Source of the DNA: Hydrogenophaga sp.
Lineage (GTDB): Bacteria; Pseudomonadota; Gammaproteobacteria; Burkholderiales; Burkholderiaceae_C
NCBI GenBank assembly: GCA_016790705.1
Contig: JAEUOT010000030.1
Coordinates: forward strand, 62,001-126,000
Length of the DNA: 64,000 nucleotides
Direction of reading: 5' to 3'
Shown here: one piece after another, positions 1-64,000 of the stretch
Layout of the letters: each line of letters opens with the position of its first letter
Position numbering within the stretch: position 1 is the first letter of the stretch
Program-made: the position numbers and the translations under genes
The notes under the pieces: generated by a model
What the model was told of the DNA's origin: nothing
Databases searched by the model: none
Seen by the model: only the letters and a program-made list of their open reading frames with translations

Positions 1-1025
1 GTGCCGGTGAGCGCACGTCCTCCTTGCGGCGTGCGCGCCAGCAGGCCGAGGATCTGGCCGATCGCGATTGCGCCCGAACTGGGGGGTGGAAAACCACACA
101 GGCGCAGTGCCATGCCGGCCGCCGCGTAGGGGGTGCACAGCGCCTCTCGCGCGACGGGCCGGTAGTTCGCGAGGTCTTGCTGCGTCAGCAGGCCCGGGTT
201 GGCGGGATGCTGCCGGACCTTGTCGACGATGGCCTGTGCCAGGGGGCCTTGTTGCAGCGCCAGTGGTCCCTGCAGCGAGATGGCGCGCAGGGCGGCGGCC
301 AGCGCGGGATTGCGCAAACGGTGACCGACAGGCAGGGGAGTGCCGTCGGGGCGATAGAAGTAGGCGGCAGCGACCGGGTCGGTCCGCAGGGCCGACTCTT
401 CGGCGAGCAGGGCATGCAACCGGGGGCTGACCGCAAAACCGTCTTCGGCCAGCGTGATTGCCGGTTCGAACAGCCGGGCCCAGGGCAGGCGGCCGTGCTG
501 TTGGTGCGCCATGGCGAGCATCGCCACCGCGCCCGGCACGCCGACCGCGCGTCCGCCGACCACGGCTTCCATGAACGGCATCGGCTGACCATCGTCGCGC
601 AGGAACAGGCGCTCGCTCGCCGCCGCCGGTGCTGTCTCGCGGCCATCGAAGGCCTGCACGCGCTGGCCGTCGAAATGGAGCAGGAACGCGCCGCCGCCGA
701 TGCCGCTGGACTGGGGCTCGACCAGGCCCAGCACCATCTGCACCGCGATCGCGGCATCCACGGCACTGCCACCCGCTTGCAGCACCTGCAGACCGGCGTC
801 GGCAGCCAGGGGATTGGCGGCCGCGACGGCAGCGTGCGGATAGGCCCAGCCGGGTTTTGGGACCCAGCCGGAGGCGCCTTCCGGCTGTGTTGCCGCCGCT
901 GGCGGCCGGTTGACGCCGTTGCCCGGGGCGCTGCAGGCGACCAGGCCCGCCGCAAGGACGAGGGCTTGCGCCGCCGTCGTCAGGGGGGACAACGGGCGGG
1001 GCCGGGTGCGTCGGTCTTGAGACAT
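1..1025 (-). CDS. ggt: Gamma-glutamyltransferase, 5' part (runs off window)
   Basis: Gamma-glutamyltransferase precursor, which cleaves or transfers the gamma-glutamyl group of glutathione outside the cytoplasm. Reading leftward, 341 codons are present before the window edge. The ATG at 1025 gives a hydrophobic leader ending LVAC at residues 28-31, a lipoprotein box. Family blocks follow: the NPLAADAG...GGSAVDAAIA region and SGIGGGAFLL. The Thr that becomes the nucleophile after self-cleavage lies near residue 390 in known enzymes, so it would be outside the window and activity cannot be judged here. It is divergent from the secretion ATPase at 1148. Family assignment is firm; membrane anchoring is inferred from the lipobox. 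Confidence 0.93.
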   Translation of the reverse strand, partial: MSQDRRTRPRPLSPLTTAAQALVLAAGLVACSAPGNGVNRPPAAATQPEGASGWVPKPGWAYPHAAVAAANPLAADAGLQVLQAGGSAVDAAIAVQMVLGLVEPQSSGIGGGAFLLHFDGQRVQAFDGRETAPAAASERLFLRDDGQPMPFMEAVVGGRAVGVPGAVAMLAMAHQQHGRLPWARLFEPAITLAEDGFAVSPRLHALLAEESALRTDPVAAAYFYRPDGTPLPVGHRLRNPALAAALRAISLQGPLALQQGPLAQAIVDKVRQHPANPGLLTQQDLANYRPVAREALCTPYAAAGMALRLCGFPPPSSGAIAIGQILGLLARTPQGGRALTG

Positions 1026-1147
1026 CGGTCACTGACTCCACGGTCCAAGGCAGGTTGCACTTGCCCAGGATCAAACAAATTGTTACTGGTGCGGTTAATG
1101 TTGACGTCGAGGGCTGTCCCTCAGCCCCATTTGCCGCAGGAGATTTG

Positions 1148-3091
1148 ATGACCACCACGGCCCAGACATCCGGTCCGGCGACTTTCCTGGCTTCGTCCCG
1201 GGCGGTCGTTCACACGCTGCCACAACTGCTGGCGGCGCAGGAGATGCACCGGCGCATGCCGATTGTCGGCCTGCGCGACGCCTTGCTGCAACTGCGTCTG
1301 CTCGATGAGGACACCGTGCAGCGGCTGCAGGAGGAGGATGCCGACCTGTTGCGGTCCCGCTCGGGCGAACTGGTGCAGCGGCTGCTGCTGACCGAAGACG
1401 AGCTGCAGCGGGCGCTGGCGCGGGTGGCCGGGTACATGGAGATCGAGGTGCTGGGGTTCGATGGCGACCCCAAGGCATTTGCCACGTTGCCGCTGCGCCA
1501 GGCGCACGCGCTGCACGTGGTGCCCCTGGGCATGGCCAACGAACAGTTCTACGTGGCCTCCTGCGCGCCGACCAGCGATGCGCTGCACCGTCAGTTGTGT
1601 TCGCTCACGGGGCATTCGGTGGCCATGGTCTGGGCCAGCCGCGAGGCGATAGAGCGCCGCCTGGAGGTGCAGGACCGGGTGGAGCGCGCCGGCCATGCGC
1701 GCAGTGCACCTGCCGTCGTCGACGACGTCAGGCGTCGGCTGACGCCCGCCAATGGCAGCGGACAGACAGCGGAGCACGCCGTGGTCGAGGATCTGGTGAT
1801 GCAGGCCATGGTGGAGGTTGGCTCGGCCGCAGAAGCCGAGCAGCTTGCCTCGGCCAGCGAGTCGGCCGGCATGGTGCGGCTGGTCAACGAGATGATCAGT
1901 GAGGCGCAGCGGGTGCATGCCTCGGACATCCACATCGAGACCAACCCTGGCGAGGCGCTGACAGCGATCCGTTTTCGCCGCGACGGTGACCTGGAGCCCT
2001 ACCTCTGGCTGCCCGCCAAGCTGCGCGCACCGCTGGTCTCGCGCATCAAGATCATGGCGCGGCTGGACATCGCCGAACGGCGGCGTCCGCAGGACGGAAA
2101 AATCGATTTTTCGGAGTATGGCGGTCGGGCACTGGAGTTGCGGGTGGCGGTGATGCCGACCCACGACGGGCTGGAAGATGTGGTGCTGCGCCTGCTCGAA
2201 TCGGCCAAGCCGATTCCCTTGTCAGGCCTGGGCCTGCAACCGCGGGACCTGGAAACGATTGCCGGTTTTTCGCAGCGCAGCTTCGGCATGGTGCTGGCCG
2301 TGGGACCGACAGGCTCGGGCAAGACCACCACGCTGCACTCCATGCTGGCCGAGGTGAACACGGCCGACAAGAAGATCTGGACCGCCGAGGATCCGATCGA
2401 AATCACGCAGGCCGGGCTGCGCCAGGTGCAGGTCAACCCCAAGGTCGGACTGACCTTTGCCAGTGCGATGCGCAGCTTCCTGCGGGCCGACCCGGACATC
2501 ATCATGATCGGCGAGATCCGCGACGCAGAGACCGCCAAGATCGCCATCGAGGCCTCGCTCACCGGTCACCTGGTGCTGTCCACGCTGCACACCAACAACG
2601 CCAGCGAGAGCGTGGTGCGTTTGCTGGATCTGGGCATGGATCCGATGAATTTCGCGGACTCGCTGCTGGGACTGGTGGCGCAGCGGCTGGTCCGGGCCTT
2701 GTGCACGCGTTGTGCCCATGAGCGTGCGCTTGACGAGGTGGCCTGGGGTGCCCTGCTGGAGGAGTATCGAGAGGGCAGCGACATGAGCCTGCCGGAGGCG
2801 CAGGCGCGGCTGCTGGAGGCGGCCGGTGTGGCCACACCGGCCGCGATCCGGGTGCGCCACGCGGTCGGTTGCGAGCATTGTGGCGGCAAGGGCTACAAGG
2901 GCCGCATGGGCATCTACGAAATCCTGCAGAACAGCCGCAGTGTCCGGCAACTCATCCAGAACCGGGCAAGGCCTTCGGACATCTTCGATCTGGCCGTGCG
3001 CGAAGGCATGCGCAGCCTGCGCCACGACGCGCTGGAAAAGGTGGTGCAGGGCCGCATCGATCTCAAGCAGGCCCGGACTGCATACCGGTGA
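1148..3091 (+). CDS. GspE/PulE/PilB-type secretion ATPase (solitary)
   Basis: Hexameric ATPase of the type II secretion / type IV pilus family, 647 residues. The N-terminal 150 residues resemble the MshEN-type domain. The C-terminal half has Walker A GPTGSGKTT near residue 387, the Asp-box around DPIEITQAG, Walker B in the DIIMIGEIRD block and a His box near STLHTNN. A tetracysteine zinc knuckle has pairs CTRC near 519 and CEHC near 575, as in GspE and PilB. The ATG at 1148 follows GCAGGAG and is preferred over an upstream in-frame ATG at 1055. No other secretion or pilus gene is nearby, so which machine it powers is unknown. Confidence 0.9.
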   Translation: MTTTAQTSGPATFLASSRAVVHTLPQLLAAQEMHRRMPIVGLRDALLQLRLLDEDTVQRLQEEDADLLRSRSGELVQRLLLTEDELQRALARVAGYMEIEVLGFDGDPKAFATLPLRQAHALHVVPLGMANEQFYVASCAPTSDALHRQLCSLTGHSVAMVWASREAIERRLEVQDRVERAGHARSAPAVVDDVRRRLTPANGSGQTAEHAVVEDLVMQAMVEVGSAAEAEQLASASESAGMVRLVNEMISEAQRVHASDIHIETNPGEALTAIRFRRDGDLEPYLWLPAKLRAPLVSRIKIMARLDIAERRRPQDGKIDFSEYGGRALELRVAVMPTHDGLEDVVLRLLESAKPIPLSGLGLQPRDLETIAGFSQRSFGMVLAVGPTGSGKTTTLHSMLAEVNTADKKIWTAEDPIEITQAGLRQVQVNPKVGLTFASAMRSFLRADPDIIMIGEIRDAETAKIAIEASLTGHLVLSTLHTNNASESVVRLLDLGMDPMNFADSLLGLVAQRLVRALCTRCAHERALDEVAWGALLEEYREGSDMSLPEAQARLLEAAGVATPAAIRVRHAVGCEHCGGKGYKGRMGIYEILQNSRSVRQLIQNRARPSDIFDLAVREGMRSLRHDALEKVVQGRIDLKQARTAYR

Positions 3092-3150
3092 ACCCGTCAG
3101 ACGCGGCCAGGGTCAGAAAGACGCACCGTCGGCGCAAGCAGCCCCACCCA

Positions 3151-3226
3151 GGATGCGGAGGAACCGGCTCCGCCGGGCCGCTCGCATCGCCCCCTTGAGG
3201 GGCGCGCGCGCAGCGCGGCGGGGGTG
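3151..3226 (+). repeat. GC-rich intergenic repeat, copy A
   Basis: A 76-bp GC-rich element between two convergent genes. It starts ATGCGGAGG, then an inverted GGCTCCGCC-like core, CGCATCGCCCCC, a TTGAGGGG turn and a GCGCAGCGCGGCGGGGG tail. A diverged copy in opposite orientation lies at about 44687-44761. I infer a dispersed, hairpin-forming intergenic family. Confidence 0.5.
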
Positions 3227-3233
3227 TTCCTGC

Positions 3234-3992
3234 TCAGCGGGGCGCCAGACGGATCGCGCCGTCCAGGCGGATCACTTCGCCGTTGAGCATGTCGTTCTCG
3301 ATGATGTGCTTGGCCAGCTTGGCGTAGTCCTCGGGCGTGCCCAGGCGGCTGGGGAACGGCACGCCGGCAGCCAGCGCGTCCTGCACTTCCTTGGGCATGC
3401 CGAACAGCATCGGCGTGCCGAAGATGCCGGGAGCGATGGTCATGTTGCGGATGCCGTTGCGGGCCAGGTCGCGTGCGATCGGCAGCGTCATGCCGACCAC
3501 GCCGCCCTTGGACGCCGCGTAAGCCGCCTGGCCGATCTGGCCGTCGTAGGCCGCGACGGACGCGGTGGAGATCATCACGCCGCGCTCGCCGGTGGCTTCC
3601 GGCTCGTTCTTGCACATGGCGTCGGCGGCCAGACGGATCATGTTGAAGCTGCCCACCAGGTTGACCATGATGGTCTTGGTGTACACGGCCAGCGAGTGCG
3701 CGCCATTCTTGCCCACGGTCTTCTCGGCCGGTGCAATGCCGGCGCAGTTGACCAGGCCCATCAGCTTGCCCATCGACAGGGCCTTGGCGACCACAGCCTG
3801 GCCGTCGGCCTCGCTGCTGACGTCGCACTTGACGAAGGCGCCGCCGATCTCCTTGGCGACGGCTTCGCCTTTTTCTGCCTGCATGTCGGCGATCACGACC
3901 TTGCCGCCGTTGGCGGCCAGCATGCGCGCCGTGCCTTCGCCCAGACCCGATGCGCCGCCGGTGACGATGAAGACCTTGCCTGCGATGTCCAT
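3234..3992 (-). CDS. Type II 3-hydroxyacyl-CoA dehydrogenase (SDR family)
   Basis: Short-chain dehydrogenase of 252 residues resembling 17-beta-HSD10 / 3-hydroxy-2-methylbutyryl-CoA dehydrogenase, which oxidises 3-hydroxyacyl-CoA with NAD+ in isoleucine and fatty-acid breakdown. It has the Rossmann motif TGGASGLG near residue 11, NCAG, the catalytic Ser in ISTAS and the YAASK pair. The [18 protein letters not shown] block is typical of this subfamily. The start at 3992 follows AGGAG; a longer frame runs upstream through the operator and is rejected. A 22-bp palindrome ends 22 nt upstream of the start and probably controls the gene. Confidence 0.9.
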
Positions 3993-4014
3993 GGAATGCT
4001 CCTCTTGGGTGGAA

Positions 4015-4036
4015 TTGACGTTAACGTAAACGTCAA
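4015..4036. promoter_or_regulatory. 22-bp palindromic operator (copy 1)
   Basis: Arms TTGACGTT and AACGTCAA flank a 6-bp centre AACGTA. It lies 22 nt upstream of the 3-hydroxyacyl-CoA dehydrogenase start. The same 22 bases occur at 8570-8591 before the nitroreductase. Read in the direction of each gene, both copies are preceded by CATAA. From memory it resembles the ACGT-rich palindromes of the MerR-family regulator LiuR, which would fit a branched-chain degradation gene; that identity is inference. Confidence 0.7.
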
Positions 4037-4047
4037 TTATGGCCGAC

Positions 4048-4072
4048 AAAAAAGCCCGCGGGAAGCGGGCTT
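4048..4072 (-). terminator. Rho-independent terminator of the iron-binding protein gene
   Basis: Stem AAGCCCGC / GCGGGCTT (4052-4059 with 4065-4072), 5-nt loop, and six A on the plus strand that read as a T run on the minus strand. It lies 18 nt past the stop of the gene at 4090-5133. Confidence 0.85.
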
Positions 4073-4089
4073 CTGGCGCGAGACAGGGA

Positions 4090-5133
4090 TTACTTGAATC
4101 CGGCGCGGTCCAGCATCTGCTGCACCTTGACCAGGTTTTTCGCAACCACACCCAGCGGAATTTCCTCTGCCTTGAAGCGATCGCCCCCCATGGCCCTGAG
4201 CGCCGGATTGTCGATCTTCACGCCCTTGGCGGCCGCAAACTCGTGGTTGCCGTTGGCAAAGTAGTCTTGGGCGAACGGGCTGGCCAGGTACTCCATGAAG
4301 GCGACCGCGTTGTCGCGGTTCTTGGCGTACTTCGCGACCGCGGCGCCAGCAATGTTCACGTGTGTGCCGGTCGTGCCCTGATTGGGGAACACCACGCGGA
4401 CCTTTTCCATCACCGCGCGGTCTTCCGGCGCGGCCGACTTGATCAGGCGCGCGATGTAGTAGGTGTTCGACAGCGCCACGCCGCATTCGCCCGAGGCCAC
4501 GGCCTTGATCTGGTCGGTGTCGCCGCCCTTGGGCGCGCGCGCCATGTTGGCGACCATGCCCTTGAGCCAGGACTCACCCTTGGCGTCGCCCAGGCGCTCG
4601 ATCACGGTCGAGAACAGCGAGAGGTTGTAAGGGTGCGAGCCCGAGCGGGTGCAGAACATCCCCTTGAGCTTGGGATCGGCCAGTTGTTCGTAGGTAGCGA
4701 CGTCGGCGGCCTTGACGCGCATCGGGTCGTACACGATCACCCTCGCACGGGTCGAAAAACCGGTCCAGGTCACACCGTCCTTGGTCGGATCGGCTCGCAG
4801 GTGGGCCGGGATCGCGGCGTCGAGCTTTGCCGACTTGATCGGCTGGAACAGGCCTTGGGCGTCCGCAGCCGCCATGCGGGCGGCATCGACCAGCAGGACC
4901 ACATCGGCCGGCGAGGCCGACCCCTCGGCCTTCAGGCGTGCAACGATGCCCGCGTCATCTGCATCCACCCGGTTGATCTTGATTCCTGTTGTCTTGGTAA
5001 AGGTCTCGTACATCGCCTCATCGGTCTGGTAGTGACGGGCTGAGTAGATGTTGAGCACCTTGTCCTGGGCGAGGGCACTCACGGACAAGGTGGCGGTGGC
5101 GAGGACAATCGGAAGGCTAAGGAGCGTGCGCAT
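4090..5133 (-). CDS. Fe(III) ABC transporter substrate-binding protein
   Basis: Periplasmic ferric-iron-binding protein of the FbpA/FutA class, 347 residues. The signal peptide [23 protein letters not shown] is followed by the family opening [17 protein letters not shown], where the Tyr belongs to the iron site. Further family blocks are [29 protein letters not shown] and a Tyr-Tyr pair in SNTYYIARL that normally binds iron. The start at 5133 is chosen because it begins the signal peptide. A Fur-type box lies about 40 nt upstream. The permease and ATPase partners are not adjacent. It is followed by its own terminator. Confidence 0.9.
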
Positions 5134-5170
5134 GATTTCGGATGGCGAATGAAATTGCTGACATGCTAAC

Positions 5171-5189
5171 ACAAATGCGAATCGTTATC
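5171..5189. promoter_or_regulatory. Fur box between divergent genes
   Basis: The 19-mer ACAAATGCGAATCGTTATC matches the Fur consensus GATAATGATAATCATTATC at most positions, best in the right half. It is placed to repress the leftward iron-binding protein gene and overlaps the possible starts of the rightward patatin gene. Confidence 0.7.
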
Positions 5190-6092
5190 GATAAAAGATG
5201 GCTGCTGGTTGGTGTTGTGGGACTCATGCTTGGGCTGGCGGGTTGTTCGGCGCTCGGACCTGCGCCTTCCGTCGACCCCCACGAAGGGCCACCACAGCGT
5301 GCGCCGCGGCTGGGCCTCGCGCTCGGCGGCGGCGCTGCGCGTGGATTTGCCCACGTGGGCGTGATCCAGGTGCTTGAGCAGAATGGCATCCGGCCGGACC
5401 TGGTTGCCGGGACCTCGGCCGGCAGTCTTGTGGCTGCGTTGTATGCCAGTGGCAAGAGTGCTGCAGAACTGGAGCGGGTCGCGCTGGGCATGGACGAGGC
5501 AACGTTGACCGACTGGACAATGCCGCTGGCCAGCCGGGGGTTGATGCGGGGCGAGGCTCTGGCGCGTTATGTGCGCCAGGCGATAGGCGGTCGGCTGATC
5601 GAGCAGATGGTGTTGCCGCTGGGCATCCTGGCCACGGACCTGGGCAATGGCCAAGGGGTGCTGTTCCGGCGGGGCGACGCGGCCCAGGCTGTTCGTGCTT
5701 CCAGCGCAGTGCCCGGCGTGTTCAATCCGGTTCCGATCGCTGGAAGGGAGTACGTCGACGGGGGGCTGGTGGCACCGGTCCCGGTGCGCCAGGCCCGCGA
5801 CATGGGGGCTGAAGTGGTGCTGGCCGTCGACATCTCGGCGGATCCGCAGGACATCCCGGCCGATGGCCTGCTGACGCTGTTGCCCAAGACCACCGCGATC
5901 ATGGGTCAGAGCATCAACCGCCTGGAGCTGGCGCGGGCCGATGTTGTCGTGCGGCCTTCGCTGGCAGGTGTGGGCAGTGCCGACTTCACCGCCCGGCAGC
6001 GTTCGATCGAGGCGGGACGGGCCGCCATGCTGGCTGCTCTGCCGCGGCTGAAGCTGGCCCTGTCGCACCTGCGGGCGCAGGAAACCCATTGA
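5175..6092 (+). CDS. Patatin-like phospholipase, RssA-type lipoprotein
   Basis: Serine lipid acyl hydrolase of the patatin family, about 305 residues. A hydrophobic leader ends GLAGC, a lipobox, so the protein is probably membrane-anchored. GLALGGGAARGFAH supplies the oxyanion-hole glycines, GTSAGS the nucleophile elbow, and DGGLVAPVPV the catalytic Asp. The start is uncertain: in-frame ATGs occur at 5142, 5163 and 5175, none with a convincing ribosome site; 5175 gives the best signal peptide but lies inside the Fur box. The divergent gene is an iron-binding protein, so co-regulation by Fur is possible. Confidence 0.88.
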   Translation: MRIVIDKRWLLVGVVGLMLGLAGCSALGPAPSVDPHEGPPQRAPRLGLALGGGAARGFAHVGVIQVLEQNGIRPDLVAGTSAGSLVAALYASGKSAAELERVALGMDEATLTDWTMPLASRGLMRGEALARYVRQAIGGRLIEQMVLPLGILATDLGNGQGVLFRRGDAAQAVRASSAVPGVFNPVPIAGREYVDGGLVAPVPVRQARDMGAEVVLAVDISADPQDIPADGLLTLLPKTTAIMGQSINRLELARADVVVRPSLAGVGSADFTARQRSIEAGRAAMLAALPRLKLALSHLRAQETH

Positions 6093-6113
6093 GGTTTCCA
6101 AAGCGCACGACAT

Positions 6114-6144
6114 AAAAAAAGCCCCCGCTTTGCAGCGAGGGCTT
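6114..6144 (-). terminator. Terminator ending the phasin transcript
   Basis: Eleven-pair stem with one mismatch, AAGCCCCCGCT / AGCGAGGGCTT, loop TTGC, beside seven A (T run on minus strand). It lies 172 nt past the phasin stop and 22 nt past the convergent patatin stop. Confidence 0.8.
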
Positions 6145-6148
6145 GAAG

Positions 6149-6296
6149 GGGTCCGATGAAATCGGGATTTCGAAAAGGACCCGAGGAGACAACCAGAAAA
6201 ACGGTCTGAGGGTTCAGCGCCGCCTTCACAGGTCAGACGCCAGTCTGCTTGAGTTCCATGTTAGTGGCCTTGACCGAAGTCAAATACCGGAACTCA
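6149..6296 (-). ncRNA. Structured 3' region of phasin mRNA (candidate 3'-derived RNA)
   Basis: Between the phasin stop and its terminator the minus strand can form two more composite hairpins. The first is TGAGTTCC (6289-6296) with GGAACTCA (6250-6257), enclosing TTGAC-TTCG-GTCAA (6270-6283), a C(UUCG)G tetraloop hairpin. The second is GGGTCC (6177-6182 read leftward) with GGACCC (6149-6154), enclosing GAAAT-CCCG-ATTTC (6158-6171). No coding frame here is convincing. Transcription as a separate RNA is inference; no internal promoter is evident. Confidence 0.45.
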
Positions 6297-6315
6297 GGCA
6301 GGAACCCGGTGCAAA

Positions 6316-6858
6316 TCAACGCTTCTTGGCGGCAGCCTTGGTGGCGCTGACGGCTTGGGCGGTGACCGTGTTGAAGTTGGCTTCGGCCATTTCGGTGGCT
6401 TGCTTGACAGCCTTTTGCACCGATTCCATGGCGTTGTTGGCGGCGGAGACGGCACTCTTCATCACGGCGACGGCGGTTTCGGAGCCGGCGGGAGCGTTCT
6501 TGGCGGCGTTGTCGACAACGGCCATGAACTTCTTCTGGGCGTCGGCGGCTTGCGCTTCAGCGGCCTTGCCGAACTCGGCGCCGGTGCCCGAAGCGATGTC
6601 GTACAGGTGGCGGCTGTAGGCCACGGTCTTCTCGGCCAGGGGCTGCATCAGGCTGGCTTGCAGCGTCAGCAGTTCCTGGGCGTCCTTGACGGACAGCAGG
6701 GCCTGGGCGCTGTTGGCGGACTCGCTCAGGGCGGCCTTGGTGGCTTGCACATTCAGCTCGACCAGCTTCTCCACGCCTTCGAAGGCTTTCTGGGTCAGGC
6801 CGAAGAGGGTTTCGATGTTGGCTTTCTGGGCGGCAACGATTTGTTCAGCGGTCAACAT
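6316..6858 (-). CDS. phaP: Phasin family protein (PHA granule coat)
   Basis: Phasin of 180 residues, which coats polyhydroxyalkanoate granules and limits their size. The N-terminal block [21 protein letters not shown] is followed by a long amphipathic helix ([11 protein letters not shown]...) and [20 protein letters not shown], as in betaproteobacterial PhaP. The C-terminus is Ala/Lys-rich. The start at 6858 follows GGAGAAAG. The promoter region carries two TGC-rich PhaR-like sites around a near-consensus sigma-70 promoter. The 3' region is long and structured before the terminator. No PHA synthase gene is in the window. Confidence 0.93.
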
Positions 6859-6945
6859 GTTTCTTTCTCCTAAAAGGGTTGAAGGTGTAGTTGAAGGCTG
6901 CTTCGAGAACTTGGCGCTGTCTGGACGCTGTTGTTGTCGTTCGCT

Positions 6946-7021
6946 TTGCTGCGCTGCAACATGGAACGAATTATAGGGACGACTCGACGCGTTGCAAGCG
7001 TTTTTTGCTGCGATGCAGCAA
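6946..7021 (-). promoter_or_regulatory. Phasin promoter with two PhaR-like operators
   Basis: On the minus strand -35 TTGCAA (6992-6997) and a perfect -10 TATAAT (6970-6975) are 16 bp apart. One operator is a perfect 7-3-7 inverted repeat TTGCTGC-GAT-GCAGCAA at 7005-7021, just upstream of -35. The second, at 6946-6958, shares the 13-mer TTGCTGCG(A/C)TGCA and falls in the transcribed leader. TGC-rich inverted repeats are the known target type of PhaR, the PHA-sensing repressor. Confidence 0.7.
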
Positions 7022-7086
7022 TCTAGGGTGGCTTTTCTAAAGCAGGGTGTGGCGCCCTGTTTTCACAGGCCCGCCACAATGCGCCC

Positions 7087-8055
7087 GTGCATGTCTTCTA
7101 CGCCACCGAATTTGTCTTGCCCTTGCCACCGGGGCACCGCTTTCCCATGGCCAAGTACGGCCGGCTGCGCGAGCGGCTGGCGGCCGAATGCCCGGCCGTC
7201 CGCCTGGGCCAGGCGCTGCCGGCCAGCGATGGCGAGTTGGCGCTGGTGCACGACCCCGGCTACATCCAGGCCATCCAGCACGGCACCCTGAGCGCGGCGG
7301 CCCAACGCGAGATCGGGTTCCCTTGGAGTCCTGCCATGGCCGAACGGGCGCGACGCTCGGTCGGCGCGACCATCCAGGCCTGCCGAACCGCGATGGCTGG
7401 CGAGGGCATCGCCGCCAACATCGCTGGCGGCACCCACCATTCCTACGCCGACAAGGGCAGTGGCTTCTGTGTATTCAACGACGCGGCGGTGGCTGCCCGG
7501 CTGATGCAGGCCGAACACGCGCGCCAGTACCGGGGGCGGGGACCGTTGAAGGTGGCCATCGTCGATCTGGACGTGCACCAGGGCAATGGCACAGCCCGCA
7601 TCTTTTCGGGCGACGACTCAGTGTTCACGCTCTCGCTGCACGGCGAAAAGAACTTCCCGTTCCGCAAGGAGCCCAGTGACCTGGACGTGGAGTTGCCTGA
7701 CGGCACCACAGACGCTGCGTATCTGGAAGCCCTGGAGCGTGCGCTGGACGAACTGGAGCGCCGTTTTGAACCCGGGCTGGTGATTTACCTGGCCGGCGCC
7801 GATCCGCACGAAGGCGACCGGCTCGGACGCCTGAAGCTCACGTTTGACGGGCTGGAGGCGCGGGACCGCCGCGTGATGGACTGGGCCTGGCAGCGGCGCC
7901 TGCCGCTGGCGTTTGCGATGGCGGGCGGCTATGGCACCGACATGGAGGCCACCGTGCAGGTGCAGATGAACACCTACAGCGTCGCGCTGGACTACCACGC
8001 CCGCTGGGCCGCGCTCGCAGGCCCCTCGCCGCGAGCAGCCGCGACAGCGGCCTGA
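7087..8055 (+). CDS. Histone deacetylase family protein
   Basis: Zinc-dependent deacetylase-fold enzyme, 322 residues, of the bacterial HDAC/acetoin-utilisation/APAH superfamily that hydrolyses acetylated amines or lysines. GGTHHSYADKGSGFCVFND carries the active-site His pair, and DLDVHQGNGTA the zinc Asp-x-His. The second zinc Asp is in LAGADPHEGDRLG, and AGGYG is at the C-terminal end. The GTG at 7087 begins the family-typical HVFYATEFVLPLPPGHRFPM; an ATG eight bases upstream is out of frame. The natural substrate cannot be told from sequence. Confidence 0.9.
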   Translation: MHVFYATEFVLPLPPGHRFPMAKYGRLRERLAAECPAVRLGQALPASDGELALVHDPGYIQAIQHGTLSAAAQREIGFPWSPAMAERARRSVGATIQACRTAMAGEGIAANIAGGTHHSYADKGSGFCVFNDAAVAARLMQAEHARQYRGRGPLKVAIVDLDVHQGNGTARIFSGDDSVFTLSLHGEKNFPFRKEPSDLDVELPDGTTDAAYLEALERALDELERRFEPGLVIYLAGADPHEGDRLGRLKLTFDGLEARDRRVMDWAWQRRLPLAFAMAGGYGTDMEATVQVQMNTYSVALDYHARWAALAGPSPRAAATAA

Positions 8056-8080
8056 GTGCACAGCGGGCAGAATTTGGCGC

Positions 8081-8533
8081 ATGAACGCTCCCGCTTCCCC
8101 CACGCCCCGGCCCCAGGCCAAGCCCCGCGACCACTACCGCGTGTTCCGCTCTATCGGCACGCGCTGGATGGACAACGACATCTACGGCCACGTCAACAAC
8201 GTCGTCTACTACAGCTGGTTCGACACGGCGGTCAACGCCTGGCTGATCGAACAGGGTGCGCTGGACATCCACGCGGGCGAGGTGATCGGTCTGGTGATCG
8301 AGACCCAGTGCAACTATTTCGCGCCGCTGGCCTTCCCGCAGACCATCGAAGCGGGACTGCGCGTGGCGCACCTGGGCAGCTCCAGTGTGCGCTACGAGGT
8401 CGGGCTGTTCGCGCAGGGCGAGCCGCTGGCCGCAGCCTGCGGGCACTTCGTCCATGTCTACGTGGACCGCGAAACGCGGCGTCCGGTGCCGCTGCCGGCC
8501 GTGCTCAAGAACACGCTGCAGACCATCGTCTGA
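8081..8533 (+). CDS. Acyl-CoA thioesterase, hotdog fold (YbgC/4HBT type)
   Basis: A 150-residue single hotdog-domain thioesterase. TRWMDNDIYGHVNNVVYYSWFD contains the catalytic Asp of the 4-hydroxybenzoyl-CoA thioesterase family followed by the conserved GHVNN. It lies 25 nt downstream of the deacetylase-like gene and 72 nt upstream of the nitroreductase, which has its own operator. It probably hydrolyses short- or medium-chain acyl-CoA; the acyl group is not predictable. Confidence 0.9.
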   Translation: MNAPASPTPRPQAKPRDHYRVFRSIGTRWMDNDIYGHVNNVVYYSWFDTAVNAWLIEQGALDIHAGEVIGLVIETQCNYFAPLAFPQTIEAGLRVAHLGSSSVRYEVGLFAQGEPLAAACGHFVHVYVDRETRRPVPLPAVLKNTLQTIV

Positions 8534-8569
8534 ATCCGCCCCGGCAGAAACCGGCGCGGCTTGACATAA

Positions 8570-8591
8570 TTGACGTTAACGTAAACGTCAA
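8570..8591. promoter_or_regulatory. 22-bp palindromic operator (copy 2)
   Basis: Identical over all 22 bases to the element at 4015-4036 (arms TTGACGTT / AACGTCAA). A perfect -35 hexamer TTGACA stands at 8561-8566, four bases upstream. The palindrome ends 14 nt before the nitroreductase ATG, so it overlaps the core promoter or the transcription start. Confidence 0.7.
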
Positions 8592-8605
8592 ATACAGGAG
8601 ACACC

Positions 8606-9334
8606 ATGAGCCAGAACCCGCCCACCACGGCGCCCGTGATTGATGCCGCCAGCGTCGACGCCGCCATCACCTTCCGCCTGTCGGCGCGCGCCTTCTTGCC
8701 CAAGGCGGTGCCGCGCGAGACCATCGAGCACGTCCTGCAGGTCGCCAGCCGTGCGCCCTCGGGCACCAACACCCAGCCCTGGAAGGTCTACGTGCTGCAG
8801 GGCGCAAGCCGCGACAGCCTGGTGGAGAAGTGCTGCGCGGCCCATGACGCGATGCGGGCCGACCCGTCGCTGGCCGGGCAGTACCGCGAGGAATACGACT
8901 ACTACCCGACCCAGTGGGTCAGCCCCTACATCGACCGCCGCCGCGAGAACGGCTGGAGCCTCTACGGCCTGCTGGGCATCACCAAGGGCGACAAGGACAG
9001 GATGCACGCCCAGCACCAGCGCAACTTCCGTTTCTTCGACGCGCCGGTCGGACTGATGTTCACGCTGGACAAGGTCATGGGTCGCGGCTCGCTGGTCGAC
9101 TACGGGATGTTCCTGCAGAACATCATGGTGGCCGCCAAGGCCCACGGGCTGGATACCTGTCCGCAGGCGGCCTGGAACGGTTTCTCGAAGATCATCCTGC
9201 CGCACATCGGTGCCGGCGAGAACGAGATGCTGGTCTGCGGGATGGCGCTGGGCTACGCCGATCCCGCCGACAAGGTCAACGGTTTCATCACGCCGCGCGA
9301 GCCCGTGGCGTCTTTCACCCACTGGCTCGGCTGA
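8606..9334 (+). CDS. Nitroreductase family oxidoreductase
   Basis: FMN-dependent nitroreductase-fold protein, 242 residues. FRLSARAFLPKAVPRETIEHVL carries the Arg of the FMN site, and ASRAPSGTNTQPWKVYV the phosphate-binding Ser/Asn. GLDTCPQAAWN and the C-terminal CGMALGYADP are also conserved. The start at 8606 follows AGGAG. The operator upstream is shared with the 3-hydroxyacyl-CoA dehydrogenase, hinting at a role linked to acyl-CoA or branched-chain catabolism rather than nitro compounds. Its stop directly abuts the stop of the convergent gene. Confidence 0.9.
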   Translation: MSQNPPTTAPVIDAASVDAAITFRLSARAFLPKAVPRETIEHVLQVASRAPSGTNTQPWKVYVLQGASRDSLVEKCCAAHDAMRADPSLAGQYREEYDYYPTQWVSPYIDRRRENGWSLYGLLGITKGDKDRMHAQHQRNFRFFDAPVGLMFTLDKVMGRGSLVDYGMFLQNIMVAAKAHGLDTCPQAAWNGFSKIILPHIGAGENEMLVCGMALGYADPADKVNGFITPREPVASFTHWLG

Positions 9335-10147
9335 TCAGCGGTCCGGGTCGGGCACGTAGCCGCGGTGGGATCCGGGGAACGCGCTCGGGCGCCGGTCGCG
9401 CCAGTGCGGCCGCTCCGGCGGAATGATGCCCATCGCGATCAGGTTCTCGCGGCTGTCGTAGCGGATGCGAATGACCTCGTCCGGGCGGTCGCTGCGGCGC
9501 TCGAAATCCGTCTGACCGACACGGTCGCGTTCGCGGTCACCGTGCCCCGTACCCAATGGAGTGCCCGGTTCGCCTCGGGCTGACTTGTCCTGCAGTTGAG
9601 GCGCCGAGCGCATGTCCGGCGCACCGCGGTCGAACGGCGGAAAGGGCGGGCGCGGCGGACGGGGCAGCACAAAGGGCTCGCGCTCCCGGAACACGGCCAC
9701 ACCGATCACGCCCACATCGTCCGGGCGCCCCGTGCGGGCCGCATAGGACCGTGACAGGCGGGTGAACTCGAAGGCGGCGATTTCCTTTCGGCTCTTGCGC
9801 CAGCCATTGACGTCGTAGCGCTGCTGCGGTTCAAGCACATAGCCGGCCTGGTCGAATGAGGCGGTTTCGCCGGTCACCACATTCACGCCGTCGACCGATA
9901 CCACGTGCAGCAGGCGTTCGCGGCTGTGGTTGAGCAACTGGATGCCGTAGCGGCCGCCAGGCTCCCCGGCCACCCAGAGCTCTCTGCGGAACTGGTAGAG
10001 CGGCAGCACGGTATCGCGGTCTCGATCGATCAGGCGCACGTCGCTGAGACGGCCCAGCGCAATCGCGGGCATGCTGGCCAGTGCGGCGGCGCCAGCCAGA
10101 CTTCCCAGCAGCATGCGACGGGAAACAAGGGGAAGGTGGGTGCTCAT
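9335..10147 (-). CDS. Exported protein of unrecognised family, paralogue 1 (Tat-type leader)
   Basis: A 270-residue exported protein I do not recognise. The leader has SRRMLLGSLAGAAALASMPA, a Tat-like twin Arg. The mature part starts LGRLSDVRLIDRD and contains WVAGEPGGRYG, VDGVNVVTGETA, GYVLEPQQRYDVNGWRKS and RPDDVGVIGVAVF. After a Pro/Arg-rich linker comes PDEVIRIRYDSRENLIAMG and a YVPDPDR tail. The protein at 13254-14132 is a clear paralogue sharing every one of these blocks, but with a Sec leader. The last codon abuts the nitroreductase stop. Function unknown; the locus context suggests an ECF-linked envelope role. Confidence 0.8.
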   Translation of the reverse strand: MSTHLPLVSRRMLLGSLAGAAALASMPAIALGRLSDVRLIDRDRDTVLPLYQFRRELWVAGEPGGRYGIQLLNHSRERLLHVVSVDGVNVVTGETASFDQAGYVLEPQQRYDVNGWRKSRKEIAAFEFTRLSRSYAARTGRPDDVGVIGVAVFREREPFVLPRPPRPPFPPFDRGAPDMRSAPQLQDKSARGEPGTPLGTGHGDRERDRVGQTDFERRSDRPDEVIRIRYDSRENLIAMGIIPPERPHWRDRRPSAFPGSHRGYVPDPDR

Positions 10148-10320
10148 TGCGGGTCTCCTGGACCGGTGGTTGGGGTGGCGTCAGTACACCGCTGCTGCGT
10201 CAAGGCTCTGTCCATCCACTGCAAACACCTTGTAAACAGGCGCTCGAAGTGTTGCCGTTGTTCGCTTGTCCAGGCGGGCTGGAATAATCGGCCTTCCCTT
10301 TTCCAAACGAGGACTCTTTC

Positions 10321-10668
10321 ATGATCACCACCCCCAGCGGCCTGCAATACGAAGACACCACTGTCGGCAATGGCGAGGTCGCTCAGGCCGGCCGTTATGT
10401 GCAGGTGCACTACACCGGCTGGCTCTTCAACGATGGCGTGCAGGGCGCCAAGTTCGATTCGAGCAAGGACCGAGGCCAGCCGTTCGAATTCCCCCTGGGC
10501 GCGGGCCACGTGATCAAGGGCTGGGACGAGGGCGTGCAAGGCATGGCCGTCGGTGGCACTCGCCGCCTGGTGATCCCGGCCGCACTCGGTTATGGCGCGC
10601 GTGGCGCTGGCGGCGTGATCCCGCCCAATGCGACGCTGCTGTTCGAAGTCGATTTGCTCGCTGTCTGA
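10321..10668 (+). CDS. FKBP-type peptidyl-prolyl cis-trans isomerase
   Basis: Single-domain FKBP of 115 residues without a signal peptide, so cytoplasmic. VQVHYTGWL, FDSSKDRGQPFEFPLGAGHVIKGWDEGVQGM and the closing GYGARGAGGVIPPNATLLFEVDLL form the classic active-site pocket, including Tyr, Phe-Asp, Val-Ile and Trp. The start follows CGAGGA. It lies nine bases before the hydroxyacid dehydrogenase and probably shares its transcript. Confidence 0.95.
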   Translation: MITTPSGLQYEDTTVGNGEVAQAGRYVQVHYTGWLFNDGVQGAKFDSSKDRGQPFEFPLGAGHVIKGWDEGVQGMAVGGTRRLVIPAALGYGARGAGGVIPPNATLLFEVDLLAV

Positions 10669-10676
10669 GCACACGC

Positions 10677-11660
10677 ATGCGCCAGCGTCCCGCCATCCTG
10701 ATCGCTCGCGACGTGTTCCCCGCTGTGGTGGAGCGCCTGCGCGAGCACTTCGAGGTCGAGACCACGCCGCCCGGCGTGGTCTGGTCCGCGGTCGAATTCA
10801 CTGAACGTCTGCAGGACAAGGACGGGGTGCTGACGACGGGCGGCGAGCGCATCGACGCGGCGCTGCTGGCCGCGTGCCCCCGTTTGAAGATCGCGGCAAA
10901 CCTCGCGGTCGGCCACAACAACTTCGATCTCGACGCAATGACGGCGGCGGGCGTGCTGGCGACCAACGCGCCCGATGTGCTGACCGAGACCACGGCCGAC
11001 TTTGGGTTCGCGCTGCTGATGGCCACAGCGCGGCGCATCACGGAGAGCGAACATTTCCTGCGCGCCGGCCGGTGGAAACAGTGGTCACTCGACCTGTTTG
11101 CCGGTGCCGACATTCACGGCACCACCCTCGGCATTCTGGGCATGGGCCGCATCGGTCAGGCCATCGCGCGCCGTGGCGCGCACGGTTTCGGCATGCGGGT
11201 GATCTATCACAACCGCTCCCGGCTGGACGCCGCGAAAGAGGCGGCCTGTGGCGCACGCTATGTGTCGCGCGACGAGCTCTTTGCTCATGCCGACCACGTG
11301 GTGCTGGTGCTGCCCTACACCCCGGCTGCGCACCACACGGTGGGCGCGGCGGAGTTCGCACTGATGAAGCCCGGCGCGACGCTGGTCAACATCGCTCGCG
11401 GCGGCATTGTCGATGAGGATGCACTGGTCGCTGCTCTGCGGGAGCGGCGCATCGCCGCCGCCGGGCTGGACGTGTTCGAAGGCGAACCTCAGGTGAACCC
11501 GGCGCTGCTGACCGTGCCCAACGTGGTGTTGACGCCCCACATCGCGAGTGCGACGCTGCCCACTCGCATGGCGATGGCCATGCTGGCCGCAGAGAATCTG
11601 ATCGGCTTTTTCACCACGGGTCAGGTCAGAACGCCGCTCAACCGGGTGTCGTCCGTTTAA
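10677..11660 (+). CDS. D-isomer-specific 2-hydroxyacid dehydrogenase (glyoxylate/hydroxypyruvate reductase type)
   Basis: NAD(P)-dependent 2-hydroxyacid dehydrogenase, 327 residues. The Rossmann core is GILGMGRIGQAIARRG. The catalytic Arg is in NIARGGIVDEDAL, the Glu in LDVFEGEP and the His in LTPHIASAT. The subfamily (glyoxylate, hydroxypyruvate or 2-ketogluconate reductase) is not decided by these motifs. The ATG at 10677 follows FKBP directly; a much longer in-frame extension upstream overlaps FKBP and is rejected. Confidence 0.9.
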   Translation: MRQRPAILIARDVFPAVVERLREHFEVETTPPGVVWSAVEFTERLQDKDGVLTTGGERIDAALLAACPRLKIAANLAVGHNNFDLDAMTAAGVLATNAPDVLTETTADFGFALLMATARRITESEHFLRAGRWKQWSLDLFAGADIHGTTLGILGMGRIGQAIARRGAHGFGMRVIYHNRSRLDAAKEAACGARYVSRDELFAHADHVVLVLPYTPAAHHTVGAAEFALMKPGATLVNIARGGIVDEDALVAALRERRIAAAGLDVFEGEPQVNPALLTVPNVVLTPHIASATLPTRMAMAMLAAENLIGFFTTGQVRTPLNRVSSV

Positions 11661-11667
11661 GTCGCGA

Positions 11668-12645
11668 TCAGCGCAACAAGGGCAGCAACGTCGCATGACC
11701 GTTGCGCTCGGCATGGTCAGCCGCACTCAGCCCCTGGGGATCGCGCAGTGTGCGTTCCGCACCCGCGGCCAGCAGCAAGCGCACGATGGCGATGTCGCCC
11801 CGTCGTGCTGCTTCCATCAGCGGCGTCTGGCCACGGCCGTCGCGCTGGTTCGGATCGGCGCGCGCTTCCAGCACCTGCCTCACGGCGACCGGGTCCCCCG
11901 CCGTCACTGCGGCCATCAGCGGTGAGGCGACAGGCACCGATCCGCTCTCGCGCCGTTCACGAGTCATGCCGTCCGCGGTCGCGCTCTTCGCCACGGGCGC
12001 CGCTGCCGGAGCTGGTGCCGGTGCCGGCATGGGGGCTGCAGCGGCGGGCGCCTCGGGGCTGCGCGCTGCGCCCGGGGCAGGTGCCGAAGCGATGGAGGGG
12101 GGCTCGGCGGCGCGCTCCGCCTCGGCCAGGGCGGGCCTGTCCGGCGCCGTGCCGAAGACACGGGGTGCCGGTGGAGCCGGTCGTGCTGGCGCGGGCTCGG
12201 GAGTCCGGGGCGCCGCACGCTGTTTGTCTGTGGTGGGAGCCGGGGCCGCTGTCACCGCGTTGTCGGTCGGCGGCGAGGCCTCGGGGGCGACGGGCAGCGT
12301 CGCTTGACCGGTCGGCTCGGGCGGCGGCGCCGACGGGCGCGACACGCCGGTACCCATTGCAAGCTCCTTGTCCTCCGGGGAGCCGCGGTCGAACTGCAGC
12401 ATCAGCAAGCCGACCAGCCCCACGACCGCCAGGCCGCCAAGCGCCCGCCAGGTCCAGACGCCGTCGTTGGCCGCCGTCTTCGGCGCGCGTAGCGGTTTCT
12501 CGGTGGTCGCCGCCGCCTGACGGGCGTGGGCCAGCACCCGCTCCCGCAGCGCGGGTGCCGGGCGCGCCGCATCAAGCGCATTGGCCTCCCGGTAGCGCTG
12601 CAGCAGAGCGTCGTCGGGGCGGGGCGGCAGATCGTCTCGGCTCAT
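11668..12645 (-). CDS. Membrane anti-sigma-like protein with C-terminal ankyrin repeats
   Basis: A 325-residue protein starting in a 4-nt overlap with the ECF sigma gene, so very likely its regulator. The N-terminal 65 residues (LLQRYREANALD...ALRERVLAHARQ) look like the cytoplasmic sigma-binding part of short anti-sigma proteins; no zinc His/Cys motif is seen. One membrane helix spans about 66-84. A Pro/Ala-rich linker of about 160 residues follows. The last 75 residues hold two to three ankyrin repeats (GQTPLMEAARRGDIAIVRLLLAAGA). By topology the ankyrin part is periplasmic, an unusual place for it. Anti-sigma function is inferred from position. Confidence 0.8.
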   Translation of the reverse strand: MSRDDLPPRPDDALLQRYREANALDAARPAPALRERVLAHARQAAATTEKPLRAPKTAANDGVWTWRALGGLAVVGLVGLLMLQFDRGSPEDKELAMGTGVSRPSAPPPEPTGQATLPVAPEASPPTDNAVTAAPAPTTDKQRAAPRTPEPAPARPAPPAPRVFGTAPDRPALAEAERAAEPPSIASAPAPGAARSPEAPAAAAPMPAPAPAPAAAPVAKSATADGMTRERRESGSVPVASPLMAAVTAGDPVAVRQVLEARADPNQRDGRGQTPLMEAARRGDIAIVRLLLAAGAERTLRDPQGLSAADHAERNGHATLLPLLR

Positions 12646-13217
12646 GCGTAGGCCTCCAGCGTCTCGCGCAAGCGCGCCCGTGCGTAGCGCAGGCGGCTTT
12701 TGGCGGTTTCCGTCGCCACGCCGGTGGCCTCGGCAATCTCGGCCACGCTCATGCCGGCTTCGGCCTGCAGCAGAAAGGCTTCCCGTTGCGCCTCGGGCAG
12801 CGCCGCCAGCGCGTCCAGAAGTGCCTGGGCCTGCTCACGCGAATCGAGACGACGCTCGGGTCCGAAGCCCGATTCGGCCGCCAGCATGTCGGCCAGCGCC
12901 GCGCCATCGTCCGTCTCGGCGTCCAGGCTCGCATGGTTCTTGTGGGTGCGCCAGTGGTCGACGATGCGGTGGTGGGCCAGGGTGAAGAGCCAGGTCCGAA
13001 ACTTCGCCCGGGGCTCATACCGGGGCGCCTGGCGGACCAGCGAGAACCAGACGTCCTGCACCAGATCGTCGGCGAGCGCGCTGTTCTGGACACTGCGCTG
13101 GACGAACCGCCACACCGGCAGGGCGTGGCGGTCATACAGGGTCTCGAAGGCGTGCATGTCTCCCGCTGCGTAGGCGCGCATGAGCTGTTCGTCAGAAGGG
13201 GCGTCGGCCGCAGACAT
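12642..13217 (-). CDS. ECF-type RNA polymerase sigma factor
   Basis: ECF sigma factor of 191 residues. Region 2 contains AFETLYDRHALPVWRFV, DDLVQDVWFSLVRQAPRYEP and FRTWLFTLAHHRIVDHWR. Region 4 is the helix-turn-helix LPEAQREAFLLQAEAGMSVAEIAEATGVATETAKSRL. It is translationally coupled to the membrane ankyrin protein (ATGA overlap) and lies 36 nt downstream of the exported paralogue 2, so the three genes form one leftward unit. The signal sensed is unknown. Confidence 0.93.
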   Translation of the reverse strand: MSAADAPSDEQLMRAYAAGDMHAFETLYDRHALPVWRFVQRSVQNSALADDLVQDVWFSLVRQAPRYEPRAKFRTWLFTLAHHRIVDHWRTHKNHASLDAETDDGAALADMLAAESGFGPERRLDSREQAQALLDALAALPEAQREAFLLQAEAGMSVAEIAEATGVATETAKSRLRYARARLRETLEAYA

Positions 13218-13253
13218 GCCGGCGATTATGGTCGGCCCGGGCCCGTCGGTCGT

Positions 13254-14132
13254 TCACTGCGGATCGGGCACGTAGCGGCGAGAGCCCGGAAACGCCTCGG
13301 GCCACCCCGGCGCCGGCTCCGGCGGCAGCACGCCCATGGCAACCAGGTTCTCGCGGCTGTCGTAGCGGATGCGGATTACCTCGTCAGGCTGAGGACTGCG
13401 CCTTTCAAACCGGGTGTGAGCGACCTGATCCCATTCCCTTTCGCCGTGGCCTGTGCCCAGGCGTGGTGCGGCGGCCGGTGCCGCACGTTTGCCCTGTGCA
13501 GCCGCGTCGGCTGTGGCGTTTGCGGCGCCGCCGAACCCGGCGGCCGCGGATTCGCTGGAAGGGGACGCCGGGGCGGCGCTGCGTGCCAGTTGGTCGCGCT
13601 CGGCCTCGCTGAGTTCCCGGCGATCTCGCCAGTTGGGCGCCACTGGTTCCGCAACGGCGGCGGACGCCTCCTTTTCCCGGAACACCGCCACGCCGATCAC
13701 TCCGACGTTGTGGGGGCGCCCGGTGCGCGCGGCGTAGGAGGCCGACTGGGCGGTGAAGCGGAATGCGGCGATTTCCGAGTCGCTTTTGCGCCAGCCGGCG
13801 ATGTCGTAGCGCTGCCAGGGGCTGAGGACGTAGCCGGTCTGCTGCCAGCCGGCGGTCTCGCCGGACACCACGTTCACCCCGTCGACCGCGACGACGCCCA
13901 TCACGCGTCCCGCCTGCGTGTTGCGAACGGACACCGAGTAGCGTGCTCCCGGGCGCCCTGCGACCCAGTACTCGCCCCGGTGGCGGAGGATGGGCAGGGT
14001 TTCGCCGCTGTCGCGGTCGATCACCTGGATGTCGGCCAGTCGGCCAAGGGCGTGGGCGGGCGCTGCGCCCAGCAGGGCCAGGCAGGCAAGGGTGGCGAGG
14101 GAAGCGCGGTGCAGGCAGGAAGAGGCGGTCAT
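13254..14132 (-). CDS. Exported protein of unrecognised family, paralogue 2 (Sec leader), first gene of ECF operon
   Basis: A 292-residue exported protein, paralogous to the product at 9335-10147. A Sec signal peptide ends AAPAHA. It then has LGRLADIQVIDRD, YWVAGRPGARYS, VDGVNVVSGETA, YVLSPWQRYDIAGWRKS, YAARTGRPHNVGVIGVAVF, an Ala/Ser-rich linker, PDEVIRIRYDSRENLVAMG and RRYVPDP. The start at 14132 follows GGAG. It is the first gene before the ECF sigma factor and its ankyrin partner, so it may be a sensor or target of that pathway. No catalytic motif is visible. Confidence 0.8.
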   Translation of the reverse strand: MTASSCLHRASLATLACLALLGAAPAHALGRLADIQVIDRDSGETLPILRHRGEYWVAGRPGARYSVSVRNTQAGRVMGVVAVDGVNVVSGETAGWQQTGYVLSPWQRYDIAGWRKSDSEIAAFRFTAQSASYAARTGRPHNVGVIGVAVFREKEASAAVAEPVAPNWRDRRELSEAERDQLARSAAPASPSSESAAAGFGGAANATADAAAQGKRAAPAAAPRLGTGHGEREWDQVAHTRFERRSPQPDEVIRIRYDSRENLVAMGVLPPEPAPGWPEAFPGSRRYVPDPQ

Positions 14133-14187
14133 GGTGACTCCGATGGGTTGTGGAGTCCACTGAAACGCGCCACGCGGGCGGACGGGG

Positions 14188-14212
14188 TTAGGCGGGTCGA
14201 AAAAAAGTTGCC
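14188..14212 (-). promoter_or_regulatory. Candidate ECF-type promoter before paralogue 2
   Basis: On the minus strand GGCAAC (14207-14212) is followed by a T-rich spacer and CCTAA (14188-14192), about 55 nt before the start at 14132. A GCAAC-type -35 with a T-tract is common at ECF promoters, so autoregulation is plausible. This is a by-eye match only. Confidence 0.35.
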
Positions 14213-14231
14213 CCCGGACGGCGACGAGTGA

Positions 14232-15167
14232 TCAGCACATCGAGCAGGCCGCCATGGCGCGCGCGACGGCGGCGCGTGACTGCTCGGTGAGGTGGTCGAG
14301 GAAAACCTCGGTCCGCTTGGGAAGGAATTTGCGGCTGGGCAGCGCGGCGTACAGCGTGAAGCGTCCGGTGATCCAGGGGGCGAGCACGCGGGTGAGCGCG
14401 CCGCTGGCCAGGTGGGGGGCGGCCAGCTCGACGGTCGACCCGGTGATCCCTGCGCCGTCCAGGGCGGCACGCATCAAGGTGTCCGTGTGGTTGGCCCAGA
14501 GCACCGGCTGCACATCCAGATGCACGTCCTGCGCAGCGTCGTCGGCACGGAACAGGTGCCACAGCCTGGGGCGCGGGCCGGCATCGGGCTTGATGCGCAG
14601 GCAGTCGTGTTGCAGCAGCTCCTCCGGTGCGCGGGGCGCCCCCCGGCGCGCAAGATAGGCCGGCGAGGCCACCAGAAACGCTTCGGTCGAAATCACCTTG
14701 CGCGCCACCAGGTCGGCGTTGAAACCCTCATCGGCTCCCAGCAGGGTGATGTCGTATTCCTCGATCGGGGGCTCGCGGTGGCTGGCCACCTCCAGGTCCA
14801 GCCGGATCTGCGGATAACGCTGCAGGAAGCCGGCGACGATGGGGGCGATCACATGGGTGGCCAGCACCGGTGGCGCCAGCACGCGCAGGGTGCCGGAGAG
14901 CTGATGGGTGTGGGAGCTGACCAGGGCGTGGGCCTCGTCGAGATCCAGCAGGATGTGGCGCACCCGCTCAAGGTAAGCCTCGCCAGCGTCGGTCAGCGAC
15001 TGGCGCCGGGTCGTGCGCTGCAGCAGGCGTGTGCCCAGGTGGTCTTCCAGGTCCGCGATCAGCCGGGTGACGACGGCAGGGGACATGTCCAGCGAACGCG
15101 CGGCGGCGGCAAACCCGCCTTCGTCCACCACGCGGACAAACACACGCATCGATGAGAGTCGGTCCAT
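14232..15167 (-). CDS. LysR family transcriptional regulator
   Basis: LysR-type regulator of 311 residues. The N-terminal winged helix-turn-helix is MRVFVRVVDEGGFAAAARSLDMSPAVVTRLIADLEDHLGTRLLQRTTR. The effector domain follows, from LRVLAPPVLATHVIAPIVAGFLQRYPQI onward. The start at 15167 (MDRLSSMRVF) is the family-typical one; an upstream ATG at 15215 would add 16 atypical residues. It is divergent from a cupin-like gene with a 9-7-9 inverted repeat between them, the usual layout for a LysR protein and its target. Confidence 0.9.
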   Translation of the reverse strand: MDRLSSMRVFVRVVDEGGFAAAARSLDMSPAVVTRLIADLEDHLGTRLLQRTTRRQSLTDAGEAYLERVRHILLDLDEAHALVSSHTHQLSGTLRVLAPPVLATHVIAPIVAGFLQRYPQIRLDLEVASHREPPIEEYDITLLGADEGFNADLVARKVISTEAFLVASPAYLARRGAPRAPEELLQHDCLRIKPDAGPRPRLWHLFRADDAAQDVHLDVQPVLWANHTDTLMRAALDGAGITGSTVELAAPHLASGALTRVLAPWITGRFTLYAALPSRKFLPKRTEVFLDHLTEQSRAAVARAMAACSMC

Positions 15168-15207
15168 GGCTTGTGGGGTCGGATTGTTTCTTTGGACGAA
15201 ACAGAAT

Positions 15208-15232
15208 GGATCCAATCGGGGAAATTGGGTCC
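15208..15232. promoter_or_regulatory. Inverted repeat between LysR gene and cupin gene
   Basis: GGATCCAAT (15208-15216) and ATTGGGTCC (15224-15232) form 9-bp arms with one mismatch and a 7-bp spacer. It is 40 nt upstream of the LysR start and 75 nt before the cupin start. It is a candidate LysR binding site. Confidence 0.45.
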
Positions 15233-15307
15233 GGATGAGGAATTCTATTCAGGAGGCAGTCTGGTACAACCGTGCTGGTTGCCACCGCCTCGGTGGCCGG
15301 AGACACC

Positions 15308-15691
15308 ATGACCCGTTTTACCAAGGTGGTGCTGTACACAGGCACCGACGGTCGCGCCGCGTTTCGCGAGGAGAGCGTCGACCTCACCGAGGGCTCGCCT
15401 GCGGCCCGCCTGTCCCCGCTGATGCCGTCGGGCGGCTATCAGTTGCGCCAGAGTCCGGTCGGCTTTCGCAGCGAGTTCCACTGCACAGGATCACCGCAAT
15501 GGCTGTTCGTGCTCAGTGGGCGGATGGAGATCGGATTGCAGGATGGCAGTTCACGCCTCTTCGGTCCCGGCGAGCATTTCTACTCCGCCGACACCCTGCC
15601 CGAGGGCGCCAGCTTCGATCCCGCCGTGCACGGTCACTGGAGCCGTCAGGTCGGCGACGAGCCGCTGGTGACGCTGTTCGTCAGAGGCTGA
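15308..15691 (+). CDS. Cupin-fold protein, function unknown
   Basis: A 127-residue protein with a single predicted cupin barrel: FHCTGSPQWLFVLSGRMEIGLQDGSSRLFGPGEHFYSAD contains the cupin G-x5-8-PxG-type pattern. The usual metal His residues are incomplete, since only FHC and EHF are seen. The start at 15308 follows GGAGACACC. It is divergent from the LysR gene. Its last 46 bases overlap the 3' end of the convergent nuclease-fold gene. The substrate is unknown. Confidence 0.75.
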   Translation: MTRFTKVVLYTGTDGRAAFREESVDLTEGSPAARLSPLMPSGGYQLRQSPVGFRSEFHCTGSPQWLFVLSGRMEIGLQDGSSRLFGPGEHFYSADTLPEGASFDPAVHGHWSRQVGDEPLVTLFVRG

Positions 15692-16716
15692 TCGGGCAGT
15701 CGCAGGCGCAGCAAGGCCCGCACGAAGCCGTGGTCGCTGCGGCTGCGGTCGCGGCCTTCGTGTAGGTGGTCGTTGAACACCTCCACCCGGCGCACATCGC
15801 CGATCGAGGCGCGGCTGGCGGCGACGAATTCTTCACTCACCAGCACCTGGTCGAGCACCTCGGGAAAGCCCTGGTGAATGTGCGAATAGGCGACGTCCCG
15901 GCGCAGCGCAGCCTCACCCTGCACATCCCAGGCGCTGAACAGCGCGTTGTCGCGTGCGCCCTTGTCATAGGCGACTTGGGAAGTGGCCGCGATCAGTTGG
16001 GTGGTGACACTGTGCGGGCTGTCGTTGAAGTCGCCCATGGCGATCAGTGGCAGCCGGGTGCGGTGCAGCAGTTCAACCACTTTCAGGCGCAGGGCCAGCG
16101 CTTCGGACGCGCGCATCAGCAGCGACCGCAATGAGCCGATCGCCTGCACGGCCGGGTCCTCGGTGTCCTCCAGCGTTCTGCCCTGCGCGTCCTGCAGGTA
16201 CTTGGGGCGCTTGGACTTGAGGTGGGCCGTGATCACGGCGATCTCCTGTCCGTGCTTCATGCGCAAGGTGGCCAGCAGCGGGGGCCGCTCGAAACGGGTA
16301 TGGGGTCCCAGCCCCGGGATGTCGAGCACCGCCGCAGAGGGGAAATCGGTGAGCGACTGCAGGGACTCGACCTTCAGCCGGGTGACCAGTCCCACCCTCG
16401 GCGTGCCTTGTGCGCCGTGCTGTCCGGGTCCGTTTTCTGCACCCGGCACCGCAACGGTCCCGTATTGCAGCCCGCTCCGTGCCACGGCGGCGCGCAACGC
16501 CAGTTCGTCCCAGACCTCCTGCACCGCCAGCACATCCGCATTGAGCACCCGGATGCGCTCGCCCAGCCAGTCGACCTTCCGTTCGAACTCGTTCTGGCTG
16601 TAGGGCTCCTGTCCTTCATAGAAGAGGCGCCCCGCCTGTGCCAGGTTGAGCAGGTTGCAGGTGGCGACGGTCAGGGTTGCCCAGCGGGCGGAAGGGGCCG
16701 GGGTGTGGTCGGTCAT
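15646..16716 (-). CDS. Endonuclease/exonuclease/phosphatase family protein
   Basis: EEP-fold metallohydrolase of 356 residues. TVATCNLLNLA near the start carries the first metal Asn, ADVLAVQEVWDE the Glu, ITAHLKSKRP the His region, MGDFNDSP the Asp-x-Asn, and the terminal SDHG the catalytic Asp-His. No signal peptide is visible. Substrates in this fold include DNA, phosphoesters and lipids, so no reaction is assigned. Its 3' end overlaps the cupin gene. Confidence 0.88.
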   Translation of the reverse strand: MTDHTPAPSARWATLTVATCNLLNLAQAGRLFYEGQEPYSQNEFERKVDWLGERIRVLNADVLAVQEVWDELALRAAVARSGLQYGTVAVPGAENGPGQHGAQGTPRVGLVTRLKVESLQSLTDFPSAAVLDIPGLGPHTRFERPPLLATLRMKHGQEIAVITAHLKSKRPKYLQDAQGRTLEDTEDPAVQAIGSLRSLLMRASEALALRLKVVELLHRTRLPLIAMGDFNDSPHSVTTQLIAATSQVAYDKGARDNALFSAWDVQGEAALRRDVAYSHIHQGFPEVLDQVLVSEEFVAASRASIGDVRRVEVFNDHLHEGRDRSRSDHGFVRALLRLRLPDQPLTNSVTSGSSPT

Positions 16717-16742
16717 GTTGCGACTGTACCGAGACGCGGGCG

Positions 16743-16769
16743 AAAAAAAAGCGGGACAAAGTCCCGCTT
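16743..16769 (-). terminator. Terminator of Asr-like gene 1
   Basis: Perfect 9-bp stem AAGCGGGAC / GTCCCGCTT with loop AAA, beside eight A (T run on minus strand). It is 22 nt past the stop at 16792. Confidence 0.9.
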
Positions 16770-16791
16770 GTGCTCGAAAGAGAGCGTCCGA

Positions 16792-17130
16792 TCAGGACTT
16801 CTTCTCTTCAGCCTTCTTTTCTTCAGCCTTGGGGGCGGCGGCCTTCTTGGCCTTCTTCACCTTCTTGGCGGGCTTCTTTTCTTCAGCCTTGGGAGCGTCG
16901 GCCTTCTTTTCTTCGGCCTTGGGGGCAGCGGCGTCAGCCTTCTTTTCTTCGGCCTTGGCGGGGGCAGCGGCGGCGGGAGCAGCAGCCTTCTTCTCTTCAG
17001 CCTTGGCAGGAGCAGCGGCAGCAGCAGGAGCGGCAGCAGCGGCGGCGGGAGCAGCAGCGGGAGCGGGGGTGGCGGCCACAGCAGCGGCAGCGGACACGGA
17101 GGCGATCAGGGCAATCAGCAGTTTGTTCAT
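16792..17130 (-). CDS. Asr-like Ala/Lys-rich exported small protein 1
   Basis: A 112-residue low-complexity exported protein. The signal peptide MNKLLIALIASVSAAAAVAA is followed by a Pro/Ala block and then at least six copies of the unit KAEEKKA, with a basic core KPAKKVKKAKKAAAPKAEEKK. Composition and architecture resemble the acid-shock protein Asr of enterobacteria, which is cleaved and cationic in the periplasm; homology cannot be shown for such simple sequence. It lies directly downstream of the sensor kinase gene. A TTAAG direct-repeat box at 17207-17223 and a possible -10 (17180-17185) precede it. A paralogue of 78 residues lies at 19385-19621. Confidence 0.85.
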   Translation of the reverse strand: MNKLLIALIASVSAAAAVAATPAPAAAPAAAAAAPAAAAAPAKAEEKKAAAPAAAAPAKAEEKKADAAAPKAEEKKADAPKAEEKKPAKKVKKAKKAAAPKAEEKKAEEKKS

Positions 17131-17206
17131 GATGTCGGTATGAAGAATGTCAGCCTGGGAGGCTTCCCGAGGCGGGCAGATTATTGCCGCCGTCCTGGAG
17201 GACAGG

Positions 17207-17223
17207 CTTAAGGTTTTCTTATG
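17207..17223 (-). promoter_or_regulatory. Response-regulator box upstream of Asr-like gene 1
   Basis: Minus strand CATAAG-AAAAC-CTTAAG, hexamers 11 bp apart in direct orientation, the PmrA/QseB-type layout. It overlaps the stop codon of the sensor kinase. AATAAT (17180-17185) follows after 21 bp as a candidate -10. Confidence 0.6.
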
Positions 17224-18646
17224 GCGTGTCGGGTGGTACTGCACCCACGTCCGCAGACGCGGCAGATGGCGCTCGCAGGGGCAGCAGGATGCGTACCGTG
17301 AGCCCGCCACCGGGGGTGTCGTCCAGCGCCATGCGGCCGCCATGCAGTTCGGCGGTTTCTCGTGCGATCGACAGCCCAAGGCCGCTGCCTTTGACCTCGG
17401 TCTGGTTCAGTCTGGTGAACCGTTGCATGGCCTTCTCGCGCTGCTCCAGCGCAATGCCGGGGCCGTTGTCGCTGACCTCGAGAACCGCCAGATCGTCCTG
17501 GTGGCGAACGCAGAGATCGATGCGCGCGCCGGGAGGTGAGTAGCGCAGGGCGTTGTCGATCAGGTTGTCCAGCATGGCGCGCAGCGCGAATCGGTCGCCC
17601 GACACCACCAGGGGTTCCGTGCCGACCAGACCCAGATCGGTGTTCCGCGAGTCGGCCTGGGCCGAGAATGCCGCCACCGCTGTGCGCACCAGCGCATCGA
17701 GAGCCACCGGTTCACTGGTCGGTGCCCGCTGGTCCGGCTCCAGCCGCGCCAGTTGGAGAAGCTGGGCGGCCAGGTGGATCGCCCGTTCAATGCCCGCGTC
17801 GAGGTCGTCCAGCGCGGCCTTGCGCTCGGCGTCGTTGGCGCGCCGGGCGAGCTGAGCCTGCAGCTTGATGGCGGCCAGCGGGGTGTTGAGCTCGTGGGCC
17901 GCATCGGCAAGAAACTGGCGCTGTCCGGCCAGCAGGTGATCCAGCCGCCCCAGTAACTGGTTGAGGGTGCTGGCCAGCGGGGTCACTTCGGTGGGCATGT
18001 CGTCCATCGACAGCGCGTGCAGCTGGGCGACCTCCCGCTGTCCGAGTTCGTCTCGCAGCCTGTCCAGCGGTTCGAGGGCCCGTGATACCGCCTCGTGGAT
18101 CAGCGCGGTCAGCAGCACCACCAGCAGGCCGATCGGAAGCAGCAGCCAGGTGATCAGGGTCGACAGGGCCTTGTTGCGGTCGTGCCGCGTTACTGCCACC
18201 TGCGCGATGCGCGTCTCCCGGGGCAGTGTGAACACCCGCCAGGTGTGGTCCTGCCAGACCACGGAGTGCATGCCAGGCGACTGCAGCGGAGGGCCTTCGT
18301 CCAGGGCCGAGGAGTAGATCAGCTTGCCCTGCTTGCTCCAGATCTGGGTGACGAACTGCCCCTCGTCGGGCTCATCGTCCGCAGGTTCATCGATGGTGTC
18401 CGGGTCCCCGGGCGTGGCATCCGCTGCGGGTGCGCCGCCGGGCGCCGCCGTGTGCCGGCCGGGCGGAGCCGGCACCGGCGTCTCGTCGTGGCGCAAGACG
18501 GTGTGGGCGACCTGTTCGAGTCCGTAGTCCTGCACTTCGTTGAACCCGTCTGCGGCCAGCCGGTAGGTGAGCATGCTGACCACCAGGGCCGTCACCAGCA
18601 GGGCAGAAATCTGCCAGATCAGCAGGCGTGAACGGATCGAACTCAA
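17219..18646 (-). CDS. Sensor histidine kinase, QseC/PmrB type
   Basis: Membrane sensor kinase of 475 residues. Membrane helices lie at about 8-28 and 161-184, enclosing a periplasmic part with a Pro/Asp/Glu-rich insert (60-97). A HAMP-like linker follows. The H-box is FLADAAHELNTPLAAIK with His251; Asn replaces the commoner Arg after Glu-Leu. The N-box is DNLIDNALRYSPPG, G1 VSDNGPGI and G2 GSGLGLSIA. The start is TTG in a 4-nt TTGA overlap with the response regulator stop. The acidic periplasmic loop suggests cation or pH sensing, but that is inference. Confidence 0.92.
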   Translation of the reverse strand: MSSIRSRLLIWQISALLVTALVVSMLTYRLAADGFNEVQDYGLEQVAHTVLRHDETPVPAPPGRHTAAPGGAPAADATPGDPDTIDEPADDEPDEGQFVTQIWSKQGKLIYSSALDEGPPLQSPGMHSVVWQDHTWRVFTLPRETRIAQVAVTRHDRNKALSTLITWLLLPIGLLVVLLTALIHEAVSRALEPLDRLRDELGQREVAQLHALSMDDMPTEVTPLASTLNQLLGRLDHLLAGQRQFLADAAHELNTPLAAIKLQAQLARRANDAERKAALDDLDAGIERAIHLAAQLLQLARLEPDQRAPTSEPVALDALVRTAVAAFSAQADSRNTDLGLVGTEPLVVSGDRFALRAMLDNLIDNALRYSPPGARIDLCVRHQDDLAVLEVSDNGPGIALEQREKAMQRFTRLNQTEVKGSGLGLSIARETAELHGGRMALDDTPGGGLTVRILLPLRAPSAASADVGAVPPDTP

Positions 18647-19305
18647 GCGACTTCCACCAGCTTGTAGCCCACGCCCCGCACGTTGCGGATCCAGGGCTCG
18701 CCCAGCTTGCGCCGCAGATGGTGGAGGTGGACCTCGATGGCGTTGCTGGCGACTTCTTCTCCCCAGCCGTAGAGCTTGTGCTCCAGTTGCTCGACGGAGA
18801 GCACGGCACCCGGCTTTTGCATGAGTGCCAGCAGCAGGTCGAATTCACGCTGGGACAGCGTCAGTGTTTTTTCGCCCAGCCTGGCAACACGCTCGATGGG
18901 TCGCACCTCCAGCCGACCCAGTTGCATGACCGGATTGGCCTGACCGGGTTGGCGTCGGGCCAGCGCGTGGATGCGGGCCACCAGCTCATCGAGGTCAAAT
19001 GGCTTGGTCAGGTAATCGTCGGCGCCCTGGTTGAGCCCGGTCACGCGGTCCCGCACCGTGTCACGCGCCGTGACCATCAGGACCGGCGTGGACTGTCGCT
19101 GCTGGCGCATGCGTTGGAGCACCTGCAGGCCGTCGATCTCGGGCAGTCCGATGTCCAGCAGCACAACGTCGTAGACCTGCGATTGCAGGGTGGTGAGCGC
19201 GTGCTGCCCGTTGCGCACCCAGTCCACGGTGAATCCGGCCTGGACCAGGGCCTTTTCCATGCTTGTGCCCAGCATGGCATCGTCTTCGGCAAGCAGCAGC
19301 TTCAT
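18643..19305 (-). CDS. Response regulator, OmpR family (QseB/PmrA type)
   Basis: A 220-residue OmpR/PhoB-type regulator. The receiver has the acidic pair EDD at 7-9, phospho-acceptor Asp51 in VVLLDIGLPEIDG, Thr in VLMVTARD and Lys in YLTKPFDLDEL. The winged-helix output domain ends RNVRGVGYKLVEVA. It is coupled to the sensor kinase by a 4-nt overlap. Likely targets in the window are the two Asr-like genes, whose upstream regions carry the direct-repeat boxes expected for this family. Confidence 0.95.
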   Translation of the reverse strand: MKLLLAEDDAMLGTSMEKALVQAGFTVDWVRNGQHALTTLQSQVYDVVLLDIGLPEIDGLQVLQRMRQQRQSTPVLMVTARDTVRDRVTGLNQGADDYLTKPFDLDELVARIHALARRQPGQANPVMQLGRLEVRPIERVARLGEKTLTLSQREFDLLLALMQKPGAVLSVEQLEHKLYGWGEEVASNAIEVHLHHLRRKLGEPWIRNVRGVGYKLVEVA

Positions 19306-19339
19306 CGCGGATCGGTGTGAAACAACGGTGATTGAAACA

Positions 19340-19365
19340 AAAAAGGCGGGACTGATCCCGCCTTC
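19340..19365 (-). terminator. Terminator of Asr-like gene 2
   Basis: Perfect 9-bp stem AAGGCGGGA / TCCCGCCTT with loop CTGA, beside six A (T run on minus strand). It separates Asr-like gene 2 from the response regulator gene. Confidence 0.9.
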
Positions 19366-19384
19366 TGTGAAAAGAAAGGTCCGA

Positions 19385-19621
19385 TCAGGACTTTTTCTCT
19401 TCGGCCTTGGGGGCTGCTGCCTTCTTGGCCTTCTTGACTTTCTTCACCTTCTTGGCGGGCGCTGCGGCCTTCTTGGGGGCTTCGGCGGGCTTGGCAGCGG
19501 CGTCCGCAGCAGGCGCGGCAGCGGCGGCGGGTGCCGGAGCGGCAGCGGCCGGGGCCGGCGTGGCTGCCTGGGCGGCGAAGGCGGTGGCGGAGACGATCAG
19601 TGCGGCGAGGAGCTTGTTCAT
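19385..19621 (-). CDS. Asr-like Ala/Lys-rich exported small protein 2
   Basis: A 78-residue paralogue of the protein at 16792-17130. It has the same leader type (MNKLLAALIVSATAFAAQAA), a Pro/Ala block, and the basic end KKVKKVKKAKKAAAPKAEEKKS. It lacks the repeated KAEEKKA units of the longer paralogue. It is monocistronic, with its own terminator. Four TAAG hexamers in helical phase lie 74 nt upstream. High expression and periplasmic location are inferred from the signal peptide and the strong terminator. Confidence 0.85.
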   Translation of the reverse strand: MNKLLAALIVSATAFAAQAATPAPAAAAPAPAAAAAPAADAAAKPAEAPKKAAAPAKKVKKVKKAKKAAAPKAEEKKS

Positions 19622-19694
19622 GATGGGAGTCCTTTCGGGGTTGGTCCAGGTGAAGCGGTTTCCCCTGCGACGCGCCCATTGTTTTGCACGCTCA

Positions 19695-19732
19695 CTTAGT
19701 CGCTGCTTAATGTCTCTTACCGCTTTCTTAAG
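19695..19732 (-). promoter_or_regulatory. Array of four response-regulator half-sites upstream of Asr-like gene 2
   Basis: Minus strand hexamers CTTAAG (19727-19732), GGTAAG (19716-19721), ATTAAG (19706-19711) and ACTAAG (19695-19700), spaced 11, 10 and 11 bp. This in-phase direct-repeat layout is typical for OmpR/PhoB-family dimers. The nearest half-site is 73 nt from the gene start. Confidence 0.65.
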
Positions 19733-19753
19733 AAGGTTCCGCCGCGTTCCCGG

Positions 19754-21529
19754 TCAGCGGATGCGGCCGTAGCTGGTGCGCAGGGGGTCGGCACCACCGC
19801 CGTTGCCACCCCGTTGTCCCCCACCGCCGCCGCCACCACCCCGGTTCTTGTTGCGGTTGCCGGTGCGCATCGAATCGATGCTGGTGCGCAACGGGTCCGG
19901 CTGACCACCGGGCGACGCGGTACGGGCTCTCGGCTCGCGGATGCGCAGGCTGCCCAGGTGGGCGTTGGGTCCGGGCTGGCGCTCGGGGCGGTCCTCTGCC
20001 TCGTAGCGGTCTTCCCGCGGCGCGCGCGGCGGACGGTCATTCTGGCGAGGCTGGTTCTGGTTGTGGCCGTTGGCGTTGGCCTGGCGCGGCTGCCCGTTGC
20101 CACCACCGCCACCACGGCGGTTGCGGTTGCGGCGACGGCCTTCGCCCTGGCCCTCGGCGGGCGGCTGGCCTTCGCCGGCTTCGGCGCGCTGGCGCGGCTG
20201 GCCGCCGCCGTTGTTGTTGCTGCGCCCGCCATTGCCGCCCTCGGCCTTTTTCTCACGGATGCGCGTCATCATTTCCTGGCGCGCGGCCTTGGCGGCGGCG
20301 GCCATGACCTCGCGGCTGGGCGGCTTGCCGGCGCCGCCCCAGATGGTCTGGCGGCCCATGGCGATCGGCTCGGCCTTCTCGCCCGGCTCGGGCATGAACT
20401 CCTGGAACATCTCGACCGGAATCTGCTGCTTGGTGAAGCGCTCGATGTCCATCATGAAGCCTTCTTCGTCCAGGCTCACGAGGTTCACCGCCTGACCTTC
20501 ACGGCCGGCACGGCCGGTGCGGCCGATGCGGTGCACATAGTCTTCGCAGACGTTCGGGATCTCGTAGTTGACGACGTGCGGCAGCTCGTCGATGTCGATG
20601 CCGCGGGCGGCAATGTCGGTCGCCACCAGGGCGCGGATCTCGCCGCTCTTGAAGTCGGCCAGCGCCTGGGTGCGGGCGCCCTGGCTCTTGTTGCCGTGCA
20701 GCGCCATGGCCTTGATGCCGTTCTTGGTCAGGTAGTCGGCGACGTTGTTGGCGCCGAACTTGGTGCGGGTGAAGACCAGCACCTGGCTCCAGTTGTGCTG
20801 GTTGATGATGTGCACCAGCAGGGCCTTCTTCTTGCCGCGGCCGACTGGGTGGATCACCTGGGTGATGCGCTGCACCGTGGTGTTGCGCGGGGTCACCTGG
20901 ATGCTCTGCGGGTCCTTGAGCAGGTTGTTGGCCAGGTCGCGGATCTCATCGCTGAAGGTGGCCGAGAAGAGCAGGCTCTGCTTGCTCTGCGGCAGCAGGG
21001 CCAGCACCTTCTTCACGTCGTGGATGAAGCCCATGTCCAGCATGCGGTCGGCTTCGTCGAGCACCAGGATCTGCACCTGCGAGAGGTCCAGGAAGCCTTG
21101 TTGCTGCAGGTCGAGCAGGCGGCCGGGAGTGGCCACAAGAATGTCCACGCCGCGCTTCATGGCGTTGATCTGCGGGTTCATGCCGACGCCGCCGAACACG
21201 ACGGTGGAGGTCAGCGAGAGGTGTTTGCCATAGGTGCGCACCGATTCTTCGACCTGCGCGGCGAGTTCGCGCGTGGGGGTCAGCACCAGGGCGCGGATGG
21301 CGATGCCGCCGAAGCGGCTCTGGCCACGTTCGCCCTGTGAGAGGCGCTGCAACATGGGCAGGGTGAAGGCGGCGGTTTTGCCGGTGCCGGTCTGGGCGCC
21401 TCCGAGCAGGTCGCGGCCGGCCAGGACGGCGGGAATCGCCTCGACCTGGATGGGGGTGGGGGTTTCATAGCCGTGCTCGCGCACCGCTTGCACGATGGCC
21501 GGAACCAGGTTCAGATCTTCAAATTTCAT
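19754..21529 (-). CDS. rhlE: DEAD-box RNA helicase RhlE
   Basis: ATP-dependent RNA helicase, 591 residues, for ribosome assembly or RNA turnover. It has the Q motif in [12 protein letters not shown], Walker [36 protein letters not shown], the [11 protein letters not shown] block and [11 protein letters not shown]. The tail after about residue 400 is rich in Gly, Arg, Asn and Gln and carries the unit DPLRTS twice near the C-terminus. The start at 21529 ([10 protein letters not shown]) is the family-typical one; a much longer frame upstream is rejected. Confidence 0.95.
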
Positions 21530-21821
21530 GGATGAGGCGCCCATCCAGGGCGCTGGGGGCATCTGCCTGTGCGGTCGCCGGGGCGGCCGTTCAGTTGAAG
21601 GCAGACGGGGTCTACGGGGTGGACCGGCGGACTCGGGAATCGAGGTGACGGACCTCCAGCGGGCTGCTGGTGTTGCGAGCCACTGACACTGCGCAACGGG
21701 GCCTATTGTCGCACGTCTTGCCCAACGACCGTCCGGCGCCTGTCCGCACGCCGCCTGTCGGCCTGTCCTCCCATAATGCGCGGTGGGCCACCCGGCCCGC
21801 AGTCCTGAACGAGGGCACGCA
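21530..21821. other. Intergenic region between rhlE and DUF1631 gene
   Basis: 292 bp between divergent genes. It must contain both promoters, but I see no convincing hexamer pair, operator or small coding frame. Confidence 0.5.
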
Positions 21822-23954
21822 ATGTCAACCCCGAAAATGATCCGTTCCGGCGTGGCCAATGACACGGGCCGGCTCAAGCCTACGCTGCAGCATTGCCTGG
21901 AGGCGGCGCTGTCGATCACCGACACCATGGTCGACGAGATGCTGGATCGGCTGGCGCTGATCGTCGACCCCGAACGCGTCACACCGCTGCCGCTGGAGCT
22001 GGAGCAGATCGATCCGGACCTGATCCTGCAACTGATCGACGAGGCGGACACGGTCAAGGCCTCGTGGCAACGCCACCTGCGCCAGTTCTTCTTCCATGGT
22101 GAGGGGCACGACGCGGATCTGTCGTCCACGGTGCGCTTCGACGACCTGCGCCTGATGGACGACGAGCACATCGACGCGAGCATCGAGTACGCGATGGTCG
22201 AACAGGCGCTGGCCAAGCCATCGATGGACCTGTTGCCACGCCTGAACGCGCTGGTCAGCGGCCTGATGGGCTGGATGACCGTGCAGCCGGAACTCAATCC
22301 ACTCAAGCCGTCGGCCTATGCGAGGGCCTTGCGTGCGGTGATGGTGGAGCAGGTGCCCGATCCGGAGCAGCGCCGGATGCTGTTCGTGCCGGTCGCCGGC
22401 ATCCTCGGTGACAGCCTGAGGCAGGTCTACCGGGAGCTGATTCAGTGGTTGCTGGCCCACGGGGTGGAGCCCGTCGAGAGCCCGACCCAGTTGGCGGGCA
22501 GCGAAGGTGCGACAAGCAACGCGGTTGGCCGGACGCTGTTGACGCTGGGGCGGCTGCGGCAACTGCTGGCGGGGGACCTGAACGAGTCGGCTGGCGGGGA
22601 CGGTGTGTTCGTGCATACGGTGCCTTTGTCCCTGACCGGGCTGGAGGACATGGATCTGATCGAGCCTTTGCTCAAGCGGCTGCGCGAGCGACCGGCCGCG
22701 ACCGAAGGGCGCAAGGCCGTCGCGGAGCTGCCGGTGGTTTCCGGTCGCCATCTGGGACGTCTGCTGGGCCAGGAGGTGGTCCGGCTGATGCTGGACAACC
22801 TGACCCAGGACGAACGCCTGCTGCCCGCGATCAGGCAGCAGATCGGACAGCTGGAGCCCGCGCTGATCCGCCTGTCGCAGAGCGACCCGCGTTTCTTCAG
22901 CGACCGCCAGCACCCGGCCCGCCAGTTGCTGGAGAGCGTGACCCAGCGCAGCCTGGCGTATGCCAGTCAGAACGAGGACGGTTTTGCCGACCTGTTGCGC
23001 TCGGTCCGGGGGGCGGTGCAGTCGTTGGCGGACGTCGATGCGTCGGAAGAGGTGTTTTCGCGTCTGCTCAAACGCCTGCGCCGCCGCTGGGAAGAAGACG
23101 ATGCCGCCAAGAACCAGCGCCAGATCGAAGCGGCGCGAGCGCTGATGCACGCGGAGCAGCGACAGGTGCTGGCCGAGCGACTGGCGGGCGAGTTTCAGCA
23201 GCGTCTGCAGGACAAGGACGTGCCGGAGTTCGTGCAGCGCTTTCTGGTCGGACCCTGGGCCCAGGCGGTCGCCGAGTCCCGTCTCACGCCGGCCGTGGCG
23301 ACGACCGAGGAGGGCGAGCCGATCGAGGGCGTTGTCGACGAACTGATCTGGAGCGTGCAGCCGGCGCTGATCCGCCGGGATGTGGACAGGCTGGCGCGGC
23401 TGGTGCCGCGCCTGCTGGCGCAGATGCGCCACGGCCTGCAGGCGATCGACTATCCGCTCGAACCCACCGGGCTGTTTTTCGACGCGCTGGTGTCTTTGCA
23501 CGAGAAAGCCTTCGACACGCCGACGCTGCAGACGCCGCCGGCCGGTCCGTCCGATGCCCCGTTGCCGCCCCAGCAGGAAGAGGAGACCTTCTGGATCGCG
23601 GGGCGGGAGGCGGCCGAGGCCGGGTTTGTCGATGCGGGCACCGGGCCGATGGGCCTGGAGGGTTTGTCGGTGGTCGAGCTGGACCTGTCCACCGGCGCCT
23701 GGGTCGACCTCAAGGTTCAGGGTGAATGGGTGCGGGCCCAGCTCACATGGACCAGTCCGCGCGGCGGCCTGTTCATGTTCATCTCGGCCAGCGGTCTGGC
23801 CCATTCGATGACCCGCCGGACACTGGACCGGCTGCTCGGCAGCGATTCGATTCGTATCGTCTCGCGGGGTGGTGTCGTCGAGGGCGCGCTCGATGCGGTG
23901 GCCCAGCAGGCCATGCTCAATACCCAGCGGCCGGACGCGCTGGACCGTCCCTGA
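21822..23954 (+). CDS. DUF1631 family protein, copy 1
   Basis: A 710-residue protein of the DUF1631 family, function not established. It is mostly helical: N-terminal [20 protein letters not shown], central [29 protein letters not shown], and [19 protein letters not shown]. The C-terminal domain ([29 protein letters not shown]...LDRLLGS) looks like a small PilZ-like beta barrel. The start at 21822 follows GAGGG. A second family member lies 3 kb downstream at 26895, with the central and C-terminal blocks conserved between them. Copy 1 lies 17 nt before the next gene. Confidence 0.85.
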
Positions 23955-23971
23955 ACTTACCGAACCCCCAC

Positions 23972-24529
23972 GTGACCACCACCACCTTCGGCTATCACGC
24001 GACACAGGACCGCATCTGGATGCGGGTGCACGACCGGGACGTCACCGTCTGGTTCACGCGCCGCATGGTGCGCAGCATCGTCGGCCCCATGCTCAAGCTG
24101 TTCGAGGACTCGACGCCCGGCAGCCAGGGCGGCGCGGCGCCCCGTGCGCGGGCGTCGATCGAACACCAGTTGTCCCTGCACGAGGTCGCGCCGGGCCAGC
24201 GACCCGCCCAGATCCGTGCCGGGCATGAAACCCCCAGCGCGTCCAGCGATCCGCAGGAGAGTCTGTGCACCCGCATCACCACGCAGGCGACCGCCCAGGG
24301 CGTGAACCTGAACTTCGAGACCGAGGCTGGTCCGCTGGTGCTCAACCTCAGCCGCAAAGGCATGCACCTGTGGTACCGGGGCCTGGCGATGGTGCTCAAA
24401 CAGGCCAGTTGGGATCTGCCCGAGGGCTTGCCGGAGTGGCTGCGGGCCGACATGACGCCGCCTGCGGTACAGGCGTTGCTCAAGCGCCCCTTGCCGCCGG
24501 ACCTGGACGATCCGCCCGACGGGCGATAA
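23972..24529 (+). CDS. Conserved protein of unknown function
   Basis: A 185-residue soluble protein I do not recognise. It opens FGYHATQDRIWMRVHDRDVTVWFTRRMVRSIVGPMLKLFE and closes LNLSRKGMHLWYRGLAMVLKQASWDLPEGLPEWL, with a variable Pro/Ser-rich middle. No signal peptide, membrane helix or catalytic motif is visible. The GTG at 23972 is preferred because the residues before the next in-frame ATG (24020) look native. It is 17 nt downstream of the DUF1631 gene and 42 nt upstream of ettA, so likely cotranscribed. Confidence 0.75.
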   Translation: MTTTTFGYHATQDRIWMRVHDRDVTVWFTRRMVRSIVGPMLKLFEDSTPGSQGGAAPRARASIEHQLSLHEVAPGQRPAQIRAGHETPSASSDPQESLCTRITTQATAQGVNLNFETEAGPLVLNLSRKGMHLWYRGLAMVLKQASWDLPEGLPEWLRADMTPPAVQALLKRPLPPDLDDPPDGR

Positions 24530-24571
24530 TCCGCGTTTCCCCTTTTCGACCTCGTTCGCGTCGTTCACGCC

Positions 24572-26236
24572 ATGGCCCAGTACGTCTTTTCCATGAACCG
24601 CGTCTCCAAGACCGTGCCGCCCAAGCGGCAGATCTTGAAAGACATTTCGCTGTCCTTCTTCCCCGGCGCCAAGATCGGCGTGCTCGGCCTCAACGGCTCG
24701 GGCAAGTCCACCCTGCTCAAGATCATGGCCGGCGTGGACAAGGAAATCGAGGGCGAAGCCATCCCCATGCCGGGCATCCAGATCGGCTACCTGCCGCAGG
24801 AGCCGCAACTGGACCCTGAACAGACCGTGCGCCAGGCGGTCGAAGAAGGCATCGGCGGCGCGCTCAAGGCCAAGGCCCGTCTGGAAGAGGTGTACGCGGC
24901 CTACGCCGAGCCCGACGCCGATTTCGATGCGCTGGCCGCCGAGCAGGCCGAGCTGGAGGCCATCATTGCCGCCAGCGGTTCCGAGAACTCCGACCTGCAG
25001 CTCGAACTGGCCGCCGACGCGCTGAACCTGCCGCCCTGGGACGCCACCATCAAGAACCTCTCCGGTGGCGAGAAGCGCCGCGTGGCCCTGTGCCGCCTGC
25101 TGCTGTCCCGGCCCGACATGCTGCTGCTCGACGAACCGACCAACCACCTGGATGCGGAAAGCGTCAACTGGCTGGAGCAGTTCCTGCAGCGCTTCCCCGG
25201 CACCGTGGTGGCCATCACCCATGACCGCTACTTCCTGGACAACGCCGCCGAGTGGATTCTCGAACTCGACCGCGGCCACGGTATCCCCTGGAAGGGCAAC
25301 TACTCCGAGTGGCTGGACCAGAAGGGCAAGCGCCTGGACCAGGAACAGAAGGCCGAGGACGCCCACCGCAAGGCGATGAAGGAAGAGCTGGAGTGGGTGC
25401 GCAAGAACGCCAAGGGCCGCCAGGCCAAGAGCAAGGCGCGCCTGGCCCGCTTCGAGGAGCTGAGCGACGTCGAATACCAGAAGCGCAACGAGACCAACGA
25501 GATCTTCATCCCCGTGGCCGAGCGCCTGGGTGCGCAGGTCATCGAGTTCAACGGCGTGACCAAGTCCTTCGGCGACCGCGTGCTGATCGACAACCTCAGC
25601 TTCAAGCTGCCGGCCGGCGCCATCGTGGGCATCATCGGTCCCAACGGCGCGGGCAAGTCCACGCTGTTCCGCATGATCCAGGGCGTCGAGAAGCCCGACG
25701 CGGGCGACATCACCATCGGCCAGACCGCCAAGCTGGCCTTCGTGGACCAGAGCCGCGAATCGCTGGAAGGCGACAAGACCGTGTGGGAAGACGTCTCCGG
25801 CGGGCTGGACAACATCACCGTGGGCAAGTTCATCATGCCCAGCCGTGCCTACCTGGGCCGCTTCAACTTCAAGGGCAATGACCAGCAGAAGCTGGTCAAG
25901 AACCTCTCGGGCGGTGAGCGCGGTCGCCTGCACCTGGCCAAGACCCTGGCGCAGGGCGGCAACGTGCTGATGCTCGACGAACCCTCGAACGACCTGGACG
26001 TCGAAACCCTGCGCGCGCTGGAAGAGGCGCTGCTGGAGTTCGCCGGCTCGGCCATGGTGATCTCGCACGACCGCTGGTTCCTCGACCGCATCTGCACCCA
26101 CATCCTGGCCTACGAGGGCGACAGCCAGTGGTACTTCTACGACGGCAACTTCACCGAGTACGAGGCCGACAAGAAGAAGCGCCTGGGCGAAGAGGGCGCG
26201 CGTCCCAAGCGTGCGCGCTTCAAGAGCCTGAAGTGA
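24572..26236 (+). CDS. ettA: Energy-dependent translational throttle protein EttA (ABC-F)
   Basis: ABC-F ATPase of 554 residues that binds the ribosomal E site and gates the first elongation steps according to energy state. There are two ATP-binding cassettes without membrane domains: Walker A GLNGSGKST near 38 and GPNGAGKST near 356, signatures LSGGEKRR near 162 and LSGGERGR near 445. Walker B is LLLDEPTNHLDAES in the first cassette and LMLDEPSNDLDVET in the second. The linker region ERLGAQVIEFNGVTKSF and total length match EttA rather than Uup or YheS. Overlaps the possible GTG start of the next gene. Confidence 0.96.
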   Translation: MAQYVFSMNRVSKTVPPKRQILKDISLSFFPGAKIGVLGLNGSGKSTLLKIMAGVDKEIEGEAIPMPGIQIGYLPQEPQLDPEQTVRQAVEEGIGGALKAKARLEEVYAAYAEPDADFDALAAEQAELEAIIAASGSENSDLQLELAADALNLPPWDATIKNLSGGEKRRVALCRLLLSRPDMLLLDEPTNHLDAESVNWLEQFLQRFPGTVVAITHDRYFLDNAAEWILELDRGHGIPWKGNYSEWLDQKGKRLDQEQKAEDAHRKAMKEELEWVRKNAKGRQAKSKARLARFEELSDVEYQKRNETNEIFIPVAERLGAQVIEFNGVTKSFGDRVLIDNLSFKLPAGAIVGIIGPNGAGKSTLFRMIQGVEKPDAGDITIGQTAKLAFVDQSRESLEGDKTVWEDVSGGLDNITVGKFIMPSRAYLGRFNFKGNDQQKLVKNLSGGERGRLHLAKTLAQGGNVLMLDEPSNDLDVETLRALEEALLEFAGSAMVISHDRWFLDRICTHILAYEGDSQWYFYDGNFTEYEADKKKRLGEEGARPKRARFKSLK

Positions 26237-26244
26237 TCGCAGCC

Positions 26245-26796
26245 ATGGAGCTGACCGACGAACAGGTGCTGGCCGACACCCGCCGCTGGATCGAGAAGGC
26301 GGTGATCGGGCTGAACCTGTGTCCGTTCGCGCGTTCGGTGTACGTCAAGAACCAGGTGCGCATCGTGGTCAGCCGCGCACGGCACCTGGATGCTTTCCTC
26401 GACGAGCTGGACCGCGAGCTGGATCTGCTGCAGAACACGCCGGCCGAAGAGATCGACACCACGCTGCTGGTGCACCCGACGCTGTTCCCGGACTTCGAGG
26501 TTTTCAACGACTTCATGAACGTGGTGGACGACGTGGTGGCCGAGCACGAGCTCGAAGGCGTGATCCAGGTGGCGAACTTCCATCCGGACTTCCTGTTCGA
26601 AGGCGAGGCCCCGGACGATGCGAGCCACTTCACCAACCGCGCGCCCTATCCCACGCTGCACCTGCTGCGCGAGGACAGCGTGGAGCGCGCGGTGAGCAGC
26701 GAAGGCGGCGACGCCGACAAGATCGTCGAGCGCAACATCGCCACCCTGCGCGAGCTGGGCGCCCAGGGCTGGCGGGACCTGCTGGCTAAGCCCTGA
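26245..26796 (+). CDS. DUF1415 family protein
   Basis: A 183-residue cytoplasmic protein of the DUF1415 family, function unknown. It has the family opening LADTRRWIEKAVIGLNLCPFARSVYVKNQVRIVVS. The central block TTLLVHPTLFPDFEVFNDFMNVVDDVV is followed by QVANFHPDFLFEGEAPDDASHFTNRAPYP. Conserved Cys, His and Asp residues hint at an enzyme, but no reaction is known to me. The ATG at 26245 is chosen; a GTG at 26233 overlapping the ettA stop (GTGA) is an equally possible coupled start. Confidence 0.88.
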   Translation: MELTDEQVLADTRRWIEKAVIGLNLCPFARSVYVKNQVRIVVSRARHLDAFLDELDRELDLLQNTPAEEIDTTLLVHPTLFPDFEVFNDFMNVVDDVVAEHELEGVIQVANFHPDFLFEGEAPDDASHFTNRAPYPTLHLLREDSVERAVSSEGGDADKIVERNIATLRELGAQGWRDLLAKP

Positions 26797-26811
26797 ACTG
26801 GACGTTTTTCC

Positions 26812-26829
26812 AGGCCTGATCGGGCCTTT
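26812..26829 (+). terminator. Weak hairpin after DUF1415 gene
   Basis: AGGCC and GGCCT (26812-26816 with 26823-26827) with a 6-nt loop, followed only by TT. It may attenuate but is not a strong terminator. Confidence 0.3.
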
Positions 26830-26894
26830 GGTGCTGGGCGGGGTGCCCACAATCGGTCGGAACTCTGTTCTGACCCCGTCACCTCACCACCGCC

Positions 26895-28949
26895 ATGAAC
26901 GCCCGTGCCGAACTGCCGTTTGACACCTGCATCCAGGAGGCCCTAAGCCAGTCCCGGGGATGGATGGGGCAGTGGGTCCGGGAGCTGGCCGCGACGCTGA
27001 CGCAGCGCGAAGCCTCGGAGCTTGCGCCACACACCAAACGCGCCGCGGGTCAGGCCCGCGCGGCCCTGGCCGCCTGCGCCGATCGCCTGGCCGACCGCTG
27101 GTCCGACGCCTTTGCCCAGGCCGTTCGTGCCGATATCGCCCGCAACGGCAATGCCCTTTCGCAGCCGTCAGCCCCCAAGGCGCTGAGCCTGGACGAGCTG
27201 GAGCTGATGGATCACCGGCAGGTGCAGGCCTCGGTCGAACTGGCCCGCCTGCAGCAGATCGTCAAGAGCGCGGTGGACGAAGAGCAGATCGCGCTCACCG
27301 CATTGCTGTGCGCTGCGCGCGGGCTGAGCAAGGTCCGCTCGGAGGCCAATCCGCTGCGACCGGAGGTGGTGGTCGACGCATTGACGACCGCGCTGGACGG
27401 ACTGAACGTCGACGATGCCTCGCGCCAGCGCTGGCTGCAGGCCGGCGCGCAGTCGCTGGGCCAGATCCTGTTGCGAACCTATGCGCTGCTGGTGCAGCGT
27501 CTGCAGAGCCAGGGCATCGAGCCCGCCGGTTTCGTGGTGGTGCCCGTGGTCTCGGCTCGACCCTCGCCCGGCGGCGTGGCAACGCGCGGCGAGACGGCCG
27601 TGGCCACCGGCGGTCCCCATGGGGAACAGCCGCTGGTGCTGACCCTGGACCAGTTGCATCATTTGCTCGTGGGCAACCTGGCGCAGGGCGGGACGGCCGT
27701 GTCCGACCACGGCAGCTCCGGCTCCGGCAACGCCATGGTGCGCACGCTCGCCGCCGAAGTCGTGACCCTGATGCTGCGTGGCATCGCGGAAGACCAGCGG
27801 CTGCTGGCGCCGATCCGGGAGATGGTCCAGCAGCTCAAGCCCGCGCTGCTGCATCTGGCTAAGACCGACCCGCGCTTCTTCGCCGATCGCCACAACCCCG
27901 CAAGGCGCCTGCTGGACGTGATCATCGCGCGCAGCCTGGCCTTCGCCAGCGAGCAGGACGAGGGCTTCGCCGCCTTTGCGCTGCAGGTCCACTTGAGCGT
28001 GCAGTCGCTGCAGACGCTCTCGAACAGCCTTTCCGAGCGCATTGCCGAGCGCGTGCACCAGCTCGAATCGCTCGACACCGCAGACCAGGCGCCCGCGATG
28101 CAGACCCTGGTGCGCGCCGAACAGCGCCACCTGCTGGCCGAGCGGATCGCCTGCGAGATCCGCGAGCGGGCGGACTTCGCGCGGGCGCCGACGCTGTTCA
28201 AGCGCTTCCTGCTGGGACCCTGGGCGCACGCGGTGGCCCACGCGCGGCTGCACGCGGACGAGCTGGGCGACACGCCAATGCTGGCCGACCAGTCCCTGCC
28301 CCCGGAGGCGCCCGCCCAGCGATACATGGACATCCTGGGCGACCTGCTGTGGTCCTGCCAACTGGCACAGGCCAGCCAGAACCGCGCCCGGCTCATCCGC
28401 GTCATTCCCCAGGTGTTGCGCACACTGCGTGAAGGCCTGGACGCGATCGACTTCCCGCGCGGGCAGGCCGAGTCCTTCTTTCAGGCGCTGATGGGGCTGC
28501 ACGAAGCGGCCTACAAGACCCAGCGCAGCGACGATTTCCTCGCCGCCGTGCAGCGCGGCATCGTCGACGGACCTCTGGAGCCATGGCTGGCCGACGGTGA
28601 GGCGCGCGAGTCCGGTTTCATCGACACGCAGCCGATGGAGCCCGCGTTCCTCGATACCCAACCGATGGAGCGCGAGCCCGAGCTTGGGGAGGCGCTGTCG
28701 GTCGGCGCCTGGGTCGAGCTGCAGCAGGAGGGCCGTGTGCAGCGGTGCCAGTTGCGCTGGCTCAGCCCGCATCGCACCATGTTCCTGTTCGCGACGGCCG
28801 AGGGGCAGCCGGTGTCGCTGACCCGCCGCGGACTGGATCGCCTGATCGCCTCGGGCCGGCTGCGTGTCGTGGCCGAACACGGCGTCGTCGACGAGGCGCT
28901 GGCGCAGGTCGCGCGCCTGGCCTGGGTCAACTCGGGCAGGCTGGCCTGA
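26895..28949 (+). CDS. DUF1631 family protein, copy 2
   Basis: A 684-residue DUF1631 protein, paralogue of copy 1 at 21822. Matching blocks are LDELELMDHRQVQASVELARL, TDPRFFADRHNPARRLLDVIIARSLAFAS, RAEQRHLLAERIACEIRER and LDAIDFPRGQAESFFQALMGLHE. The C-terminal barrel is GAWVELQQEGRVQRCQLRWLSPHRTMFLF with LDRLIASGRLRVV. Before that barrel a short duplication repeats DTQPME. Function unknown. It may be read from the ettA-DUF1415 transcript or from its own promoter in the 98-bp gap. Confidence 0.85.
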   Translation: MNARAELPFDTCIQEALSQSRGWMGQWVRELAATLTQREASELAPHTKRAAGQARAALAACADRLADRWSDAFAQAVRADIARNGNALSQPSAPKALSLDELELMDHRQVQASVELARLQQIVKSAVDEEQIALTALLCAARGLSKVRSEANPLRPEVVVDALTTALDGLNVDDASRQRWLQAGAQSLGQILLRTYALLVQRLQSQGIEPAGFVVVPVVSARPSPGGVATRGETAVATGGPHGEQPLVLTLDQLHHLLVGNLAQGGTAVSDHGSSGSGNAMVRTLAAEVVTLMLRGIAEDQRLLAPIREMVQQLKPALLHLAKTDPRFFADRHNPARRLLDVIIARSLAFASEQDEGFAAFALQVHLSVQSLQTLSNSLSERIAERVHQLESLDTADQAPAMQTLVRAEQRHLLAERIACEIRERADFARAPTLFKRFLLGPWAHAVAHARLHADELGDTPMLADQSLPPEAPAQRYMDILGDLLWSCQLAQASQNRARLIRVIPQVLRTLREGLDAIDFPRGQAESFFQALMGLHEAAYKTQRSDDFLAAVQRGIVDGPLEPWLADGEARESGFIDTQPMEPAFLDTQPMEREPELGEALSVGAWVELQQEGRVQRCQLRWLSPHRTMFLFATAEGQPVSLTRRGLDRLIASGRLRVVAEHGVVDEALAQVARLAWVNSGRLA

Positions 28950-28964
28950 TCCCTCGCCTGGGAC

Positions 28965-30296
28965 TCAGGTCCTGTTCTGCAGCTTGCGGCGCACCATGCC
29001 GATGTTGCCGCGCAGCGCGTACAGCTCATCGGTATAGGCCAGCGGCACGACCACCTGTTCCACCCGCGCTTCCAACTGGTCGAGCTCTCCCAGCAGCGCC
29101 TCGACCGGGGCCGCCGGGCCAGCGTCGAAATAGCGCTGCTCGATGCTGCGCAGCTCGGCGTACCAGCGGAACACACGGGAGCGGATGCGGAAGGTGTAGA
29201 GCGGCGGCACCACGCGCGACAGCGGCAGCGCCAGCGCCAGGATCAGACCCATGGCCAGCCACATGCGCTCGACCAGATTGGCCAGCCAGAACGGCAGGTA
29301 GCGCTGCAGGAACGGCGGCCCGCTCCGGATCGCACGAACCGCCTCTGAAGAAACGGGCACTTCGCTGTGCTCCAGGCTCGGGTACTCGTGGGCCCGGTTG
29401 AACCAACTGCTGCTGCCGTGCAGGGAGACCGCCGTCTGTGCGAAGAGCTGGAGGATGGCGGGATGGGTCTTGGCGCCGGCCAGCAGGCTGGTGGTCGAGG
29501 CCACGAGATGCATGTCCCGCTCGGGGATGTTTTTCGAAAGGTCCACCACACCTTGCGGCATCACCACTGGCGTGAGGTAGCCGAAGCGGCGCGAGTAGGC
29601 CTCGCTCTGGGTGAAGTCCAGCAGACGCACGCCCGGGGACTGCAGCAGCATCTGCACCAGCAGCGATTCGGGCGCCGACGCGAACACGATGGCGTCGATC
29701 TGGCCGTCGAGGAAGGCCACCGTGGCCGGCGTCTGTTCCAGCTCGCTCAGTTGCAGCTGCTGGCGGTCGATCCGGTTGACGTCCAGCAGGGTCGAGAACA
29801 GCCGCGGAACGCCGCTGCCGGGCGTGCCGACGTTGACACGCCAACCGGTCAGATCACCCAGCGACCGGATCTCGGGCCGGCCCTTGAGGCGCTGCGCGGC
29901 GTCCTCACGGTAGAACAGCCACAGCGGCTCCACGAACAGGCTGCCCAGCGAGGAGATGGCTTCCTCGTCGTCGTAGCCGATGTCGGCGCTGCCGCCCTGG
30001 ACGAAGCCCAGGTCGGCCTTGCCAGCGCGCAGCAGCTCGAGATTGGCCGATGAGCCCTGCGAGGGCAGAAGTTCAACTGTGATGCCGTAGCGCGAGAGCG
30101 CCTGCGCATAGCGTTTGCCGAATTCGTCGTAGGCGCTTTGCGCAGGCCCCGTGGCCAGCACCACCCGCTTGGGCGGATTGGGGTCCAGCCACCAGTAGGC
30201 CAGTGCCAGCAGCAGCAGCGTCAGCAGCGCGAACGGGCCGATGGACGCCAGCAGGTCGCGCAGCGACAGCAGGGTGTAGCGAAGGTTCTGGGGCAT
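28965..30296 (-). CDS. Membrane-anchored TAXI-family (TRAP-type) solute-binding protein
   Basis: A 443-residue protein. The N-terminal membrane helix (about 15-37, ending LAYWWLDPNPP) is followed by a periplasmic TAXI-type binding domain: VVLATGPAQSAYDEFGKRYAQ, LPSQGSSANLELLRAGKADLGFVQGG and RVNVGTPGSGVPRLFSTLL. A second membrane helix (LVERMWLAMGLILALALPLSRVV) and a charged, coiled-coil-like cytoplasmic tail of about 90 residues end the protein. Ordinary TAXI proteins are free in the periplasm, so the double anchor is distinctive. No TRAP permease gene is adjacent. Start at ATG 30296; a GTG at 30302 is also in frame. Confidence 0.85.
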   Translation of the reverse strand: MPQNLRYTLLSLRDLLASIGPFALLTLLLLALAYWWLDPNPPKRVVLATGPAQSAYDEFGKRYAQALSRYGITVELLPSQGSSANLELLRAGKADLGFVQGGSADIGYDDEEAISSLGSLFVEPLWLFYREDAAQRLKGRPEIRSLGDLTGWRVNVGTPGSGVPRLFSTLLDVNRIDRQQLQLSELEQTPATVAFLDGQIDAIVFASAPESLLVQMLLQSPGVRLLDFTQSEAYSRRFGYLTPVVMPQGVVDLSKNIPERDMHLVASTTSLLAGAKTHPAILQLFAQTAVSLHGSSSWFNRAHEYPSLEHSEVPVSSEAVRAIRSGPPFLQRYLPFWLANLVERMWLAMGLILALALPLSRVVPPLYTFRIRSRVFRWYAELRSIEQRYFDAGPAAPVEALLGELDQLEARVEQVVVPLAYTDELYALRGNIGMVRRKLQNRT

Positions 30297-30375
30297 GTCC
30301 ACAACCTTAGCACGGCAGGATTTCCGCCCGGTAAAGCCGTCGCTGCGGCCGGCGTCCCCGGTCCGGCGCCCGCGT

Positions 30376-30720
30376 TCAAGGTGCCGGAACGATGTCGACC
30401 GCGGTGTAGACGCCCTTGATCACGTCGGCGCGGAAGCGCACCTTGTCACCGGCCTTGAGGCCGGTGAGCTGGGCGGGCTGGCGCGCCACGAACACCATGG
30501 TCATGCCGGTCATGTCCAGGTTCGGGATGTCGCCGTGCTTGAGCGTGACCTTGCCGGTGGCGGGGTCGACGCGGCGCACTTCGGCGTCGACCAGCGGCAG
30601 GGCCGATGCGCTGGCGGCAGCGGCCGGGGTGGCGGCGGTGCCCTGGGCCAGCGCAGGCGGGGCGGTGTTCAGGCCCAGGGCCAACAGCGCGAGCGGGAGC
30701 AGTGAGGTGGTGTTTTTCAT
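30376..30720 (-). CDS. CusF-like periplasmic copper-binding protein
   Basis: A 114-residue exported protein with a CusF-type OB-fold. The signal peptide ends ALA, then a Pro/Ala linker, VRRVDPATGKVTLKHGDIPNLDMTGMTMVF and GDKVRF. The His and Met residues of HGDIPNLDMTGMTM match the Cu(I)/Ag(I) ligands of CusF. It is last in the leftward copper block. CusF normally delivers metal to a CusCBA pump; no RND pump or adaptor gene is present here. Confidence 0.88.
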   Translation of the reverse strand: MKNTTSLLPLALLALGLNTAPPALAQGTAATPAAAASASALPLVDAEVRRVDPATGKVTLKHGDIPNLDMTGMTMVFVARQPAQLTGLKAGDKVRFRADVIKGVYTAVDIVPAP

Positions 30721-30735
30721 CGGGAACTCCGGGAT

Positions 30736-31209
30736 TCAGCTTCGAAAGTAGGAACGGTACACACGGCTGCTGCCATCGGCCATCACCAGCAGCACATCGA
30801 ACGGGTCCTTGCGTCCGCCGTATTCGGGGCCGTCCATGCCGGGGCTGCCCACCGGCATGCCGGGCACCGCCAGGCCCAGCGCCTTGGGTTGTTCTGCCAG
30901 CAGGCGGCGGATGTCGGCCGCGGGCACATGGCCTTCGATCACGTAGGCGCCGATGCGCGCGGTGTGGCAGGAGGCGTACTTCGCCGGCAGGCCCAGCCGC
31001 TGGCGGATCGCGGCGTTGCCGGTCTCGAACAGTTGCGTCTGGAAGCCCTCGCGTTGCAGGTGGCTGATCCAGTCCTTGCAGCAGCCGCAGCTCGGGTCTT
31101 TCCAGACCTGGGCCACGGGCAGGTTGGTGGCAGGGGTCGCGGCTCGCGCGACCAGCGTGGTGGCGCCCAGCAGGGTGGTTGCGCCGATGAGCAGGGAACG
31201 TCGTTGCAT
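30736..31209 (-). CDS. DUF411 family metal-binding protein
   Basis: A 157-residue exported protein of the DUF411 family, often found in copper loci. The leader MQRRSLLIGATTLLGATTLVARA has a twin Arg and may use Tat. The signature VWKDPSCGCCKDWISHL supplies a CGCC metal-binding cluster, followed by KYASCHTARIGAYVIEGHVPAADI and the LAVPGMPVGSPGM Met-rich loop. It lies 15 nt from the CusF-like gene and 21 nt from the cupredoxin gene, so it is in the same operon. It probably binds or hands over copper. Confidence 0.9.
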   Translation of the reverse strand: MQRRSLLIGATTLLGATTLVARAATPATNLPVAQVWKDPSCGCCKDWISHLQREGFQTQLFETGNAAIRQRLGLPAKYASCHTARIGAYVIEGHVPAADIRRLLAEQPKALGLAVPGMPVGSPGMDGPEYGGRKDPFDVLLVMADGSSRVYRSYFRS

Positions 31210-31230
31210 GGTGTGCTCCTTGGAGAGAAA

Positions 31231-31755
31231 TCAGGTTGTGGGGAGGACGCGCAGGGTGCCGCGCATGCCGGCCTCGAAGTGGCCGGGGATCAGGCAGGCG
31301 AACTCGAAGTCGCCCGGGCGGTTGAAGGTCCAGGTGATCTCGCCACGCCGGCGCGAGGGCACATGGGCCATGTAGGGCTCGTCGTGCTGCATGTTCGGGT
31401 GCTTCTTCATCATCTCGGCGTGGGCCATCAGCGCCTCGCGGGTGCCCAGCACGAGTTCGTGCAGCACCTTGCCGCGGTTGGCGATCCGCAGGTGGACCGT
31501 TTCGCCTTCGCGCACCTCGATGTGCGAGGGCGTGAAGCGCATGTCGTCGCCCATGCGGATGTCGATGCGCCGCGTGGCTTCGGCGGGTGCGGCGGCGATG
31601 CCCCAGGGCATCTGTTCGCGCACGACCTCGGCGTCGGCGGGCCTGGGGTGTGCATCGCCGTGGGCGAGGGCGGACAGCGGCAGCAGCGCCGGGCCGGCGA
31701 CGGCCAGCAGGTAGCGCAGCGCAACGCGGCGGTGGGTGGATGTCGTCAGGGTCAT
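31231..31755 (-). CDS. Cupredoxin-domain copper-binding protein
   Basis: A 174-residue exported cupredoxin. The signal peptide ends LSALA, followed by HGDAHPRPADAE. Type I copper ligands are visible: His in KVLHELVLG, then Cys, His and Met in FACLIPGHFEAGM. The insert MAHAEMMKKHPNMQHDEPYMAH is rich in Met and His and may bind extra copper. It lies 11 nt after the multicopper oxidase, a likely electron or copper partner. The start at 31755 begins the signal peptide; a long frame running in from the oxidase gene is out of phase with it and is a shadow. Confidence 0.9.
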   Translation of the reverse strand: MTLTTSTHRRVALRYLLAVAGPALLPLSALAHGDAHPRPADAEVVREQMPWGIAAAPAEATRRIDIRMGDDMRFTPSHIEVREGETVHLRIANRGKVLHELVLGTREALMAHAEMMKKHPNMQHDEPYMAHVPSRRRGEITWTFNRPGDFEFACLIPGHFEAGMRGTLRVLPTT

Positions 31756-31766
31756 GGTCGGGGCGT

Positions 31767-33152
31767 TCAGTGGTGGTGTGTCTGGCCCGGCTTGCGCGCG
31801 CTGGCGTCGGCCGGTGGGGTGGCAGGTTGCGCGGAGGGTGCCCGCGCAGGCTGGGCGGGTGCGGGCACCTCGCGGGCCTGGGTGCCGGCGGGCATGGCGT
31901 ACCAGCCCGGGTCGGTGTAGTCGCCGGGTCTCTGGTCGGCGCGCACCTTGACGGTGCTGAACATGCCGCCCATCTCGATCGGACCGAAGGGGCCGGTGCC
32001 GGTCATCATGGGGAAGGTGTTGTCCGGCAGCTCCATCTCCATGGCGCCCATGTCGGCCATGCCGCGTTCGCCCATCACCATATAGCCCGGCGCGTGGCGC
32101 TGGATCTTCCGGACCAGGCCGCGGTGGTCGACGCCGATCATGGTCGGCACGCTGTGGCCCATGGCGCCCATGGTGTGGTGGCTCTTGTGGCAGTGGATCG
32201 ACCAGTCGCCGGGCTCGTCGGCGACGAACTCGATCTGGCGCATCTGGCCGACGCCCAGGTCGGTCGTGACCTCGGGCCAGCGCGCGGTTTTCGGGACCGG
32301 TCCGCCGTCGGTGCCGGTGACCTCGAACTCCATGCCGTGCATGTGGATCGGGTGGTTGGTCATGGTCAGGTTGCCGATGCGCAGCCGCACCCGATCCCCC
32401 AGCCGCGCCACCATCGGGCTGATGCCCGGGAACACGCGGCTGTTCCAGCTCCAGATGTTGAAGTCCAGCATGGTGTTGACCTGCGGCGTACGGCTGCCGG
32501 GCTCGACGTCGAAGGCGTTGAGCAGGAAGCAGTAGTCGCGCTGCACCTCGGCGATCAGCGGGTGCCTTGCCTTCGGGTGCGTGATCCACAGGCCCATCAT
32601 GCCCATCGCCATCTGCGTCATCTCGTCGGCGTGCGGGTGGTACATGAAGGTGCCGGGCCTGCGCGCGACGAACTCGTAGACATAGGTCTTGCCCGGCGGG
32701 ATCTGGGGCTGGGTCAGGCCGCCGACGCCGTCCATGCCGGCCGGCAGACGCTGGCCGTGCCAGTGCACCGTGGTGTGTTCGGGCAGGCGATTGGTGACGA
32801 ACAGGCGCACCCGGTCGCCCTCGACCACCTCGATGGTCGGACCCGGGCTCTGGCAGTTGTAGCCCCACATGTTGACCAGGAAGCCCGGCGCCATCTCGCG
32901 CACGACCGGCTCGGCGACCAGATGGAACTCCTTGACGCCGTCGTTCATCCGCCAGGGCAAGGTCCAGCCGTTGAGCGTCACGACGGGGTTGTAGGGCCTG
33001 CCGGCGCCGGTGACGCCGGGGGGCGTCCATGGGGGCGCGGTGTCGGCCGAGGTCTGCTGCACGGCCTCGGGCAGGGCGGCCATCGCGACCCGGCTCACGC
33101 TGGCCGTGGCAACCCCGATCGCGGCGCCGGTGAAAAACTGTCGTCGCTGCAT
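31767..33152 (-). CDS. Multicopper oxidase (periplasmic, Tat-exported)
   Basis: Laccase-like copper oxidase, 461 residues, likely oxidising Cu(I) in the periplasm. The Tat leader is RRQFFTGAAIGVATASVS. Copper motifs are HWHG at 130, YHPHADE at 171, HPIHMHG near 267-273, and HCHKSHHTMGAMGH near 320, which holds the T1/T2/T3 Cys-His cluster and axial Met. Met-rich stretches (TQMAMGMMG; ADMGAMEMELPDNTFPMM) fit copper handling. The C-terminal tail is Pro/Ala-rich and ends HHH. The start at 33152 follows AGGAGG and lies one base past the TolC-family stop. Confidence 0.93.
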   Translation of the reverse strand: MQRRQFFTGAAIGVATASVSRVAMAALPEAVQQTSADTAPPWTPPGVTGAGRPYNPVVTLNGWTLPWRMNDGVKEFHLVAEPVVREMAPGFLVNMWGYNCQSPGPTIEVVEGDRVRLFVTNRLPEHTTVHWHGQRLPAGMDGVGGLTQPQIPPGKTYVYEFVARRPGTFMYHPHADEMTQMAMGMMGLWITHPKARHPLIAEVQRDYCFLLNAFDVEPGSRTPQVNTMLDFNIWSWNSRVFPGISPMVARLGDRVRLRIGNLTMTNHPIHMHGMEFEVTGTDGGPVPKTARWPEVTTDLGVGQMRQIEFVADEPGDWSIHCHKSHHTMGAMGHSVPTMIGVDHRGLVRKIQRHAPGYMVMGERGMADMGAMEMELPDNTFPMMTGTGPFGPIEMGGMFSTVKVRADQRPGDYTDPGWYAMPAGTQAREVPAPAQPARAPSAQPATPPADASARKPGQTHHH

Positions 33153-33153
33153 G

Positions 33154-34461
33154 TCAGTGTCCTCCTTCATTGCCGGCGGCCGGATTGCCGCCAGGCGTCT
33201 CCGACGCATCGCCGGCTCCGGCATATCGGCCGCCCGCCAGCAGGCTGCGCCAGTCCGCCTCCGCCAGCCAGTAGCGCAGCCGCGCCTGAGCCGCCTCGTC
33301 CAAAGCAGCCAGCCGCGCGCGTGCGCTGGCCAGCAGATCCCAGGTGCTCAGCAACATGCCGTTGTAGCGGCGCAGGGTGTCCTGTTCGGCGGCGCCCTGA
33401 CGCGCCAGCAACTCGTCCTGCGCCAGCCGGGCCAGCGCGTACCGGGTCGTCAGCGCCGCTTGTGCCTCCCGGGTCTGGGAGCGGCGCGCGCCGATCGCCA
33501 GTTGCAGCGCCGCGCGCGCCTGGGCCGCGTGTTCGATGCGCTCGTTGCCGGCCAGGCGACGGTCGGCCACGAACGGCGGGTCTCCCGCAGCCGCTCCTGC
33601 GGCAGCCGCAGCACGCACCGCGTCGTCAACCGCCTGGTCCCAGGCGGCAAGGTCGGTCGCCGTGCCCGCGCGACGGGCCGATGCGCGCAGCGTGTCCAGC
33701 GATGGCCAACGGTCCAGGGCGAGGGCTTGCGCGCCAGGGTCTGTCGGCGCCTGGTCCGGCAACGGCGGCAGCCGGGCCGGCAGTCGCGCCGCCAGGGCGT
33801 CGACCTGGCTGTCCTCCACATCGCCCATCAGCCTCACCAGGGATTCAAGGCGCACCCGCTGTTCCAGCCCAGACGACAACCAGGCCTGGTGGGCCCGCGT
33901 CTCCGTGAGCTGTTCGCGCAGCAGCCGGGCCTCGGACCAGTTGCCGGCCTGCACCATGCGCTGGGCCAGCTCGGCGCCGACCCGGGCGTTCTCCAGCACA
34001 TCGGTGGCGTAGCGGTGCCGCTCGTTGGCCGCGACGGCTTCCAGCCATGCCGCCTGCACCTGGCGCACATGATCTGCCCATTGCGACCGCAGCCGGGCGC
34101 GCTCGACGCCGCCCATGTCGGGCCGGGACAGCAGCTCGGGTCGCCACCGCAGCGAGGCGCGCAGGACCTCGGCGGGCTGCAGCGGGTCGGTCGATGCGCC
34201 ATGGCTGCCCTGTGGTCCGGGTTCGGGTACCTGACGCGCCTCCCAGCGCAGCAAGTCCATGTGTCCGCGGGGAAATTCGGCGACGAGGGCATTGGCCCTC
34301 TGCCAGGCTTTCAGCGCCAGCGCGTGTTCGCTCTCGGCTGCCGGCTGGGCCAGCGACGGTGCTGCGGCAAGCGACCCGAAGGCCAGCAGGCCGGCGAGCA
34401 CCGCTGCCGTCCGCAGGCGCCCGTAGCGTCGCAGCGCAATGGACCGATGTCCATGTTTCAT
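33154..34461 (-). CDS. TolC-family outer-membrane efflux protein
   Basis: A 435-residue exported protein with long helical segments typical of TolC/CusC-type outer-membrane factors. After the signal peptide (ends PSLAQ) come AEVLRASLRWRPELLSRPD, repeated heptad-like helices such as ERHRYATDVLENARVGAELAQRMVQAGNWSEARLLRE, and a second half with similar spacing. It is immediately upstream of the multicopper oxidase (1-base gap). No adaptor or inner-membrane pump gene accompanies it in this window, so its partner is unknown. The start at 34461 follows AGGAG. Confidence 0.82.
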   Translation of the reverse strand: MKHGHRSIALRRYGRLRTAAVLAGLLAFGSLAAAPSLAQPAAESEHALALKAWQRANALVAEFPRGHMDLLRWEARQVPEPGPQGSHGASTDPLQPAEVLRASLRWRPELLSRPDMGGVERARLRSQWADHVRQVQAAWLEAVAANERHRYATDVLENARVGAELAQRMVQAGNWSEARLLREQLTETRAHQAWLSSGLEQRVRLESLVRLMGDVEDSQVDALAARLPARLPPLPDQAPTDPGAQALALDRWPSLDTLRASARRAGTATDLAAWDQAVDDAVRAAAAAGAAAGDPPFVADRRLAGNERIEHAAQARAALQLAIGARRSQTREAQAALTTRYALARLAQDELLARQGAAEQDTLRRYNGMLLSTWDLLASARARLAALDEAAQARLRYWLAEADWRSLLAGGRYAGAGDASETPGGNPAAGNEGGH

Positions 34462-34539
34462 GAGGATCTCCTGAGTTTTCGCGATCAGCGTCGGCCAGCC
34501 GGCACAGGCAGGCGGCGGACGCACCAAGGCTGCGGAAGC

Positions 34540-34887
34540 TCAGGCGATGGGCGGGCGGTGGTCGAGTCCCAGCCAGACGTTGGCAAACCAGACCCGGGGC
34601 GCAGGCGCGGCGGCCATGAGGGGGGCGGGCACCGACAGCGCCGCGGGTGGCGCGGTGAGTGCGGGCCCGTGGCAGAGATCGCAGAGCTGATGACCGGCGT
34701 GGGAGCCGGTCGCGGGGTCGGCGGCGGGATCGGTGTGGGCGCTGACGGCGTCCGGGTGGCAGGGCGCCGCCTGAGCGATGGAGACCGGGGCCGGGTGTTC
34801 ATCGCACAGGGCACCGAGCATGACGCCGCCCGCCCATGCCCTCAAGGGCAACAGGAAGATCATCAGGATCAGGATCCAGCGGCGCAT
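34540..34887 (-). CDS. Small Cys/His-rich exported protein (DUF2946-like)
   Basis: A 115-residue exported protein. The signal peptide MRRWILILMIFLLPLRAWA is followed by LCDEHPAPV, APCHPDAVSAH, and SHAGHQLCDLCHGPAL, giving a CxxCH-like metal-binding look. The pattern recalls DUF2946 proteins found in copper clusters; assignment is tentative. It lies 36 nt after the CDF transporter gene and 78 nt before the TolC-family gene, so it probably belongs to the metal operon. Confidence 0.65.
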   Translation of the reverse strand: MRRWILILMIFLLPLRAWAGGVMLGALCDEHPAPVSIAQAAPCHPDAVSAHTDPAADPATGSHAGHQLCDLCHGPALTAPPAALSVPAPLMAAAPAPRVWFANVWLGLDHRPPIA

Positions 34888-34923
34888 GTGCTCATGATAC
34901 GTTGCCTTGGCAAAGGTTCCGGT

Positions 34924-35568
34924 TCAGTGGTGCTGCGGCTGGGGCGGTTGCAGTTCGCTCAGCGCATGCCGCACCACGGTCACCCCGGCAGAGAGCGCGA
35001 GCGCCGCCATGACGCCTGCCACGACCAGGTCCGGCCAGGCGCTGCCGGTGCCGAATACGCCCAAGGCCGCCAGCATGACGGCGATGTTGGACAGGGCATC
35101 GTTGCGCGAACAGAGCCAGACGCTGCGCATGTTGGCGTCGCCGCTGCGGTAGGCATACAGCAGGACGGCGACACCCGCGTTCACCGCCAGCGCCAGGGCA
35201 CCGACCACGCCCATGGTCAGCGGCTCGGGCACGCTGCCCAGGTGAAGCACCCAGCCGGCCTTGGCGACCACGAACACGCCATACGCCGTCATGGACAGTC
35301 CCTTGACCAGGGCGGCGCGGCTGCGCCACACGCTGGCCATGCCCAGGACCGCCAGCGACAGGCCGTAGTTCGCAGCGTCGCCCGCGAAGTCCACGGCATC
35401 CGCCAGCAGCGAGACCGAACCGGCGTGCAAGCCGGCCGACAGCTCGACGACGAACATCAGTGCGTTGAGGACCAGCGCGATCCAGAGCGCACGGCGCCAG
35501 CCAGGGTGGCTCGCGCTTTCGCGGCCGTTCGATTCGATGGTGCAGTGGTCGTGGCAGTCACAGCTCAT
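34924..35568 (-). CDS. Cation diffusion facilitator family transporter (short form)
   Basis: A 214-residue inner-membrane CDF-type metal/proton antiporter. The N-terminus MSCDCHDHCT is Cys/His-rich. Five to six membrane helices follow. The metal site in helix 2 is DAVDFAGDAANYG (Asp60, Asp64), and in helix 5 SRNDALSNIAVM. It lacks the usual cytoplasmic C-terminal domain of about 80 residues. It is divergent from a CadR-type regulator with a MerR-type promoter between them, so it is probably induced by Cd, Pb or Zn. Confidence 0.88.
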   Translation of the reverse strand: MSCDCHDHCTIESNGRESASHPGWRRALWIALVLNALMFVVELSAGLHAGSVSLLADAVDFAGDAANYGLSLAVLGMASVWRSRAALVKGLSMTAYGVFVVAKAGWVLHLGSVPEPLTMGVVGALALAVNAGVAVLLYAYRSGDANMRSVWLCSRNDALSNIAVMLAALGVFGTGSAWPDLVVAGVMAALALSAGVTVVRHALSELQPPQPQHH

Positions 35569-35604
35569 GGGGACATTCTTCCTGAAGGATGGGTTTGTGC
35601 GAGG

Positions 35605-35635
35605 ATTGGAAACCCTAAAGCAACTTCAAGGTCAA
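35605..35635 (-). promoter_or_regulatory. MerR-type promoter/operator of the CDF gene
   Basis: Minus strand -35 TTGACC (35630-35635) and -10 TCCAAT (35605-35610) are 19 bp apart, the stretched spacing of MerR-activated promoters. The spacer is filled by the imperfect palindrome ACCCTAAAG-CAA-CTTCAAGGT (35612-35632; 7 of 9 arm pairs match), close to known CadR/PbrR sites. Confidence 0.8.
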
Positions 35636-35654
35636 GCGCGTGCCATCGTCAGAC

Positions 35655-36107
35655 ATGAACGCCCCTCGATGGAAGATCGGTGAGGCCGCCCGGCTCAGCG
35701 GGGTGAGCGCCGCCAACATCCGTTACTACGAGCGCGAGGGATTGCTCGCGCCACAGATGCGTGCAGACAACGACTACCGGCTCTACGGCAGCGGCGATCT
35801 GCACCGGCTGCGTTTCATCCGGCTGTGCCGCGCGATGGACATGTCACTCGAAGAGGTCCGGGCCCTGCTGTCGCTGGATCTGGTCAGCAAGGCAGATTGC
35901 GCACGGGCTTGCGAAGTGCTGGACGACCACCTGGCGCATGTGCGCGAGCGGCTGGCGGAGTTGCGCGCGCTGGAGAAGGACCTGCGCAGTCTGCGCGACC
36001 GCTGTGACGGCGCCGGTGACCACTGCCAGATCATCGAAGCCCTGCACGCGCGCGCCGATCAGGCGGTGCCTGCGCCCGGCGGCACCGGGCGGCGGCGCCA
36101 CGTCTGA
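35655..36107 (+). CDS. cadR: MerR-family Cd(II)/Pb(II)-responsive regulator
   Basis: A 150-residue MerR-type activator. N-terminal winged helix: WKIGEAARLSGVSAANIRYYEREGLL, then DNDYRLYGSGDLHRLRFIRLCRAMDMSLEEV. Cys82, Cys117 and Cys124 have spacings of 35 and 7, exactly those of the metal ligands Cys77/112/119 of CadR/PbrR. An extra Cys86 is present. The C-terminus lacks a long His-rich tail. The start at 35655 (MNAPRWKIGE) is chosen over a GTG at 35640 that would overlap the operator flank. Divergent from the CDF gene it should control. Confidence 0.92.
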   Translation: MNAPRWKIGEAARLSGVSAANIRYYEREGLLAPQMRADNDYRLYGSGDLHRLRFIRLCRAMDMSLEEVRALLSLDLVSKADCARACEVLDDHLAHVRERLAELRALEKDLRSLRDRCDGAGDHCQIIEALHARADQAVPAPGGTGRRRHV

Positions 36108-36135
36108 CGCGCAGCCGTCCGACCGGTGCGGGGAC

Positions 36136-36891
36136 TCAGTGCCCCAGGATCTTCGACAGGAAGTCCTTGCTGCGCTCGTTCTGCGGGTGGTTGAAGAACT
36201 CCTCGGGGGTGTTCTGCTCGACCACCTGGCCCTGGTCCATGAAGATCACGCGATCGGCGACCGCCTTGGCAAAACCCATTTCGTGCGTCACGCACAACAT
36301 GGTCATGCCCTGGTCGGCCAGGCCGATCATCACGTCCAGCACTTCCTTGATCATTTCCGGGTCGAGCGCCGAGGTCGGCTCGTCGAACAGCATGATCTTG
36401 GGCTTGAGGCACAGCGCACGGGCGATCGCCACGCGCTGCTGCTGACCGCCCGAGAGCTGCAGCGGGTACTTGTTGGCGTGTTCGGCGATGCGCACGCGTT
36501 CGAGCTGGGTCATGGCCTTCTCGATCGCCTCGTTGCGCGGCATCTTCGCGACCCAGGTTGGCGAGAGGATCAGGTTTTCCAGCACGGTCAGGTGCGGGAA
36601 CAGGTTGAACTGCTGGAACACCATGCCGACCTCGCGGCGCACCTTGTCGATGCCTTTGAGGTCATCACCGATCACGGTGCCGTCCACGGTCAGCTTGCCC
36701 TCCTGGTATTCCTCCAGCGCGTTGACGCAGCGGATCAGGGTCGACTTGCCGGAACCGGACGGACCGCAGATCACGACCTTTTCGCCCTTGGCGAAATCCA
36801 GGTTGATGTCACGCAGCACGTGATAGCCATTGCTGGCGTACCACTTGTTGACATTCTCGAAACGGATGATGGGAGCTTCTGCTTGGCTCAT
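36136..36891 (-). CDS. aapP: Amino-acid ABC transporter ATP-binding protein
   Basis: ATPase of a polar amino-acid importer, 251 residues. Walker A is [10 protein letters not shown], then the Q-loop [15 protein letters not shown], signature [15 protein letters not shown], Walker [15 protein letters not shown] and the His switch [20 protein letters not shown]. It is the last gene of a leftward operon: binding protein, two permeases, ATPase. Sequence type matches AapP/GltL. The assignment to the general L-amino-acid (Aap) system rests on the two permeases and binding protein. Confidence 0.94.
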
Positions 36892-36925
36892 GATGGGACT
36901 TTCGGAAAAGGTTTGCTGCGCTGCT

Positions 36926-38032
36926 TCAACGGGTCTTGCTGACGGCGGTGCGCTGCTCGACCCAGAGCGAGTAGCGCGACATCGTGAAACAGAAGACGAA
37001 ATAGATCAGCGTGATGAAGAAGTAGGCCTCGAGCTTGAACGGCCGCCAGTCGGCGTCGGAGTTCAGCGCCAGTGCCAGCGCGCCGGTCAGTTCATACAGC
37101 GAGACGATGGTCACCAGCGAGGTGTCCTTGAACATGCCGATGAAGGTGTTCATCAGCGACGGCACCACCAGCGACAGCGCCTGCGGCAGCACGATCTTGC
37201 GTTGCGTCTGCCAGTAGGTCAGGCCCAGCGTCGCGGCCGCTTCAGTCTGCCCCTTGGGCAGGGCCTGCAGACCACCACGCACCACTTCGGCCATGTAGGC
37301 GGCGGAGAACAGCGTGATGCCGACCACGACGCGGATCAGCACGTCGATGCTCACGCCGTGCGGCATGAACAGCGGCAGCATGAACGAGGCCATGAACAGC
37401 ACGGTGATCAGCGGCACGCCCCGGATCAGCTCGACGTAGAGGGTGCACAGCGTCCTGATCGCCGGCATCGTGGAGCGGCGCCCGAGCGCCACCAGAATCG
37501 ACAGCGGGAACGCGAGCGTCATCGAGATCACGGTCAGCATCACGGTCAGCGGCAGGCCGCCCCACTGGTCGGTCGGCACCTCGGTCAGGCCCAGCACACC
37601 GCCCTTCATGAGCGTGAAATAGACCACCAGCATCACCAGCCACATCACCGGCAGTGACCGGTTCCAGAAGCGTGGCATGCAGCTGGCTGCCACCACACCC
37701 AGCATCAGCGCCGTGGCAATCACCGGGCGCCAGTGCTCGACCGCCGGGTAGCGGCCCATCACGATCTGGCGCCCTTTTTCGGCCACCACACCCCAGCAGG
37801 CGCCGACGCCGCGCGCGCTGTTGCAGGCCTCCAGATTGGCACCGAAGACCGCGTGCACCGCCGTCCAGCTCAGCGCGTGGTAGAGCGCCAGCGCGGCGAC
37901 AGCGATCAGCGCCAGCGTCATCAGGCTGTTGAGCGGGCCGGAGAACAGGTTGGTCTTGAGCCAGGCGGCGGTGCCGGTGCTGCGTCCGGGCATGGGCCGG
38001 GGCGAAATCGGCGTGAAAGTCGTTTGGTTCAT
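36926..38032 (-). CDS. aapM: Amino-acid ABC transporter permease (AapM-like)
   Basis: Inner-membrane permease of 368 residues. An N-terminal helix near 37-56 is followed by a periplasmic stretch with Cys residues, then the HisM/GltJ-type core ([25 protein letters not shown]). The EAA loop is [38 protein letters not shown], which contacts the ATPase. The long N-terminal part is typical of Aap permeases. The start at 38032 is chosen; the operon neighbours are 34 nt and 19 nt away. Confidence 0.93.
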
Positions 38033-38051
38033 CTGTGTGACTCCTTGGCGT

Positions 38052-39251
38052 TCAGCGTTCGCGGATGGCCGCACTGGCGTTGAACCAGTTCATCAGCGCC
38101 GAGGTGATCAAGGACAGCGTCAGATACACCGCCATCACGATCGACAGCGCCTCGATGGCACGGCCGGTCTGGTTCAGCGTGGTGTTGGCGATCGACACCA
38201 GTTCGGGGTAGCCGATGGCCACCGCCAGCGAGGAGTTCTTGGTCAGGTTCAGGTACTGGCTGGTCAGCGGCGGAATGATCACGCGCAGCGCCTGGGGCAG
38301 CACGACCAGCCGCATCGACTGGCGCTTGGTCAGGCCCAGCGAGGCAGAGGCCTCATGCTGACCCAGCGAGACCGAGGCAATGCCCGAGCGCACGATTTCG
38401 GCGATGAAGGACGCGGTGTAGAACACCAGGCCGATCAGCAGCGCCATGAATTCGGGCGTGACCGCTGCGCCGTTCTCGATCTGGAAATCGCCCCGCGCCG
38501 GCATGCTCCACTCGGAGGGCGCTCCGCCGAGCACCCAGCCGATCACCGAAAAACCGACGATCAGGCCCAGGTTGACCAGCAGCACCGGGCGCTGTTTGCC
38601 CGTCAGGTCGAAGTGGCGCCGAGCCATGCGGCTGTAGCCCCAGGCGGCGAACACGCCCGCCACCAGTCCGGCCAGCGCGAGCGTCTGGCCCCATTGCCAC
38701 ACGGGCCAAGGGAAGGAGAAACCGTTCTTGCTCAGGAAGAAGTGCCCCGCCTGCCAGGCGTCTTCATAGGCGGGCAGCACCTCGGTGAACACGATGTACC
38801 AGATGAGCAGTTGCAGGTACACCGGCACGTTGCGGAAGAACTCCACGTACCAGTAGCAGATCTTGCGCAGCAGGTAGTTGCCGGAAAAGCGTCCGACGCC
38901 GACGAGGGTGCCCAGCAGGGTCGCCAGCACGATCCCGATGATCGCCACCTTGAGCGTGTTGAGCAGGCCGATCGAAAACGCCGTCCAGTAGTTGCTCATC
39001 ACGTCGTAGGGGATGAGCGACTCGCTGACGTCGAAGCCGAAAGGCTCGTTGAGGAAGTCGTAGCCGCTCTGGATGCCACGCTCGCGCATGTTGGCGAGGG
39101 TGTTGCGCACCAGCAGGGCTACGAACGCGACCACCGAAAGGATGGCCACGACTTGATAGAGGACGCCGCGACCCTCGCGGCTGTTCCAGGAGATTGATCG
39201 GCGCTTGCGACCGGGTTGCGGTCGGGCTTCAATCATCGGACGTGTGTTCAT
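38052..39251 (-). CDS. aapQ: Amino-acid ABC transporter permease (AapQ-like)
   Basis: Inner-membrane permease of 399 residues, partner of AapM. N-terminal helix VLYQVVAILSVVAFVALLV, conserved RGIQSGYDFLNEPFGFDVSESLIPY, core NTLKVAIIGIVLATLLGTLVGVGR and the EAA loop EIVRSGIASVSLGQHEASASLGLTKRQSMRLVVLPQALR. It carries an extra pair of helices with a periplasmic loop in the middle, as in AapQ. A large hairpin with a T-run lies between it and the upstream binding-protein gene. Confidence 0.93.
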   Translation of the reverse strand: MNTRPMIEARPQPGRKRRSISWNSREGRGVLYQVVAILSVVAFVALLVRNTLANMRERGIQSGYDFLNEPFGFDVSESLIPYDVMSNYWTAFSIGLLNTLKVAIIGIVLATLLGTLVGVGRFSGNYLLRKICYWYVEFFRNVPVYLQLLIWYIVFTEVLPAYEDAWQAGHFFLSKNGFSFPWPVWQWGQTLALAGLVAGVFAAWGYSRMARRHFDLTGKQRPVLLVNLGLIVGFSVIGWVLGGAPSEWSMPARGDFQIENGAAVTPEFMALLIGLVFYTASFIAEIVRSGIASVSLGQHEASASLGLTKRQSMRLVVLPQALRVIIPPLTSQYLNLTKNSSLAVAIGYPELVSIANTTLNQTGRAIEALSIVMAVYLTLSLITSALMNWFNASAAIRER

Positions 39252-39276
39252 GACGTCGGTCCAGATTCACGGGCAT

Positions 39277-39328
39277 AAAAAAAACGGCACAAGCACCTGG
39301 GGAATTCCTTCCACAGGCCACTTGTGCC
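39277..39328 (-). terminator. Attenuating hairpin between aapJ and aapQ
   Basis: Stem GGCACAAG / CTTGTGCC (39286-39293 with 39321-39328), with inner CCTG/CAGG and GGAA/TTCC pairs, next to eight A (T run on minus strand). It lies 29 nt past the aapJ stop. It probably ends most transcripts after the binding protein and lets some through to the permeases. Confidence 0.75.
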
Positions 39329-39356
39329 AGTGTCGATCAACGCTGAGAGAAAACGA

Positions 39357-40385
39357 TCAGCGCAGCGGCGGGGCGTACAGGAAACCGCCCTGGCTCCACA
39401 GCGCGTTCTTGCCGCGCGGCAGGTTCAGCGGGGTCTTGGGACCGACGTTGCGTTCGAAGATCTCGCCGTAGTTGCCGACGGCCTTGATCGAGCGGGCCAG
39501 CCACTCCTTGTCCAGGCCCAGCAGCTTGCCCAGGTCCTCGGTGGAGCCCAGCATGCGGCCGATCTGCGGGTCGGTGCTCTTCTTCATCTCTTCCACGTTG
39601 GCGGCGGTGATGCCGTACTCTTCGGCCTCGATCAGGCCGTTGAGCACCCATTTGGTGATCGCGAACCACTCGTCGTCGCCACGGCGCACCATCGGGCCCA
39701 GCGGTTCCTTGGAGATCAGCTCGGGCAGGATCACGTGGGCCGACGGGTCCTTGGCTTCCTTGGCGCGGGTCGAGGCCAGACCGGAGGCATCGGTCGTGTA
39801 GGCCTGGCAGCGGCCGGAGAAGTAGGCGCCGGTGGAGGCTTCCAGCTTCTCGAACACCACGGGTTTGATGTTGAGCTTGTTGGCGCGCGAGTAGTCGGTC
39901 AGGTTCTTCTCGGTGGTCGTGCCGGACTGCACGCAGACCGTGGCGCCCTTGAGCTGCTTGGCGCTGGTGATCTTGCCCTTGGGCACCAGGAAGCCCTGGC
40001 CGTCGTAGTAGTTCACGCCCACGAAGTTCAGGCCCAGCGAGGCGTCGCGGGTGAGTGTGTTGGTGGTGTTGCGCGAGAGCACGTCGACTTCACCGGACTG
40101 CAGGGCGGTGAAGCGCTGCTGCGCGTTCAGCGGGACCCACTTGACCTTGGTCGCATCGCCCAGCACCGCAGCGGCCACTGCCTTGCAGTAGTCGGCGTCC
40201 AGGCCGGTCCAGTTGCCGCTGGCGTCCGCTTGCGAGAAGCCGGCCAGGCCGGTGTTGACGCCGCAGATGACCTGACCACGGCTCTTGATGGCGTCCAAGG
40301 TCTTGCCGGCGTGCGCGGGCAGGCTGGTCAGGGCGGCCACGGCACCCAGGGACATCACGGCCAGTTTCAGGGAATTCAATTTCAT
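39357..40385 (-). CDS. aapJ: Amino-acid ABC transporter substrate-binding protein
   Basis: Periplasmic binding protein of 342 residues. The signal peptide ends LPAHA, then GKTLDAIKSRGQVICGVNTGLAGFSQADASGNWTGLDADYCKAVAAAVLGD, the classic opening of AapJ-type proteins. Also present are VDVLSRNTTNTLTRD, ATVCVQSGTTTEKNL, FSGRCQAYTTDASGL and GPMVRRGDDEWF. It probably binds a range of L-amino acids. It is the first gene of the operon and precedes an attenuating hairpin, consistent with excess binding protein over permease. Confidence 0.94.
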   Translation of the reverse strand: MKLNSLKLAVMSLGAVAALTSLPAHAGKTLDAIKSRGQVICGVNTGLAGFSQADASGNWTGLDADYCKAVAAAVLGDATKVKWVPLNAQQRFTALQSGEVDVLSRNTTNTLTRDASLGLNFVGVNYYDGQGFLVPKGKITSAKQLKGATVCVQSGTTTEKNLTDYSRANKLNIKPVVFEKLEASTGAYFSGRCQAYTTDASGLASTRAKEAKDPSAHVILPELISKEPLGPMVRRGDDEWFAITKWVLNGLIEAEEYGITAANVEEMKKSTDPQIGRMLGSTEDLGKLLGLDKEWLARSIKAVGNYGEIFERNVGPKTPLNLPRGKNALWSQGGFLYAPPLR

Positions 40386-40695
40386 CGGTCACTCCGTTTG
40401 TGAGGAAGTTGTGAGCTGCCAGGGTCGGTACGCACCAGATCGGCGCAACCTGCACCCGCCGAACGAATGTATTACCGCCCGGCTGGCCGGGACATCGGGG
40501 TTTACGTGGGAAAACTATGCGAAGAATGTATGAGCGCATGGTTTGCCGTTGTGGCCCCGGTCCGTGCCCATGGTACCAGCAGGTTCCATGCCAGCCGAGC
40601 CCGCGCAGGCCGTCCCGGCAGCGACATCGGTGCTTTCCTTTTTGCAGCGCACAACCGTATGCTTCGGACGAAAAGACGTATCAGGAGACAAGTCC
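40386..40695. other. Intergenic region between aapJ and acyl-CoA ligase gene
   Basis: 310 bp between divergent genes. It holds the aap promoter and the ligase promoter. Visible elements are a perfect inverted repeat CCCGGC-TG-GCCGGG at 40478-40491, a possible operator, and a direct repeat TTGTGAG next to the aapJ start. TATGCT at 40658-40663 could be a -10 for the ligase. No coding frame with a ribosome site other than the ligase start is convincing. Confidence 0.4.
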
Positions 40696-42405
40696 ATGCT
40701 GACCTCGACCGACACCGGTGCGGCTGTCGCTGCGCTGCGCCCGCATCACCGTTTCTGGCCGCGGCGTCTGCCGCATGCCATCACCCCGCCCGCCACCTCG
40801 CTCTGGTTCAATCTTGCGGTCAGTGCCCGGCGCTACCCGGACAAGCCGGCGCTGGTGTTTTTCGACCGGACAGTCTCCTACCGCGAGCTGCACGACCAGG
40901 CCGAGCGCCTGGCGGCTCACCTGCACGCCCGTGGCGTCCGGTCTGGTGACCGGGTGATCCTCTTCATGCAGAACTGCCCCCAGTGGGTGGTGGCCCACTA
41001 TGCGATCCTGCGCGCCAACGCCGTCGTGGTGCCGGTCAATCCGATGAACCGGGCGGAGGAGCTCAAGCACTACATCACCGATCCCGATGCGGCGGTGGCC
41101 ATCTGCGCGGCCGATCTTGCCGGCGAGTTGCTGCAGGCCAATGCCGCGCTGCCCGAAGCGCAGCGCCTGCGCCATCTCGTCGTCGCCCACTATCAGGACG
41201 CCATCGGCCCCGCCGCCGATATCCCGCCCGCGTGGACCGACTGGTTGACGACCCGGCACCCGGTGCCGTCGCTGGACGCAGGCAGCGTGGCCGACTGGTC
41301 CGAGGCCCTGGCCTGTGCCGACGCCGCGCCCCCTCATGATCGCCAGCCGCACGACCTGTGCGTGTTGCCCTACACCAGTGGCACCACCGGTCTGCCCAAG
41401 GGCTGCATGCACACCCACGCGACGCTGATGCACAACGCAGTCGCCTGCCAGCTCTGGACCATGGGCACACACGAGAACGTGTCCCTGGTGGTGGTGCCGA
41501 TGTTTCACATCACCGGCATGGTGGTGGGCATGCACTCGGGTCTCTACACCGGCGCGACGCTGGTGCTGATGCCGCGCTGGGACCGGGAGCTGGCCGGCCG
41601 TCTGATCTCGAAGTGGAAGGTCACGCACTGGAGCAACATCCCGACCATGGTGATCGACCTGCTGGCCAGCCCGCGCTTCGATCAATACGACCTCTCCAGC
41701 CTGGTCTTCATCGGCGGTGGTGGCGCCGCCATGCCCCAGGCCGTGGCGCAGCGCCTGTTCGAGCAGTTCGGCCTGCGGTATGCCGAGGGCTATGGCCTGA
41801 CGGAGACCGCGGCACCCTCGCACAACAACCCGCCCGATGCCCCCAAGCAGCAATGTCTGGGCATCCCCTTCGTCAGTACCGACGCGCGCGTGATCGATCC
41901 CGACACCTTGCAGGAAATGCCGCAGGGCGAGGCCGGCGAGATCATCATTCGCGGTCCGTCGGTCTTCACGGGCTACTGGAAGCGGCCGGATGCAACCGAG
42001 GCCGCGTTCATCGAGTTCGAGGGCCGGACCTATTTCCGCTCGGGGGATCTGGGCCGGGTCGACGAGGATGGCTATTTCTTCATCACCGACCGCCTCAAAC
42101 GCATGATCAACGCCAGCGGCTTCAAGGTCTGGCCGGCCGAGGTCGAGGCGCTGATGTTCAGGCATCCGGCCATCGCCGAGGCCTGTGTCATCAGCACCAA
42201 GGACGCCTATCGCGGCGAGAGCGTGAAGGCTGTCGTGGTGCTGCGCGATGCAGCCCGTGGCCAGACGAGCGAACAGGACATCATCGACTGGTGCCGCGAG
42301 AACATGGCTGTCTACAAGGCACCCCGTGTGGTGCAGTTCGTCGACGCGCTGCCCAAGAGCGGCAGCGGCAAGGTGATGTGGCGCCTCCTGCAGGAGAAGG
42401 AGTAG
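40696..42405 (+). CDS. AMP-forming acyl-CoA ligase (long-chain fatty acid-CoA ligase type)
   Basis: Adenylate-forming enzyme of 569 residues that activates a carboxylic acid to acyl-AMP and then acyl-CoA. The P-loop is YTSGTTGLPKGCMHTH. A5 is YGLTETAAPSHNNPP, A7 FRSGDLGRVDEDGYFFITDRLKRMINASGFKVWPAEVE, and the C-terminal catalytic Lys is in KSGSGKVMWR. Length and HITGMVVGMHSGLYTGATLVLMPRWD suit medium- or long-chain acids. The start at 40696 follows AGGAGACAAGTCC; a longer frame upstream has no ribosome site. Confidence 0.92.
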   Translation: MLTSTDTGAAVAALRPHHRFWPRRLPHAITPPATSLWFNLAVSARRYPDKPALVFFDRTVSYRELHDQAERLAAHLHARGVRSGDRVILFMQNCPQWVVAHYAILRANAVVVPVNPMNRAEELKHYITDPDAAVAICAADLAGELLQANAALPEAQRLRHLVVAHYQDAIGPAADIPPAWTDWLTTRHPVPSLDAGSVADWSEALACADAAPPHDRQPHDLCVLPYTSGTTGLPKGCMHTHATLMHNAVACQLWTMGTHENVSLVVVPMFHITGMVVGMHSGLYTGATLVLMPRWDRELAGRLISKWKVTHWSNIPTMVIDLLASPRFDQYDLSSLVFIGGGGAAMPQAVAQRLFEQFGLRYAEGYGLTETAAPSHNNPPDAPKQQCLGIPFVSTDARVIDPDTLQEMPQGEAGEIIIRGPSVFTGYWKRPDATEAAFIEFEGRTYFRSGDLGRVDEDGYFFITDRLKRMINASGFKVWPAEVEALMFRHPAIAEACVISTKDAYRGESVKAVVVLRDAARGQTSEQDIIDWCRENMAVYKAPRVVQFVDALPKSGSGKVMWRLLQEKE

Positions 42406-42415
42406 CCGCGGTCGC

Positions 42416-43267
42416 TCAGTCCGCTGCGGGAACGATCTGGCGGTAGGCGTGCCAGGTCGCGTGGCCGATCACTGGTCCGGCGATGAACAGGCCGAGGAAC
42501 AGCGGCAGCATCGCCAGCAGGATGATGCCGGTGATCAGCGCACCCCAGAGAAGCATCACGCCCGGGTTCTGCAGGCAGGCGCGGATGCTGGTCAGTCCGG
42601 CGGACACGGCGTCCACCTTGCGGTCCATGATCATCGGAATCGAGATCACGCTGGTGGTGAAGATGATGCTGGCGAACACGGCGCCGACCACGGTGTAGGT
42701 GATCAGGAAGCCGATGTTTTCGGGGTCGATCAGCATCGCCAGCAGGTTGGCCTTCTCCGGCAGCGTGTTGAAGCTCACCGCAAACACCACCAGCGAGGCG
42801 CGGCCCCAGAGCATCTCCAGGATCAGCAGCACGCCGGCGAATATCGCCATCGTGCTCTTCGTCGGCCGCCAGGCTTGCAGCGAGGCACGCAGCGACGGGC
42901 GATGGTCGTGGATCTCCAGCGCCTTGCTCGCGTCGTACAGACCCAGACAGAGGAAGGGGCCCATCAGCAGGAAGCCGGCGCTGAGCGCGAGCACATAGGC
43001 GGGCGCGTTCTGGAACACCGCCAGCAGCGCGTGTCCCATCAGGAAGAAGCACAGGCCATAGAACAGGCCGATGCGCGGGCAGGCGCGGAAATCCTCCCAA
43101 CCGCGTCGCAGCCAGCGCAGCGGATCGGCGGTGGACAGCGTGGCCAGCTCAAGCGAGAAGACCGACGGCCCCCGCTCCTGCCCGCCCGCCGCCGGCTGCC
43201 CAGCGTCGTCCACCGAATGGTCGGCGGGACCGTTGGGCGTGGCGTGGGCGTGCAATACATCTGCCAT
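42416..43267 (-). CDS. DUF2189 family integral membrane protein
   Basis: A 283-residue polytopic membrane protein of the DUF2189 family, function unknown. A hydrophilic N-terminus of about 45 residues precedes LRWLRRGWEDFRACPRIGLFYGLCFFLMGHALLAVF, and five to six helices follow. The family block FLCLGLYDASKALEIHDHRPSLRASLQAW is present. An FNR-type site lies 12 nt before the start, next to the ribosome site AGGAG. That suggests oxygen control, and that the true start or transcript start may differ from the one given. Confidence 0.87.
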   Translation of the reverse strand: MADVLHAHATPNGPADHSVDDAGQPAAGGQERGPSVFSLELATLSTADPLRWLRRGWEDFRACPRIGLFYGLCFFLMGHALLAVFQNAPAYVLALSAGFLLMGPFLCLGLYDASKALEIHDHRPSLRASLQAWRPTKSTMAIFAGVLLILEMLWGRASLVVFAVSFNTLPEKANLLAMLIDPENIGFLITYTVVGAVFASIIFTTSVISIPMIMDRKVDAVSAGLTSIRACLQNPGVMLLWGALITGIILLAMLPLFLGLFIAGPVIGHATWHAYRQIVPAAD

Positions 43268-43279
43268 GGAGCGCTCCTA

Positions 43280-43293
43280 TTGATAAAAATCAA
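43280..43293. promoter_or_regulatory. FNR/ANR box
   Basis: TTGAT-AAAA-ATCAA, a perfect match to the FNR/ANR consensus. Its edge is 12 nt upstream of the DUF2189 ATG, abutting the AGGAG ribosome site, and 67 nt past the stop of the hemerythrin gene on the same strand. Confidence 0.8.
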
Positions 43294-43360
43294 TATAGCC
43301 ATGGCTGGGGCATGGTCTCACATGGTTTTCCCGGAGACCGCGCCGGCGTCAGTGACAGCG

Positions 43361-43804
43361 TCAGGGTCTGGGCACGGCGTGTTCCCTGACCCGGTGCGTG
43401 CGCCGCGACGCTGCCGGTGCGGGCGCAGAGCGCATGTGCAAGGCCAACGCGGCATCCAGGGTCTGCGTGTGCTTGGCGAACCAGGCCGCCAGCTCACCGG
43501 CCATCTCGCGAACCGAGCGCAGATCGCCAGCGCGCGCCAGCGCCAGACCTTCGCGCAGCACATTGAGCACCACCTTGTGCTGCATGATGTGGTTGTCGGC
43601 TGCGGCAAAGCGCGTGCGCCGCATCCACTCATCTTCTCGCCCGAAATGGTGCACGGTGTGTTCGATCACCTCGGCCCAGGCTGTCGGCAACGCATCGTCC
43701 GGCGCCGCCTGCGCCATGGCCAGCAGGTCCACAAACGCGTGATGCACCTCGTCCATTGGTGGGTAGTCCAACTGCAGGGCTTCGGACCATTCAACTTTGT
43801 GCAT
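43361..43804 (-). CDS. Bacteriohemerythrin-like protein
   Basis: A 147-residue hemerythrin-domain protein with a di-iron site for O2 or NO binding. It opens MHKVEWSEALQLDYPPMDEVHHAFVDL and has EHTVHHFGREDEWM, NHIMQHKVVLNVL and HTQTLDAALALH, giving the expected pattern of His ligands plus Glu and Asp. The C-terminal 20 residues are basic. The start at 43804 follows GGAGG; two upstream in-frame ATGs have no ribosome site. It precedes an FNR box and the DUF2189 gene, so both may belong to an oxygen-related set. Confidence 0.88.
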   Translation of the reverse strand: MHKVEWSEALQLDYPPMDEVHHAFVDLLAMAQAAPDDALPTAWAEVIEHTVHHFGREDEWMRRTRFAAADNHIMQHKVVLNVLREGLALARAGDLRSVREMAGELAAWFAKHTQTLDAALALHMRSAPAPAASRRTHRVREHAVPRP

Positions 43805-43947
43805 AGGCACCTCCATCGCTGGCATTCAGCTTGACAGTGCCGATTCGGGTGATCTTTGATCCAGCGCAGAAACACGGTGCGCCGACCGCTCGCGACACCC
43901 GTTTCTGCAGGGAGTTTGAGCCAGCGCAGACCGCTACACTGCCCGCC

Positions 43948-44688
43948 ATGCCGCTCGCCTTTGAACCTCCGTATTCATCTCTCTCCCGGCGCGATGCCGA
44001 CTTGGCCGCCCGTGGATTTGCGCTGCTGCGCGCCAGCGATGTCGGCGCCTGGCTGGAAGCCGATGCCCGGTCGCTGGACCGCCTGCATGGCGCCTGGAAC
44101 GACTTGCCCGCTGACGGTTACCTGAGGGACGGCGGGCACTACCGGCGCCGCCGCCACAGTTGTTGTGTGGTGGAGGCCGGCCAAGTCACCGAGGCCCCTC
44201 ATCGGGCCCATTGGCAGCCGCTGGAATACAACGCACTGCACGGGGGCATGCAGCGCTGGTTCGAGCCTGTGCAAGAGGCCACCCGCAGCGACCCCCTGTG
44301 GCGCCGCATCCTGGTGCAGGTCGGCGAAGCGGTGTCGGCGCTGCATGGCCCCCGGCCGTGGTACGTCGAGGCGCACCCGTTCCGCATCGACACCACGGAT
44401 GGCATCGGTCGGCCCACGCCCGAGGGCGCGCACCGCGACGGGGTGGACCTGGTGGCCGTGTTCATGCTCGAACGCCACGGCATCAAGGGGGGCGAGAGCC
44501 GGGTGTTCGAGGCCGAGGGCCCGAGCGGACAACGCTTCACGCTCACCGAGCCCTGGTCGCTGCTGCTGCTGGACGACGCGCGCGTGATCCATGAAACCAC
44601 CCCGATCCAGCCGCTGGTGCCCGGCGAGCTGGGTTGGCGGGACACCCTGGTGCTGACCTACCGGCGCAGCGGCTTCCAGGGGGATTGA
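43948..44688 (+). CDS. 2OG-Fe dioxygenase family protein
   Basis: A 246-residue protein of the 2OG-Fe dioxygenase family that includes bacterial free-amino-acid hydroxylases such as isoleucine dioxygenase. The iron motif is HRDGVDLVAVFML (His-x-Asp), and the distal His is in DARVIHETTPIQP; WRDTLVLTYRR closes the core. Other family blocks are YRRRRHSCCVVE and VEAHPFRIDT. The substrate cannot be assigned. Upstream, the 16-mer TTTGA(T/G)CCAGCGCAGA occurs twice 60 bp apart. The 3' end overlaps the convergent DUF1232 gene by 31 bp. Confidence 0.85.
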   Translation: MPLAFEPPYSSLSRRDADLAARGFALLRASDVGAWLEADARSLDRLHGAWNDLPADGYLRDGGHYRRRRHSCCVVEAGQVTEAPHRAHWQPLEYNALHGGMQRWFEPVQEATRSDPLWRRILVQVGEAVSALHGPRPWYVEAHPFRIDTTDGIGRPTPEGAHRDGVDLVAVFMLERHGIKGGESRVFEAEGPSGQRFTLTEPWSLLLLDDARVIHETTPIQPLVPGELGWRDTLVLTYRRSGFQGD

Positions 44689-45011
44689 GCCCCCGCGCTC
44701 CGCCGCTGCGCAGGTCGCTGGCCCCCAGGGGGATGCGTTCCGCCGGCTCTTGCCTCCGCATGCTCGCGAATGTGCGCCGGCAGCCGGGAGAGCAGCCAGC
44801 GCAGCGCCATCGGCACGATCACCAGGTCATCGACAACCCCCAGCACGGGGATCATGTCCGGGATCAGGTCGACCGGGGAGAGCAGGTAGAGCACGACGGC
44901 CAACGCGCCGGCCTTGAGCCATCCCGGGGCCTCCGGATGGCCCAGCGCGTACCAGAGCCGCTTCACGTCACCGCGCACGGCCAGCCAGAGCACCGACAGA
45001 CGTTTCCACAT
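44658..45011 (-). CDS. YkvA/DUF1232 family membrane protein with repeat-derived tail
   Basis: A 117-residue membrane protein of the DUF1232 family. Core: GWLKAGALAVVLYLLSPVDLIPDMIPVLGVVDDLVIVPMAL with two helices and the hallmark SPVDLIPD. The family usually ends soon after LLSRLPAHIREHA. Here about 28 residues (GGTHPPGGQRPAQRR...) follow, encoded by copy B of the GC-rich intergenic repeat, and they run into the end of the convergent dioxygenase gene. The start at 45011 follows AGGAGG; a GTG further upstream is also in frame. Confidence 0.85.
   Translation of the reverse strand: MWKRLSVLWLAVRGDVKRLWYALGHPEAPGWLKAGALAVVLYLLSPVDLIPDMIPVLGVVDDLVIVPMALRWLLSRLPAHIREHAEARAGGTHPPGGQRPAQRRSAGAQSPWKPLRR
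44687..44761 (-). repeat. GC-rich intergenic repeat, copy B
   Basis: Read leftward it starts TGCGGAGGCAAGAGCCGGCG, then CGCATCCCCCTGGGGG, and ends with GCGCAGCGGCGGAGCGCGGGGG. It matches copy A (3151-3226) in block order and spacing but is diverged. It encodes the C-terminal tail of the DUF1232 protein. Confidence 0.5.
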
Positions 45012-45117
45012 ACGCACCACCTCCTGGAACACATGAACGCATCCGGCCCATCCGGACGGCGCTCAGTGTGGGGCGGTGGACCCCGATCTCAAGGGCGGGG
45101 TTCCCGTCGCACATGTG

Positions 45118-45152
45118 AAAAGGCCCTGCGTGCGCAAAACGCACGCAGGGCC
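45118..45152 (-). terminator. Terminator of thiolase gene
   Basis: Perfect 13-bp stem GGCCCTGCGTGCG / CGCACGCAGGGCC with a 5-nt loop, next to four A (T run on minus strand). It lies 30 nt past the thiolase stop at 45182. Confidence 0.85.
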
Positions 45153-45181
45153 CGGCGGGGCGTTGCGCCCACGCGTCAGGA

Positions 45182-46366
45182 TCAGATCCGCTCGAAGATG
45201 GCGGCGATGCCCTGGCCGCCGCCGATGCACATGGTCACCAGCGCATAGCGGCCGTTGACGCGCTGCAGTTCGTACAGCGCCTTCACGGTGATCAGCGCAC
45301 CGGTGGCGCCGATCGGATGGCCCAGCGAGATGCCCGAGCCGTTGGGGTTGACCTTGGCCGGGTCCAGGCCGAGCTCCTTGGTGACGGCGCAGGCCTGGGC
45401 AGCGAAGGCTTCGTTGGCCTCGATCACGTCCAGATCGTTGACCGACAGGCCGGTCTTCTTGAGCACCGCCTGCGTGGCGGAGATCGGGCCGACGCCCATG
45501 ATCTTGGGGTCCAGACCGGTGTGGGCGTAGCCGACCAGGCGGGCCAGCGGCTTGGCGCCACGCGCCTTTGCAGCGCCGGCGTCCATCAGCACCACGGCGG
45601 CGGCGGCGTCGTTGATGCCCGAGGCGTTGCCGGCGGTCACGGTGCCGTTCTCCTTGATGAACACCGGCTTGAGCTTTGTCATGTCTTCCAGCTTGCAGCC
45701 CGGGCGGAAGTGTTCGTCGGTGGCATAGGCCACGTCGCCCTTCTTGCTCTTGAGCATGACGGGGACGATCTGGTCCTTGAAGCGACCCTCGGCGGTGGCG
45801 CGCTCGGCGCGGTTGTGGCTTTCAACGGCCAGCGCGTCCTGCATCTCGCGGGTGATGCCGTACTTGGCAGCCACGTTCTCTGCGGTCACGCCCATGTGGA
45901 TGTTGTGGAAGGGGTCGTGCAGGGCGCCGATCATCATGTCCACCATCTTGGTGTCGCCCATGCGGGCGCCCCAGCGCATGTTCAGGCTCGCGAACGGGGC
46001 GCGGCTCATGCACTCGGCGCCGCCGCCGATGGCGATGTCGGTGTCGCCCAGCAGGATGGACTGCGAGGCGCTCACGATGGCCTGCAGGCCGGAACCGCAG
46101 AGGCGGTTGACGTTGAAGGCGGGCGTGCCTTCGGCGCAGCCACCGTTGATGGCCGCCACGCGCGAGAGGTACATGTCCTTGGGTTCGGTGTTGACCACGT
46201 GGCCGAACACGACGTGGCCGACGTCCTTGCCCTCGGTGTTCGCGCGGGCCAGGGCCTCGCGCACGACCAGCGCGCCGAGTTCGGTGGGAGGGCTGTCCTT
46301 GAGACTGCCTCCGAAGGTACCGATGGCGGTACGGACAGCGCTGACGACGACAACTTCACGGCTCAT
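45182..46366 (-). CDS. Acetyl-CoA C-acyltransferase (thiolase)
   Basis: Thiolase of 394 residues that condenses or cleaves acyl-CoA with CoA. It has the nucleophile Cys in NVNRLCGSGLQAI, NEAFAAQ, GHPIGATGA with its catalytic His, and the second Cys in MCIGGGQGIAAIFE. It opens SREVVVVSAVRTAIGTFGGSLKD. Both biosynthetic (PhaA) and degradative roles are possible; no phaB or phaC is adjacent. The start at 46366 is 6 nt after AGGAG; another ATG lies two codons upstream. It is monocistronic with a strong terminator. Confidence 0.93.
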   Translation of the reverse strand: MSREVVVVSAVRTAIGTFGGSLKDSPPTELGALVVREALARANTEGKDVGHVVFGHVVNTEPKDMYLSRVAAINGGCAEGTPAFNVNRLCGSGLQAIVSASQSILLGDTDIAIGGGAECMSRAPFASLNMRWGARMGDTKMVDMMIGALHDPFHNIHMGVTAENVAAKYGITREMQDALAVESHNRAERATAEGRFKDQIVPVMLKSKKGDVAYATDEHFRPGCKLEDMTKLKPVFIKENGTVTAGNASGINDAAAAVVLMDAGAAKARGAKPLARLVGYAHTGLDPKIMGVGPISATQAVLKKTGLSVNDLDVIEANEAFAAQACAVTKELGLDPAKVNPNGSGISLGHPIGATGALITVKALYELQRVNGRYALVTMCIGGGQGIAAIFERI

Positions 46367-46453
46367 GTTCATCTCCTGTTGGACGGGTGGATAGGGACTG
46401 TGCAATCGGACATGGTAGGGGTACTTGGCTTACGCGGGCCTTGTGACCAAGGC

Positions 46454-47221
46454 TCAGCCTCGTACATCGGCGACCGGTTCCATGCCGAAACGGGGGTGTC
46501 TGAGGAAGGCCAGCACCTGCGAGGCCGCCTGTTCGGGGCTGCTGAGCTGGCCCTGCGCCTTGAGTTGCTGGAAACGTCCCAGATCGGGAAAGTCGGCGGG
46601 ATCGCCGGCGCGCAACTGCACCTGCATGTCGGTGTCGATCACGCCCGGGGCCAGCGAGACGACGCTGGCGCCATGGGGCCGTTTGGCTTCTTCCAGCGCA
46701 ACGCAACGCGAGAAATGGTCCATCCCCGCTTTGGCGGCGCAGTAGGACGCCTGCGCTGCCATGGGCCGGCGGCCGAGCCCGGAGGATATGTTGAGCACCT
46801 TGCGCGGCCCCCGCCAGCCCGCGTCCACCCAGGCGCCGCTGGCGTTCAGGAACGCGGCGGTCAACAGCATCGGGGCTTCGAGTCCGACCCGCAGCGCCTG
46901 GGCAATGCCTTCCGGGGGACAGTGTTCAAGCGACCTGATCTCCGGAATCACGCCGGCGTTGTTGATCAGGGTGGCGCCCGCCAGGCTGGGCGCGTCAAGC
47001 TGGGACAGCCACAGGTGCAGGCGTTTGGCGACCGGCGCCGGATCGGCGAGGTCGACGCTCCACTGGAGGACGGTGGCGCCGCGTGCCTTGGCGAGTTCGT
47101 TGAGTTCGGGGCGTGTCTGTCGCGAGAGGCACAGCAGCGGGCGGCCCGGCGCGATCAGTTCGCGCGCCATCGCCAGTCCCAGACCGCGCGACGCGCCGGT
47201 GAGGATGACCAAGTCTTGCAT
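46454..47221 (-). CDS. SDR family oxidoreductase
   Basis: Short-chain dehydrogenase of 255 residues. The cofactor motif is LTGASRGLGLAMA, followed by INNAGVIPE, catalytic Ser in NISSGLG and YCAAKAGMDHF. The overall pattern resembles sepiapterin or benzil reductase-type proteins. The substrate is unknown. The ATG at 47221 is used; a GTG two codons upstream is also in frame. It lies 49 nt after the pseudouridine synthase gene on the same strand. Confidence 0.87.
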   Translation of the reverse strand: MQDLVILTGASRGLGLAMARELIAPGRPLLCLSRQTRPELNELAKARGATVLQWSVDLADPAPVAKRLHLWLSQLDAPSLAGATLINNAGVIPEIRSLEHCPPEGIAQALRVGLEAPMLLTAAFLNASGAWVDAGWRGPRKVLNISSGLGRRPMAAQASYCAAKAGMDHFSRCVALEEAKRPHGASVVSLAPGVIDTDMQVQLRAGDPADFPDLGRFQQLKAQGQLSSPEQAASQVLAFLRHPRFGMEPVADVRG

Positions 47222-47270
47222 GGTCACAGTTTCGCACCGTTCGCGCCGGCCCCCTGTGGGCGGGCCGTGT

Positions 47271-47924
47271 TCAGAACGGGCAGGGCGTCTCGAAGCGCAT
47301 CGGCTGGTCGGTGACCGGGTGCGGGATCTCGATCGTTCGGGCGTGCAGCAGCAGCCGGGGGGCCATCGCTTCCTGGGCCTCGCTGGCGTAGAGGGGATCG
47401 CCGACGATGGGGTGACCGATGGCCATCAGGTGCACCCGCAACTGGTGCGAGCGCCCGGTCACCGGTTCAAGGTCCAGTCGCGTGGTGCCCGGCAGGCCCG
47501 CCGGTTCGCTCGCGACGCGCCAGCGTGTGAGGCTGGGCTTGCCGATGTCGTGGTCCACCTTGCTGCGGGGCCGGGCCAGCCAGTCGACGATCAGCGGCAG
47601 GTCGATGCAGTTCCACGGCGCGTCCGGCGCTGCGCCGGGCAGTTCGCCGGCGACCACCGCGACATAGCGTTTGTGGACCCGGCGCTTTTCGAAGCTCATG
47701 CTCAGGCGGCGCTGGGCCTCGATGCCGCGTGCCATCACGATCAGGCCGGAGGTGGCCATGTCCAGCCGGTGCACGATCAGTGCATCGGGAAACCGGGCCT
47801 GGGCGCGGGCACTGAGGCAGTCCTGATTGTCCGGACCGCGCCCGGGCACGGCCAGCAGTCCGGCCGGTTTGTCGAACACCAGCAGGTGGTCGTCGGCATG
47901 GACCAGGGACAGGTCCGGATTCAT
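47271..47924 (-). CDS. RluA-family RNA pseudouridine synthase
   Basis: A 217-residue pseudouridine synthase. The catalytic Asp is in HRLDMATSGLIVMAR. Other blocks are VFDKPAGLLAVPGRG, HKRYVAVVAGEL, TRLDLEPVTGRSHQLRVHL and GHPIVGDPLYA. It has no S4 domain, so it is the short RluA type that modifies 23S rRNA and/or tRNA. It starts in an ATGA overlap with the upstream oxidase-fold gene and is thus translationally coupled. Confidence 0.93.
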   Translation of the reverse strand: MNPDLSLVHADDHLLVFDKPAGLLAVPGRGPDNQDCLSARAQARFPDALIVHRLDMATSGLIVMARGIEAQRRLSMSFEKRRVHKRYVAVVAGELPGAAPDAPWNCIDLPLIVDWLARPRSKVDHDIGKPSLTRWRVASEPAGLPGTTRLDLEPVTGRSHQLRVHLMAIGHPIVGDPLYASEAQEAMAPRLLLHARTIEIPHPVTDQPMRFETPCPF

Positions 47925-48406
47925 GGCGCCAGGGTCAGCGCCCGCCGCACTTCCTCGGCCGGCAGGCTGCGTGCAGCCCCGAACCCCGCCACCTGGCGTG
48001 CCCCCAGCAACGCCAGTCGCACGAAGCGGAAGTCACCCAGCGTCGTCATCATCTCGGCCTCGGGGAAGCGCTGCAGGTAGACCTCCCGCGCGCGCTCCGC
48101 GTCGGGACTGCCCGGCTCGGCGAACCGGGCGTGCGCCTCCAGCGTGACACGGGGCAGCGCGTGCACCGGCTCGCCTTCGGTCTCGCCGGCGCAGACCAGC
48201 AGGGAGACTCCTGGCTCGCGGCGCATGTTGCCGCTGTGGGCGGCGAGCCCGCTGACATGCAGCACCAGTTCATGCGCCCGGTCGTCGATCGCGTACGGGA
48301 CCATGGAGACGAACACACCGCCCTGTTCGTCGCGCGTGCCCAGTGCCGCGGTGCGGCGGGCCAGCAGCAATTCACGCAATGCCCTGGTCAGGCTGTGCTC
48401 TCCCAT
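47921..48406 (-). CDS. Pyridoxamine 5'-phosphate oxidase-fold protein (HugZ-like)
   Basis: A 161-residue split-barrel flavin/heme-binding-fold protein. It has LLLARRTAALGTRDEQGGVFVSMVPYAID, then LHVSGLAAHSGNMRREPGVSLLV and a C-terminal FRFVRLALLGARQVAGFGAARSL, the arrangement seen in HugZ/HutZ-type proteins. Those degrade or bind heme, but the match is by pattern only. It is coupled by a 4-nt overlap to the pseudouridine synthase and lies 9 nt after the OmpA-domain gene. Confidence 0.85.
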   Translation of the reverse strand: MGEHSLTRALRELLLARRTAALGTRDEQGGVFVSMVPYAIDDRAHELVLHVSGLAAHSGNMRREPGVSLLVCAGETEGEPVHALPRVTLEAHARFAEPGSPDAERAREVYLQRFPEAEMMTTLGDFRFVRLALLGARQVAGFGAARSLPAEEVRRALTLAP

Positions 48407-48415
48407 GGCGTGCCT

Positions 48416-49012
48416 TCAGCGGACGAAGATTTCGGCGCGGCGGTTGCGTGGCTCGGGCACATCGTCCTCGGTGGGGACCACCGGTTCACGCTCTCCACGG
48501 CCAACCGGGTCGATCAGCTCGGGCTTGAATCCCTTGGAGGTCAGGATGTCCCGGATCGCGTTGGCGCGACGCAGCGACAAGGCGTCGTTGGCGTCGGCGG
48601 CACCCTGACGATCGGTATGACCGACCACCACGATTTCTCCACCGCTGCGGGCACGGGCGGCTGCGATGACCGTATCCAGCTCGGCCTGCGACGACGGGGT
48701 CAGGGTCGAGGTGCCGGGCTGGAACTCGAGCGTGAATTTCTGCGGCGGCGGGGGTTGCAGACCCACCAGCTCGGGGTAACGCGAACGGACCTCAGCGTCG
48801 GACAAGCGCACGGGCCGGATGTCGCCCTTGGCGCCCAGATCGGCGGCGGCATACGGGGAATCGAGCGTGACGGAGCCGGCTGGCGTGGTCACCGTCACCG
48901 CCGAGGGGCGGTCCGGCTGGGGCAGAAGGACGACACGACCGCTGGGCGCACAGGCGGCGCACAACGAGAGGACAAGCGAGGTGGCGGACCACCGGAACAG
49001 CGAGGAAACCAT
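48416..49012 (-). CDS. OmpA-domain lipoprotein
   Basis: A 198-residue outer-membrane lipoprotein with a C-terminal peptidoglycan-binding OmpA domain. The leader ends LSLCAAC, a lipobox. The OmpA core is FTLEFQPGTSTLTPSSQAELDTVIAAA, GHTDRQGAADANDALSLRRANAIRDIL, DPVGRGEREP and RNRRAEIFV. The Asp and Arg that bind diaminopimelate are visible. A linker of about 70 residues precedes the domain. It is adjacent to a FecR-domain gene on the same strand, so the two may function together at the envelope. Confidence 0.92.
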   Translation of the reverse strand: MVSSLFRWSATSLVLSLCAACAPSGRVVLLPQPDRPSAVTVTTPAGSVTLDSPYAAADLGAKGDIRPVRLSDAEVRSRYPELVGLQPPPPQKFTLEFQPGTSTLTPSSQAELDTVIAAARARSGGEIVVVGHTDRQGAADANDALSLRRANAIRDILTSKGFKPELIDPVGRGEREPVVPTEDDVPEPRNRRAEIFVR

Positions 49013-49068
49013 GGACCATCAATTGCAGCAAGTTGTGCTGCAGTGCACGGAGATGTTGCTCTTGGGCG

Positions 49069-49608
49069 TCATCGCCGCAGTCTACTATGGTCCCTCCAGT
49101 CGTGGGTGATGAAGAAGCGCAGTGGCGGCGTGGGTTCCGCTTCGACGATGAAGTCGGTGCCCCGCACCCCCACCACCGCCGTGGGTGTCTTGACCTTGAA
49201 GCGCTCCGGGTTTACCTTGGACAGCAGCCCGGTGACGACCCGCACCGAGCCTTGCAGCAGGTCCAGCAGGAGGTTGCCGTCCTGGGTGGTCGAGTCGAAC
49301 TGAAACTGGCTCAGGTCGGCGGTGGTGTCGGGGCCGAGCGTGAGCACGGTTCCATCCTTGAGCACCAGGCTGGCCGCGCTGTTCTTGCCCGTGACGATGC
49401 GCTCGCCAGCGCGCAGTCCGTCGCCGGGTTGAGGCGCTGCACGGCGGCTGTCCTTGCCCAGGAAAACCTCGCCCTGCACCTGCTTGAAGGTGCCGGCGCG
49501 GCCATCCATCGGCGCCGCCGGGGTCTGCGCGTTGGCCAGGGCGGCCGACAGCGTCAGCGCGGCGATGGGCAGGGCACGGACAAGACGGCAGACGGTGGGA
49601 GAAGGCAT
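49069..49608 (-). CDS. Exported FecR-domain protein
   Basis: A 179-residue exported protein with one FecR-type domain. The signal peptide ends ALANA. The domain is GTFKQVQGEVFLGKDSRRAAPQPGDGLRAGERIVTGKNSAASLVLKDGTVLTLGPDT, then VKTPTAVVGVRGTDFIVE. It has no membrane helix, unlike true anti-sigma FecR proteins. The short C-terminus ends HDWRDHSRLRR. It lies 56 nt upstream of the OmpA lipoprotein gene. A periplasmic binding or scaffolding role is likely, but function is unknown. Confidence 0.87.
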   Translation of the reverse strand: MPSPTVCRLVRALPIAALTLSAALANAQTPAAPMDGRAGTFKQVQGEVFLGKDSRRAAPQPGDGLRAGERIVTGKNSAASLVLKDGTVLTLGPDTTADLSQFQFDSTTQDGNLLLDLLQGSVRVVTGLLSKVNPERFKVKTPTAVVGVRGTDFIVEAEPTPPLRFFITHDWRDHSRLRR

Positions 49609-49707
49609 GAAGAAGGCTCCGGATCAAAGCTGAGCCTGTCATGGTAGCGGCTGCATCCGGCACTGGACAGCCCGCCTCCTACAATGCCCGCGCCGATCAA
49701 GACACCC

Positions 49708-50694
49708 ATGAAATCGCCCCTGTTGCTGCTCGCGCCGATGGAAGGCCTGCTGGACGCCACGCTGCGTGATGTGCTCACGCGCACCGGCGGGCTGGACCGC
49801 TGCGTCAGCGAATTCATCCGCATCACCGACACCCTGCTGCCCGAGCGGGCGTTCGTGCGCGTGGTGCCCGAGCTGCTTCGGGGCGGCCTTACGCGCGGCG
49901 GGGTGCCGGTGCGTCCGCAACTGCTGGGCTCTGACCCGGGCTGCCTGGCCGAGAACGCCGCCCGACTGGCCGGATTGAGTCCGTTTGGTGTGGATCTCAA
50001 TTTCGGATGCCCCGCCAGGACGGTGAACCGCAGCCGTGGCGGGGCCGTGCTGCTGGACGAGCCCGAGCTGATCGGGCGGATCGTCGCAGCGGTGCGGCGC
50101 GCGGTGCCCGACCACCTGCCGGTGTCGGCCAAGATGCGACTGGGCTACGACGATGACCGGGTGGCGGAAGACTGCGCGCTCGCCATCGCAGAGGCGGGTG
50201 CACAGGAGCTGGTGATCCATGCCCGGACCAAGGCACACGGTTACCGGCCGCCGGCCTACTGGGACCGCATCGCGCAGGTGCGTGGCGTGCTCCCGCCGGC
50301 GTTGCGGGTGGTGGCCAACGGCGAGATATGGAGCGTCGACGATGCCCGCCGGTGCATCGAGGTGAGCGGCTGCGATGCGCTCATGATCGGGCGCGGGATG
50401 GTGACCGATCCGGGTCTGGCGCTGGCCATCAGGGGGCAGGGCGGGGTGCCCTGGTCGCAGATCTCGCCGTTGCTGTCGGCTTTCTGGACGCAGGTCTGCG
50501 GCCGGGTCGAACGGCGCCATCGCGCGGGGCGTCTCAAGCAGTGGCTCAACTATTTGCGCAGGCGCTATCCCGAAGCCCAGGTGGCCTTCGATGCGCTGCG
50601 CGAGTCGAATGATCCGGACGCCATCAGCGCCTGGCTGGGTCTGCCACACCTGCCCATCCCCGTGCTTGAGGCAGAGATTGCGGCGGCGTGCTAA
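49708..50694 (+). CDS. dusC: tRNA-dihydrouridine synthase C
   Basis: FMN enzyme of 328 residues that reduces a uridine in tRNA to dihydrouridine (position 16 in E. coli DusC). It has LLAPMEGLLDATLRDVLTRTGGLDRCVSEFIR, NFGCPARTVNRSRGGAVLLDEPEL with the catalytic Cys, AKMRLGYDD, VIHARTKAHGYRPPAYWD, ANGEIWSVDDARRC and MIGRGMVTDPGLA. APMEGLLD and the RTKAHGY variant match DusC over DusA or DusB. An ATG at 49684 is also in frame; 49708 gives the usual short N-terminus. It is 30 nt upstream of gshA. Confidence 0.92.
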   Translation: MKSPLLLLAPMEGLLDATLRDVLTRTGGLDRCVSEFIRITDTLLPERAFVRVVPELLRGGLTRGGVPVRPQLLGSDPGCLAENAARLAGLSPFGVDLNFGCPARTVNRSRGGAVLLDEPELIGRIVAAVRRAVPDHLPVSAKMRLGYDDDRVAEDCALAIAEAGAQELVIHARTKAHGYRPPAYWDRIAQVRGVLPPALRVVANGEIWSVDDARRCIEVSGCDALMIGRGMVTDPGLALAIRGQGGVPWSQISPLLSAFWTQVCGRVERRHRAGRLKQWLNYLRRRYPEAQVAFDALRESNDPDAISAWLGLPHLPIPVLEAEIAAAC

Positions 50695-50724
50695 GGTCCG
50701 CCGCAATCACGACTCGAGATCACC

Positions 50725-52287
50725 ATGAAGACCCTGCAACAGCGGCTGGAGAGCCTGGGGGCGCAGCGCCTGGGCGGCATGCGGCGCGGCCTGGAAAAAG
50801 AGAGCCTGCGCTCGCAGCCCGACGGCCGACTGGCCCTGACCCCTCACCCTGCGGCCCTGGGCAGTGCGCTCACCCATCCCCACATCACCACCGACTACTC
50901 CGAATCGCAACTGGAGCTGATCACGGGGGTGCACGCCAGTGTCGACAGTTGCCTGGCCGAGCTGGCCGAGATTCACCAGTTCACCCTGCGAAGCCTGCGC
51001 GATCAGGGGGGTGCGGCGGGCGAGGAGATGCTCTGGGCGTCCAGCATGCCGTGCGGTCTGCCGACCGATGAAACGATTCCCCTGGGTGTGTACGGCAACA
51101 GCAATGTGGGCCGGGCCAAGAGTGTCTACCGCATGGGGCTGGGCCACCGGTACGGCCGACGCATGCAGACGATCAGCGGCATCCACTACAACTGGTCACT
51201 TCCTGGTGTGGACAACGCGGGCTATTTCGCGCTGATCCGAAATTTCCGGCGACACGCCTTTCTGCTGCTCACGCTGTTCGGCGCGTCGCCCGCACTGTGC
51301 TCGACCTTCGTGGCGGGCCGCGATCACGGGCTGCTGCCGCTCGGTGACAGCGGCACGCTGCACATGCCCTTCGGCACCAGCCTGCGCATGGGGCGGCTGG
51401 GCTACCAGAGCGACGCCCAGGCCTCGCTGGCCGTGAGTTACAACAGCCTGGAGGGTTACGCGGCCTCGTTGCACGACGCGCTGACCCGCCCGTGGCCGGC
51501 CTACGAAGCGGTCGGCATCCGCAACCCCGGCGGAGACTACAACCAGCTCGCGACCACCCTGCTGCAGATCGAAAACGAGTTCTACGGCACCATCCGGCCC
51601 AAACGCGTCATCCACCAGGGCGAACGCCCGCTGCACGCCCTGCGCGAGCGGGGCGTCGAGTACATCGAAGTCCGCCTGATGGACCTCAATCCCTTCGAGG
51701 CCATCGGCATCGACGCCGCGACGCTGAGGTTTCTGGACCTGTTCCTCCTGCATTGCCTGCTCAGCGACAGTCCGCCGGACACCCCCGAGGAAATCCGGGA
51801 GCTGGCGCAGAACCAGCATCTGACGGCTGCGCGCGGGCGGGAGCCAGGGCTACGGCTGTTGCGGGGCGGCGAGAGTGTGTCGCTGGTGGAATGGGGGCTG
51901 GAGATTCTGGATCAGTTGCCGCCGGTGGCTGCGGCGCTGGATGCCCTGGATGGCGGCGCGGCGCATCGTGAGGCGCTGGCACGCGCCCGCGCCTCGCTGC
52001 TGGCGCCCGACACGCTGCCCTCTGCGCGCGTGCTCGCTGCCACGCGCGACGAGCATCACGCTTCCTTCATCGACTTCGCGCGCACCCGTTCTCAGGCGAG
52101 TCGCCAGGCCTTGCTTGGCCTGCCGTGGAGCGATGAGCAGCAGCAGCGCTACGAGACCATGGCCGCGCGGTCCTTGGCCGACCAGAAGGCGATCGAGGCG
52201 GGCGACACCCTTCCGTTCGAGATTTATCGGCAGGAGTACGTCTCGCCGGCCCGGCTGTCGCCGCGTGCGCTGGCTCGCAGCGCCTGA
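50725..52287 (+). CDS. gshA: Glutamate-cysteine ligase
   Basis: First enzyme of glutathione synthesis, joining glutamate and cysteine with ATP; 520 residues, the usual length of proteobacterial GshA. Signature blocks: RGLEKESLRSQPDGRLALTPHP, TDYSESQLELIT, MLWASSMPCGLP, KSVYRMGLGHRYGRRMQTISGIHYNWSLP, SLRMGRLGYQS, ALPR-like ENEFYGTIRPKR and VEYIEVRLMDLNPFE. It is cotranscribed with dusC by position. The gene at the other end of the window encodes gamma-glutamyltransferase, which acts on the end product. Confidence 0.96.
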   Translation: MKTLQQRLESLGAQRLGGMRRGLEKESLRSQPDGRLALTPHPAALGSALTHPHITTDYSESQLELITGVHASVDSCLAELAEIHQFTLRSLRDQGGAAGEEMLWASSMPCGLPTDETIPLGVYGNSNVGRAKSVYRMGLGHRYGRRMQTISGIHYNWSLPGVDNAGYFALIRNFRRHAFLLLTLFGASPALCSTFVAGRDHGLLPLGDSGTLHMPFGTSLRMGRLGYQSDAQASLAVSYNSLEGYAASLHDALTRPWPAYEAVGIRNPGGDYNQLATTLLQIENEFYGTIRPKRVIHQGERPLHALRERGVEYIEVRLMDLNPFEAIGIDAATLRFLDLFLLHCLLSDSPPDTPEEIRELAQNQHLTAARGREPGLRLLRGGESVSLVEWGLEILDQLPPVAAALDALDGGAAHREALARARASLLAPDTLPSARVLAATRDEHHASFIDFARTRSQASRQALLGLPWSDEQQQRYETMAARSLADQKAIEAGDTLPFEIYRQEYVSPARLSPRALARSA

Positions 52288-52395
52288 GCCGTCTCTGCCT
52301 GGCAAGACCGGGATGCCGGGTGCTGCCTGTTGTTTGGGCAGGCTGATGAACTGCCTTGTGCGACAAGGACTTGGGTGCGTCGTACAGGACTTCTC

Positions 52396-52415
52396 CAAGC
52401 TTATCCACAAGCTTG
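52396..52415. promoter_or_regulatory. Isolated DnaA box within a palindrome
   Basis: CAAGCTT-ATCCAC-AAGCTTG is a perfect 7-6-7 inverted repeat that contains the 9-mer TTATCCACA (52401-52409), a consensus DnaA box. It lies in the 221-bp gap after gshA. Just upstream another perfect inverted repeat, CCTTGT-GCG-ACAAGG, is at 52354-52368. No second DnaA box or AT-rich unwinding element is nearby. Confidence 0.4.
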
Positions 52416-52508
52416 TCCCGAAAATCTTGGGAAAAGTTGAGAGGCGTCAACTTGCGGTCAGCCCGATGCGGGTAAATTCAGGGTTTTCCCTAGATTCGTA
52501 TTCTGAGC

Positions 52509-52697
52509 ATGTACAGCCTGACCGGCGCCGACCGGACCTATCGCCTTTTTTCGGGCAGCGTCATTCTTCTCGTCGCCCTGTCGTCGTTGAACGGCCTGCT
52601 GCAGGTACTGGCCTTCGCTTCGGCGGGCCTGATCCTGACCACCGCGATCATCAATTCCTGTCCGCTGGTGGAGCGGCAGGTCCGCACGAACCCGTAG
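52509..52697 (+). CDS. Small inner-membrane protein (DUF2892/YgaP-like)
   Basis: A 62-residue protein with two membrane helices. DRTYRLFSGSVILLVALSSL and LAFASAGLILTTAIINSCPL match the DUF2892 pattern of an Asp-Arg-x-x-Arg start and a closing NxCP. Function unknown. The promoter region contains AGGG-TTTT-CCCT (52480-52491). Its stop directly abuts the stop of the convergent SRPBCC gene. Confidence 0.75.
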   Translation: MYSLTGADRTYRLFSGSVILLVALSSLNGLLQVLAFASAGLILTTAIINSCPLVERQVRTNP

Positions 52698-53180
52698 TCA
52701 CGCCTCGCCGCCGAAGCGTTTGATCAGGTTGGCGATGTATTTCTCGACCAGCTTCTCGAACTCGCCCTCGACCACCGGCACCACGACCATCTTCATCAGT
52801 CCGGGCAACGGCACCTCGATCTCGCCCTGGATCGCCAGCACGATGCCGGTCGACTTTTTCTGATCGGTGATGGCCCAGTTGCCGGATACCTGGGCATTGC
52901 CGACACCCTTGACCGGGGTCCACTTCACCGAACCCTGGCCCTTGGCTGCGTCAAACTTGCTGACGTATTTGCAGGCGTAGACGGTCTGGATGTTGACCTG
53001 GGCCGTGCCGACTTTTTCCATCTCCCAGCGGTAGGTGTTGCCGCCCATGTCGACCAACTGGTCGACTTTGGGAAAATGGCTGACCGAGGTCGGGACATCC
53101 GAGAGCACCTCGAACACCTCGGCGGCTTTGGCCTTGACGGCGAACTCGTAGCCCAGATCAATCTTGACGGTGATGGCCAT
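52698..53180 (-). CDS. SRPBCC-fold protein (polyketide cyclase/START-like)
   Basis: A 160-residue helix-grip-fold protein. It opens VKIDLGYEFAVKAKAAEVFEVLSDVPTSVSHFPKVDQLVDMG, with beta strands through VKWTPVKGVGNAQVSGNWAI and an amphipathic C-terminal helix EFEKLVEKYIANLIKRFGG. The fold forms a hydrophobic pocket for lipids or other ligands, but nothing identifies the ligand. The start at 53180 follows GGAGACCCC. It is divergent from the GTPase gene by 68 bp. Confidence 0.87.
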   Translation of the reverse strand: MAITVKIDLGYEFAVKAKAAEVFEVLSDVPTSVSHFPKVDQLVDMGGNTYRWEMEKVGTAQVNIQTVYACKYVSKFDAAKGQGSVKWTPVKGVGNAQVSGNWAITDQKKSTGIVLAIQGEIEVPLPGLMKMVVVPVVEGEFEKLVEKYIANLIKRFGGEA

Positions 53181-53248
53181 GGGGTCTCCTCTTGGTTGGG
53201 TGCCGGACAATTGCGGTTCATTGTGGCACGCAGAAAGTACAACGATTC

Positions 53249-54232
53249 ATGAGCATCCAGTGGTTTCCCGGTCACATGCACCTCACGCGCCAGGCCATCG
53301 CCGACCGCGTCAAGGAGATCGACGTCGTGATCGAGATGCTAGACGCGCGCCTGCCCGGCAGCAGCGCCAACCCGCTGATGCAGCAGCTCACCAGCGGCCG
53401 ACCGACGCTCAAGGTGCTCAACAAGCAGGACATGGCCGACCCGGTGCGCACCGCGCTCTGGCTGGCGCACTACAACGCGCAACCCCACACCCAGGCGATA
53501 CCGCTGGACGCCAGCGTCACCGCGCCCGCGCGGGCACTGATCGATGCCTGCTACCGGCTCGCCCCTCAGCGCGGAGGCATGTTCAAGCCGATGCGGGTGC
53601 TCATCTGCGGCATTCCCAACGTCGGCAAGTCCACCCTGATCAATACGCTCAAGGGCAAGCGCGCGGCCAAGACCGGCGACGAGGCCGGCGTCACGCGTAC
53701 CGAAGCACGCATCGTGCTGGCCGACGACTTCTACCTCTATGACACGCCTGGCATGCTGTGGCCGCGCATCATCGTGCCCGAAAGCGGACACAACCTCGCC
53801 GCCAGCGGTGCGGTCGGCAAGAACGCCTACGACGAGGAAGAGGTGGCCTACGAGCTGATCGCCAAGCTCAAGACCGACTACCCGCAGCTCATGGAGGCCC
53901 GCTACGCGCTGGGCCTGTCGCCCGAGGCCTGGGCACAGACCCACGACGATGAACTGGTCGAGGCCATCGGCCGCCGGCGCGGCGCGCTGGCCGGCGGCGG
54001 CAAGGTGAACATGCAGAAGGCCGCGGAACTGGTCATCGCCGACTTCCGCGCCGTGCACATCGGGCGCATCACGCTGGAGACACCCGAACAGTTCGCGCGC
54101 TGGCTCAAGGCGGGCAAGCAGGCCGACGCCGAGCGCGCCGCGCGCAAGAAGGCGCTGCGCGAAGCCGGTCACATCAGCCCGGCGCGCAAGCCCCGGCCGC
54201 CCGCCAAATCCTCCAAACGCTCGCCCCGTTGA
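53249..54232 (+). CDS. ylqF: Ribosome biogenesis GTPase YlqF/RbgA
   Basis: Circularly permuted GTPase of 327 residues for large-subunit assembly. It opens SIQWFPGHMHLTRQAIADRVKEIDVVIEMLDARLPGSSANP, the YlqF hallmark. The G motifs come in permuted order: G4 NKQD, then G1 GIPNVGKST, G2 Thr region GVTRTEA and G3 DTPG. The C-terminus is a Lys/Arg/Pro-rich tail. The start at 53249 gives the family-typical N-terminus; upstream frame is ignored. It is 10 nt upstream of the AhpD-like gene. Confidence 0.93.
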   Translation: MSIQWFPGHMHLTRQAIADRVKEIDVVIEMLDARLPGSSANPLMQQLTSGRPTLKVLNKQDMADPVRTALWLAHYNAQPHTQAIPLDASVTAPARALIDACYRLAPQRGGMFKPMRVLICGIPNVGKSTLINTLKGKRAAKTGDEAGVTRTEARIVLADDFYLYDTPGMLWPRIIVPESGHNLAASGAVGKNAYDEEEVAYELIAKLKTDYPQLMEARYALGLSPEAWAQTHDDELVEAIGRRRGALAGGGKVNMQKAAELVIADFRAVHIGRITLETPEQFARWLKAGKQADAERAARKKALREAGHISPARKPRPPAKSSKRSPR

Positions 54233-54242
54233 GCCGCCCGCC

Positions 54243-54644
54243 ATGAGCACCGTCGCCCCGTCAGCAAACCCCGAATCCGATCCCCGCGTCAAGGCCGTCT
54301 TCGACGACATCCGCGCCACCCGGAAGACCGATTTCATCAACAACATGTGGCGCTACCTGGCCTTCGACCCGGCGCTGCTGGAGCAGACCTGGGCCGAGGT
54401 CAAGCGGGTGATGGCCACGCCGTCGACGCTGGACCCGCTGACCAAGGAACTGGTCTACATCACCGCCTCGATCATCAACGGCTGCAGCTACTGCGTGCAT
54501 TCGCACACCGCGGCCGCGACGGCCAAGGGCATGACGCGCGAGCAGCACGCCGAGCTGCTGTCCATCATTGCGCTGGCCGCCAAGACCAACCAGTTGGCCA
54601 CGGCCCTGCAGGTGCCGGTCGACCCGGTGTTCGACCGGGGTTGA
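54243..54644 (+). CDS. Carboxymuconolactone decarboxylase/AhpD-like protein
   Basis: A 133-residue alkylhydroperoxidase-like protein. The redox pair and His are in NGCSYCVHSHTAAATAKG (Cys-x-x-Cys-x-x-x-His), the AhpD active-site arrangement. It is all-helical with PLTKELVYITASI before the motif. Probable peroxidase or disulfide reductase role. It follows the GTPase gene by 10 nt. After its stop, a perfect 8-6-8 hairpin CGACGGCC / GGCCGTCG (54655-54676) without a T-run separates it from the quinone reductase gene. Confidence 0.9.
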   Translation: MSTVAPSANPESDPRVKAVFDDIRATRKTDFINNMWRYLAFDPALLEQTWAEVKRVMATPSTLDPLTKELVYITASIINGCSYCVHSHTAAATAKGMTREQHAELLSIIALAAKTNQLATALQVPVDPVFDRG

Positions 54645-54707
54645 TGCCGGTCAACGACGGCCCATCCAGGCCGTCGCAGCATGGCGGTGTCTTCAAGGAG
54701 CATCGCC

Positions 54708-55304
54708 ATGACCGCCTCGCCCAGCCGCATCCTGATCGTTGACGGACATCCGGATGTTTCTTCGCGCCATCTGGTGCACACGCTGGTCGACGCCTATGCC
54801 GAAGGCGCCCTGGCTGCGGGCCATGAAGTCCGGCGCGTGGACGTCGGTGCGCTCGACTTTCCGCTGCTGCGCAGCGCGGCGGACTGGGAGCACGGGGTCC
54901 TGCCCGATACCCTGAAGGCGGCACAGGACGACATCGCCTGGAGCCAGCACATCGTGCTGTGTTTCCCGCTCTGGATGGGTGACATGCCGGCGCTGCTCAA
55001 GGGCTTTCTGGAGCAGGTGGCCCGACCGGGTTTCGCGTTCCACCGCGACGAGCAGAACCCGTTCGGCAAGAAGGCGCTGGGAGGCCGCTCGGCGCGCATC
55101 GTCGTGACCATGGGCATGCCCGCGCTGCTTTACCGCTGGTATTTCCGCGCCCACAGCATCAAGTCGCTGGAGCGCAACATCCTCGGCTTCGTCGGGATCG
55201 CGCCGGTGCACGAAACCCTGATCGGTCTGGTCGACGGATTGGGCGAGAAGGGGGTGGCGCAGTGGTGCGCCAAGCTCGGCAAACTGGGTCGGCAGGCGGC
55301 CTGA
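54708..55304 (+). CDS. NAD(P)H dehydrogenase (quinone), flavodoxin-like fold
   Basis: A 198-residue flavodoxin-fold NAD(P)H:acceptor oxidoreductase of the NQO1/KefF/MdaB type. It has ILIVDGHPDVSSRHLVHTLVDAYAEGALAAGHEVRRVDV, then WSQHIVLCFPLWMGDMPALLKGFLEQVARPGFAF and RSARIVVTMGMPALLYRWYF. It probably does two-electron reduction of quinones with FMN or FAD. The start at 54708 follows AAGGAG; an ATG at 54681 is further from any ribosome site. Confidence 0.89.
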   Translation: MTASPSRILIVDGHPDVSSRHLVHTLVDAYAEGALAAGHEVRRVDVGALDFPLLRSAADWEHGVLPDTLKAAQDDIAWSQHIVLCFPLWMGDMPALLKGFLEQVARPGFAFHRDEQNPFGKKALGGRSARIVVTMGMPALLYRWYFRAHSIKSLERNILGFVGIAPVHETLIGLVDGLGEKGVAQWCAKLGKLGRQAA

Positions 55305-55314
55305 GGGGCCGCAT

Positions 55315-55596
55315 TCAGGCCTCGACCTTCACGCCCCTCCAGAACGCCACGCGCCCGCGGATGTTATCCGCTTCAGGCTTGGGGTCGGGATAGAACCAGG
55401 CCGCGTCGGCGTTGAGTTCGCCGTTGACCAGCAGCGAGAGGTACTTCGCTTCGCCTTTCCAGGGGCAGGTGGTGCGGTGGTTGCTGAAGGTGACGAAAGC
55501 GCGGTTGAGCGCGCTTTCGGGAAAGTAGTGGTTGCCTTCGACCAGCACCGTGTCGTCGCTCTCGGCGACCACGGCGCCGTTCCAGGTGGCTTTCAT
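55315..55596 (-). CDS. DUF427 family protein
   Basis: A 93-residue protein of the DUF427 (beta-tent) family. ATWNGAVVAESDDTVLVEGNHYFPESALNRAFVTFSNHRTTCPWKGEAKYLSLL contains the conserved YFP and CPWKG motifs, and AAWFYPDPKPEADNIRGRVAFW the closing motif. Function unknown. It is last in a leftward run after the peptide-ligase genes and lies 16 nt after the small Lys-rich gene, so it may be in the same transcript. Confidence 0.9.
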   Translation of the reverse strand: MKATWNGAVVAESDDTVLVEGNHYFPESALNRAFVTFSNHRTTCPWKGEAKYLSLLVNGELNADAAWFYPDPKPEADNIRGRVAFWRGVKVEA

Positions 55597-55612
55597 GCGA
55601 CGCAGTCCCGGC

Positions 55613-55759
55613 TCACTTGTACTTGTCCTTGTCCTTGCCGCGCGGGATCACCGAGGTGACCGGGGCGACGGGGCGATCCGACGACACCGGGCCCTTGGGC
55701 AGCGAGGTGTCTTTCTTCGGCTTCTTGCTCATCTTTTCGTTGCGCTGTTCCTTGCCCAT
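55613..55759 (-). CDS. Small Lys-rich protein, 48 residues, unrecognised
   Basis: A 48-residue basic protein opening MGKEQRNEKMSKKPKKDTS, with a Pro/Val middle (RPVAPVTSVIP) and ending RGKDKDKYK. The ATG at 55759 follows GGAG at good spacing, and coding use is consistent with neighbours. It has no signal peptide, helix or domain, and is probably disordered. It lies 66 nt after the transglutaminase gene and 16 nt before DUF427 on the same strand. A role as a lysine-rich substrate of the adjacent ligase/transglutaminase enzymes is attractive but unsupported; similar small basic proteins may be common in these bacteria. Confidence 0.7.
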   Translation of the reverse strand: MGKEQRNEKMSKKPKKDTSLPKGPVSSDRPVAPVTSVIPRGKDKDKYK

Positions 55760-55825
55760 GGTGTGCTCCAGATAGGGCCGCGGGTGCGGCGGATGCCCCG
55801 ATGTTAATGGCCGCGGCGAAGGCGT

Positions 55826-56782
55826 TCATGGTGCCGCTTGCAGCGCCCGCAACTCCTGCGGCGGTGCCACCGTGACGGCGACCTCCAGCGTGTGGTTGGC
55901 CCCGCCCTGGATCACGCCGCGCATCGGCGAGACGTCGGAGAAATCGCGGCCGGTGGCCAGTTGCACATAGTCTTCCCCCGGACTGTCTTCGCCGGCGCGG
56001 TTGTTGGTCGGGTCGAAGTGGAACCAGGCGCCCTGGCCCGGCACGCTCGGTGCCGGCTCCGGAACATAGACCGCGACCCAGGCGTGCGAGGCGTCGGCAC
56101 CGATCAGGCGCGGCTTTCCCGGAGGGGGCTGGGTGAGCAGGTAGCCGCTGACGTAGCGCGCCGGCAAGCCCAGGCTGCGCAGGCATCCGATCATGATGTG
56201 GGCGAAGTCCTGGCAGACCCCCTTCCCCTGGGCCAGCGCGGTGAGGGCGGGCGTGTTGACCCCCGTGCTCGCGGTTTCGTAACTCAGCTCGGTGTGGATG
56301 CGCTCCATCAGTGCGCGCGTGGCTTCGAGCATCGGCCGGCCCGCCACGAAGGCCGGGCGGGCGAAGGCCGAAAACGCGTCGTCGCGCGGGACGTGGGGCG
56401 AGGCAAACAGGAACTCGCTGGCCGGGTTGAAGGGGGCCTTGGCGCGGTACCGGAAATGTTCGCGCACCGCCTCCCAGCCCAGCGCCTGCCAGGCCTGGGC
56501 CTGCGGACCTGAGGGCAGCGGACGTGGCTCGCGGGTCTCGATCTCGCTGTCGGCCTCGACGGTCAGCGTTTCATGGGGCGATTGCAGGGAGAAGAAACAC
56601 CGGCGGTTGCCGAAGGCATCGAGGATCTCGCTGTGGCCGACCGGCTCGGGGCGGATGCGCAGCGCATGCGCCAGCACTTTCTGTGTCGCGGTGTCGATCG
56701 GCGAGAGATGGACCATGTGCTGGGCCAGATCGACATTGCCTTGGTAGTGATACGTGGTGGTGTGCAGTACGCGCAGCTTCAT
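55826..56782 (-). CDS. Transglutaminase-like family protein
   Basis: A 318-residue protein with an N-terminal beta domain (MKLRVLHTTTYHYQGNVDLAQHMVHLSP) and a transglutaminase-like core. The catalytic triad is visible: Cys in GKGVCQDFAHIMIGCLRSLGLPARYVSGYL, His in DASHAWVAVY and Asp in WFHFDPTNN. It is cytoplasmic by the lack of a signal peptide. It sits 14 nt after the ATP-grasp/alpha-E gene. In such clusters it is predicted to cut or transfer peptide amide bonds made by the ligases; the substrate is unknown. Confidence 0.92.
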   Translation of the reverse strand: MKLRVLHTTTYHYQGNVDLAQHMVHLSPIDTATQKVLAHALRIRPEPVGHSEILDAFGNRRCFFSLQSPHETLTVEADSEIETREPRPLPSGPQAQAWQALGWEAVREHFRYRAKAPFNPASEFLFASPHVPRDDAFSAFARPAFVAGRPMLEATRALMERIHTELSYETASTGVNTPALTALAQGKGVCQDFAHIMIGCLRSLGLPARYVSGYLLTQPPPGKPRLIGADASHAWVAVYVPEPAPSVPGQGAWFHFDPTNNRAGEDSPGEDYVQLATGRDFSDVSPMRGVIQGGANHTLEVAVTVAPPQELRALQAAP

Positions 56783-56796
56783 GGTCGGGGCGGGTG

Positions 56797-59385
56797 TCAG
56801 GCACCCAGGCTCTGGCGGCGCTGGTCGGCGTGGCTGAAGTGCAGTCGCGTGATTTCGTCGGACAGCTCGGCCGCCGAGGCCTCGCACTCGTCGAGCAGGG
56901 CCCCGAGCATCGCGTGCACCCTTCGGCCGTCCTCGTGGCGTTCCCAGCCGCTGAGTTCGGTCAGCACCCAGGTGTCCGGGTCCGGCAGCCCCTGGGCCAG
57001 CACCGCGTCCCGTGGCGTCGCGCTCTGTGACAGCTTGGCCAGCCGGGACCGGAGGGTCTGCACCACCCAGGCCAGGGAGCGCGGGTTGTCGCGGTCCATC
57101 ACCAGCAGATCAACCAGCGCGACCATGTCGCGCCGCTGCTGGTACATGGCGTGGAAAGTGATGGTACTGTCGAACTGCGCGACCACCGCTTCGAAACCGC
57201 TCGGGTCGTCGAGGCTGTGGTGGTCCAGCGCGAGCATCAGGGCCCGCGACAGCGTGATCAGCCGCTCGATGTGGCGGCCCACCGAGAGCAGGCGCCAGCC
57301 GCTGTCCCGCACCATGCGGTCGGTCTGCGCGCCGGTGATCGCGGCCAGCAGCTCGCTGGTGTTGTTCAGCGCCGCCATGGCCTCGGCGATGGCGTACTCG
57401 GCGTCGGCCGCCATGGCGGTGCAATCGCGAGCGAACTCGCTGTCCGCGCGTTCGATCAGGTTCCAGTGTTCGGGCGAGAGGCGGTCGCGCACCTGGGCGG
57501 CGGCGTGTCGCAGGGCCCGCAGGTTGAAGCCGACGCTGTAGCTGCGGCCGTGCATCGGGGTGCCGGGCTGCGGAGAGAGTCCGGCCATCAGGGCCCGGGC
57601 GAACACCCGTGCCGACTGCTCGGCCGAGGGCACATCCGGCAACACCAGCGCATTTTCCCGGCAGGCCTCGGACAACCAGGCCAGCAGGGCGCGCGAGCTG
57701 GGCTCTTCTCCGCCGAGGTGGTCCAGCGCGATGCGGGCCAGGCGCACGCCGTTCTCCGCCCGTTCGGTGTAGCGGCCCAGCCAGAACAGGTTCTCGGCAG
57801 CGCGGCTGGTGACGGGGCGCTTGTGGTGGGCCAGTGCCAGCGTGCTCGGTGCCGACTGGAGCAGGCTGGTGGTGTCGACGGCCGCACCCGTGTCGACCCA
57901 GCAATCCGCGCTGGAGCCCCCGCGCTGCATGGACGCCATGAGCTGGCCGCGCGGTGCCAGCCGCACCAGGCCACCCGGCAGCACGCGCCAGCTTCGCGCG
58001 CCATCGGCCAGCGCGAACACCCGCAACAGGGTCGAACGTGGCAGCAAATGTTCGCCAGTCCAGGTCGGTGTCTGCGACAGCGGAAGCCAGGTCTGCACCG
58101 TGTAGTCCTCGGGATGGCGCACCATGCGGCCGGCCCATTCGTCCATCTCGCGCGGTCCCAGGCTCTGGCCGATCGCCGTGTCCAGGCCGGACTGCGGGTA
58201 GGTGGGTTTGATCACCCCGTCCTTGAGCAGCGGCAGCACTTCGCGCAGCGCCGCATCTTCGCCGCACCACCAGGTGGGCAGCGAGGGCAGGCTCAGCTCC
58301 TCGCCCAGCATGTGGCGGCTGATGGCCGGCAGGAAGCCCAGCAGCGCGCTCGACTCCAGCGGCGCAGAGCCGGGCGCGTTGGCCAGCAGCAGGTTGCCCG
58401 CGCGCAGCACCTGCAGCAGCCCGGGCACGCCCAGGCTGGAGTCCGAGCGCAGCTCCAGCGGGTCCAGCCACTCGTCGTCCACCCGCTTGATCAGCGCATG
58501 CACGGGCTCCAGGCCCTTGAGCGTCTTGAGGTAAAGCCGCTGGTCGCGAACGGTCAGGTCATTGCCCTCGACCAGGGTGAGGCCCAGGTAGCGCGCGAGA
58601 TAGGCGTGCTCGAAATAGGTTTCGTTGTAAGGCCCGGGGGTCAGCAGTGCGATGCGGGCGTCTTCCCCCTCGGGCGCGAGCGCCTTGATGCCCTCCATCA
58701 GCGCGCGGTAGCTCGCCGCCAGCCGCTGAACCCGCATGCCGGCGAAGGCCTTGGGGAACTGCCTGGCCACCGCGATGCGGTTCTCCAGCAGGTAGCCCAG
58801 GCCCGAGGGCGCCTGGGTCCGCTGCCCCACCACCCACCAGCGGCCGTCCGGTCCCTGCGCGAGGTCGAACGCGACGATGTGCAGCCAGGTGTCGCCGGCA
58901 GGGCGCACACCCTGCATGGCGCGCAGGTAACCCGGGTGGCCCTGGACCAGCGCCGCCGGCAGCAGCGCACGCTGCACCAGCTCGCGCGGACCGTAGAGGT
59001 CGGCCATCATCGCGTTGAGCAGGCGCGCGCGCTGTGTCACGCCCGCCTCGATCTGCGCCCAGTCCTGCGGCCCGATCAGCATCGGGAACAGGTCCAGGGC
59101 CCAGGGGCGCTGCTGGCCTGCCGTGTCGGCGTAGACGTTGTAGGTCACGCCGTTGTCGCGGATCTGGCGCTGCAGGTTGTCGTTGCGCCGGTTCAGCTCG
59201 GCCAGGCCCTCGGTGCCGACGTGCTCGAAAAAAGTGGCCCAGAGCGGATCGAGCGCCTGGCCGGAGGCATCGCGCAAGGCATCCCGGTGGCCCGCATCGG
59301 CCCGCACCGACATGGACAAGGCCCATTCGGCGGGCGAGTCGGGGCTGAGGTCGTCGAAGAGGGACTCGGGGGCGTCGTGGTTCAC
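56797..59385 (-). CDS. Circularly permuted ATP-grasp / alpha-E domain fusion protein
   Basis: An 862-residue fusion. Residues about 60-500 form the circularly permuted type 2 ATP-grasp (DUF404/DUF407): DNGVTYNVYADTAGQQRPWALDLFPMLI, then ARLLNAMMADLYGPRELV and IVAFDLAQGPDGRWWVVGQRTQAPSGLGYLLENRIAV, with TPGPYNETYFEHAYLAR and VDDEWLDPLELRSDSSLGVPGLL. The C-terminal alpha-E (DUF403) domain starts ENLFWLGRYTERAENGVRLAR. The two parts are separate genes in many bacteria. The family is predicted to ligate amino acids or peptides with ATP. The start is GTG at 59385. Confidence 0.92.
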   Translation of the reverse strand: MNHDAPESLFDDLSPDSPAEWALSMSVRADAGHRDALRDASGQALDPLWATFFEHVGTEGLAELNRRNDNLQRQIRDNGVTYNVYADTAGQQRPWALDLFPMLIGPQDWAQIEAGVTQRARLLNAMMADLYGPRELVQRALLPAALVQGHPGYLRAMQGVRPAGDTWLHIVAFDLAQGPDGRWWVVGQRTQAPSGLGYLLENRIAVARQFPKAFAGMRVQRLAASYRALMEGIKALAPEGEDARIALLTPGPYNETYFEHAYLARYLGLTLVEGNDLTVRDQRLYLKTLKGLEPVHALIKRVDDEWLDPLELRSDSSLGVPGLLQVLRAGNLLLANAPGSAPLESSALLGFLPAISRHMLGEELSLPSLPTWWCGEDAALREVLPLLKDGVIKPTYPQSGLDTAIGQSLGPREMDEWAGRMVRHPEDYTVQTWLPLSQTPTWTGEHLLPRSTLLRVFALADGARSWRVLPGGLVRLAPRGQLMASMQRGGSSADCWVDTGAAVDTTSLLQSAPSTLALAHHKRPVTSRAAENLFWLGRYTERAENGVRLARIALDHLGGEEPSSRALLAWLSEACRENALVLPDVPSAEQSARVFARALMAGLSPQPGTPMHGRSYSVGFNLRALRHAAAQVRDRLSPEHWNLIERADSEFARDCTAMAADAEYAIAEAMAALNNTSELLAAITGAQTDRMVRDSGWRLLSVGRHIERLITLSRALMLALDHHSLDDPSGFEAVVAQFDSTITFHAMYQQRRDMVALVDLLVMDRDNPRSLAWVVQTLRSRLAKLSQSATPRDAVLAQGLPDPDTWVLTELSGWERHEDGRRVHAMLGALLDECEASAAELSDEITRLHFSHADQRRQSLGA

Positions 59386-59416
59386 GGAACCAAGTATGCC
59401 TGCGCGTGCCCGTCCC

Positions 59417-62400
59417 TCACGCCCTCAGGTCCAGCGTGAACGGAAACTCCCTGCTGGGTGTGGCAGCGGTCACACTCAGGCGACCCGGCGTGTGGCCCAT
59501 CTGGAAGAAGCGCGAGAGGCGGCGGCTCTCGGCCTCATAGGCGTTGATGGGGAAGGTGTCGTAGTTGCGGCCGCCCGGGTGCGCCACGTGGTACTGGCAG
59601 CCGCCCAGCGACTTGTTCATCCAGGTGTCCACGATGTCGAAGGTCATGGGCGCATGCACGCCGATGGTCGGGTGCAGCGAGGAGGGCGGATTCCACGCCT
59701 TGTAGCGCACGCCGGCGACGTGTTCACCCACCGTGCCGGTGGGCTGCAGCGGCAGGGCGCGACCGTTGCAGGTGATGGCGTAGCGGCTGTTGTTGTAGCC
59801 GCTGACGCGCACCTCCAGCCGTTCGAGCGAGGAGTCGACATAGCGCACCGTGCCACCGGTCGCGCCTTCTTCGCCCATCACATGCCAGGGTTCCAGCGCG
59901 TTGCGCAGCGTCAGCTCGATGCCGCGCGCGGCCACCTGACCGATCAGCGGGAAGCGGAACTCGAAGTGCGGCTCGAACCAGGCCATGTCGAAGCGATAGC
60001 CCACCTCGTTCAGTTCCGTCAGCACGTCCTCGAAGTCCATGCGGATGAACGTCGGCAGCAGGAAGCGGTCGTGCAGCTCGGTGCCCCAGCGGGTCAGCGG
60101 GGCGCGGTAGGGCTGTTGCCAGAAGCGGGCGATGAGTGCGCGCAGCAGCAACTGCTGGGCGATGCTCATGCGGGCGTGCGGTGGCATTTCGAATGCGCGC
60201 AGCTCCAGCAGGCCCAGGCGCCCGGTCGAGGAGTCGGGCGAGTAGAGCTTGTCGATGCAGAACTCGCTGCGGTGGGTGTTGCCGGTGACGTCGATCAGGA
60301 TGTTGCGCAGCGTGCGGTCGACCAGCCAGGGCGGCATGTCGCTGCCGTGGATGCTGCGGTTGCTCTCGATCTGTTGAAGCGCAATCTCCAGTTCGTAGAG
60401 CTGGTCATTGCGGGCCTCGTCGACCCGCGGCGCCTGGCTGGTCGGGCCGATGAACAGGCCGCTGAACAGGTAGGACAGCGAAGGGTGGTTGTGCCAGAAC
60501 GCGACCAGGCTGCCCAGCAGCTCGGGCTTGCGCAGGAAGGGCGAGTCGGCGGGCGTGGCGCCGCCCAGCACGAAGTGGTTGCCGCCGCCGGTGCCGGTGT
60601 GGCGGCCGTCGGTCATGAACTTCTCGGCGCACAGGCGGGTCTGGTGCGCGGCCTCGTACAGGAACTCGGTGCGCTCGACCAGTTCGGCGAAGCTGCTGCT
60701 GGGGTGAATGTTCACCTCGATCACGCCGGGGTCGGGCGTGACCTGCAGCATCTTCAGGCGCGGGTCGCGGGGCGGCGGGTAGCCTTCGAGCACGATGGTC
60801 ACGCCGAGCTTCTCGGCGGTGGACTCGATGGCCGAGAGCAGGTCGAGGTAGTCCTCCAGCCGCTGCAGCGGCGGCATGAAGATGTAGAGGTGCTGGCTCT
60901 TGCCGCCGCTGTCCTTTTCGGCCTTGGGGCCATTGGCGCGTTGCGGATCGCGCGCTTCGACGCACAGCGCCGTGCGGGTGAGCCAGGCGGCGGACTCGCC
61001 GCGTTGGGGGAAGCGCGAGGAGAGGTGTTGCGCCGGCGCAGAGGCTGGATGGGGCTGGCCCGGGCGCAACCCCAGGGCATCGGCCTCGCCGTCCTCGAAC
61101 CAGTCGGTGCCCTGCATCGACACGGTGCCACCCTCGGCGAACCCGCCTCCGACGGTGTGGGGGTGCACCTGGTGGCGCAGTGCGGCGCCCTTGGGCAGCG
61201 GGTCCCTTGCGCTGTGGGGGTCCTGTTCGATGTGGTACGGATAGTCGCCCTGGGACACCCAGGGCAGCGAGTCCAGCGGCAGGCGGTAGCCCATCGGCGA
61301 GTCGCCGGGGATCAGGTACATGCGCTCGTCGCGGAAGAACCAGGGGCCGGTGGACCAGACGGTGCCGCTGACGCGGTGGTAGCTGCTCTTGCCGTTGTTC
61401 GACAGCGGTCCGTGGCCGGCGGCCTGCAGCGGCAGGACATACCCCACCGTCGCATCCAGGCCCTGGCCGAACACGCGGCGCAGCCGCGCGCGCTCCAGTT
61501 CGTCGTCCAGCTTTGAATCGAAGGGGTCGACGTTGACCGGCAGGCGGCGCTCGCGCCAGAGGAAGTACCAGGTGTCTTCGAATCCGGGCGTGATGTACTG
61601 GGTCGAGAGGCCGAGCTTGCGCGCCAGGGTCTGGGTGAAGCGCTGCGCGTCCTCGTGGGTGTAGTGGGCCTCGTCGCGTTCGTCGGCCAGCAGCCCGGGG
61701 TTGTTCCAGCAGGGTTCCCCGTCGGCGCGCCAGAAGATCGACAGCGCCCAGCGCGGCAGTTGCTCGCCCGGGTACCACTTGCCCTGACCCATGTGCACGA
61801 AGCCGCCGTCGCCGTAACGCTCGCGCAGCCGGCCGACCAGCTCGGTCGCGTAGCCGCGCTTGGTCGGACCGAGCGCGTCGGTGTTCCATTCGGCGGCGTC
61901 GCGGTCGCTGGTCGCGACATAGGTCGGCTCACCGCCCTGCGTCAGCCGCACGTCGTGCTGCACCAGATCGGCATCGACCTGTTCTCCGAGCTTGAGCACC
62001 TCCGCCCATTGGTCGTCGGTGTAGGGCTTGGTCACGCGCGGCGATTCGTAGATGCGGGTGACCTTCATCTCGTGGCCGAACTCGACCTCGCACTTGTCGA
62101 CCCCGCCTTCGACGGGCGCGGCGCTGGAGGGCTGGGGCGTGCAGGCCAGGGGGATGTGCCCTTCACCGGCCAGCAGGCCCGAGGTCGGGTCCAGCCCGAT
62201 CCAGCCGGCACCGGGCAGGAACACCTCGCACCAGGCGTGCAGGTCGGTGAAGTCGGCCTCGGGCCCGCTGGGCCCGTCGATCGCCTTGACGTCCGGCGTG
62301 AGCTGGATCAGGTAGCCGGAGACGAAGCGCGCGGCCAGGCCCAGGTGGCGCAGCAACTGGACCAGCAGCCAGCCCGAGTCGCGGCAGGAGCCGCTCTTGA

Positions 62401-62923
62401 GCGTGAGGGTTTCTTCCGGCGTCTGCACGCCCGGCTCCATGCGGATGGTGTAGCCGATGTCTTTCCAGAGCTTCTGGTTGATGCCGACCAGGAAATCGAT
62501 GGTGCGCTGTTCGCTGCGGTCGACCTGGTCCAGGTAGCTCTTGATCAGCGGCGTCAGCGGTGCGGCGGCGAGGTAAGGGGCCAGTTCCTGCTTCTGCGCC
62601 TCCTCGTAGGTGAACGGGAAGGTCTCGGCGCGTGGTTCGAGGAAGAAGTCGAAGGGGTTGTGCACCGCCATTTCGACCACCAGGTCGATCGTGACCTTGA
62701 ACTCGCGGGTCGGCTCGGGGAACACCAGGCGGGCCTGGTAGTTCGCGAACGGGTCCTGCTGCCAGTTGATGAAGTGCACGCCCGGTTCGATCTTCTGCGA
62801 ATAGGACAGCACCTTGGTGCGGCTGTGCGGTGCGGGGCGCAGGCGGACGACCTGGGGGCCCATCTTGACGAGGCGGTCGTACCGATAATGGGTGATGTGG
62901 CTCAGGGCGACATGGATGGCCAT
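59417..62923 (-). CDS. Transglutaminase-DUF2126 putative amidoligase
   Basis: A 1168-residue fusion. The N-terminal transglutaminase-like part has MAIHVALSHITHYRYDRLVKMGPQ, Cys in LKSGSCRDSGWLLVQLLRHLGLAARFVSGYL, His in DLHAWCEVFLPGAGW and Asp in GLDPTSG. The remaining 850 residues are DUF2126, a putative amidoligase: LTQGGEPTYV, DPGVIEVNIHPSSSFAELVERTEFLYEAAHQTRL, TGTGGGNHFVLGGA and TGNTHRSEFCIDKLYSPDSSTGRLGLLELRAFEMPPHARMS. It is first in the leftward operon, 31 nt before the ATP-grasp gene. The start at 62923 is family-typical. Function of the pathway is not established. Confidence 0.92.
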   Translation of the reverse strand: MAIHVALSHITHYRYDRLVKMGPQVVRLRPAPHSRTKVLSYSQKIEPGVHFINWQQDPFANYQARLVFPEPTREFKVTIDLVVEMAVHNPFDFFLEPRAETFPFTYEEAQKQELAPYLAAAPLTPLIKSYLDQVDRSEQRTIDFLVGINQKLWKDIGYTIRMEPGVQTPEETLTLKSGSCRDSGWLLVQLLRHLGLAARFVSGYLIQLTPDVKAIDGPSGPEADFTDLHAWCEVFLPGAGWIGLDPTSGLLAGEGHIPLACTPQPSSAAPVEGGVDKCEVEFGHEMKVTRIYESPRVTKPYTDDQWAEVLKLGEQVDADLVQHDVRLTQGGEPTYVATSDRDAAEWNTDALGPTKRGYATELVGRLRERYGDGGFVHMGQGKWYPGEQLPRWALSIFWRADGEPCWNNPGLLADERDEAHYTHEDAQRFTQTLARKLGLSTQYITPGFEDTWYFLWRERRLPVNVDPFDSKLDDELERARLRRVFGQGLDATVGYVLPLQAAGHGPLSNNGKSSYHRVSGTVWSTGPWFFRDERMYLIPGDSPMGYRLPLDSLPWVSQGDYPYHIEQDPHSARDPLPKGAALRHQVHPHTVGGGFAEGGTVSMQGTDWFEDGEADALGLRPGQPHPASAPAQHLSSRFPQRGESAAWLTRTALCVEARDPQRANGPKAEKDSGGKSQHLYIFMPPLQRLEDYLDLLSAIESTAEKLGVTIVLEGYPPPRDPRLKMLQVTPDPGVIEVNIHPSSSFAELVERTEFLYEAAHQTRLCAEKFMTDGRHTGTGGGNHFVLGGATPADSPFLRKPELLGSLVAFWHNHPSLSYLFSGLFIGPTSQAPRVDEARNDQLYELEIALQQIESNRSIHGSDMPPWLVDRTLRNILIDVTGNTHRSEFCIDKLYSPDSSTGRLGLLELRAFEMPPHARMSIAQQLLLRALIARFWQQPYRAPLTRWGTELHDRFLLPTFIRMDFEDVLTELNEVGYRFDMAWFEPHFEFRFPLIGQVAARGIELTLRNALEPWHVMGEEGATGGTVRYVDSSLERLEVRVSGYNNSRYAITCNGRALPLQPTGTVGEHVAGVRYKAWNPPSSLHPTIGVHAPMTFDIVDTWMNKSLGGCQYHVAHPGGRNYDTFPINAYEAESRRLSRFFQMGHTPGRLSVTAATPSREFPFTLDLRA

Positions 62924-63048
62924 GCTGGGGTCACTTTCAACAGGGAGACACAAACAATGAAGACGCAAGCAGAGCGGGAATCCGCCCGCGTCCCCCCGGA
63001 TCTAGCAAGTCTCGCGCCACGAATCATTCGAGCGCGATTGTGAAGGCC

Positions 63049-64000
63049 ATGCACCCGGTGTGGGCGGCACTGCCCGGTGTGGTGCTGGGCGTCGGCCTCC
63101 AGCTCCAGCAGGCGGCCCTGTGGCCGGTGTCCGTCTACCTCGCTCTGTCCGGCGCCGCGCTGCTGCTGATGTGGCTGGCGGGGCGTTGCCGCCGTGGCGG
63201 CGCGCCGGCCCTTTTGGCCGGGTTGCTTGCGGGGGCGCTGATGTCGGCAGGGATCACCGGCCTGCGCGCCGCCCACCAGCTCGCGCAGGTCCTGCCGCCC
63301 GGGCTGGAGGGGGTCGATCTGGTGGTGGTCGGCGAGATCGCTGCGATGCCGCAACACGGTGCGGACAGCGACCGCTTCGAGGTCCAAGTCGACAGCGCCG
63401 TGCGGGACGGACAGGTGGTCCGTGTGCCGCCGCGTCTGCTGTTGAGCGATTTCCGGACCGAAGGCGCAAGGCGCGACTGGCGGGCGGGCGACGCCTGGCG
63501 GCTGACCGTGCGGCTGCGCCGTCCGCACGGCGCCTCCAACCCGCACGGCTTTGACCGGGAGCGCTGGCTCTGGGAGCAGGGCTTCGGTGCGACAGGGTAC
63601 GTGCGGGCCACGGCGCGCGACCCGGCCCCGGTCTTCCTCGGCGCGCGGGGATGGCACCCCGTCGAGCGGGCGCGACAGGCGGTGAGCGAGCGGATCGTGG
63701 CCCGGGTGGGCGATGTCCGCAGCGCGGGTGTGCTGCAGGCGCTGGTGGTGGGCGACCAGGGGGCGATCGAGCGTGGTGACTGGGCCTTGTTCCGGACCAC
63801 GGGCATTGCGCATCTGCTCAGCGTATCGGGGCTTCATGTCACCATGTTTGCGTGGCTGGCGACAGCATTGATCGGCTGGGGCTGGCGGCGGCTGGCGCGG
63901 GTCTGGCCGGGCGCCCTGATGGCGCTGCCGGCGCCGGTCGCCGCAGGCTGGGGCGGGGTGCTGATGGCCGGCGGGTACGCGCTGTTTTCCGGCTGGGGCG
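63049..64000 (+). CDS. comEC: ComEC/Rec2 DNA-uptake channel protein, 5' part (runs off window)
   Basis: Inner-membrane channel for single-stranded DNA uptake in natural transformation. 317 codons are present before the window edge. It begins with hydrophobic segments (LPGVVLGVGLQLQQ; LSGAALLLMWLAG), then a soluble OB-like part with LRRPHGASNPHGFDRERWLWEQGFGATGYV. Next comes ALVVGDQGAIERGDWALFRTTGIAHLLSVSGLHVTMFAW, the Competence signature HLLSVSGLH. The ATG at 63049 is used; a GTG at 63040 is also in frame. It is divergent from the amidoligase operon. Confidence 0.9.
   Translation, partial: MHPVWAALPGVVLGVGLQLQQAALWPVSVYLALSGAALLLMWLAGRCRRGGAPALLAGLLAGALMSAGITGLRAAHQLAQVLPPGLEGVDLVVVGEIAAMPQHGADSDRFEVQVDSAVRDGQVVRVPPRLLLSDFRTEGARRDWRAGDAWRLTVRLRRPHGASNPHGFDRERWLWEQGFGATGYVRATARDPAPVFLGARGWHPVERARQAVSERIVARVGDVRSAGVLQALVVGDQGAIERGDWALFRTTGIAHLLSVSGLHVTMFAWLATALIGWGWRRLARVWPGALMALPAPVAAGWGGVLMAGGYALFSGWG

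What the first reader, a model, noticed from the sequence alone, without database searches (positions are those of the whole stretch)
16792..19732. Two Asr-like basic proteins bracket a two-component system and share its predicted binding boxes
Seen directly: two paralogous exported Ala/Lys-rich proteins lie on either side of an OmpR-family regulator/sensor pair. The only TTAAG direct repeats I noticed here lie upstream of these two genes: CATAAG-AAAAC-CTTAAG at 17207-17223, and four hexamers spaced 11, 10 and 11 bp at 19695-19732. Known: PmrA/QseB-type regulators bind hexamer direct repeats about 11 bp apart, and enterobacterial Asr is under two-component control. Inference: this is a self-contained module in which the system induces cationic periplasmic proteins, perhaps against acid or metal/cationic stress.
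Basis: partly seen in the sequence, partly recalled or inferred. Interest (0 to 1): 0.7.

Follow-up and report, generated by a model that had tools for sequence, protein, structure and literature searches.

The report
Stress regulator paired with cationic proteins
In a Hydrogenophaga-like bacterium, a PmrA/BqsR-like sensor-regulator pair sits beside genes for small, positively charged, probably exported proteins whose promoters carry the DNA boxes such regulators recognise; the same arrangement recurs in some related bacteria, so it looks like a real but untested envelope-stress module.

Summary
Two exported-looking Ala/Lys-rich proteins (A1, 19385-19621; A2, 16792-17130, minus strand) flank a QseB/PmrA-like regulator and its kinase. 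TTAAG repeats lie upstream of both: 4 matches in the window, 0.02 expected. In the whole genome, 4 of 7 hits with at most one mismatch are these two promoters.

With one filter on 103 regulator loci, blind to the box, 27 of 29 distinct testable small-gene promoters carry at least 8 of 10 box bases. In 26 of these 27 a -10-like hexamer ends 16-17 nt after the box (read by eye). A2 is the exception, so its control is less sure than A1's.

Against a general rule: in 29 of 36 Hydrogenophaga loci with this regulator no small gene was detected, and 12 of 12 similar proteins found by profile in other genera have no regulator or kinase match within about 1.5 kb. A paralogous regulator beside a DegP-type gene has the same box.

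"Asr-like" is compositional only: no Asr match was listed for either window protein. Signal and function are inferred. New variant of the PmrA/BqsR kind.

The parts
19385..19621 (-). A1: 78-aa exported-looking Ala/Lys-rich protein, mature part +10, 3% bulky hydrophobic residues
19695..19732 (-). Four TAAG-type hexamers spaced 11, 10, 11: predicted regulator site of A1; proximal pair ends 73 nt before the ATG
19678..19683 (-). -10-like AACAAT of A1, ending 17 nt after the proximal box
19341..19366 (-). Terminator-like stem-loop and T-run between A1 and the regulator
18643..19305 (-). OmpR-family response regulator, QseB/PmrA-like
17219..18646 (-). Sensor histidine kinase, QseC/PmrB-like, acidic periplasmic domain (21 Asp/Glu, 10 Lys/Arg)
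17207..17223 (-). CATAAG-N5-CTTAAG: predicted site of A2, overlapping the kinase stop codon; the -10-like AAT ends 24 or 27 nt away instead of 16-17
16792..17130 (-). A2: 112-aa exported-looking Ala/Lys-rich paralogue of A1, mature part +9
16749..16769 (-). Terminator-like stem-loop and T-run after A2

Best explanation
A PmrA/BqsR-type two-component system with dedicated local targets. The kinase senses an envelope insult through its acidic periplasmic domain (inferred; probably a cation, metal or low pH). The phosphorylated regulator binds head to tail on TTAAG-N6-TTAAG (inferred from motif and family), over the -35 region of promoters with a fixed -10-like hexamer, and switches on the small genes. 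A1 and A2 are each followed by a terminator-like element; read-through past the A1 one would raise the regulator and kinase as well (inferred). The products are polycationic, probably disordered periplasmic proteins that shield envelope anions or hold damaged proteins, as is reported for Asr of E. coli (inferred by analogy). My likelihoods: A1 controlled by a regulator of this type about 0.8, A2 about 0.55, the protective role about 0.4.
For: One box-blind filter over 103 regulator loci (some contigs twice) gave 31 candidate genes; without 1 cut by a contig end and 1 duplicate, 27 of 29 have at least 8 of 10 box bases within 160 nt upstream. For the 22 tested with shuffles: 21 observed, 1.04 expected; at least 9 bases: 15 observed, 0.083 expected; upstream of RhlE 0 of 28, EEP 0 of 18, HK 0 of 81. 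-10-like hexamer at 16-17 nt in 26 of 27 (by eye, hexamers AAT-ending, TACAGT, TAAACT and TAAGAT accepted after seeing them; for L066:-902 and L215 the best rather than the most proximal box). Exact TTAAGN6YTAAGT in the own genome: A1 and the DegP-type gene only; in G005 its two small genes only; in G007 one small gene only. Regulator: best PDB match BasR/PmrA, E 2.5e-54, SNAIEVHLHHLRRKLG against TNTLEVHIHNLREKIG. P. aeruginosa BqsR uses TTAAG(N)6TTAAG, with a four-pentamer promoter in which pentamers 3 and 4 are critical and 4 overlaps -35 (PMC4682146: passages and section 7).
Against: No expression or binding data. No small gene detected in 29 of 36 Hydrogenophaga loci with this regulator (one of them, L062, has only 124 nt upstream on its contig). 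12 of 12 similar small proteins in other genera have no RR or HK match in the stretch fetched; 1 of the 12 reaches 8 of 10, 11 nt from its ATG. Two candidates lack a box: L065:+2405 and L107:-1160 (L107's is a doubtful gene). A2's -10-like site is displaced. The reversed-pattern control reaches 8 of 10 in 4 of 22 promoters and 9 in 1. The exact pattern over 13 genomes gives 14 sites against 8 for the reversed control, and in the own genome 2 against 2, so position and not number carries the argument; four small-gene genomes (G001, G074, G081, G085) have no exact site. The regulator falls below NCBIfam's QseB and PmrA cut-offs. Kinases of relatives without small genes are acidic too (net -2 to -18 in 12, against -2 to -15 in 17 with). 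No kinase match was found beside the regulator in L221. A strict box-plus-ATG pattern matched 1 of 399 family genomes, the own one, among 5 Hydrogenophaga in that sample.
Confidence: 0.6

Rival explanations
1. The boxes are real sites but are read mainly by a paralogous QseB/PmrA-like regulator, such as the one beside the DegP-type gene; neighbourhood does not mean control.
For: Own genome has at least two more regulators at 51% identity; the one at C69 sits by a DegP-type gene with ATTAAGCCCGGTCTAAG. Pandoraea L100 has a box before a gene that looks like the same protease, by eye.
Against: In 66 Hydrogenophaga genomes, all 11 small-protein hits under E 1e-5 lie at this regulator locus (the profile was built from sequences of this kind of locus; of 5 weaker hits, 1 is at the locus and 4 are elsewhere).
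Confidence: 0.2
2. The small proteins are not stress effectors but feedback ligands of the kinase: a secreted polycation that docks on its acidic sensor domain.
For: Local linkage, acidic sensor; peptides selected from random sequence can activate PmrB (PMC7790251, abstract and section list only).
Against: Those peptides act in the transmembrane domain (same abstract); kinases are acidic also where no small gene was detected; solitary relatives of the small proteins exist.
Confidence: 0.12
3. The small proteins are low-complexity by-products of GC-rich DNA with no common function.
For: Composition-driven similarity; BLASTP of A1 and A2 aligns only the signal peptide; the type recurs as solitary genes.
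Against: Signal peptide, start, box and -10-like site keep their order across distant loci.
Confidence: 0.08

Closest known systems
BqsRS of Pseudomonas aeruginosa (also called CarRS, recalled)
   Same: TTAAG(N)6TTAAG repeats, a promoter with four pentamers, the most downstream pentamer at -35, link to cationic stress (PMC4682146, passages and section 7)
   Different: There the signal is Fe(II) and the strongest target is PA14_04180; no small Ala/Lys-rich protein appears in the passages I read. The RExxE motif (recalled) is not seen in this kinase's periplasmic part (by eye).
PmrAB/BasRS of enterobacteria
   Same: Closest solved regulator; quoted consensus (C/T)TTAA(G/T)-N5-(C/T)TTAA(G/T) (PMC10729948, one passage)
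   Different: Below the NCBIfam PmrA cut-off (227.2 against 330 bits); no EptA/B N-domain match in the own genome, which is 85% complete.
Asr of E. coli
   Same: Small acid-induced periplasmic protein, reported as an intrinsically disordered chaperone (PMC10746267, passages); its basic composition and two-component control are recalled
   Different: No Asr match listed for the window proteins; the window proteins have no His and are Ala-dominated.
AgrRS and PrsQ1/PrsQ2 of Cupriavidus metallidurans
   Same: Two-component regulator linked to predicted small periplasmic proteins needed for a metal-resistant phenotype (PMC7380067, passages)
   Different: AgrR box is an inverted repeat of ATTACA (6-4-6); PrsQ is CopQ-like.

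Membership tests
PmrA/QseB/BqsR subgroup of OmpR regulators | Receiver plus winged-helix effector domain | tested here: met
   PF00072 and PF00486 above cut-off
PmrA/QseB/BqsR subgroup of OmpR regulators | Curated equivalog cut-off of QseB or PmrA | tested here: not met
   230.7 against 345 and 227.2 against 330 bits: kin, not filed as QseB or PmrA itself
PmrA/QseB/BqsR subgroup of OmpR regulators | Direct repeat TTAAG-N6-TTAAG at presumed target promoters | tested here: met
   binding itself not testable here
BqsRS | RExxE motif in the sensor (recalled) | tested here: not met
   Kinase periplasmic alignment read by eye
Asr acid shock protein | Match to NCBIfam NF033636 or a Pfam Asr model | tested here: not met
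   Asr not among the matches listed for A1 or A2 up to E 10 (the program drops most matches above 0.1); 7 of 29 small proteins match weakly, best E 0.00052
Asr acid shock protein | Acid induction and chaperone activity | not testable with these tools
   needs experiments

The most novel reading that the evidence does not exclude
A PmrA/BqsR-type system that, instead of decorating lipid A with cations, exports a genetically encoded polycation (a disordered Ala/Lys protein) which neutralises envelope anions and may at the same time feed back on the kinase's acidic sensor.
Probability: 0.15. Interest if true: 0.75.

Novelty: new variant of a known kind. Interest (0 to 1): 0.5.

Why it matters
It gives a testable regulator, site and target for a class of small exported-looking Ala/Lys-rich proteins for which I found no convincing family (best match of 29 in NCBIfam E 0.00052, of 8 in Pfam E 0.0016, both under their cut-offs). 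It also suggests how a cation-responsive type of system may work without EptA-type lipid A modification, though only the own, 85% complete genome was checked for that.

Tried and rejected
Asr membership: rejected for the window proteins. Acidic sensor as a mark of small-gene carriers: rejected, the ranges overlap (the 12 relatives without the gene were a choice of mine). Exclusive linkage of the small protein to the regulator: holds among strong hits inside Hydrogenophaga, fails in the family. Strict box-plus-start pattern over the family: 1 of 399, the own genome. Sigma-70 consensus in the region: none found, which fits activator dependence but is weak. Regulator tree (97 rows): the small-gene label (17 rows) needs 10 changes against a shuffled mean of 16.0, at least 6 forced; L098 was mislabelled there as lacking the gene (it duplicates L216), and six of the eight loci were not in it. 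Paper searches for a precedent showed none on this arrangement among the rows listed; several listings were capped at 8-15 of up to 602 papers, in an open-licence library only.

Rows dropped before counts: L217 (contig edge), L098 (duplicate of L216) and L107:-1160 (it passed the filter, and I left it out; one search puts it back, as a miss). In one search I picked Ala/Lys-rich rows by eye; applies one numeric filter and returns the same genes plus L107. Of the 80 loci, I examined 41 for small genes (14, 21, 6 new). Several loci are the same contigs as my G-handle loci, so the 103 loci are not all distinct.

Full report
What is there. The window lies in a Hydrogenophaga-like genome: 36 of 67 same-genus genomes, the own one included, hold the regulator at E 1e-80 or better, and of the six best relatives (66-72% identity) five are named Hydrogenophaga. 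On the minus strand RhlE, A1, regulator, kinase, A2 and a nuclease follow each other. A1 and A2 look exported and are strongly basic. Each is followed by a terminator-like element (6 such elements in the region against 3.1 in shuffles, so single hits are weak; these two are the ones with long T-runs right after the gene). Their 3' ends are duplicated at the DNA level, whereas BLASTP aligns only the signal peptides.

Chance. At most one mismatch to TTAAGN6TTAAG gives 4 matches in 64 kb, expected 0.02. In the 3.75 Mb genome there are 7 such hits, and 4 of them are these promoters. With up to two mismatches the pattern is common and the reversed control is commoner (104 and 108 against 291 and 269), so only the strict form is informative. 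Of the other three hits, one begins 67 nt upstream of a DegP-type gene beside a paralogous regulator, and two adjoin other genes. The exact form TTAAGN6YTAAGT occurs twice in the own genome, and so does its reversed control; over 13 genomes it is 14 against 8. What counts is where the sites lie.

Relatives. A small exported-looking Ala/Lys-rich gene near the regulator was found in 7 of 36 Hydrogenophaga loci, in 8 of the 15 further loci's order sample, and in 8 of 8 loci that are named Rhodoferax or Polaromonas, or in one case an uncultured beta proteobacterium (L140). One numeric filter, blind to the box, over all 103 loci gives 31 candidates; one is cut by a contig end and one is a duplicate; of the remaining 29, 27 have at least 8 of 10 box bases, the misses being L065:+2405 and L107:-1160. 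For the 22, shuffles predict 1.04 at 8 or more and 0.083 at 9 or more, against 21 and 15 observed; the reversed control gives 4 and 1. The sequences are related to each other, so these are not independent trials. The best box ends 66-106 nt before the ATG.

Promoter layout. By eye, a -10-like hexamer ends 16-17 nt after the box in 26 of 27; the exception is A2 of the window (24 or 27 nt). The hexamer forms were accepted after seeing them, so this count is descriptive. The eight promoters carry three overlapping boxes each, like the four-pentamer BqsR promoter. In three Hydrogenophaga loci without a small gene (L077, L197, L198) a box lies about 150 nt before the regulator itself, which suggests autoregulation.

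Results against. In most Hydrogenophaga loci with the regulator no small gene was detected. A profile of 29 small proteins, run over 200 family genomes, hit 14 genomes; 12 are outside Hydrogenophaga, and in 12 of these 12 the gene has no regulator or kinase match in the fetched stretch, and 1 of 12 has an 8 of 10 box, 11 nt from the ATG. So the protein type is wider than the module. In some genomes lacking small genes the exact box lies before a 2OG-Fe(II) oxygenase (G015, G026, G034), before a gene that looks DegP-like (G026) or just upstream of another regulator (G028); two sites, L255 and L262, had no clear target.

Mechanism. The regulator's best solved match is PmrA/BasR, and the box resembles those quoted for PmrA and BqsR; QseB's quoted consensus differs. 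That this regulator binds here, that the kinase senses cations or acid, and that the proteins protect the envelope are inferences. Asr is described as a disordered periplasmic chaperone, the nearest functional model; membership is not met. PrsQ proteins and AgrR are a precedent for small periplasmic proteins under a two-component regulator.

Verdict. The anatomy is real and recurs in relatives; control of A1 is likely, control of A2 plausible, function open.

Noticed in passing
L230:3161-7558 (own genome, C69): A paralogous QseB-like regulator pair is followed by a DegP-type protease (PF13365 and PDZ) whose promoter carries ATTAAGCCCGGTCTAAG; Pandoraea L100 looks alike by eye.
   Followed up: partly
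L251:586-1440, L256:522-1370, L263 near 1501: In Hydrogenophaga genomes where no small gene was detected, the box lies upstream of a 2OG-Fe(II) oxygenase (PF13640 in L251 and L256).
   Followed up: partly
L265-L268, L270-L277: Solitary exported-looking Ala/Lys-rich genes without a neighbouring regulator match occur in other genera of the family; two lie near an RhlE homologue (L268, L276).
   Followed up: partly
small proteins of L065 (-951), L066 (-902), L068 and L194: These four share a pair of cysteines in the form CDxKxDKxC towards the C-terminus.
   Followed up: no
L108, L115, L117, L121, L122: In Lysobacter-type loci a box with one mismatch precedes a small exported protein that looks PepSY-like (by eye, not searched).
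   Followed up: no
L221: The small gene and a 10 of 10 box are present beside the regulator, but no match to the kinase was found.
   Followed up: no
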